Assembly: GCA_030141605.1 (NCBI GenBank)
Contig: JAQGDQ010000225.1
Span: forward strand, 62,001 to 126,000
Length of the DNA: 64,000 nt
Reading direction: 5' to 3'
DNA from: Tubiluchus corallicola
Taxonomy: Eukaryota > Priapulida > Priapulimorpha > Priapulimorphida > Tubiluchidae
Part shown: positions 1-64,000 of the stretch, piece after piece
Position numbering within the stretch: the stretch's first letter is position 1
Layout: each line of letters begins with the position of its first letter
Made by a program: the position numbers and the translations under genes
Notes under the pieces: model-generated
Databases searched by the model: none
Told to the model about the DNA's origin: nothing
Seen by the model: only the letters and a program-made list of their open reading frames with translations

Positions 1-87
1 CTTGGAGATTTATATAAGCAAAGTCTTAGTAAGTTAATTACTAGACATAAATCTGACACAGTGGCTAGATATAGTAGGATATATATT

Positions 88-304
88 TGGTTGTCCTCCT
101 CCATTGCTTAATTACAAACCATGTAACTTTTAAAATATTTAAAGTTTTTGTAAGAAATAAAATAATTATTTTTCTCAGTACAATCGTGTAATTAAAACTA
201 AAAGCAACTATAACACATTTAGTATGTATAAAGCACTGCTAAGTTGCTGAGCGCATATATTTAAAAGTTACATGGTTGGTAATTAAGCAGTGGATGAGGA
301 TGAT
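88..304. mobile_element. Fold-back miniature element
   Basis: The stretch near 93-130 (core TGCTTAATTAC) is matched in inverted orientation near 255-300, over about 38 bases with few mismatches. That gives a roughly 217 bp hairpin-like unit with an AT-rich centre and no coding potential. This is what a non-autonomous DNA transposon (MITE) looks like. I could not identify a target-site duplication, so the superfamily is unknown. Confidence 0.6.
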
Positions 305-2362
305 TTGCAGCACTACATAGAAATAATGCCACGATGTTCTTGTGTGGTCGAATCACGTAACAGCGCACTGTCCGATGGCGCTTGCACCCAAATGTGTTAT
401 GCCCAAGCAGCTGTGCCCAATTTTCACGGAACTTCGTAGGTGCACTTCAAGGGATAGAACAGGGCTAAAAGATGGAATAGGCCTCAAACTAAGACTACGA
501 TATGGACAGGTTCCTATAAAATTTTATTTAAAAACATCATACATTCATAGAACAAAATACCACGGTTAGAGTGTGCCACTTGACAGTACACACAGAAGCT
601 ACAAAATGGCAACACTGAAATGCTGTATATGTTACATTATATTACTACATATTATATTTATACATATTATGGTTCAATAATTGATTTGGTTGATTTCGAA
701 TGGGTAATTATTATAAACAACTATACAGCACACTACATGTCCGCAACACTAAAAAAATACAGTATTGTGATATAGTATTAGTTGAGTTGCTGCAGTAACT
801 CTGATTTTTGTTGTGGCTAGATCTTTAGCCAAGTACAGTTTTCTGTTACTTACTCTTTTGTGGTGCGTTAGATATTATTGAACTAAACTGCTGTTATAAT
901 TTTGATGAAATGCTAATCTAAACTTACAGTGAGTCTTCATCTTCTGCTTCGTTCATTTTGTAAACAAAACATTAATACCAAAAGTGAAAACCAAAAAGTG
1001 CAAATAAATTGAAAATAAAAAATTTGGGCACAACATTAAATTTTATTGGTAGCCAAATGTCTCGTGCCCATGTATCTCGTCCTCAAATGTCACATACCCC
1101 ATGCAAATATTCTTGTATGTAATGTTCAGGCAAAATTTTGCAAGTCCTAGATAAAATCTAGACCAGCTTATTACACCCACAAGTAAATACTCAATTTAAG
1201 TAGATAATCTTTATTCATTGATTACTACTATGCTAGTTCGACATGTGGGGCATCTTGTGCTCTTATAAATTGTGGAATATAGACATGTAACTTTTGCAAA
1301 ACAACTATTTTGATGATTCTTCCCTGTTTCTCCTTGTGGTCCCAATTAAAAAAGAAACTATCAATAAGTGCATGTTACCTCAAGACTTCTCACTCCATTG
1401 AGAACTTTGAAAGTGCTAAGGCAGTAGCCATGGAAATTACAGCCAAACCTCTTTATACTGCCTACTTCGGCCCACAAAAAGTTGGCATCATAGGGAGTTT
1501 GGCATTATAACGAGGTGCTTTTACATATACATGTCTGTGCAAATATAGACATTTTGTTTTGCCAAAAATAAGGACATTAAGCGAGGTAGGCATTATAACG
1601 AGGTTTGACTGTATATATCATGTATACTGACATGCCTGCAGACAATGTTGCATACTTGCAGTTATCTTGAAGATCACTCGTGAAAAAGACATAAAAATCT
1701 TATTTTATCAAAACAGAAATATCATAGCTTGAATCTCTGAAATTGAAAAACAACTAAAATGTACAAAAGTCATTAGTGGAAATTATTGAAAGTCATCAGC
1801 ATTTCTCATCCTAATCTCTAGCTGATTTTTTGGAGCCACCTTTTCATAAGTTGAGAGTTTTGTCGTAGCATAAATTAATCATGAACGCACAATTGAAGCC
1901 ATACTGCTCTTATACTCCTTCATTCTTATGAAAGAACGTATGAAGTACTTTCATTACTGTTAACTTAACTGATCTGAACCACAGAAGGTGGCAGCACTAT
2001 AAACAAATTTTTTAACTGTTTATTTGATTCCTAGATGGTACCAATAGCAACAAGAAACACCAAAACTGCGCAGATTTAGGCAAAATAAACTATTTTATTG
2101 AAAAACAGTAAAGGAGTTTCCTAGCAATAGACTCATCAGGCTACAGGTGATAATGTTACACCTGGCTTACAACAGGCAAGCCCAGATTGGGTGGAGGCTA
2201 ACAGTTAAGTAGTAATGCCTACGTCAGAAGTAGGATGTAGCCAATATGACAAAGGGGAGTGTTGGTACAACTGAAGCCATAGTGCTTTTACATGAATAAC
2301 TAATTAGAAAGCAAAAACTGATTTAAGAATGATAATTTTTGTAATAGGTTGGGTGAGTCATA
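305..2362. other. Upstream region of PIH1D2; no gene seen apart from one MITE
   Basis: This AT-rich sequence has only short, non-conserved open frames. The 66- and 75-codon frames found here show no recognisable domain, and one of them overlaps the MITE at 1440-1611. The promoter and 5' UTR of PIH1D2 should lie in the right-hand part, but no clear TATA box or initiator stood out. Confidence 0.5.
1440..1611. mobile_element. Pogo/Tigger-like MITE, copy 1
   Basis: A 172 bp element with terminal inverted repeats. The left end reads CAGCCAAACCTCTTTATA and the right end is the inverse, finishing GAGGTTTGACTG. It is flanked by TA on both sides, the target duplication expected for the Tc1/mariner/pogo group. 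The interior carries the same sub-terminal motif (CATTATAACGAGG) seen in copies at 27909-28099 and 52577-53188. There is no coding capacity. Confidence 0.75.
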
Positions 2363-5300
2363 ATGTCAGAAAGAAGTATAGCTGCACAGGTCCAACAGGT
2401 TTGGAGCAAATTAGATGATCTGTCTATAAACAATCCAGAGCAGTATAAAACCTTCATGGAGCACGTTATGCATGAATCATTTAAATGTTTTACATCACCA
2501 GAAAGCTTTTGTTGCCTGTCTACAGTAAAGGTAATTCCTGTCAATGTAAATGGGTAGAGCTGATTCAGTCTTTTTAACAAAAGTCTTAAACTACTATCTC
2601 ATATGACGAGATAAAAATCATGAATCGACTTACTTTGATATCGTTTAACCTATTACCTGTATCACACTTTGTCATTTTGTCAAGTGTTTAAATAAAGCAT
2701 GTGATAAACACAATTAAAACATGTACCTACAGAATAGATTAGTAGAGCAAGAGTTAACATTGTTGGTGTACAAAGCATTACTTAAATTTCTTCATTCACT
2801 TTCGGTTCCCAAAGTTTCAAGGTAATGCTACACTATTTAGGGGCCTCTATTAAGTAGAGGTGAGCATCGAATATTCTAATCGAATTCAAACGTTACGAGT
2901 TTTTTAATTCAAATTCGATTCGAATTTAAAATTCTGCATTTGACCATGCAATTAGCACAATTTGGCTGGAATTTCGGCTCACAATTTTTAAACAAGTTAT
3001 TAGTGCTTTTACTGCAGAACAATATGCATGATCTTTGCAAGACTGCTTCTTATTTATGATTTTAATTCAAATTTGATTTGAACCTAAAATTATACATTTG
3101 ATCATGCAATTAGCACAATTTAGCTGGGATTTCTGCCCACAATTTTTAAACAAGTTATTAGCATTTTTACTGCAGAACAAAATCGAGTAATACACATGAT
3201 CTTTGCCAGACTGCATTTTATTTATGATTCGATATCTTGAGATTCGGTTTGATTCAAGTTTGAAAGTCAAAAATTATATTTGAATTCAAATTCGATTTCT
3301 GATAGGAAATGTTCTGTTGCTCACCCCTACTATTTAGTGAAAGACTGCTTCATTATTCAAATGTAATGACAAACCTTGAATATTGTTTACAAAAAATTAT
3401 TTGGGGCCTAAAACCAGAAAATATTCTGTCTATAAAGAAAATGTCTGTATAACGTCTGTAACTACTAAACGGTAATAAAAAGGCTTTTGTACTTGAAAAA
3501 CGGTAATAAAAGGTTTTTGTACTTCTACTTTGTATTTTATGGGACCTCTAAGTGTTTTAAGGTAAGTCACGTTTGTGTTATTTGCATCAATCTGTGTGTC
3601 TACTGACCCAGCTCTCCAGCATGTATCTCTAAATCCATTAGTACTCTGTTCAATTTTTGCAGCTACAAAGTAAACAAAGAATTTATGTGAATATCTGTAG
3701 TTGGGATAAAGTTGCAGCACCATTACAAGAAACTGATCCAGTTCCTATTTGTGGTGGAACTTGGGATACGGGGTTCAATGAAACTGGTAAGTGAAAATAG
3801 GTTAAAGTAACAGAGTTTGTGTACTTGCACCATATAGAGTTCAATTTCTTTATTTTTGTGCTGATCCAATATACGAACCTGTTTTTTGATACTGACAATA
3901 GGAGTTGTTATTACTGTAAGATCAGACTCATAGATTTAAATGTCACGCGTACACTTACTAGAACTATTAAAAGTGAGGCTACAATGGGTCCTATAATACA
4001 AATTCTGTGGTCTGTTGTATGGCGAACACTGAGTGCTATGTTGTACAATAGAAAAACTGCATTCGATTTTATGGCAAAAACAGCCCTTGAGCTACGCTTT
4101 TGCAGTATTTGTTCGACATGCAGGGTGGCTTCCTCTCTCTGCACATACGTGGCACATCTGTGGGCTCCAAACAATTTTTTGACAGTCCAGCAATAAAACT
4201 CAATTCCATATTTAGCAATAGCGAACTTATGTGGATGATATTGGTGCACGCACATCAACTAAAAATAACTTCCCAGGCAGCACAGAAAATATTGCCACAG
4301 TGCTGTGACAATATTTTTGCAGTTATTGGAACAATATGGATATGTGGACTTTCCACAACATTGTACCATTATTTTTTCACAATATTTTTTCCATATTGGT
4401 ACAATGTTAATACAATATTACATTATAAAAAATTATTTGTATGTTTTTAAGGAAAGACCTGATCTTTTTATGATACAAAAAAGAGATGTAATATGTGTAT
4501 TCCAGGTGTCTTCAATATATAATGTGGCTTCTACAGCATTGGTAATACCAGTGAGATGGAAAGTTGATAGTTTCAAGCTTAGTTATTGTTAGGCTCGCAC
4601 TTAGACAGTTTTTAGAATATCTGTACGATTCAGAGTGTGAACATTTTCATCATGAGCGTGGTGGGCATAAGTCATGGGGGCCGCATAGATTCTAACAGTT
4701 CTTCATATGTCTTCTATAGAATTTGGCTAAAGCAGTTCTTATTAAAGTTAAATGTTTAATCTTTTCTGATACCAATTGTTGCTTATTTGTGGTCCTGAGA
4801 TCCAAAAAAGGTGCCAGTAACATAAGCCTGCAGTACAAATGTTTTTGTTTCTTTTTTGACAAATTGTTAGATGCTAACATTTTATAAACCGTTATACCAG
4901 GTGTAACATGTCATTTGTGGATAGGAATAAATGAACTTAAGCTAATTAAGTATTCATATAGTGCAATTAATGCCTTGTGAATGGCACTATTCCCAAAGCC
5001 TAGGAAGAACATTGTGCCGTTTACCACTCAAGTGCAACTATGCGTAGAACCTGTTGGTTATAGCTGTCAGAGTTTACGTGAAAAAATTGCAATGGATGAA
5101 CTTGAGTTTGTATTTGGCTTGTAAGCCAGCTGATTTGGGTTTAAGAGTTATATTATCACTATCAACTCAGGTCTGAAGAATGGCTTCACGACACCAGTTA
5201 CCTGTTTTTGATGAAGGTTTAGTGCTTCCGTCGTCCATGTAATCACCATCTCATTTTCATTAAAACTACTGGAAGAACAATACTGAATGATTACACCATA

Positions 5301-7603
5301 TTGTAAGAAAAAGCTATAATAGGAATACGTGTGATGTTATGCAAAATGTGTAAGCACTATTAGCATTATTCTTGCCACGACAACAAATGATAAGATTTTA
5401 AATTTAATAGAGCATTGTGGAAATATAAATGTAGCAAAACCAGTCACCAGTCACTGTTTCTGGAAACTTTTCTTGCATGCAAATAATTTAAATTTTTGGA
5501 TTTTTCTTTTAAAAATGCATGTTTTAGCATCACCTAAACATTTGTCTGGGAAAAACAAAAAGGATACTGTATCTTAAAGTTGATTGCTCAACATTTGTAC
5601 CATGTCTGATTGATGCCTGTGAATATTGTGGGCTTAGATTTGTTATTAGACTGTTTTCATATTTTATCTTACAGGTTCATATGATGTAACTGCTGTTGCT
5701 GTGAATCCTCAAGTTATTCAAAAAAGTAAGCAAGAGAAAGAGGAGCTAAGTCAACTTGTCCTTTTGGTTATCTCTTTCATTGAGCAGCAGTTTCAACTGA
5801 AATTGTCCTGTGACTTTTCCCTGACAAAAAAGCATTTTCAACCAGGTACAAAGCTACTATCGTGCGATGCTTTCTTCTCTGTCAGCATCGCTACCTCAGG
5901 TGAACATAAACTGAAAACACCTGACCCGACAACTCTTGTGTCTTCTTTAAAAACGTCAGGCACAGTGGAAGAGAATGTGCTGTGTGACAAAACCTGCAGA
6001 GTTGGCAACTCTGATAAACAGTCCCTCTGTGATAAAAACAAGTTAGTTCATACAACAGTGCTATCAAACATCTTTCAAGAAGAGTTAAAAACAAGTCAGA
6101 AGAGTAATAAAACTAGTGACAATACTAAGAAAGTGTTTGCACCTGATGCAAACATCAAGATACGTATGCCAAAAGTTGAGAAATTAGAATTGAATGAATT
6201 AGAAACGAGAATTAAAAGGACCCCGAAACCTGATGCGTTGCCAGCACCAAAGCATGACATAGAAGTGGCCTCTGCAAAAAGTTTGCATGTCCGGATCTTT
6301 CTAGAACAAAATATGATAGATGATTGTAATTTGGACATTTCTTGGGTAGGTATAGTTTATTACACGTTTTTCATGTCTGTGTGGCAATCCACAAAATTTT
6401 AAAATATTACATAGTTACTTTCGCAAGTTTGTCATTTTTAAAATCAGAAAGATCGAGAACTATCTGTAAGACTGGCATCAGTGGCAAATTATAGCAGTAG
6501 CACCGTCGATGTATTTAAAAACTACATAGTTCAACGCTTCAAGCACTATTCTCACCTCCAATCTAAAATATTCGAAAGTAAATAAATGTTAAATTATAGC
6601 AAATAATTATGCATTTTACGATTTCTTAGAGCTTATCTTGATTATAGTGGTGGAATGAAGAGTCCTGCATTTTCAAAAATTTGTTACAGAATTATTAATT
6701 AATTGGTTAATTTTGCCAAGGGTTTGTAAGGGGACTTACAGTGCTAATGTTTTATGTGCTGGAGCTGACAAAATACTTGCCATTTACCATCTACATTACC
6801 CCAATTTGTGTGAATAATGCTTTTAAAAATGAGCAAATTCCCAGCTTGTTTTTTTATAAACGTATTTTCTTATTTTTTGCAAGCCTTTGATTACAGTAAA
6901 AACTGATTAAAAAACCTCAAGCAATATTCCATAACAGGACTGCAGAAAATTGTAAAGTGAGTAATGTGGATGCATGTAATCTAACACATGGCAAGTAAAG
7001 AAAGTAATATTTTTAAACAGCAGAAACAAATAATTAGATTAATTGCTGTTGAGTATTTAGCATGATGAAATACTTCTGTGTTTTCATCATACTGTAGTTT
7101 AATAATGGACTACAATGGAGCAGAATGTTAAAGAATCGGTGATAAGAGAAAAAAGATTAATTAGAAATTGAGTTGCCCTATAAAATTTTCTGAAATGGTG
7201 AATTAGTTGCTCCTTGCTTGTTTATCTTGGCGTCTTTACAATGAGCTCAGACAGCACTGCACCCTAATTGTACCATCCTTAGTGCTCCGTAAACAATAGG
7301 AGTTACATGTATTTTACACGTCAAAATGATTTTACGTTTTGCACATTTTAAATTACTGTTGATTATTGTGTGCAGTGTGTTAAAACATTCTATTTTTTAG
7401 TAAATTGCAAATTAACTTTGATATGAGAACTGAATGAATAAGGGAAAACATTTGTGATCAACTTACAGGATGAAATGCTGTTCATGGTTCCAGGCAAATG
7501 TAGACTTCATCTAGATCACCCATTTCCTATTGACCAAGAAACGGCAACTGCAACGTTTGATGTGAAATCAGGCATTTTAAATATACACATGGAACGAAAA
7601 TAG
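2363..7603 (+). CDS. PIH1D2: PIH1 domain-containing protein 2 (R2TP-like co-chaperone subunit)
   Basis: Four exons: 2363-2530, 3663-3786, 5675-6345 and 7469-7603 (365 aa; human about 315). All introns are GT-AG and the phases agree. The start ATG follows an in-frame TGA at 2354. Residues 1-56 match the N-terminal helix of PIH1D2 (QVWSKLDDL). Exon 2 carries the PIH core (IYVNICSWDKV), and exon 3 continues it (YDVTAVAVNP, then a helix ending EQQFQLKLS). The Lys/Ser-rich stretch at about residues 180-250 looks disordered. The C-terminal part from about 265 is a CS/p23-like beta domain ending in exon 4 (CRLHLDHPFPID). Known for the family: PIH1D2 works with SPAG1 and RUVBL1/2 in an HSP90 co-chaperone complex, and PIH proteins assist axonemal dynein assembly. 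Cytoplasmic action is inferred from the family. The main alternative is another PIH paralogue, but exon 4 fits PIH1D2 best. Confidence 0.9.
2855..3329. mobile_element. hAT-type MITE with AATTCGAA-rich interior (PIH1D2 intron 1)
   Basis: A 475 bp element with inverted ends TAGAGGTGAGCA on the left and TGCTCACCCCTA on the right. The flanks are CTATTAAG and CTATTTAG, an 8 bp target duplication with one mismatch, which is typical of hAT transposition. The interior is rich in AATTCGAATT-like palindromes and contains an internal repeat (2935-3060 resembles 3085-3240). A related copy in reverse orientation lies at 21333-21674. Confidence 0.75.
3787..5674. other. PIH1D2 intron 2
   Basis: A 1.9 kb intron. 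It contains overlapping open frames on both strands at 3819-4258 (115-125 codons) that match nothing I recognise. It also has an AT-rich block at 4280-4430 in which ACAATATT-type words recur in both orientations, perhaps another decayed element. Nothing else could be identified. Confidence 0.4.
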
Positions 7604-8167
7604 TGCAATCCTTGTGCAGAAACTGCCTTTAAAGTGTAGGTATTTAGCATTATACACAATAATCAGATATAAGATGGAAAAAATCACTTATCTTAAATAC
7701 ATGAGACTATAAATAATTAATTTATTTCTAGAAAATCATGGCAGATTGCGTGAAGTGCGAATGAAAGTGTACAATGTGCAAACACATTGGAGCTGACCAG
7801 GTCATTCTGAAGTGACATTTTGCAGTACATCATCATCATCGTGAGCCCCAGGAAGAACAAAAGTGAAGAAGTAAATCAGCAGGAAAGCACGAGACAGAAC
7901 TTCATGCACATTTTCACAATAGTTCGAAGATGCGATGAAAGGATAAAAGAAGAAAGAAAGACTGCAAATGACGAAGAAAGAAACACAGAGGGTGGAACAG
8001 GCAAAAGAACAAAAAACAGGAAGCGAATGAAGGAAGATGAAAGGGGGAAGTTTAAAGAAAGTTTAGTAGAAGACGGACAGAAATAGCAAGGAAGCGTGAC
8101 ACGAAATGAAAGAAAAAAATTAATGCCTTGTAACAGTAGCCATAAAATGTAAACTAATGTTTAATAC

Positions 8168-8173
8168 AATAAA
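8168..8173 (+). terminator. Candidate polyadenylation signal for PIH1D2
   Basis: A canonical AATAAA hexamer about 565 bp past the PIH1D2 stop codon. I did not find an earlier canonical hexamer. Transcript evidence would be needed to confirm its use. Confidence 0.4.
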
Positions 8174-9984
8174 GGCTAAAGTCTAAAGGCGCAATTTTTT
8201 TCTAGATCAATGCCACTTTTTGTGAACTTGGAATTACTTTTTCCTTACCGAAATGCCAGGCTGATTGTTTATGCTGGTAAATAGAACCATTGAGGATCTC
8301 AAATGCAGTACATCCATTCCATTCTATTCCACTGTAATCATTCAGCAACCTTGACAAAATATACCCAAAAAAATTTTCTAATAGACATGATAGCATATAG
8401 TGGAACTGTCAAAAAAGTTCATTTTGCGATAGCGGCAGCAAACTGGTGTAATTCACGACCTCAGGGAAGCGCTTTTGCAATTTGTGTGTTACTAAAGTTC
8501 ATTGTTAACATGTTTCATTGAATACCAACTTAAATAAAGTTTTGTGAGCAAACTACAGCAACAGTGGAAGCATTAAATTTTATCGTAGGCAGCCATATTA
8601 GGAGTCAAGATGGTTAGCCATGTTTGTTGATAAATGTGGTACATCCTTAGTTTGCATGAAACAATTTGCTTGGACATAATGACTTTTAAGAATTTTGGAG
8701 AATTTACTGGCACCTTTGTTGAAAAGTGTTTATGGCTAGGTTGACGTTGTAAGTCATTCAGCACTTCTATAGATGTACATATTTTCGCTGCTACCATAAT
8801 GAAAGAAGTGCATGACAGTTGAACTTTTATTATCTTAGGAATTTTATGAACAGTACGTGTGCAAAATCTTGTGTTAGGTGCTAATTTGTTAAAACAATGT
8901 ATGAAGAAAATACACTAGATATTTGGCAACTGCAGTATTTTAGAAAGAAATAATATGATGTACATGTAGAATTAATCAGTATGTTTTGCTGTGTAAAGTG
9001 CCTTCATTTTACAGACTGCTGTAATTCCTTACAATGGTAGTTTGATGAATATATTCTAGAGTGGCTGGCATTTTGGAAAATACTCAGATTGGCAGCCATC
9101 TTGAAATTGATATATAAGATCTGATTTTCAGTTATTTGTAAAAATTGTCACAAAACCCGTACGACACAGTTTCTTGAGTAATGTAGTGGCAGCATAATGT
9201 AGTGAAGCACCGAAAAATTTGGCAGCCATTTTGAAAACTGTCAAAATGTTGGTCATAATGAATATATTCTTGTTCTTCAGATTCTTTGGGTTTGTGAAAT
9301 TTCATACCAATTGATGCTTTTTTGCAAAATTAGAACAAATGTAATTGTTTCTTTCAGGATCCTGTGGTTCAGTCCCGCCATAATATATGTCTCTTGCATT
9401 AGTAGATGCCATTATCTATGTTAGATGCTTCATCTAATGTCTTCTGTGTTAATTTAAATGTCAGCTAGTGCATTAAATTGTCATGGTCGTGGTTTTGTTA
9501 GAAATAATGATTTTTTACCTCACGGTTTTGGTATGATGATTATTCTATTCTTTTATTATTTTGTCATTCAGTATAACTATAATATAATTTTATAACTTAT
9601 AAAGCACTTTCAATGCGATTTTTCAAAAACAGTTTGCGATTAAAACATTCAGGTAAAAGCATTACAAACTATAATACATTTATCTATGAAATTAATAATT
9701 AAAAAAATCTATGAAACATTTATCACTTCTACCTTAAATTTTAAACACTGCTTAAAAGAGTATACTTCAATTTTCTTTTTAAAGAGCTGAAAACTCAGCT
9801 AACTACCTCCAATTGTATAGTGAAACAGACTCGGCAAAGTAACCATAGTGATTAACGTCATTATAAAATTTAAACTTATATGTCAAAGAATTGGCTATAT
9901 TTGCTGATGTTTGCTTGCTCCACAAAGTATTAGTCACGAACAACCAACTCACGTTGACAAAATGTGCGGTGTGGCATGCATGTT

Positions 9985-10100
9985 GTGAATGGACTCAATG
10001 GAGTGGAGTGGTGTGGATGGTACGATGTGGTGGGTGCGAGCGTTATGGTGTGATGTGGTGTGGCTGGGATGGTGAGTATGGTGTGGGTTTATGGCCTTAT
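9985..10100. repeat. G/T-rich low-complexity block upstream of TBC1D23
   Basis: The + strand is dominated by short TGGTGTGG/GATGTGGTG words with almost no cytosine, inside otherwise AT-rich sequence. It ends about 240 bp upstream of the TBC1D23 start. It could be a degenerate microsatellite or a promoter-proximal G-rich tract; the sequence alone cannot decide. Confidence 0.5.
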
Positions 10101-10310
10101 GCGCAACATTTTTTGTTGGGTTTGGCTGGTCTAATATTAATTGCTGTAGTTATCTATTTTTATTATAATTTTTTATTTTGAACGTAAACTACACGAAGAC
10201 AACCCTCACATTTGCGGACTGTACGTTACCTGTCAGGCTGTCATGTCAAAATAAAAGTAGAATATCTATGACCATTGCTAACCTCACACCTGCAGTGTGA
10301 ATCTTGCGGA

Positions 10311-10318
10311 TCACGTGA
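10311..10318. promoter_or_regulatory. TCACGTGA palindrome (E-box) at the TBC1D23 start
   Basis: A perfect 8-base palindrome containing the CACGTG E-box, 19 bases upstream of the chosen ATG. CACGTG is bound by bHLH-ZIP factors of the USF/MYC/TFE family, and flanking T..A fits the TFE/CLEAR type. A TGACATCA word, related to CRE/AP-1 sites, follows at 10323-10330. Its role is inferred from the motif and position only. Confidence 0.4.
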
Positions 10319-10336
10319 CGAATGACATCAGACAGT

Positions 10337-26884
<16,548 letters not shown>

Positions 26885-27908
26885 CCAGATTTGCCATTTG
26901 TTTCACTGTTGTCATCAGAATCTTCGGTTTCCATTGTCTGCAGATTTTATACATGTTTGTACGTACTGTAATTACTATACATCTGTGATACTTGACATGC
27001 AGTAAATTTCCTTTGACATGCAGTAATTTTATCCATCTGAGTCCTTTCCTTTCAGTTCAGTATCTTCAGAAAAAGTGAGAATCGGAAGTAAAAGTTTTTG
27101 TTACACTATATTTTCCAGCACTTCAACATAAAAAGTTTTGATGTTTCGTATAGATACAGGGTGGTATGTTATGGTTATTCAGCATATGTTTGTTTTTGTT
27201 TTCTGTGCGTGTTGTAGTAATGTTTGTAAATAGCTCTACCCGAGTTTTAATTTTGATCGAACAAAGTAACTCGAAGATTAACTTACGTTCTGTTTTTTGT
27301 AAATAATTTTAAGAATTGTTGAAGTTTGCTCTAATTTATGATCTACAAATGAAAAATTTATTTATTAAAATGCTAAAAAAGAGAGTTGATATGGTACAGA
27401 TACATTTGGCTGCCACACGAAGTTTTGTCATTATAAATACTAAACGCCATTGGGCATTAATGGGTTGTGCTCTTCCTAATCTTATAGGAAGATTTTTAAT
27501 GTGAATATTCGATTTTGTATAAATTCTGTTAATTTCATCCATTAACTTTAAAATTTATATTAAGCAGTATATATTTAATATGACTTTATGCAATCAATCA
27601 ATACTGTGTTAATTTTGATCGCTTATCAGTATTTGTTGTGTTTGTGTTATTTATAAATTGAATGTTATTGCAACAGCCTGAGAGATGAGGTTGTTAACAG
27701 CTGATATAGCAGCCTAGTGTTCCCTTCTATTTTTCAAAGATTCACAGAAGCAATTTTGTTGAGATTTGCCGTCAAACATTTTTTTAAGATTTTTGCTGAC
27801 TGATAAACAGTTGAAAGCAGTCTGCTGTTATTAGATTTAATTTCTTATAATTTTCCCGTGTTTACTGTAACAGCAAGAATTGTTGCAAACCATTGCAGAT
27901 TTGAAGTA

Positions 27909-28099
27909 CTGTCAAACCTTTTTATACTACCTACTTTAGGACTGCAAAAAAAGTTGGCATTTAGCGAGTTTAGCACTATAACGAGGTGCATTAATATATA
28001 CATATCTATGCAAATACAGAAATATACAAAAATTGTAATAGGCAAATATTGTAAAAATTGAGCATTAAGCCACGTTGGCATTATAACGAAGTTTGACTG
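27909..28099. mobile_element. Pogo/Tigger-like MITE, copy 2
   Basis: A 191 bp relative of 1440-1611. The left end CTGTCAAACC lies next to TA, and the right end is GAAGTTTGACTG. The interior motifs GTTGGCAT and ACTATAACGAGG are conserved. One extra G separates the right end from the following TA. It is non-coding. Confidence 0.7.
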
Positions 28100-29756
28100 G
28101 TAGGGTAGATCTTTCCCTGTGTAATTAGGTGAAGCTTATCCAGCGCTTCCACCAGTGAAAATTGCTAGTAACTTCCAATCTAGAGGTATGTATGAAATCT
28201 TCATGTGTGACTCTTTACAGTTTGTATTCTTTTCCAACTCCCTAGACTAGAGCAAGGCAAAAGAAAAAAATGTAAATGAGAATACTCTAAAATCTGGTTT
28301 TATACATCACAGTTTCCTGGATGTTTTTTTTTAAAGTAAAAAAATATTTTCCACGCTTATTCAGAAATTGAAATGAAAAAATAATTCCAGGCTTTATTTA
28401 CGCAAAGAATAGTTTAGAGTGTGTGAGACTAATAACATGATTTTATATGCTCAAAATTCTTTTTCCACCTGCAGGTTTATATATAAAATCCAAAACATTT
28501 TTATCTACCAACGTTACGAAATCTGAACAAACTCGTTTTACAAAAGAACCGAGATCATAACATACAATAGCAGATTGCTAATACAACCTTAAAACAGAGC
28601 TTTTTGATGTGTTATTTCAATGTAAAGAATTTGTGTTTCAGAGCATTTTTTCTGCATATATAATCGGTTTAGAAAATCAAATTGTAAAACTAGTGTAAAC
28701 GGCTATTAGTAGAATTGCAACATCATCCATGCATCGCTGTACAAAAATCTCACATACTTCTGTGACTGGATTATTATAATTTCATGTTCTGTATAAACTG
28801 CTGTTTATTGTACATGTACCAATAATATATTTTATTTGTTGAAATTTGATTTGTTTTTATAAGCGTTTGATAACTGATTCTTTTATGCAGCACAAAAGGG
28901 GAAGCTAATTCAGGAACTAAAAAGGCAAAGTAAAAATAAGAACTTTTCTTTTAGAAAATACATTTTTACGTGTATTAATTACAACATGTGAACAAGCAAT
29001 ATTCCCTATACTATAGTTAACATAATGATGAAAAGAGACTAGTCTACTGTTGTAAGCTTTGGTGAACCTCATTCACATTTTTTGGCAATGGCAACAACCA
29101 GCAATAGTAGCAGGATATACACGTACGCCAAAATTTGCCGTTTTCGTTGCATGCGGAAAATTAAAAGCTAGGTGACCGCATTAGATCACTTTTTTTGTCG
29201 GTGATGGAGATTCACATTTTTCATCACTCATGGATTTTGTGTGTAAAGGTCTACATATGGCAAGTTGGCGACTCAAAATAAATGCAACAGATGTCAACAC
29301 AGTGGTGATAAATTTGAAGTGCTAGCACCATTTGTCATCAAAACAAAAGGAATCAAAGAATACTACATGTGCCTTGATCGTATCTACAATTATAATAAAC
29401 AATATCACATACTGAAAACATTTTCGAGGTCTTGAAAAAAACAAAAAATACCTCTGACAGACTCGTGTTGCACTAAACATAAATACACTCAAACATAAAT
29501 ACACCTCATAACGTTACCAAAGTAAGCATTGCATGTCTTAATATTATCAGTTGCCCTATAGCAGTTACAAATAACAAACGTAAAAGTTTTTTCAGTTTAT
29601 AATTACTGAAAGTAAATTTTAGAACAGCAATAATCTAAATGTATGTATGTATATCCACAAAGATTTATCAAATAAAGTGCAACATTTCCATCTGTGATTA
29701 TCTAGTCCTTTCGTCATCTAAGTAGCCACTAGTCACTGAATAAATGTCACAATTCA

Positions 29757-29762
29757 TTTAAT
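29757..29762 (-). terminator. Candidate polyadenylation signal for the POGZ-like gene
   Basis: On the minus strand this reads ATTAAA, the commonest variant hexamer, about 120 bp past the stop codon. It is a weak call without transcript data. Confidence 0.3.
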
Positions 29763-29884
29763 TAAGAACCAAGGAATGAAATGGATGCAACACACTGTAC
29801 ATGTATACAGTTACAATACATTTCTTTTCATTACATTTTGCATTTTTCTAGTGATAAATTTTATCATCCGCTCACACATTCCGG

Positions 29885-32800
29885 CTAGGCGACCAAGTCT
29901 TCCGCTGGTGTCACCTCCTCCTCCTCCTTCTCCTCTGAAACTTTTACAAGCTTCTCATTTTTTTCCTTCTCTTTTCTCTCTTGTATTCGCCTGCAGCTCA
30001 ACCATCCGGCTACCGTCCCTGGCAGGATCTTGTATTTCTCAACTGCTGCAAGAATTGAGTTCTCTAAAGCAAATTTAGCCACTTCCTGCCGGACGGCTAC
30101 CGGAAACACCTTTCTCTTTCCGAAAATGTTGTTGTCCATGTCGTAGTCGTAGAATTTATTGTTGACCCAAGTTAAGAGAGTGGACGGTGGTATCTGGAAC
30201 GTGTCCGAGGCTTCCATTATGCTGTGGTCAACGGCATAGCGACTCGCAGAAACACGTACCTTCCACGGATACGTGCGCCTGCGGAATCCATGTCGCTTCT
30301 TTCCAGGAATACGTGTCCTTGGAGATGCTGCTCCAGCTTCGGGACGTCTCAGTTTAAACACCAATTTCAAAGAGTCATCTCTCTGTATAACTTTATCTAC
30401 AACGAGTTTTTTCTGCTTTGGCAGAGATGTGATGTGACTAAACTCATCATTGTGCGACAGCAGCTCGCTATGCTGGCTGTCGTCACCGACAGGCTTCCTT
30501 CGCTTCTTTGTTTTTTCTTTACCATTAGTCACCATATCTGTCTCATATTGTACAGGTACGTGACAACTTGGAGTCTCTGCAGCATCAAAGTGCTCAACAG
30601 ATCCAACAGCTTTTCCATCAACATTCACAGTTTCTACCTTGTTTTTTGGCATGTTTCTTAAAACCGCATTCTCTCCTGTTTCTTGTTCCCCTTCAAGCGA
30701 TCTTCTTGTATCATTCATTTTCTCCTGAGTGTCTTCCAAACTTGACATTTTAGATTCTTCAAAGCTGGCCGAGGAAGTTGACCTTGAAAGACTGTCCAGA
30801 TCGCTCAAGTCGCTTCTTTCATAGGGCAACGTTGAGATGCTGTCAGGACTATGACACTTACTGTCGGTCTCATCAATGAGATGTTTTGACTTTTTCGTAA
30901 AATTTGTATTGCTGCTTCGCTCAGATGTCACCCGACTGTTTAGCAATATGTTCTGTGTTTCACTTGACTTTGACATTTTAGCTGCTGCGTCTCTTCGTCG
31001 TCTCCACAAGTACAGTGTGGGATAAGAAATGCCCATGTGTCTAGACGCAGCCAAAGGACCATGTTGGTCAGCATATCGACAGGCCTCTATTTTGAAATTC
31101 TCCGAATATTTATTACCAACATGTCCAAGTCTGACTCGACGACGGACAAATTTTCTGTTCACCTTGGTGCACTTTTTGGGTGATGACAAACTGATTTTCT
31201 TTTCAGTACTCGTTAAAGATTTCAAAGTGGCACTTACTTCTTTTGGTGATGGCTTTTTCCCATGATGCTTCTGGTACACCCACCGTGAAATAATTCGAGG
31301 AAAAACACCAAAGACTGAAGCTGCGCTGTGGATTCCCTTCAGTAAAGTGTAGTTAATTACATTTTCTTGAAAAGTATCAGTGTAATCTTCGTTATCACAC
31401 AAAGAAAGCTCGTCATTGTACGATGTTTTTAGCCACGGTTTGTGTAATAACTTTTTACAGTGTGGTCCAGCATTCAAACCCAGTTTTTTAATAACTTTAA
31501 TTTTTGGCGACTTTGTATGGCAATCATATTTGTTTTTGACTTCATCTTTATCTAATTCATGCACAGTTGGCTTGTTTTGTGGTAGCTGGTCGGTTTCTTT
31601 AATGCGAGGAGGACTGGAAAGAATTTTTAATAAAAGTGGTTTATTTGGAGAGGACAGTCGCACGTGAATGGGGGTGCCGGTACGAGGGTCACGTATTTTC
31701 AAGGTGTAAGTGTTTAAACTCTGTGCATTTTGCTCGATTTTCATGCAAGGGGAAGGCAAATTAGTGTCGTTAACACTAGATTTTGGTATTTGCACTAAAA
31801 GAGGAAGAGAATTATTTTTGACAGAACCACTTTTACTGGTGGATGCTGAAGAATGACATTCTTTCTGGCCGCTCGACAAGTTAGAATTGCCTTTGCCAGG
31901 TGTTGGCATTTTAAATGACTGAACCTTTGGCATTTTAGAAAGCAAAGAAAATAAACTTTCGCTGGGCTTCCCTCCACTGGAGGGTACAAAAGTTTGAGGT
32001 TTATTTTGTTTGTTGTTCATCATATGTGTCGTTGCAAGGGTTGTTGTCAGAGGCGCCTCAGATTTCTTGCAAGATGGAAGGCGTAGCTTCCCCTTTGGCA
32101 CCACTATAAATTTTGGTTCAAAGTTCTTGTCTTCAACTCTGTATACGTCTTTATTCATATCTGTCACTGTACCTTTGCAAGCAAACTTTACCGGGGAGAT
32201 TTTTATCGGACTGCACTTAACTCGGCCTTGCTGATTAGAAATCGGTGAGCTGTTTGAATCCAGTCGTACATTTCCTAATTTATTAAGCTCGTTTGCTCCG
32301 TACACAGCCACAACTTTTGGTGAGAAGCGAACATCGCTTGTACTTTTTGGCTTGATATCAGTAGCATTCTTGCCTGCAACATTGGCTACAGTAACTGCAC
32401 ACATTTTCAACCGTTTCTCATTTGCAAGCATTGAATGAGTAACATTTGGTTTTAACGGAGACAAGGGAGGTAAAGGTTTTGCAATATTAAACCGGATAAC
32501 ATTGGGATGAGTCACATGTGCCATTTTCAGGAGTGCCCCGGCTGCATCCAGCTGCTTACAATACATGTTGTGTTGTGCATTAACTACTTTACTTCCCAAA
32601 TCGTGGTTCATGCTCTCTGATTTTAACTTTGCCGAAACCGATTGTTCTGTTGCACTTGCAGAAGATGCAGCGGCTGGTTTTCGAGTGGGAAACAACGAAC
32701 TAAGAACTTTGTTTATAGTCATGTCTACAGAGTCTAAAGTGCGTGAAGGTCCAGTTGACAGGTATGATGTCTCTGGGTTCTTAAGGTAATTTTTGCGACA

Positions 32801-35800
32801 CTTTTCGTAACACAATATACTGTTTTTCGTAACATAGTCACAGTTATCAATTACTTCTTTACTCCATAAGCTGACAACCCGGTTTATGGAAATGTCGATC
32901 GGATCAAGTTGGTTTGTTCCAGCCTCAACATCATTTACAAGTCTTTGAACTACAGCTTTGACAACTTTATCAACTGCTTCAGAAGCTTGCGATGCAGAAT
33001 CATCAAATTTGTCTATTGTAGCAGATGAAATTTGACCAGCATTTTTCTGATAACATATTTCATCGTGTTGCTCTTTGTGGTGTCTTCCAAATGACTTGCG
33101 AAATGGCTTCAAAATGCATTGAGAGGTTACAGAAACAAGGCTAATAAGCTCTTCTAATAACATCTTAATGTCGTGTTCATCTGAGACAACAGAAAATTTT
33201 TCATTGTTCTTTGAAGGACAATTATGATTTCTGTGAGGCGATTTCAGAGAAACAGTGTCAGGAACAAAGTCCATTATTTCTTTGGCATTTTTTGAATTCT
33301 CAAAAACACATGAAGAACAGAATTGAGAATCAGAGATCATTGCAGTTTCTGAAGCCCCATCCATTTGGTATTTGTCGGCATCATCAATAATTTTCCTGTC
33401 ATTTTTTGACTGGCAGATTTCAACAGCACTAGAGGACAATGCAGCTTCAGGAACAGAACTCACTACATCTTTTGATGCAGTTTTTTTAATATCCATCATT
33501 TCTTCGTTACTCGCAGAGTACCAGATTTTGATAGCGTCAGAAACATTCTCAGCAGTAATCGTTTGGGAAACAGAAACATTGTCAGCTGCACTTTTGGTTT
33601 CAGATGTGTTACTATTAGCAAACATTTGTTTGTCAATCCTTTGGTGACAAATCTCAGCCATACCTGGGGGGGACACCTCAGAAAGAATGATACTAGGAAC
33701 ACTGTACACTACATCTTCTGACATGATACTATGATTGGCACTAACCTTTCCGTCAAATGTATTTGAATGCAAAGTGCTATCCATACATGACAGCGTGTTA
33801 GGAACAGTTTTAGAAACTGATTCCACTCTGTTTTCTAATATACTGTCAGCAGTGCAATTATTCCTGTCTATAATTGCTTCCTCATTGAATGCCAAACCAG
33901 ATTGTTTGGTATTAGGAGTTGGAGATAACTTCCAAGGAAATGCAAGGCTTTTGCAAACGTTGCTTAAGACTTTTTCTAATGTATCCTTGACGAGCCCCTC
34001 AAGGATTGCGCTGTTTACTGGTGAATACTCACTGCTGACTGGCCTAGCAACAGTGCTTGGATCAAATGAAACATTTTCGACCACAGTGTCTAGCAATAGC
34101 CCCAGCACATGTCGAACTGAGTATTTATCCTCAGAAATCACTTTCAAATTTTTTTGATTCGTCAAGTCACTTGATGGCAGAATACTTGCATTATTCCACC
34201 TTTTCATTGTCCACTTGTCATGCAGACTGGAGCTCTCTGCACTTCTGTGGACAAGTCCCGTTCTTCGGCGAACATGACCCATGGCTTGCGCATCCGTCCT
34301 ACTAATTTGACTTGCAGGACTAATGCTCGGCAGGGGGCACAGATCTAAGCCTCTTAAAAATTTACATTTGTGGTGTTCTACAGTTGCACTTGGTGTGCAG
34401 CAGCCTTGCACTGACAAGCTTTCTTGTTTCTTTACTCTCGTGTATGTCTTCTGATTTTGTTTTTCAGATTTCGTTTCTTTTGTAGGTGCAACTTTGGTCC
34501 CTCTGGCTTCGGTCCACCACAGGTGGCGACGTTTCTTTGGCCTTAGGCTGTAACGATTGTTGTCAACATCTGAAATTCAGCAAAAATATTGCTTAAATTC
34601 CTTAAATTAAGTCTGGCATTAATCAGTGCTTTGTTTTGCTCCTAGAAATACTCTAGGAAATGTTGCATAAGCCAAACAAGAAGTAATAAAATGCAAAAAA
34701 CCTTCACCTTGCCATGTTATCAAGTTAGTTTAGTCAATTTTTTGGAGCTGCTGGGCACAATTGCCATCATATTATTTGACAGCTTAAAGACAAACAACTT
34801 CAACTTTGTGTACTGTGAATTTAGTAATACATTTAAATCTTAAAATTTCTCTCAAAGTAAATAAGAAATATTACTCTAGCTTACCAAGTGTTGAATTTTG
34901 CAGCACGTTGCTGACAGGATACAACTTCTTAATATGGTTTGACTGCTGCCACTTACGAACAAGATCCATATAACCTAAAAGAAACTAATGTTACAGCATT
35001 TACACTAGTCAGCTTGACAGTTGACACATTTGCTCCAAAACGCTGCTTACACAATCATAAAAAAGCGACAACGATATATACAAAATTGGATGTTTTCGAA
35101 AACATGAAAACAACAAAGACATTAAGCCAAGTGCAAAAAAGCTACAAATAACAAAAAACTAAAAACTGATAAACAATTCCAACTATGTAAGATACTTACA
35201 ATTGCTTATACACTCCATCTGCTTGCATGCTCGCTCAATGATGCCGTCCACAAGGGAAGCAACAAAGAGTTTTGCCGAAGATGCTGAAATATAATTCAAA
35301 GCCACAATTACATTCGTTACAAAAAATTCAATTCAGATTATGATACTTAAATTCATAAAAAAACATCAGAGGTTTTTACACTTTGCTGATTTTACCATTG
35401 TTGCACTAAATTCACTTATCTAAATTTCACTTATGACTATTTCTAGTTAGAACAAATGTTGGCTTAATGTACAATATAAATTTTAATTAAATGCTGTTTA
35501 AGTCTAATACCATTTTCAACAATATCACAAGCACAGTTACTAAGTTTTGCATTTTGAAAATTAGTACGAGACCTCTACACTAGGAAAATCTAGTAAAGTA
35601 GTTGGTTTGCAAGCGTTATAACATGTAGTGAATCTTCTCTTTTTAAATCAGTAATCTCCTGAAAACGGCTTCTATTCTTGCCCGATTCAGATCCTGTACA
35701 TCCACAACACAAAAAAATGTTTAGCTTGAGTATCAGATGACTTGCTTGGGACAAGTAATTACAAATACTTGAATAAATGTCCTTCATACCTTCTTGGTAG

Positions 35801-38800
35801 GGAATGACATCTGATCGTTCACGGAAGCCCAAATCATGGGATATGATGATGTCGCGATTACCGATCTCAGCTTCCGTCACGTAATCAAGCAGTCTAGGGG
35901 AACGGTACGCGGACGAACTTCCGCAGTCGATCATGTGGGAAACTGAAAAAGAACGGAGTGTGGAGTTTTCTTTAACCATTAATAATCAGACAGGAAAACG
36001 AAGAGAATATGAATGAAAAAATTTTGTTGTTCACAAGCAAAATATTTTGAGTGGTTAGCAAATAAAATGAGACAAAGGAATTGTGTTTTTATTAAACATT
36101 ATTAACTTACCTTCATTTTCAATAACTATTCATAATAGAGAATACATATTTCTTCATATGTAAAATACATTAGCTACAAATTAAGAAGCAATGTTTTTCC
36201 TAGTCATACAATCTGACAAAACTAACTGCATGAACTTTTAAACAAAATAAATAAAGGTCTTTGAAGGTCTCAGCTACTAGAATTAGGGATGCCATTTTGT
36301 ACAATGTTGATAGTCAAATCGAAGTTAAAAACTATTGTATCTTCTGCCAAACTATCGTATTTCCCGCTAAATTGCCCAAAACCCAAATTCACTACATACA
36401 CCAACAAATCATTGCACAATTATGTACTTAACAAGTAACTACAACACCAAAAAGTGGCATTAACAACTGTAAAGTAAAATTTATAATAACACAGTGAAAT
36501 TCCACTAATTTCTGTATGTGCAGAAATGCGACTCATCGTCTTTACCATGAGTATTCTTTTTTGAAATTACTGTTTTTTTTTCAGTAAATTGTGACCATTA
36601 CTGCGACCAGTGTGCTTCGGACTACAACAAAATCAAAATTCATTTACTTCCCAATGGTGAGTAATAACATTTTGAATGTTTTCAGTGCACAATTTTTACA
36701 AACTCATTTTTTTTGAATTACTGTATAATTATTGACTACCGCATAGTCTCTTTTTTCGGCAGCCTCAAATTATCGGATATCCTGATAATTATCGTATAAA
36801 CAGTAACACAGAGCAGAACATACCTAGTTTATTGCCGTTGCCATCCACAAAACCACACTGGCATTCAAACTGTGTCACCATGTGAGCAGGTTTCAGTCGA
36901 TTTGCAGACACAGTGCTGTCTGTCACATGACTTTTCACGACATGCTCGGTAAAAGCCGTCCCGCAGTTAGAGGTGTATCGGCACATTGGACACATGAGAT
37001 AGCGTCTAAATATAGTAGCAAAGATGTAACCCAATTGCAAAGCATTCACACACAAGACAAAGGATTTTGAGTTTCATTGCCACAAAGTAGTTCACAAATT
37101 TTAAAAACCACTTTTTCTTTGCTTTATAGTCAGGAATTGAGTATGTTAATGAAAAAAAAGTGTATGTTCAAGCAGGACCGTCTTAACAGCATTATGAGCA
37201 CCTAGGCAAGGCAGCGCACCGGCACTACTACACTACACACTACCTCACAACCACTCGCAGGAATAAACATAAATGGCCGACAAAAGTAAAGCAACAAGCA
37301 TTTATTGTACTGGTATCTCCAACAAAATCAGTGTTTAAACATTGAAAAGCATGCTGTACTGATTATTGCTATTAACTGTGAAATGATTTGAAGTGACGTT
37401 AACATATGCGTTTCTACATTATGTAGTGTACGAGATCCGTACACATAGTAAACACATAGATGCACGTGAGGTTGCAGAGGTGACAGTGATACTAAATCAG
37501 AGGCAAATGTCATTGTCCTCTTGTAACATAATAAGAAATATTTATAGATTACATTAGCATGGGGCCCGCGGGGAACTGCCCAGTGTGCCCATGCATTAAG
37601 ATGGTACTGTTTTCAAGCATCAGCAAGTACCAATGGCTGCTGGCTTACAGTGAAAATATGTTCACTAGTCAATATTTCCACACTGCACAGAAAATTCTTA
37701 ATTTACTTTTGTACCTTCAATGAACGAGAGAAAAAAGTAGCATTTTAAACAGTGCTAACATAATGGCTAGTTTAAATCACCTGAAATGATTTCTCATCTC
37801 CATTGGATAGTCACATTCTATACAGCAGTAGCCAAGCTGGGTGATAATTTGTAATCCAGTGTAGTCTAACCGAGGAGGTACGACGTTCAAACAGATTAGA
37901 GATTCTTCAGCAGAGGAGATGCCATCAGTTTCTCTCTCCTGTTCCAAATCCACAACTTCAAGTACAGAAACTTAAAAAAAGAAGCAATTTCATGCTAAAA
38001 TGTAACAGAAGAAACAGAAGGAACATGTAACAGAAGGGAAATCAAACACAGTTTTCATGACTGACGATGTGCCTAGTGAATTGACAAACAGCATAATCAA
38101 GTGTTCATTCCACATTCGTAACTAATTACAGGAGCATTTATTTGTTTGGTTTAAACTGTATTATTCAATGAGGAGCTAGAAAGCCCTCAGCAAAAGAGCA
38201 TAGTTGGCCCGATAAGATTGTTACACGTGGAACACACTGCAAAAAGTGTTTTCTGCTTTGATATGGATTTTAGTTTTCGCTTAAATTATACTAAATCTCA
38301 CTAATAAGAGTATCATAGTCATAATGCACTTGCAAATTACATCCATATGCAGACATACTCTATGCTTATTTTAACTAAAAATGTATTTTTGTATAGGCAC
38401 AGATTGCAATTTTAACCTAAAAGAACACTATACTAAATGTATGTGAAAAACATATGAAAAACTGTCGTAATGTGTGGGTATAACAGTATGTTTCTGATTG
38501 TTGCTATCTTCAAAGAAATCATGTCACTGGTGTATGTTGATCACATACACTTGAGTGGTGGGCATATTACAGAGCCTTGTTATATGCGAATCCTAAAAAA
38601 ATCGTAAAAAAATTCAAATCTGCACTAATTCAGCCCAAAATTTACAGTCTCCGAGCTTGAACCATATCCTATCCTTGTGCCAGGTATAAACTTCTTAATT
38701 TACACCAGACCCCAGAAAAAGTGGCGACAGACAGACGACCAGACACAACCAATAATCCTATAGCTGTTTGCTCAATGTCACGCTTGGCACACATGAAACG

Positions 38801-41800
38801 GAAAATATGACTTCAATGCAATCCTACCAAATTTTGTGGGCAATCCAAAAAATCGGTAAAGATACTTATTGAAATGCAATGATAAACCTTCCAGCAACAC
38901 CCTTTTGGGCTTTGTCTGAATCACTGATCAGATCAGCCATAACATTGCTAACCTTGTGGCAATTTAGGTTCGTCCTCTGACCAATTTCACTCATCAGGGA
39001 TAAACAAGTAGTTTTCTAAAACCGTGTTAAAACATTTAAAATGAAAAAGCTAAACAAAAAAGAAAAATGAAGGCAAAAGACATACTTGCGCCATCTTGTT
39101 CCGAGAGATTGCTGAATCCGTGAGAATTCGCTCTGTGGTGAGCCAAGTCAGTCGGCTTCACGAAAACTAGCTGACAACTGTCACAGCGCCTTACACTCTT
39201 ATTCAGGTGACTGTGCAAATGACGCACGTAATTCTGCTGCACAATGCGGAATGCACGCAAGCAGTACGGACACAGAACACTCTGACCATCTTTGTGAACC
39301 TGTAACATGGATAAAAATATTGAGGGTAATCAAATAAATACTAGATTGGCAAAAATCTGAGCATGCAGAGATCTGCTCATTAAAATTCTAGCTACCAGAG
39401 CCAGGTGAGCAAACTGCTTTATGTATATGTAAAATTTCCAGCTGTAGAGGCGAGCATTTTCTGCTAGAAAACATACTATTCCTGCAGTGAAACAATGCAT
39501 ACTATTCCTGTAGTCAAACAATGCATACCATTTCCGAGGACAAAAATGAATACTACTCCGGCAGTCAAACAATGCATACTAGTCCTATGGTCAATTAATT
39601 CATACTATTCCAGTGGTCAAACAATGCATACTATTCCAGCAATCGAACAATGCATACTATTCCAGTAGTCAAGCAATGTATACTGTTCCAGCAGTCAAAC
39701 TATGTATACTATTCCAGTGGTCAAACAATGTATACTGTTCCAGCAGTCAAACAATGCATACTATTCCGGCAGCCAAACAATTCACACTATTCCTGTGGTC
39801 AAACTAAACTCTTACTGTATTAAAATGATCCATCAAATCCTTATACAGAGCAGAGCGGAAATGACAAACGTCGCAGTGATATGGCATTTCGCCAGACACA
39901 TGCACTCGAGTTAGGTGCAAGCGTAAATCTTTCAATGAATCCATGTTCTTGGCACAAATCTTGCAAACTGTCGATGAACCAGGAGCATGTAACTGAAAAG
40001 TGAATAGCTGAATGAGATAATGGCAAATAACATATACCATAATGTACTTTAAAGTGTAATTATTACCATTTAAAATAAGCACAGTTGCTCATCGAAAAAG
40101 ACATGCTTGTATGAAGTTTTACATGACATCTTGGAAAACTGCTAGTTGTTGCAAGAAACACCCTGTCTTCACATGCAATCTTTTGTGCGAATTTTTTTTA
40201 TGCAAGCAGCCTAAAAATAAAACTATCACTTTGCAAACTTTGCTGAGAAAACTGTACGTCTTAACATGTTATTGGTTCCAACGAAATTGAACTGCTTTAC
40301 TGAAATATTGTATTTTTTAACAATTGCCATAACATTTGGATAAGCAAGCAACGCATACAAACAGTAATCTTAGTTCATCAATGACTACAGGCATCAGTGA
40401 AATTAAATGAGGCGGATAAATGTTGCCAACTCCAAAAGGTATACATGGAGCTTCAGTCGCCTGTGTTTGAGCTTTCCGTGTTAACTTAATGCTCTGAGGT
40501 CGAGTTTTGCAGCAAATGTTATTTGTTTTATTAGCAAGCATTAAAACAATGTTTCTGAGAAGACCAATTTCCCTAAGAATGGCAAAAGTCCATACTATCA
40601 TGTTTGGCAAAGACCTAATCTAATTGCATAGCACACTAAAGATACCTTCTTTTCACTTCGGGTTTTGCAGCATGGTTCAAAGAACAAAAACATAGGTGAA
40701 AAAAACTCACCTGATCAATGTGATTCTGCAGTTCAAAAGGTGTGCCGAACATGGCTTGACAGAAACGACAGGTGAGTAGATCTTCCAGCTCGTGAACGAA
40801 TGACATATCCCGCATCATGTGAGCTTTGTAGTGTCGCATCATGTGAAGGTTGTTCTTCAGGTTCTTTGTGCAGATGAAACACTTAAAATACAAACAAATT
40901 AGGCCCATTTCACAGTGAGAGCGCTCAAGGAAGAATGACGCATGGAATTGCTGTCAGAAAATCAGAAAATTTCCGATTTTTCTCGAAATCCCACGCAGCA
41001 AGAAAGTTCATTTTACAGCGAAACTACTCAGCTTTTTTCTGCGCATACAGTTAACTGCAGCTAGTTTGCAAGTTTTATACTGTATAACCATGTCTAAATT
41101 AAGTTACACTTATCTTATTTCTTATATACAAAGTAGAATTAATAATGCTAGTCAATGTAAAGTCAGACATGTTTGTCTTTTAGTAAAGTTCTACTAAGCA
41201 CTTCAAGATCTGAAAGCACACATACATATAAAATAAATTTAAGCATGCATTCTTTTTCTATTTCACGAATACAGCCATCAATGTTGCATCAATAAAACAT
41301 AAAATCGTCAGTCTGTTAATCTATCAATTGTTGTTTGCTAAATAATAAAGAAGTGATTGAATAGTCAAATTTAAGGCTGAATTCCATGCGAGGAAAAATG
41401 GAACATGCAGTATTTCTACTATGCGGCAAAATTTTTCATGAGGCGGATGCATAGCTTCTACACTGTAGCTGGAGGCATTTAACTCAAGGCCTCCCATACG
41501 AAAGCCCATGCCTTAAACTTGATTGTCAAACAGTTGAACGGCAGGAAAGGGGAACAATTGCAGTGTTTGCAGTATGCACCATTTTAGATCACATTTGATG
41601 CGTCTAGCTTCTAATGTTTGTAATTCAAGTTTCTTTAATCGACATAAATACAAATCATTTCCAAGGTTACAGTGCTCAAAAAGTCTTGTTGTAAAATATT
41701 GTTGAATTCTTCTAACATTATCGAAGTCTAAAGTGACCATACGAATGTGCAGTGTTTGAATGCTGCTTCGGAATTGTCAACTTTATTTTAGATATATGAA

Positions 41801-43741
41801 TGTAAAAATCTATTAGCATAAATCAATCAATCAAAGTTCATCAAATAAGTTTATTTAGCAATAATTGAAGCACTAACATACCCATAAAATACATAACATT
41901 TCCCTTTTTACTGTGACACTAAGTCAAAAAACTGTACCTTCATTTGCTCAAAATTCTGTATGCGATTGTACGCTCTTTGGTCTAACAACTGAAGGACTCT
42001 ATTGCCTTCTTGGTGCATGTAAGAATATATCAGAGGCTTCTTATCGAAATCTTGTGTCAATCCCGCTAAAACAATGAACAGCGAACATTGTTGCAATGTT
42101 GCAAACAAGCAAGTTATCTAAGATTTTCAAAAAGTGAAACCATATTAAACAAGATTTATGCAGCGCAGCTAGTAATTTTGGGATTTAATAAAATTCAGTG
42201 TATTTTGAAGCACCTAAAGTACTTTTTTGTCTGCTGTCCAGGTAACAAAATACCTGTACATTTTCGTTAGGCATTGTAGACGTATGTACAGAAATTGGAA
42301 GTTTAGTTTTCTTCCAAAGGATGCAGTGGGTTGGAAATTAAGTTTTTAACAAAAACGGAAACTAGTCCCAAATAGCATGGTGTAAGTTCACTGTATTTTG
42401 ATTCATCCAATAGCATTTATGGACTGCTTCCAAATCTCCAGATACTGCCTTGGCCTGTGTTAAAACTCTTAAAGGAAAACCGGACGATTGTTTAGACTCA
42501 ATATCTTATTTTAATTTACTGTCCAGAATATACATTTTCTTGCCTATAAAAGTTAGCAATTGTTTCTTATATTTGAATAATTAGTTTACAAAGTTAATTA
42601 AGGGCAATCCAACACAGCTACAGCTTAAGTCAGAAACTAACCACAGTTTGTGCGATGGCAGGCATCTTCCCTTGCACATCAAGCACATTTGCATAAATGT
42701 TACAATACTGTTTAAATGCGTGATGTCACGAAAATGGGCTCTACGTCATATTATGCCAGAAACTAACACGACAGTTCATGATCATGGTTAACACGGTGCG
42801 ACAAAAAGAACAAAAATGCACCATTGCCAATCTTAGTAGATTCACTAAGCCATGCATAGCTTTGAAAGTTTAACAAAATTTGAGTATCCGAGGCAATTAT
42901 TCTTTAATCTAAGCTTCGATTTAAAAAAAGGTATTGTAGTTTTCAATATTTTAGTGCATTCTTTAATCTGAACTAATGTTTACATCCGGTTTTCCTTTAA
43001 GAAATTAGCAGAGACACGATTAGGTTGAATGGCTCACAATGCAAAGAAAAAACAATTCTCTAAGGCTGAGAGTTAGGGCATGGCAGCGAGTTGCATACTT
43101 CCCCAGTCAGAAATACATCATTTTCATTACTGAAGTTTTGGGGTTAACATAATCGATTGTTAATCCATCACTAAAACGGTTATCATAATAGTTTATGTAA
43201 GCATACTATTAAATCTGTTTTAAAAGCAGTAGCTGCAGCACCAAACAATAAACAAATCCCATTTGCAGATATACAATGTAACTAAAACATTTACATGTTT
43301 ATTTAGCATTGCTGTACCTTGTTCGTTGTTCTTTGCTTGGATCCCCAAATATTGCTGCCTCCTCAACTGCCATTGTCTGCTGGAAATCTTCTTTCTTTTT
43401 TTCCTGACATCTGATATCATAAAAACAATGACATGATTATGCAAGAACCAAATTTACATGGCCACTATCAAGAATTTATAGTCGGTACTGTACATAGCAA
43501 GACACAGGGAATCAAGCAATAACATATCATCAATTTTATTAATGAAGTTCAATAGCTAAGTTTATCTCCTACTGATTTGTTATCACAAGACTCGTAAAAC
43601 ACAGCAATTACAGGATTTGAAATTAACGTACGTACTGTGCTTCAAACTAGAGTCCAGTCTAGGCCTCTTCTTCACAGTCTCCACCACATAACAAGATGGC
43701 ATTATCCTTTTCTTAGCTATACGGCGAGCACGGTGATCCAT
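29885..43741 (-). CDS. POGZ-like multi-zinc-finger protein with four C-terminal helix-turn-helix repeats
   Basis: Twelve exons, transcribed right to left: 43636-43741, 43318-43410, 41938-42065, 40711-40881, 39816-39992, 39086-39299, 37781-37970, 36824-37005, 35790-35942, 35200-35283, 34885-34974, 29885-34569 (2090 aa; every phase agrees). The ATG is preceded two codons upstream by an in-frame TAA. Basic stretches (RRIAKKR, RKKRKK) suggest nuclear import. C2H2 fingers have Cys/His at 110/113/126/130, 147/150/163/168, 176/179/192/197, 206/209/222/227, 235/238/252/256, 264/267/280/285 and 365/368/381/386, with partial ones near 346 and 408. Their order and spacing (MPYHCDVCHFRSALY, VLCPYCLRAF, CPMCRYTSNC) match human POGZ. 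The Ser/Thr/Lys-rich last exon is mostly disordered. It then has four HTH units at 1592-1637, 1681-1727, 1959-2008 and 2014-2061. POGZ binds chromatin and HP1; a nuclear DNA-binding role is inferred. The DDE domain of POGZ is absent. ZNF280 is the other related family. Confidence 0.85.
39472..39806. repeat. 26 bp minisatellite next to exon 5 of the POGZ-like gene
   Basis: About 13 imperfect copies of a 26 bp unit of the type CATACTATTCCAGTGGTCAA plus ACAATG. Copy spacing is 26 at the left edge. The array lies in the intron between exons 5 and 6 and stops about 10 bases from the minus-strand splice donor of exon 5 (GT at 39815). Confidence 0.9.
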
Positions 43742-44734
43742 GTCTTACCAGTTATACATATATCCAATAAAATGCAGCTAAAAACATTAAACGAAACCAT
43801 TGAAATTTTCACTTTTTACTACAAAGAAGACATACTTAATGCATGAATTACGAATTCTCCTTCGTGTTAGTTTCAATGGTCGGCAAAGACATGAGTCCGA
43901 AACAATAAGATTGGCTTTAATGAAACCACTGATCATGCCTTTATGAATAACTAGCACACTACAAACAGTTCTTTTACGAAAGCTTACCACGCAATTCGCA
44001 ATTGATGCCACAGTAGGCATAGCCTTTCCCATTGCTAGTGACAAGTGTCCTCAGTCAGTCACTTTATTTACTTCTTAGAGAAAATGATGTCACAAGCCTC
44101 CTTGAGTATAACACTTTCATGGCTCAATAAAACGTGCCTACTGAACTTCACTCTTGGGTTGGTATTCCCTGTTTAGGCACAATATGCAATATTGATCTCT
44201 TAGTGAAACAAAAGCCTGCATGTTTATGGGTGGACACATCTCCACATATTTGTGGGTGGATGCTATTGACCTTCAGTCAAAGTCAAAGTCAAGTGACAAA
44301 TGTTAACCATTTCTCTGTCGATGGTATTATTCTCATTTTATTCAAAGCTTTACTGTCTATAACCTTTGTGGCTTGAAAGGCGATATGTAAATACTTGGAT
44401 ACACATACTTGGATCTAACATAAGACATACAACCTTCTTTAAGAACAAGTGCTTCATAGTGACCTTATTCCCATTAGTACATTCATGTGAAAAGCTTGAG
44501 CTCAGAGCGTTGGAGATGCACAGAGAAGTTTTGAAGTCTTGAATAATATACTTCCAAAAAGTCTTTGAAGACATACTAGAAGTTTGGGGTGCACATGGTT
44601 AGTATACATACTTCAACTCGCTAACTGGTGCTGGCATTAGAGATTATAAGAAGAGGTGAAACAAGCAAAACAAACATGGTGGGTGTGGGCTAAAAACACA
44701 GTTAGATTTACAGACAGGTTAGGTGGGATGGCAA

Positions 44735-45960
44735 CCTCATGGTAGAAACCGCAGAAGGTGCTAGTGCTCGGAAGTGATCTCTAGAAGTGATTTCTCTGAT
44801 ATCCGGTGGAAGTTTGTTCCACAGACATATTGCTCAGGGTTGAAGGAGTATAAAAAAATATTGACTCTTGCTGATGGCTGAACAAATTTGTTGTTATCTT
44901 TGAGAGATGGGGTAATGTAAGTTGGTAAATTTATACCTATCTTGTTATGCACTATATCATGAAAGATGTATAGTACCGTTTGTCAGCGTCTAATTTCTAG
45001 TGTTTCCCACCCGAGTTCGGAGATCATCCTAGATACTTCAGCATCTCTGGTATATTCATTTCGTACAAATCGTGCTGCATTTCGCTGGACTTGCTCGATG
45101 TGCTTGATGTCAGTAAATGTGTATGGATTCCAGGCTGCAATACCATATTCTAGTTTGGGCCCGACCAGGGCTTGATTTGCTCTTTCTTTGACTTGTTGGT
45201 GACATGGATGTAGTGTCCTGCGAATGACATGAAGTGTCCTGGTTGTACGAGTGACAATTTTTTGGCTGTGCTCACCCCAAAACGAAGACTTGTGCTGATG
45301 GTAATGCCCAGGTATGGGTGTGAAGGAACATTCTCTAGGATTTTGTCTCCCATGCTGTAAGGAAAGTAATTTGGGTTTTTCTTTTGAGAAATAGGTAGGA
45401 TTTTGCATTTATCAATGTTAAAGTCCAGTTTTCCCACATAATTGTATCTGTGAGAGATCTTGTTGTAGAATATGGTGACCTTGATTACTCAATATAGGTC
45501 AATAGAGAATCGAGTCGTCAGCAAATAGTCGGATGTTAGATGATATATTGTCACCGATGTCATTTATATAGAGGACGAATAAAGACGGTCTAAGGACTGA
45601 GTACCATTGACAGAGACCTTCTGCGTTCACTCAGAAAGAAAAGATTTTACCCATTTCAGCATATGACCTCTGATACCACAGAATACGAGCTTTGTTAAGA
45701 GGCGCTGATGTGGGACCCGGTCGAAAGCTTTGCTGAAGTCAAGCAAGACAGTATCAACCTGGCAGACTTTATTGCCTTGTTTGTCATTTAAAGCTAATGT
45801 CCAGTCACGTGTTGAGAAGATCAGCTGAGTTAAACATGAAAAACGCGAACGAAAACCGTGTTGGACCCCCTTAATAATGTTATGGTTATCAAGATGTTTG
45901 TTGACATGGGAGAGGCAGATATGCTCCGTTATTTTACAGGCTATGCATGTTAATGAGATC
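44735..45960 (-). mobile_element. LINE reverse-transcriptase fragment (Jockey/CR1-like)
   Basis: On the minus strand, with several frameshifts, the reverse-transcriptase landmarks appear in order. They are HGFRSRFSCLTQLI near 45840, LLDFSKAFDRVPHQRLL near 45730, LFADDSILY (catalytic DD) near 45515, HPYLGITIS near 45320, LEYGIAAWNPY near 45140 and RNAARFVRNEY near 45070. A LPPDIREITS tail lies near 44800. The 5' ORF1/endonuclease part is missing, so this is a typical 5'-truncated and dead insertion. It is less decayed than the one at 11110. Confidence 0.85.
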
Positions 45961-45985
45961 GGTCTTGCATTTCAAAACATCAGCA

Positions 45986-46246
45986 CCTTTTCCCATTTGC
46001 GGTACTATTGACATAATAAGCTTGATTGATTTGCACTATGAAGGCAGGCAATAGAAATTCATTCACAGCCAACTGCTCCAAAACATCAGGTGGAAATTTT
46101 AGCTATTATACAAGACTGCAACATCAATGGGTCAAGGTCAAGGTAGTGACCTTTTCCCATTTGCGGTACTATTGATATAATAAGCTAGATTGATTTGCAC
46201 CATGCAGGCAAGCAATAGAAATTCATTCACAGCAAACTGTTGCAAG
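45986..46246. repeat. Tandem duplication, about 163 bp unit
   Basis: The segment starting CCTTTTCCCATTTGCGGTAC at about 45988 recurs at about 46150, and both copies continue through AATAGAAATTCATTCACAGC with few differences. It lies at the 5' edge of the adjoining LINE fragment. Confidence 0.75.
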
Positions 46247-49150
46247 GGAAATAAGAATACCAATCTAATTGACTATGCTAAAGCTCATTATAATCCGTAC
46301 CCCATTTTTATTTATAAAATAAAATTAATTTCATTACTGTTATAATTTATGATCAACATGATCTATTATTTGTGCATAAAACTACGAATACTGCTGTATT
46401 GACTCATTAAGTAATTTTAATGGTACGACAGAGTGCGCTGCGAGGCAGAAACAACCAATAAGAAAACGCAAGGGGCAAGATAAGCTTTGGTTTTTACCGT
46501 TTTTGAGGTTTTGGAATTAATAATAAGAACCTGTAGATGACCTAGGGAACCAAAACTAGGAACTGCTATCATAGCCGAGGGAGATAAATGATAACTAAAT
46601 AAGTTCAATGCGCCAACTCAGTATTCAGAAACTAAAAATTTCTAATTATACAACAAAGTTCACAATAACACAAAAAACAGCATACATGTATACTGCGTGT
46701 TATTATACTATCGAAAGCGTCACTTTAACAGCGATACTACATCGGCTGAATCAGGCGTGAAAATAATTGATAAAAATAAATAGGGGGCTCTGTCGGATCA
46801 TGGCATATGAAACTCAACATTATACTGTACAATAATTACAAAACGTCAGTGTCTGCAGTCTGTCACCTAGTCTAGCTCTAAATGAAGTGCAGACAGTGAT
46901 GGCTGACGTAAAAATTAATAGCTATTCGTACAGTATAGGAAGAATAACATGTCGAACATTACTGTCAGTTCAGCTAGGACGGCACTGCCTAGTGTTTCAG
47001 TCCAGAATGCAATCAATGCCAGATTGGGCTGGCAACCTTGGTAACGTTAATTCACACAGCATAGGCCTATCGTCTAAAAATTTTACAATACAAAGATGGC
47101 TGTTTCAGATTGATGGATTACTAAGTTCATAAACCCAAAATTCATCTCAAAATCCATGGAAGACCGTCTAGTCTGGATGGCGGTAATTATCGTAACTTTG
47201 TAGGGTCAGGTTTTCCGTCGCCATGGTCATTAAAGTTTGCCATACCTTTGAAATAAAATCTTGTGCGTCAATATGGTCCGTGTCCCGCTACAAAAGTTAG
47301 AGGCATTCGAAAAGCATCTGTATTTTAGTGTTGACTTACTCGGACGGCACAAGCCTAATTATGATAATTTTATAGCTGCTTGGTTCTGCAGGACGTAATT
47401 TTTGAAAGACAACGCACTAAGAACAAATCAGAAGCTGCACTATGGTTTATTTCGGCCTACATTCCAGGATCTGTTTAAAATTAACGAATCACACGTAGAT
47501 TTTTCTAACTTACCTTTCGTAAGTACTAGTACTACACTAATGCAACGCACTTAATTGCATTATATAAGCTATAAAAGAGTCGATCGTGGTGTATTGAATT
47601 AACTTCGTGCTCTTCAGCACGTACGTCGTCAAAGTGCAGAGGGCGGTAATGACAATGGTTGAAAATGCAAAGGGCTGGGAAGTAATAGTAATATCATATA
47701 AGTTTATAAAAATTTTGGAATACCCACTTTTTGAAAATTTTATTGCTATCGCTGCCCCACCACAAACATAGAATGATGATAACGATAATCAATAAAATTA
47801 TAGGCAGCGAACAGTACTAACAGAGTAACAGTCTTTGAGAACTTAGCTTAGTGAATAGCATTCCATAATCTCTACTGCTAAAGGTTAACACTTGTACTGG
47901 TGTGTCACTGTAGCATAAACTTTAAATAAAGCATGTATGTACGTGCCATCTCCCAACATTACATGAAACAGCCTAGGTAGCAACTCGTTACACAACAGCT
48001 TGCTACGTTTAGAATGAATAACATCATCAGTTAAAACTTTGAATATCAAAAAGTCACCTCGTCTGAAGTTTTTGCTCCTAAGTCAAACACACCCGTGGTA
48101 ATGTCAGAACTCTACAGTCAGTGCGTTTGACATTTTTTTACGATTTTTAAATACAGGTTCAATACAGTACAAAAACTACACATATAGAAGTATCATTTTC
48201 GCCCGAGAGATGGAGCGGCTGGCACAATTCCAAATTTTTGTAGTTACGTGAACTGGCACCGTAATCGTAGTTTTTTGCCTTTTTTCAAGTTAACGTAATA
48301 ATATAATCACAGCCACAGCGACATTAGCACCTACTAACTGGAAAGACTGATTCATTAGCATAAACACAATAAATACTTGTACTTTAGTGTGAATCTTTGC
48401 TCGTGTTAATCAAAAACTTGACAACACTCACATTTAAGCCACCAAATTAGCAGCTGCCTCCTTTTCTTAAATATCATGTTCCCACGCCCGTTATGAAGGA
48501 CGACCTACAGACTTGAAGTTGACAGTTTATGTGGGCCCAGTTTTTGCTTTTAACAAGGTTGCAACAGAATCCCAGGTAGACAACAAGCTGACTACATTTT
48601 GTTTCTGATTAGTAATATAATTTACTAATGCACTGTAGTATTTCCATGTATATTAACATTTTTGGCCAGGACATAATTAAAAACCTGTATTACATTTTCT
48701 GACATTGTAATCCTACAAAAGACCAGTCAGATACCGAATGTGCACAGTTAAATGAAGTCAGCAGTTCTACATTAACTTAATTTTGATTGTTGTTACTTTT
48801 AGGCCCTTTATTTATTGTTACCATGTTGTCTGAGTTGAAAAAGAGGACACTTTTTTGCACACTAGTAAATAGGCAAAAATGACCAGTCTAGGGTCTATTA
48901 AAACAATGCAAAGTAAAATGCAAATTATATAAATAGGCCTACATGTATTCTAATAGCAATACCAAATGGCTATACTGCAAAAAACATTGACACACTGCAA
49001 CTGTCAGTCGTCTGCTTCTTCTTGGCTCTCAGAAACAGCTACGCTTGAACTCGACTGAGCCCGAGGCTGAGACCAAGAATACTTTTCCGAAGACCGAATT
49101 GCTTTCAGCAATTTCGGTCGACTGCACAGATATGCATAAAAGTCTTTGCA

Positions 49151-50329
49151 TCACAGATGTTTAAAATTATGCTTAACAAAGAGAATTCCTTTCACGGATT
49201 CAACATGCAACTTGTTTCTTTCCTTTGTCCACTGGCTTTGCATAAGTGAAAACACTCGTTTAGCGTTAGCGTTGTGTGAAGGAATCGCAAAGAAAAATTC
49301 TGCAAGAAGTTCTGAGAAGCATTCCTCGTTCTTGCAACTGCTGAAGTACTTCACCCATCTCTCATGAGCCAATAACTTGTTGAAGTCGTCATCTTTACAA
49401 TTTGCTTCAACAAATTTCTTCAAATTGCACAGCTGATCAAAACATTTGGATTCGTCAACATGCACGCCATTTTCACTCAGATAGTAAACAGTTACTTCAA
49501 CGTCATTCCAAATCGGGATTTCGGTTAGAGTCATCCACGCAAATCTGGTGAACTCCTCCAACGGCTGAGTCCACATTATGAGGTATTCCAGACATGTACT
49601 GTACAGTGTGACCACTTGTGAACAGAAAGCATCACAACGGTCATCCAGGCCATCTTGACGCAACTTTCTCAACAGTTCCTTCACCTTCAGTGACATAAAG
49701 CTGTCTTGTGCACAGCACTGCAGAACAGATTTAAGGCAGTTCATAATCTCTAGCAACGAGTTGTTTTCACATTCAATTTCTTCAATGTGAGAATGAATTA
49801 TGTGCATCAGAGAATGCACATGCCAAAGGTAAGCTTCACTGAGATCATCTTCAAAGAACTTCCGTAATACAGCGGGCGATTTCTCCTGAGACAAAAAGTA
49901 AGACTTCAATGCTGGAAATATTTGCAACATACGGTTGGAATGCCTGGCAACAATGACAGCCATCGGGTTTTGCTGTGATAAAGGAGCTGACGATATTCCA
50001 ATTCAACAAATTCGCAGTATTCTTTCAGATGTTAGTCGTTAGCGAATATGCCGAGCATCGACAGCGGTGTGACCCATAGTGATGTGCGCATCGCTTACTT
50101 TTGTTCAGTAAACACGTACACAAAGCTTTTACAAGGGTTGCATTTTGAGATGTTAGCAACATCTTGTATTGAAAATTAACAAGCTTTTCTTTGTCTCGTA
50201 CGCCTCTGCAGTTGGAAACGTCCGTACATACGGATCGAGGCAAAACCCGGACAAACTGACGATTTTTGAAAACCCACCCGGCCCAAAAAGAGGACATGTC
50301 CGGGGAAACCCGGACGTATGGTAACCCTA
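49151..50329 (-). mobile_element. hAT transposon remnant with transposase C-terminal half
   Basis: A 270-codon uninterrupted minus-strand frame (49963-49151, ATG start) contains FPALKSYFLS, then LSEAYLWHVHSLM. Near its end is a hAT dimerisation block, FFFAIPSHNANAKRVFSLMQ followed by WTKERNKLHVESVKGIL. The N-terminal BED finger and the first catalytic region are not present upstream, so the transposase is incomplete. About 365 bp upstream the sequence ends, on the minus strand, TAGGGTTACCATACGTCC (from 50329), a hAT-like terminal motif. I could not find the matching end on the left. It is a 5'-deleted element or, less likely, a domesticated fragment. Confidence 0.75.
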
Positions 50330-51719
50330 CCTTTATTATCATAGCATATGTCACCAAAACTGCATTTAACAACAATAAAGTTGATTTGTTAGCCTTTCAT
50401 AAACTGGAACCAAGCCGTTTGTGATTAGGAAGCAGTCTTCTGTTATTCGGCTCCTGATGTCAGCCCTAATATTGTATTTCTGCAGCACAAATGCTCAGCC
50501 TAGAGCTCTTTTCAGACAATGTCTTGCATTGTTCGCAGCAAAATTTATATTATTACAAGTGCTGTGTGTCTAACAGGATTTTGGCTGATGAGGAAAATAC
50601 TAGGGTCATTGGCTGGTATTTGAATACATGTAACTGGTAAATATGAGAGGCTCCTGTATTGCCTGGAAAGCACCACGTGCACATTTGTAAAGACCGAATT
50701 TTGTAAAATGTTAAGAAAGTTACACTGTATTGCGGGATATGGTTGTATATGCCTACAAGCACTTCAGGTACCACCCTACTACTAGCGTGAACTAATAAAT
50801 TGCTACTGTAGACTTTGGCACTTAACAGATGAACTAAGGTAACATGGTTATTCTGAGTACTATACAAATGATATATATAGAAGTATCATATGCAAGTGAT
50901 AATACAGTTGTAAGTAAAAGAACTTGTATTTCTTTTCTAGTATGACATGGGTAAACATTAGAATTCTCATTCTTGTCAAACATGTATGTTCAAGAAACTA
51001 ATCCAAAAGAAATACAATTATTTAAGAAACAGTGAGGTACTTTATTGTATATACACAACAGGAAAATATGCAACAATAGAAAACAATTGGTAAAAATTAG
51101 TTATTGTTACAATAATCTATATTCTGTATTCGCTAAGGTATAAAAATCGAAATTATATTTTTTTAGTCCATACAGTCAAATGAATGGACACGAGTCAAAT
51201 GTAAAACTGTAATACACTTTCCAGTATTTTTATAGTAAAACAGTAAAAGAACTGGAAATGTCTAAATAATGTAAGTCTTAGTACACTAGGTGGCTCAACC
51301 TGCAGATGTGAAGCATGTTGCCCTTGGCTATTGTTCGTAATTTTTCCGTCGCGCTCACTCTTAAGATTTATTTGAGAGATTTTGTTAAATGTTAAATTCT
51401 GCCGATGCAAGATTTTTACATCAAATTAATGTTTGTGTGTCTGACTCATTTGCAAAGTTGTTTCTCTATTTCATGCTTGTTGCTACTGCAAGTTCTTACA
51501 ACATACGTTCATCAAATCATTGCAGAAAACCTGATACCGTTTGCATAATAACCGCAAACTAGAGTTTTTTGATGACAAAACTTCAACGAAAATTTGGCCC
51601 ACTAAGATACGAAAATCAACTTTTATCTACCTTTACAAAACTACCCTTATATAAATGATGAAGAATGTGTGTCTTTGATGGATGTGTTATGTGGCAGAAT
51701 GAAATCTAGCACTTCTCTG

Positions 51720-51725
51720 TTTATT
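51720..51725 (-). terminator. Candidate polyadenylation signal for METAP1
   Basis: AATAAA on the minus strand, about 155 bp past the METAP1 stop codon; a plausible position. Confidence 0.45.
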
Positions 51726-51879
51726 TGAAAGAAGCTGTTCACTAATGAACAGAAACACTAGTTTCAGTCTCATGTCAAATATTCACTTATCAATAAATAA
51801 TGGATGCTGGCAAGAGTTTTGCCAGGTCAAACGCATGCACACTGCATCGGCTAGGGATTAGAAAACATCGTTAAAGTGC

Positions 51880-54800
51880 CTAGTTATCTAATCGCTCTAA
51901 CTGATCTATAAAATGAGGTATTCCGCTCTCTCGCTTGGTGAGTATGTCCACTCCGGTATCCGTGACTAGTAATGTATGCTCAAACTGTGCTGACCGCCGG
52001 CCATCCTGAGTCACCGCTGTCCAGTTATCTGGCCATATGACATCTCGCCATGTGCCTATAAGGTTAGAAAAGTTAGATGTGGCTGTTCCAATTCCAATTA
52101 TTCCAAGTAAAAAACACTTCAGAACAATTAATGCGTTTTAGAACAACCCAATAACATAACACCAAAATCTAATAACCAAATTATGCATTTTCAGCTCATT
52201 TAGAATCACAAATGAGAAACTGTTACCTATACCTTATACAAGTTTAAAACACGCGAAAACACTATTCTTACATAAAGCTAAAAAATTCGCCTTGAAATTT
52301 TGTATCACCTACATACTGTGTTACTGTAGGCTGAGCTTGTATTACAGTAACATTTGTATAATTGTAAATTCAAACTTCCGCAATCACTGTCAGTCGCAGC
52401 CATTTTAAGGTAAGTTGTATAAAACAAGTATAAATAACCTTACATTACACAAATGGCACAAGCATGCTAATTTGCAATATTAAGCACTACCTAAATCTTG
52501 CTCCTCTTACTCCAAACTACGACAGCGCAACTTAGAAAGTAGTTGTTTAGATTACTTATAATGGATGATAGAAGCACAGTCAAACCTCTTTATACGCCTA
52601 TTTTGGGACAGGAAAACAGTTGGCGTTATAATGAGGTGTGTAAAATTTTGACATAGACGAATCACAGAACTGTCAGACAAGTCTGCACATGTTCGAGTCA
52701 TTTAGTGCAATTGTCACTCTAAAGGCTAATGAATTAAAAGAAAACTATTAAATTAATCATTTGTGAATTAAGGACTCATTCAAAATCAATCATTTTTATC
52801 AATAACATTTTGTTTTCATAACAAAGGCATCTGGTACACAACCATATACATGTAATAGGCTCTCTGCCTTTACTATTGTGACTGTACGATGTACAGTACA
52901 GCTTGAAAACAATCAAAGCCTGATAACATGTATTATTTTACAGGACACGTGACATCTGGTCAGTGTCAGTGAAGCGTCTATCAGCCTCGTACAACTAGCA
53001 TAATATCAAGGTTGCTGGTGTGGTTGGCAGTATTTCCCCATTGAACATATATATTAAATTGCTTGGCGGATGGCTGGTTAACTGGAGGCAGTATAACTGG
53101 TTATTTTTAATACATTTTAATACAGCTGTTTTGTTCTTGGCCATTTTGCAGGTGGTAAACGAGTTTGGCATTATAACAAGTTTGACTGTATAATAGAAAG
53201 TAACTGTTTGGATTACTGATAACGAATGGTAGAAGTATAAAGCAGCCTATTATTTTGCATTTATCTGTCAGCCTCACACTATTGGACTCTAGTAAAAAAG
53301 TGGCTACTCTCTGGCTTACAGGCAATAGAGTACGACTAGATACATTTGACTTGATGATAATCACCTTCAGAGATCATGGGTTCTATGGTGAAAGCATGCC
53401 CTGGTTTCATCACTCCTACGGCTTTGTTTTCTGCAAACGTATTAAACTTTAGTTTAGAGACATGTGATGCTCACACTACAAGCGTAGCCAGGTTTTAAAG
53501 TTAGGGGGAACAAGTGCATGAAAAAGGTGCAGTGACACGTACTAAGCAATTTTTATCACATTTATTATGCATTTTAATTTTGTGTTTAATATCAAAACAC
53601 GAGGAAGATACAGTTTTAAAGAAGTAATTAATTGTTATTTTGAATAATTACATATTTTACTTATGTATAATACGTATACGAAAATAGTCAAAATACGTAT
53701 AATAAAATATAAAGACACTGAAATTTGCCTATGCAATATATGCTTACAACTAGACAGTGATGTGACAGGAATAGATTTGGGGCAATTTGATCTACCTTGA
53801 CAAATGAGTTGCGTGCATGCTTATTTCAAAAACAAGGGAGGCAGATTAGTCAAATAAAGTAAAGACTGTTGTTGAAAAGGCACCAGTTTTGAAAAATGTT
53901 CTCAAATGTTCCCCCTGCTCTCCAATTAGCTACAACACTGTCTCATACAACACCAAACCCACAACGAGTTCTGAATACGCAGTAAGTTACAAAACATTTC
54001 CCAACAGTTGAATGACATTTGCATCTTGCACATTTCGGCTGAATGATCACTGCCATATTATAAAAGTGAAATTTTGAACTCTGATTGTGTGCAAATAATT
54101 AATGGAAAATGTCAACTTAATAAATTCCAATGGTTGCATTTGCAAAGTAATTCCTGTATGAAAATCGATTTAAAAATGAATCAAGCTTGTTGTTGTGTAG
54201 TTCCAGAAATTTGTCTTGTTGAGTAAATCAGGTAAAAGCAAATTTTGTTGTTTTTTCGGTCAAAGGTTGACCTAAATCGCTACTTATCGGAATGTTGTTG
54301 TTCTTATTGCTGGCAGGTTGACCTTTTTGAAAAAACGTAAGGGTTGCTGAATTTGCAATGGATTGTCATACTACAGCGATTCAATTCATCATTGATAGCA
54401 GAGTCAAACTTTTGATTTGCTATTTTGAATTGAAGATGGCAGCAATAATAAGAGTTTTGAAAAAGTTTAAGGCACTGCCAGTTTACAAATGATTGTCAAG
54501 AAATTTTGCAAGAATACACTAGAGCAAGTTACACATCGACTGACGGATTCCGATTTTCTAACTTCCATTTAAGCATCATTTTCAAAAAAAACCTAAAACT
54601 GCCAGTTTACAAACGGACTGTCAGTTGAGATTCAGGATGGCAACTTTGATATCATTTGTAATCCATAATCTTGAGTTCAACGAATCCCTCTACCAATAGT
54701 TCGAGCAGAACTTGTTTAACCCACAAAATCGTCCATTTACAGAGCCGAGTGTCCGGTCAGAAGGGCACGTGCACAGATGTTCCATTATTTTTTACTTTGA

Positions 54801-57800
54801 TAATTCTGCGTACTTGAAACGAAAAGCAGCAGGGACATACTTCATTTTAGAACAAGATAGTTGAGAAACTGAACTAGAGGAGGGAACTGGAGGGAATGCA
54901 TTGTTGTTACAGTTATACTTCAAGCTAGCTGTGTAAATACAAAGCAGCTTGTATGGGACACTGTAGTTATCTTGCAATGTATTTTACCTGACAAGAAACA
55001 TCATCAAATGCCAAGTGTTATGAACATTGCTCAAAAAATTAGTTAGCCTTGTAATATGTATCATAATGCACATTTTTGCTTCTTTTTCCGGGTTTTGTTC
55101 TGACATTTATGAATCGTTGCTATGTTTATTTTTTTATAAAAGTATTACTAATATGTGGAAATTGCAAGTTTGTGTTCAAATGTAAATAATTCAGTTTGTA
55201 AATAAATAAACATGAAAAAAATCAAATATTAAGATTAAGCAATTTTAAAACATTTAATAAGCTGTCTTGGAATACACTATGATTTAAAAAACAAGGTACC
55301 TACTTGCATAATGCGGTACACTTGGAGCAGTGTGAAATAACCTGCAATGAGATGGAAAAATTAATCAACTCTCACTTTGGTTCAAGGTAAACATTTACAG
55401 CATCATTTTGCCATGAAACCCCTAGTTTAAATCTTTCTTAAATTCAAATGTCACAGCACTATGGAACTAACCAACCTTAACAAAAGACTCTTATTGACTT
55501 ATAAGTCGTGGAGTTAACGCTGACTGATGATGGGCACAAGGTTCACTCAAAATGTGGCAGTACGAGGATGAGGATTTTAACAATGTCATCAATGTTTACA
55601 TTAATAAAACTTCTGCTGAAATAATGCTGGCTCAGTCACCTTCTTATCAAAATAAAACAGAAACCAAAAAATAAGCGAGAAGGTTTTTTTACAATCAAAA
55701 CACTTCTCCCACTCCACCACTTCTACATCTACATGCAGTCACATACCTATGAATGTCGTGTCCACAGTAACTTTTCACAACAGAGAATAAAACTTCTGCT
55801 GCAAAATAATGCCGGCTCAGTCGCCTTCTTATCAAAATAAAACGGAAACCAAAAAATAAGCAAGAAAGATTTTTTTACAATCAAAACACCTCTCCCACTC
55901 CACCACTTCTACATCTACATGCAGTCACATACCTATGAATGCCGTGTCCACAGTAACTTCTCACAACAGAGAAGCCATTGCTCTGCGCATGCTTCTGTAT
56001 CGCATTACCGATTTCTCGGTATCGCACCCCGGGTTTCACTGCAAAGTACAACAACTTGTTAAACCACATGCTTGTAGTGTCATACATGCGTATGACGAGT
56101 ATTGCCAATTAGCAAAGCTTTATAAAATGGCTGATGGCGACATTATTATCAACACTAACATGAAAGCATACGGAAAGAACAGGAAAGCATTCGCGGCAAG
56201 GATGCAAGTGAAATTTGAACCCAAAACACAGCTTAGCTCTTTCAGGATCATAAACGTTGCTGCATTTTGCATAGGTTCATAAAAAACTACTCTCACTGAG
56301 CAGCAATTACGTTATATTTTGTAGGTTTCTACTCGACATACAATGGATTTTCATGCAGAATTATATACGAAATGCATTTGCTTACTTTCGACAAATTAAA
56401 AATTGATTTTTGATGAAAAAATTGAAAAAAGTTTCCATTGTAACAATGTACAGTATTACTTGTGTGAAATCAGCTAATGCAGAAAATTCCAAATATCCAG
56501 ACACAACACTCTGATACACTTTGGCCTCAAGTCTATTCTGTTTTTAAGGAGAAATTCCTGTTAAAAGAAGAAACGACCTTAATTTCTCCTTGACAGATTG
56601 GTTGGCTTTTCCTGGAACTCTATACAGTAGAGGATTGTCTTGGGCTGTAGCAAGCAGGCGATCAATAAAATAGTGTGTACAATCATGCAAGTGTACACCA
56701 CGCTAAGTTGGAGTGCTTGACGTCTTTTTCTTAATTTTATCCAAGTAAATGTTTAAACAAATAGCATGATTGGATAGCCGAGATTCTCCTGAATAAAACA
56801 GTACCTAATTTGTAATTATTTAGTTGTCTGTGCTCACACAGTAGCAGAAAAGTCATAGGTCTTATAAGACCTATTTTGAATTGTGTGATCCTGAAGGAGT
56901 TAACATAGTAGTGTGTTAACTGTTAATTAGTTATGCTATGATAGTCAGATTGGTTAATTATCACGTAACAGTCCTGTGATCAAAGTGCACCTAAACATGT
57001 TGATAGTTTTAGGCTGTTTTCTCTTGACTTTTTTGATTACTACATAGCACTATTTGATGTTTCCAATGCCAGCTGCAATGATTTTTAATAGCTTTTCTTT
57101 TACTCAAGGCATGTCAAAGAAATAAGTACTGTACATGTTAAGTGAAATATCATCATCAACTCTGGAGCCACACGACCTCCGGAGCCACATCAGCCTTGCA
57201 GTCACTTCAGACCACGCTGCCCTGACACCTGTAACTTTTCATGTCTCTGTGTTTTTGACATCTAATGGTGTGTTGACAAGTTTTTTTTGGATGAAATTGG
57301 TGTAAGTCAGCAGCTGTGCTCCTTGTGATTTCTTTTCTTTCTACAGTGCTTCTTTGAAAGCTAACTTTAATGGACTGTCATCTGGTAGTCGTATAACATG
57401 TCCTGTCCATCTTGATCTTTTCCTTTTGATTTTAACTGTACATTCCTCTGCCTTGACTTTATTATATACATCCTGGTTTAATATTTTTCTTTGGCCATTT
57501 TATTCGTAGAATGTGCATATAGTTTCTTCTTTGAAATGTATCAATTTCTGATTTGTGACATGGTTTGATTGTCCATAATTCTGAATTATAGAGAAACAGT
57601 TTCAGTAGGGCAACAAAGCTTCTCAATTTTGTTTCTAGACTGACCCTCTAACTTTCAAAAATATATATGACTATTTTATGTATGTAAAGAAGCCTATTGG
57701 GATTCCAAATTTGATTCGAATTAACAGGAAATGCCAGTTAATAAAATGTGAACTCAGTTAAACACATGGTGGAACTAACTAATCGACGCAATTGATAACA

Positions 57801-60800
57801 ACTGATTTGATTTGGATTTTAATATTTGATTGATTTATTTCTGGTCAACGATTTTTTTCCAGCTGCCGTTGCAAATCAACTGTATTACCAATATTATTTT
57901 CTACATATTTCTGTGAATTCCACAAAAATCCGTCCAAAAAAAAGATGTCATTACGGAAAAATGAAGCAGTATGGCATTACCTTTGCACAGCATCTTAGCA
58001 TGCTGGCACTGCTACTTAAACACAAAATTTCTCAAAAACATGAACAGAAAAATGCAGAAATGTTACCTGTTTTGATAGCGTAGTCTAGACATTCCCAGGT
58101 GACCTTTACTAGCTTTTTACTGGCTTCGTCTGGCTTTCCAACAAAGAATGTCTCGTTGACATCACCGTGGAAGCCATTATGATAAACTGTGATGTCGGCT
58201 AATAATATAAAAATAATGTTATAAAATTTCGAAAATTGTATTAAAAATCATGCTGTTTTAAGTACATTTTTACACAGTTCGGTATACTGCAAAAGAGGCT
58301 CCAATATTTCACAATAGGACCTACTATTAACATTCAAAGGTTGTGGCAGAATCTAGTTAATCCTTGAGAATAACTTTTTAAAAAGAGATGCTAAACTAGC
58401 AGAGAAATCAGCCACATTTTGACAGTCATCAACACCATTTCTCAGCAAGAGAAATAGCTGAAATGCAATACAGCAGCTGAAACCATAGGTGGCGATCACT
58501 TATCTACATACTTACCAATCCTAACACTGTTTTAATTTAGAGACAAGGCACAAAAGTAACCACTCAATTATCTTCCTTGCCAAAGAATAATACTGTACCA
58601 AAATGTTAAAGGCAGAGCTCTTCCTTGGGCTTGTTAGGAAATTTAGGTCAACATACTTGTAGAAAAAAATTACTTAAATTGAGATGAGATTTGTATGCGG
58701 AAAATTTTTTCCTCACATCTTGACTATAGTCAATATCCCAGTATGCATTGACAATAAACGTACGTACCATTGACAATATCCCCGTCTTGTAGAGGACGTT
58801 TGTCTGGTATGCCATGACAAATCACTTCATTCACTGAACTGAAAGAGAAATTATTTTTACATTTCAACACCTTACTTTTAATCAGTTTTATTCGAAATTA
58901 CTTTTCTTGTTATTTTTTAAAGCAAAAGTATCTACGTATCTAATAAGTTAAACGAGCATTAGCTAATTTTACGTGAAAATAGTTCATTTTCATACAAGCA
59001 TCTAAAATGAAATTTTGTAACAACTTTCATCAAAAATTAGTATCAGACATTCTTTTATAAACAGTTTTCTTTATTTCACTGCACATTTCTATTAAATTTG
59101 ACTTTCATATAAAACAATTTTAGCCTAATGTAAAAACCAAGAGTGCAAAACTACAACATTCTTATTCAACTCAAGTCATTTGGCAATGAAATGGTTTAAT
59201 TAAAGTTTATTTCGAAAAACTTACGTGCAGCAAGACTTTGGAAACTGATAATAATTCAACGGTGATGGGTAACAGTCTCTGTCTATAGTTGCCTGCAAAA
59301 TTTCACATAGAATTTCGATAAGCATTGCTAGCAAAAACCTTAACAATAAAAGTAAATTTCCTGCATCACAAACTCAGTCAAGACTCGTCTTCGATATGCT
59401 TATTTTCCGGCTATAGCAAAATGTACGCATTTTATTGAAATAACAAGCTTAAGAATGACTTCAATTACCTTATATGCAAACCTACTTGAAAGGTGAACTT
59501 GGCGGTGAATGAAGTGAAAGAATGAAATGTGTGCTTGCTCGGAAGTTGGCAGTTAAGCTTTTTTAGTTGTTCACACATCCTAAATCTTTATTTCATGAGT
59601 ATCATTTTGGTATAAATTTCATTGCTCTATGTTATTCCCAACCCGAGATAATCCAAGTTGAAACTGAGGTGCATGCTGCACACTGAAAAACATAATCTTG
59701 AGATAATCGCTGTTAAAGTTTGTAGTTGTTTTTGATATCATGTTTAAAACCCCGTAGATGGCCCTTACAAACGAAGATCTGGGCTTGGCAACAGAAAAAA
59801 TACAGGTTTTTAGGCACAGTGGGTAAAGAGTTATAAAATTAATATTTTTGTATTTTCTAAACAATTTCCTGACGTTTTGATTCTAGGATATAGAAGTTCA
59901 ATATATTTAGCATTTCTTTTGTAAAAAACAAAAAATTGATATTTGACCCAATTTTTGGTGCATTCTACTTTGAAGCATCATAACGCAGTTTTAACTATGC
60001 CGACTTGTCGACGGTTTTGGTTTGCAAGCACATATAACACATAGATGAAATAAAATTTGAAGTTGCGTTTAAAAATCACTAATTTAATCTTTAACAAGAA
60101 TGACAAACACAGATAAGGTGTCGCAAACGCCTCATAACGAAACACTGGCTCAGAAGAATCAACATGCCACTTTAGTTCCTCTAAACAAGTAAACATTTCT
60201 CTAAACAAAGCAAACTTAAAATGGAAATTCAATAATACTATAAATCTGTGTGATTTATATGTTTATTATGACAGTATGTAACTTTTCTGCTTTGTTAAAA
60301 TAACTAAGTAAATCAATCAACTAGTCCCTCAAGCATTAAATAAACACTTATTGTATAATGTATCATACATACCTCGTGCACGAGCCTGTCAATTTCCTCC
60401 GTCGTCACACCGACCTCAACTGCAGCAGCAGCAACGTCTAAAACTTCACGCCCCAACTGAAATATGAAAAAAAGTATTACAAGAAATATAAAAAAATTAA
60501 GAAAACATTACAATAGCAAAGATATAAATAAGAAGCCACAACTTTGTGCACATCAACTAAATGTTAAATATAGATGCAGTGGTTCCGTACCACGTGCTGT
60601 TTAACAACAGCTATAATTTTGTAGTAGACATTGGATCCGACACCTGTGTGTGTGGGTCGCTGAGAGCTGATCTACTCGTTGCATTTGCTGCATCTTTTGG
60701 TATGTCATTAAAACATTTTAAATTTTTCCATCACTCACACATCGGTGTCAGCTCAGTAAACACATATTCGGCATCTTGCCTTGCAAGACTAGAAGAACTA

Positions 60801-63778
60801 GTCTTCTGTGATTTATTTGCTGTAATTTACTGTGATTTACTGTCCATGAATGCTGCACTGATTTTGCTGAATACTGTGATGAAACGATGGTGTTGTTTGT
60901 AGTTGTTACAGGTTATGCTGTAAAATATGTTTATAGTTGATGAATAAAATTCTGAACTAACACTGACTCGTTTGCTTTTAGTAGTGAGACATTTGTCAGA
61001 AACCTGATGTGTATACCTAGCAAAGAGTACAAACTGCAACATTAGCAGTTTTCTTAAGAATGGAAATATCAGCATGACCTCTGAGAAGATGTGAGAATTG
61101 CACAGCTGCAAGTAGACGGTAGTATGTACTCTACTAGTCAGTAAATACTGATCGCTTATAATACCAATTAAGCAATTTATTTCACTTTGGTTGTGTGAGG
61201 AAGACACCAAAAGTAAAAATAAACAGATCAATGCAAGAAAATGATTGCGTTTTAAGTTCTTAATTACTTTTGAAAGTTGGCCATCAAAGTTGTTCTGTGA
61301 CATTGAGTAGCAGTGAATTACATTATTCACATGCCCAAAATGATGCTATGAACAACAGACGCACACAATTATTAACAGTTTGCTTTATAGTATAATAGAT
61401 ATAATATCTGCCTCAAGCTAATTAGAATAACACTACAAAATGGAGCACATGTAGAATAGAAGGTGCAGGTAATAAGAGACATAAGAAGAAGTATCTAAAA
61501 CTGCTGATTCGAACCTTGCATGCTGCCCTCAATCCTTCTTGATCTTCGTCTGATAATTGTTTTATGTATGATGATCCTCGTGCTTCCAACTCACTAAACG
61601 GAGTACCTGGAGATGTGGAAAAAACAATAAACAAACAAACAATACTGAATCTGCGTAAATGCTCTTGTTCAGCTAATAAGTAAGGTTATGTTTGTAACCG
61701 CATAAAGTTGGTTGCTACCTGGGGTCCACTGATTAACCAAACTACAGTAGTGGCTACTTAATAAAACCACCGCAGGACCACGAATAATAGGTTTTAACGA
61801 ATGATGGTTTTATTATACACAGGCCTGTTATAAGAATGTGTATTTGCCAAAAAACAGTACACAAATGCTTCGTCCTAATTAATATTAAATGACAATAAAA
61901 ATATGAGGCAATCAGCTCACTCGCATGCTAGCTGAATGAGCGAAATAAGGATTCATTTCATTCAACAGACTAACATGTACTTTAACAGCTGTACATGCAG
62001 AGCTGAACAAGAAGAAGGAATTAACTTTAACTTTCGGCATGACTTTGACCTAAGAAGAAGTAAATCTAGGAAATGAAATTTAAATTCTACTGTGCATCTT
62101 AAAAAACAGGCATCAAAAAGATAAGCAAAATGTTCAGCCATCTATCCAGGTCATACATTCCTTAACCTTTTCAATGCTATGTACAGTAACGTCAAAGTGT
62201 AAAGAACAAAAAATTCTGTTTCTGAAATAACATAACTACAGTCATAATCAGCCCAGTAGATTTGCTACAGTCACTGTCTCAACAGACGAATTTTGAAGAA
62301 TCTGAATGATTTAAATTTTTAGCACATCATGAGATGAGACAAAAAACACATTTAAAAACTAAAGTGTGCATGATGGTGCCACCTAGCTTAAAATTACAGT
62401 GCAGAAATTGTTGACTGATAATAAAAATCTGTAGTTAGCTTTTGATGGTAGAACATGTTCTAGAATACAAATATTTCTGTAGTCTGTAACATGACATCCA
62501 TTTCGCTCCCACAATCATGGAAAAAAATTCTGTAATTGTAGTGGACACTCTCTTATGTCTGTCAGATAAAAAAATGACCAGTTTTTTTTAAATAGTTCCC
62601 ACTTAAAAAGACAACCTTGTATTGTTCATTTTACATTTTTTGCCAGGCATATTTCAACAGTAATCAGTAGTATGCAAGAAATCAGTGCTTAAATACTAAT
62701 GCTGATATAGGTAATTGTCAACTTAGTACTACAATTCTGGCAAATTGGCATGTTCTAGTGGTGCAGCCTTACACATAAGATGGTATCTGTATATGTGCAC
62801 TAAGCATGGCGGAACGAACGGATGAATTCGGCGCGACAGACAGCGATTTAAAATTATTAGTCATTATTATGAGTTATTATTAGTTGTGTATAATTCATTA
62901 ATTAAGTTGAGGTCGAGTCGAACAGTTGTAAGTTGCATCGATTCGTAAAATCGAGCAGTTCATAAGTTGCATCGAGCCGTAAAATCAAACAGTCGTAAGT
63001 TGCATAGGTCAAAAGTCTATGACTACCTATACTGTTAAATTTCTAAATCCTAAACTATAGTGTTTATTTTAAACTTTATCGTATTTATTTACCTTTAGCA
63101 TCTTCAGCATAATCAGGTCTTGCAATGTGATCAGGAACTTGTCTCTTCGGAGTCTGAAAATATTTCTTATAGATATATTCCCCTACCTTAAATAAATTTT
63201 TCTGATAAATCATACATATTCTAGAATGCTATATCTTACTTGCGTACTGTGGTGTGGCAGGGTTAGAACCTAGCTCTTCATTATCACCGATGAGACGAAA
63301 CACTGAACCAGTAGAGGTGTCTTAGCCGTATTCGGATGTTTGTACATTTTTCCTTGACAAGACAAATAACGGCAGGTGGAAAAAACTCGGAAGCAACGAT
63401 TTTAGGTGTCATCTATACATATACTGGCCAGTTCTCGCATTATTTAATCTTGGTCACTAAGCACACGCCACCACCACCACCTGCCTTTCATTTATCAAAT
63501 TTAAATTCGGGTTCAAGCTTACTTTCACGAACACTGGTCAGGTTCTGCCTGAATACCCGGGTTGTAGTGTGCATGGGGTGTGCGAACTTAACAAGTCAAT
63601 GTTGTCTTGATTTCATCTCTTTCCCTATTATTACCTGTAGATTCAGTTATTTCCAAAATTACAAAACCAAACGTTTCAGGTTAAATCATTGTAATAAAGT
63701 AGAAGTAGTACATACCACGGGCCATGGTCGCAGCTTTCCCGTAAAAACAAATTCTGGCCATGGGTCGTATAGTGTGCC
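51880..63778 (-). CDS. METAP1: Methionine aminopeptidase 1 (N-terminal exons outside the window)
   Basis: Eleven exons in the window, right to left: 63716-63778, 63093-63153, 61515-61606, 60373-60456, 59225-59292, 58768-58838, 58067-58198, 55933-56038, 55304-55341, 53365-53430, 51880-52055. They give 318 residues in one consistent frame (human protein 386). METAP1 removes the initiator methionine from nascent proteins at the ribosome. The metal ligands of the pita-bread fold are all visible: two Asp in [12 protein letters not shown], His in CGHGIH, Glu in FTIEPMI and Glu in [18 protein letters not shown] is the conserved lead-in. The missing 70 or so residues should include the zinc-binding N-terminus, beyond 64000. 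The donor after 61515 is GTTCGA, a poor match to consensus, but the protein match supports it. The MetAP2 type is excluded by the lack of its insert and by the close METAP1 match. Confidence 0.95.
52577..53188. mobile_element. Pogo/Tigger-like element, copy 3 (long form)
   Basis: A 612 bp unit between CAGTCAAACCTCTTTATACG on the left and TTTGGCATTATAACAAG...TTTGACTG on the right, followed by TA. It is three times longer than the copies at 1440 and 27909, with extra internal sequence that shows no transposase frame. It lies in the last intron of METAP1. The left flank is CA rather than TA, perhaps through mutation. Confidence 0.6.
55603..55970. repeat. Tandem duplication including part of a METAP1 exon
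   Basis: Two adjacent copies of an approximately 184 bp unit (55603-55785 and 55786-55970), about 93-95% alike. The right copy contains the 3' half of the real METAP1 exon (55933-56038) with its splice donor. The left copy has the same 40 bases and donor at about 55745-55787, but lacks the exon's 5' half and acceptor. Confidence 0.9.
55745..55787 (-). pseudogene. Partial duplicate of a METAP1 exon
   Basis: On the minus strand this reads [13 protein letters not shown] and ends in a GTATGT donor, against [13 protein letters not shown] in the real exon at 55933-56038. The glycine between the two histidines is replaced by aspartate. With no acceptor of its own it should not be spliced in as an independent exon. 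Confidence 0.8.
57130..57660 (-). mobile_element. LINE C-terminal fragment (second LINE type), METAP1 intron
   Basis: Minus-strand reading gives [19 protein letters not shown] and then [14 protein letters not shown]. After a frameshift it continues with [20 protein letters not shown] and KLAFKEAL. The pattern LYGSE-W...RR-LRI.W...R--GHV.R is that of the C-terminal end of endonuclease-bearing non-LTR retrotransposons. It is distinct from the fragment at 44735. It is dead and truncated at both ends. Confidence 0.75.
61700..63092. other. METAP1 intron, mostly featureless
   Basis: Apart from the 33 bp tandem repeat at 62923-63006 I see no element or frame of note. Confidence 0.4.
62923..63006. 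repeat. 33 bp tandem repeat, about 2.5 copies
   Basis: A unit of the form CAGTTGTAAGTTGCATCGA followed by TTCGTAAAATCGAG begins at 62923, 62956 and 62990 with few changes. It lies in a METAP1 intron, about 90 bp from the exon at 63093. Confidence 0.85.
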
Positions 63779-64000
63779 CTGGTTACTGGTTGCTAAAAAA
63801 CGAAAACTCAAGTTGGTGACAGTCCAACGAAAAATAATAAGGTTAATGCAGCCATCTTATATAATGGCTGCATATGAATACAAGTTAACAATGACAAATT
63901 GTGTTTAAAGCATTTGCTTTAAATTAGAATGAGCTAATATGTTAATCCAAACCATCTAGTAAATGTTTGTGTACCATTCAATTGAAGATCATAATTTTCG

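Follow-up and report, generated by a model that had tools for sequence, protein, structure and literature searches.

The window, by which we mean the whole 64,000-nucleotide stretch of Tubiluchus corallicola DNA that was analysed, carries on its minus strand a gene whose product we read as a POGZ-family chromatin factor without a transposase, in which pairs of helix-turn-helix (HTH) units would bind DNA instead; we give this reading a probability of about two in three. Its evidence comes from the zinc fingers in the first part of the predicted protein, from four mutually related HTH units in its last exon, from the likeness of these units to the first HTH of pogo-type transposases in the same genome, and from a second POGZ-like gene on another contig (C1395:234262-261727), which has one BrkDBD-like HTH, split by an intron, in front of its zinc fingers.

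The gene runs from position 43741 to 29885 and was assembled by hand as 12 exons with a product of 2090 amino acids (Table 1). The 2090-residue model of the first-pass annotation was thereby reproduced: all 11 introns are GT-AG, the phases are consistent and the single stop is terminal, although the chain was joined by eye and phase helped to guide the joining, which makes the phase agreement partly a matter of choice, above all for exons 1 to 3. The last exon corresponds to a 1563-codon open frame at 29885-34576. That this exon belongs to another gene, the chimera being an artefact of gene modelling, strikes us as very improbable; the hand assembly from genomic DNA alone and the lack of a convincing counterpart of exons 9 to 11 in the C1395 gene speak for it, whereas phase fits at 11 of 11 junctions and a long exon behind the C1395 fingers begins like exon 12, with a score of 67 against a maximum of 55 in 200 shuffles. 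This long exon is assigned to the C1395 gene by that likeness, and the exons joining it to the fingers lie outside the model. The intron that separates exons 5 and 6 holds a 26-bp minisatellite of 12.8 copies (39472-39804), part of the reverse transcriptase (RVT_1, 48 bits) from a LINE-like element lies upstream of the gene at 45630-45971 on the minus strand, and a 283-codon minus-strand frame at 49154-50002 has a sub-threshold match to the hAT dimerisation domain (17.6 bits against a cut-off of 21.4).

Table 1. Exons of the window gene and HTH units of its product; hhalign percentages are those of each unit taken singly against three HTHs that adjoin DDE_1 matches.
Feature	Position in window	Strand	Basis
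Exon 1, putative start codon at 43741	43636..43741	-	ATG, GT donor, phase suits exon 2
Exon 2	43318..43410	-	AG/GT, phase 1 to 1
Exon 3	41938..42065	-	AG/GT, phase 1 to 0
Exon 4, C2H2 fingers	40711..40881	-	48% identity over 58 residues with second-gene exon P9
Exon 5, C2H2 fingers	39816..39992	-	C2H2 matches; counterpart in second gene
Exon 6, C2H2 fingers	39086..39299	-	C2H2 matches
Exon 7, zf-POGZ double finger, first half	37781..37970	-	PF25429 at residues 345-382, 40.1 bits; exon boundary at residue 360
Exon 8, zf-POGZ double finger, second half	36824..37005	-	zf-POGZ match
Exon 9	35790..35942	-	Gene model
Exon 10	35200..35283	-	Gene model
Exon 11	34885..34974	-	Gene model
Exon 12, last, holds all four HTH units	29885..34569	-	Open frame of 1563 codons; start resembles long exon of second gene
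HTH unit 1, residues 1591-1632	31262..31387	-	Leave-one-out profile; hhalign 77.7% alone; fold not confident
HTH unit 2, residues 1683-1724	30986..31111	-	HTH_Tnp_1 match; hhalign 95.9% alone; three predicted helices
HTH unit 3, residues 1962-2003	30149..30274	-	Leave-one-out profile; hhalign 85.5% alone; fold not confident; charge -1
HTH unit 4, residues 2017-2058	29984..30109	-	Leave-one-out profile; hhalign 57.0% alone; three predicted helices

The first-pass annotation had described the fingers as POGZ-like, and this is borne out by the zf-POGZ double finger (PF25429), which spans the junction of exons 7 and 8 and reaches 40.1 bits against a Pfam cut-off of 27; the gene is assigned to the POGZ family by this domain. 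Pfam also lists C2H2-type matches in the protein, and the order of the finger exons is common to the second POGZ-like gene. The fingers may resemble those of human POGZ finger by finger. When the genome (343.5 Mb, 2344 contigs) was searched with zf-POGZ, three matches appeared at E up to 1: the window gene above the cut-off, with 27.3 bits for the exon 8 part, and C1395 and C1686 below it, with 20.8 and 19.6 bits, the matching frame on C1686 being by eye an ordinary C2H2 exon. A PDB search with the window-gene fingers returned 58 sequences, which by name are general C2H2 proteins, none of them called POGZ.

A transposase domain had been reported missing, and indeed neither DDE_1 nor HTH_Tnp_Tc5 is listed for the window protein by Pfam at E up to 10. 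None of the 97 DDE_1 matches in the genome (E up to 0.001) falls on the contig of the window gene (C442) or on C1395, in a search that may overlook weak matches. Pfam up to E=10 likewise lists no BTB domain in residues 1-555 or in the 1563-codon frame, and neither a PxVxL HP1 motif nor an RGRP-type AT-hook core was found in the window protein.

The claim of four related units in the C-terminal part held up well. The units begin with Y or F at residues 1592, 1684, 1963 and 2018; the copies of 42 residues are those placed in Table 1, and the four align without gaps across 50 columns. Profiles built from the other three units recover units 1 to 4 at scores of 25.7, 24.7, 45.3 and 33.7, where the next-best window of the protein reaches at most 0.0 and the shuffle maximum is 10.3. 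In all six pairs of units the partner ranks first to third among 2028 windows of the protein, and 0 or 1 of 20,000 shuffles does as well; the unit windows were chosen by the first-pass annotation, so that these shuffle counts are no blind test; the leave-one-out scan, which covers the entire protein, carries more weight. No fifth copy turned up when both strands of the 64 kb were scanned without gaps, though a copy split by an intron could escape such a scan. The description of the units as a tandem array of four did not survive: the spacings of 92, 279 and 55 residues make two pairs, 279 residues apart, in place of a tight array. In the long linker between the pairs serine is the commonest residue, followed by glutamate and lysine.

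Profile comparison shows the four units to be homologous to the first HTH of the pogo-type transposases that this genome carries. Of the nine transposase-type HTH loci fetched, seven came from the nine BrkDBD matches in the genome (those on C2044 and C206 remained outside the set) and two from similarity searches; L013 (same HTH as L012), L015 (a near copy of L014), L020 (a copy of L019) and L017 (longer spacing) were left out, and five were used in the alignments and the tree. These are C492, C1757 and C350, which pass the BrkDBD cut-off, C2279, which is below it, and C1719, which is not listed for BrkDBD. Against all five the units align with hhalign at 97.8% (score 57.1; 100 column shuffles at most 13.8), and without unit 2 at 96.4% (score 44.1; 100 shuffles at most 22.2, one of them at 46% probability). 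Only C492, C1757 and C1719 adjoin a DDE_1 match, and the test was therefore repeated with these three: the four units gave 97.9% (score 58.2; 50 column shuffles at most 12.5), and the set without unit 2 gave 97.0% (score 48.3; 50 column shuffles at most 13.9). Taken singly (percentages in Table 1), units 1 to 4 scored 26.7, 41.5, 28.9 and 23.6, against maxima of 12.9, 12.2, 11.5 and 16.7 in 50 shuffles. The nearest genomic relative of unit 2 (C1719:121431-121583, E=0.0057, 35% identity) stands on the same strand as, and just before, a DDE_1 match at 120700-121101, and a genome search with units 3 and 4 as query matched only the window gene itself. One frame on C492 holds BrkDBD, HTH_Tnp_Tc5 and DDE_1 together, a combination that a published survey describes for Passer, the family from which POGZ and POGK derive (PMC7386202).

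The first-pass annotation had called the units HTHs of the Brinker, Psq and CENP-B type, and this stands in part: it is upheld by the profile homology to the first HTH of transposases and by a match to Drosophila Brinker, while no BrkDBD or HTH_psq match came from Pfam. The Brinker match (PDB 2glo, E=0.0067, 22 aligned residues) ranked second in a PDB search with a joint profile of ten HTHs, made from the units, the transposase HTHs and the second-gene unit; the top match was a repetitive lectin, aligned along about 13 residues of each repeat, which we rejected as a repeat artefact. The four-unit profile alone found weak matches only, CENP-B among them at E=0.92, and the one match from an initial PDB search with 571 amino acids was meaningless. 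In Pfam, unit 2 matches HTH_Tnp_1 at 24.2 bits within the whole frame, 0.1 bit above the cut-off of 24.1, and at 23.6 bits, below the cut-off, when taken alone; units 1 and 4 have no listed HTH family, and those listed for unit 3 are all below threshold. Up to E=10 no unit has a listed BrkDBD (PF09607) match, HTH_psq (PF05225) is not listed for the window protein, and at E up to 1 the window gene is absent from the 9 BrkDBD and the 94 HTH_psq matches in the genome. Among the latter, a 1024-codon frame on the minus strand at C166:96787-97632 has two HTH_psq matches that barely pass, at 21.4 and 21.3 bits (E about 0.09), and is possibly a second multi-HTH protein, and the match at C1736:121656-121769, also on the minus strand, lies within an unusually long open frame of 4802 codons.

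Structure prediction gave a divided answer on the HTH fold. Single-sequence AlphaFold models show three helices for unit 2 (block pLDDT 83-94 over model residues 111-150) and for unit 4 (80-88 over model residues 71-110), these blocks covering the greater part of each unit, and the fold of units 1 and 3 is not confident, with block pLDDT below 50. Foldseek returned weak matches throughout for both models (best E 0.83 and 0.87). The VIA-align neighbours are largely homeodomains and other HTHs, with a few unrelated rows, at Z of 3.1-5.6 (maxima 5.6 and 5.0), a range that is common by the tool's own account; these neighbours fit a homeodomain-like HTH and are no proof of one.

It is conceivable that the units belong to old POGZ-like proteins as a general module for binding chromatin or protein and have lost DNA binding, an alternative that we regard as unlikely. 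The unconfident fold of units 1 and 3, the net charge of -1 on unit 3 and the distance between units are what it would explain, and unit 3 may, given its charge, indeed be without DNA binding. Against it stand the tryptophan near the end of the HTH, which is invariant in the four units and the transposase HTHs, the charge of +3 to +4 on units 1, 2 and 4, and the RRRR behind this tryptophan in unit 2.

In the second POGZ-like gene, finger exons are 43-46% identical to window exons 4 and 5, in the same order; the counterparts of exons 7 and 8 are 34% identical (E about 1e-5), and those of exon 6 are weak (E 0.004-0.005), with stops inside the aligned stretch. A scan of 60 kb around the gene, on both strands, with the profile of the units gave one match, at 15.0 against -2.0 for the next. 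It lies in an exon at 236186-236325 that is in phase with its neighbours, by eye, across eight junctions between 234262 and the first finger exon (244809). Once spliced, this unit reaches 26.5 with the window units, where 3000 shuffles stayed at or below -0.2, and 40.2 with the transposase-type HTHs; the scan found no HTH after the fingers up to 293000. A DLDMECEEEDL stretch in the first modelled exon may resemble the start of human POGZ. A suspected likeness of exon P6 to an RFX winged helix was dropped, with nothing listed by Pfam up to E=1. At about 240939-242043 a tandem repeat of roughly 30 bp (by eye) keeps a frame open for 394 codons, a trap for gene finders.

The history of the HTHs can be sketched from this one genome. 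A local duplication seems to lie behind units 3 and 4: in a tree of ten HTHs (44 columns) they pair with support of 90.4/89, and unit 2 falls beside the transposase-type HTHs (85.7/47), the remaining supports being low. Unit 2 scores 59.0 against the transposase-type HTHs and 26.0 against its sister units, and the C1395 unit is like it in scoring higher against the former than it does with the window units; for units 3 and 4 the order is reversed, and for unit 1 the two scores differ little (33.6 and 27.3). Local duplication thus explains one pair, and the earlier suggestion that the HTH multiplied from one copy finds no support as a single fourfold event.

Two histories had been offered at first pass, loss of a DDE domain and a state before its capture, and they do not separate here; the C1395 gene nevertheless favours a gene that never had a DDE, and adds a third option, that HTHs were taken up repeatedly by themselves. 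Its contig has no listed DDE_1 match and its HTH sits at the other end of the protein, which favours HTH uptake without DDE over DDE loss, a history that is disfavoured for the window gene. We consider it quite unlikely that the ancestor had a vertebrate-type POGZ end (HTH, Tc5 HTH and DDE), lost the DDE and Tc5 parts and multiplied the first HTH. The homology of the units to the transposase first HTH, and the transposase-like unit 2, would suit such an ancestor; the absence of a listed DDE_1 match on the contigs of both genes, the placing of POGZ recruitment at the lobe-finned fishes in a vertebrate-centred survey (PMC7386202), and the failure of the units to form one clade (at weak support over 44 columns) do not.

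Our preferred reading is that of a POGZ-family protein that binds DNA by HTHs in the transposase's stead. POGZ is a major human autism gene, and its product binds HP1 through a zinc finger; Row, its fly orthologue, is a zinc-finger protein not known to have a DDE. The C2H2 and zf-POGZ half of the window protein would probably serve, like its counterparts in POGZ and Row, as an adaptor for chromatin and HP1, and the two pairs of pogo/Brinker-type HTHs in the C-terminal half would contact DNA, perhaps jointly, along a long or clustered site, a mode that may also apply to the four HTHs of Pipsqueak. The source of the HTHs would be the first HTH of pogo/Passer-type transposases, or an ancestor common to both; the units may have arrived without the Tc5 HTH and the DDE catalytic domain or have outlived the complete loss of both, and the pair of units 3 and 4 would then have arisen by local duplication. 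An HP1-linked chromatin factor anchored to DNA by its HTHs would be the most likely mode of action.

Several known systems come close to this protein. Vertebrate POGZ, like the window protein, has a zf-POGZ double finger and C2H2 fingers before a transposon-type DNA-binding end, which in POGZ comprises HTH_Tnp_Tc5 and DDE_1 (PMC7386202), and here four BrkDBD-like HTHs, with neither domain listed. The pogo/Passer-type transposases of this genome (C492, C1757 and C1719) share with it the homologous first HTH, but theirs adjoins DDE_1, with a Tc5 HTH as well on C492, and the window gene has no listed match to either. Brinker (BrkDBD, PDB 2glo) shares the HTH class, as judged from its second rank with the joint profile (E=0.0067); it has one HTH and is not known to have a zf-POGZ. 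Drosophila Row resembles the window protein as a zinc-finger protein without a known DDE that we take to be POGZ-related, but it is reported to bind DNA through AT-hooks, of which no RGRP-type core was found here. Row recruits HP1c (PMC9078007). Drosophila Pipsqueak has four C-terminal HTHs and recognises (GA)n (PMC10379775); the window protein is alike in its four C-terminal HTHs, two of them with a confident predicted fold, and differs by its zinc fingers, by the absence of a listed HTH_psq match and by the arrangement in two pairs set apart, where Pipsqueak carries a BTB domain and an HTH type of its own.

A POGZ-related gene with four transposase-type HTHs and no transposase suggests that this family took up DNA-binding parts of transposons more than once. 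Transcription factors of animals have acquired domains of the HTH_psq and CENP-B types on many occasions (PMC10027918), and such capture is thus a known process. As a broader and distinctly tentative extension, POGZ-type zinc-finger genes might be repeated acceptors of the pogo/Passer DNA-binding module, which in this genome sits C-terminally in one gene, with four copies, and before the fingers in another, with one, each time without the catalytic domain and independently of the POGZ-DDE fusion of vertebrates, with the multi-HTH protein reading a long composite site, perhaps in transposon-end remnants. Among the matches listed in the open-licence literature we found no POGZ-family protein with four HTHs and no HTH arrays in invertebrate POGZ, which says little about all that is in print; the published account of the transposase-derived end of POGZ is vertebrate-centred (PMC7386202). 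The window and C1395 genes make the choice between an HTH acquired first with DDE later, and repeated uptake, testable through invertebrate orthologues, and the window protein is a second, apparently convergent, case of the four-C-terminal-HTH design of Pipsqueak.
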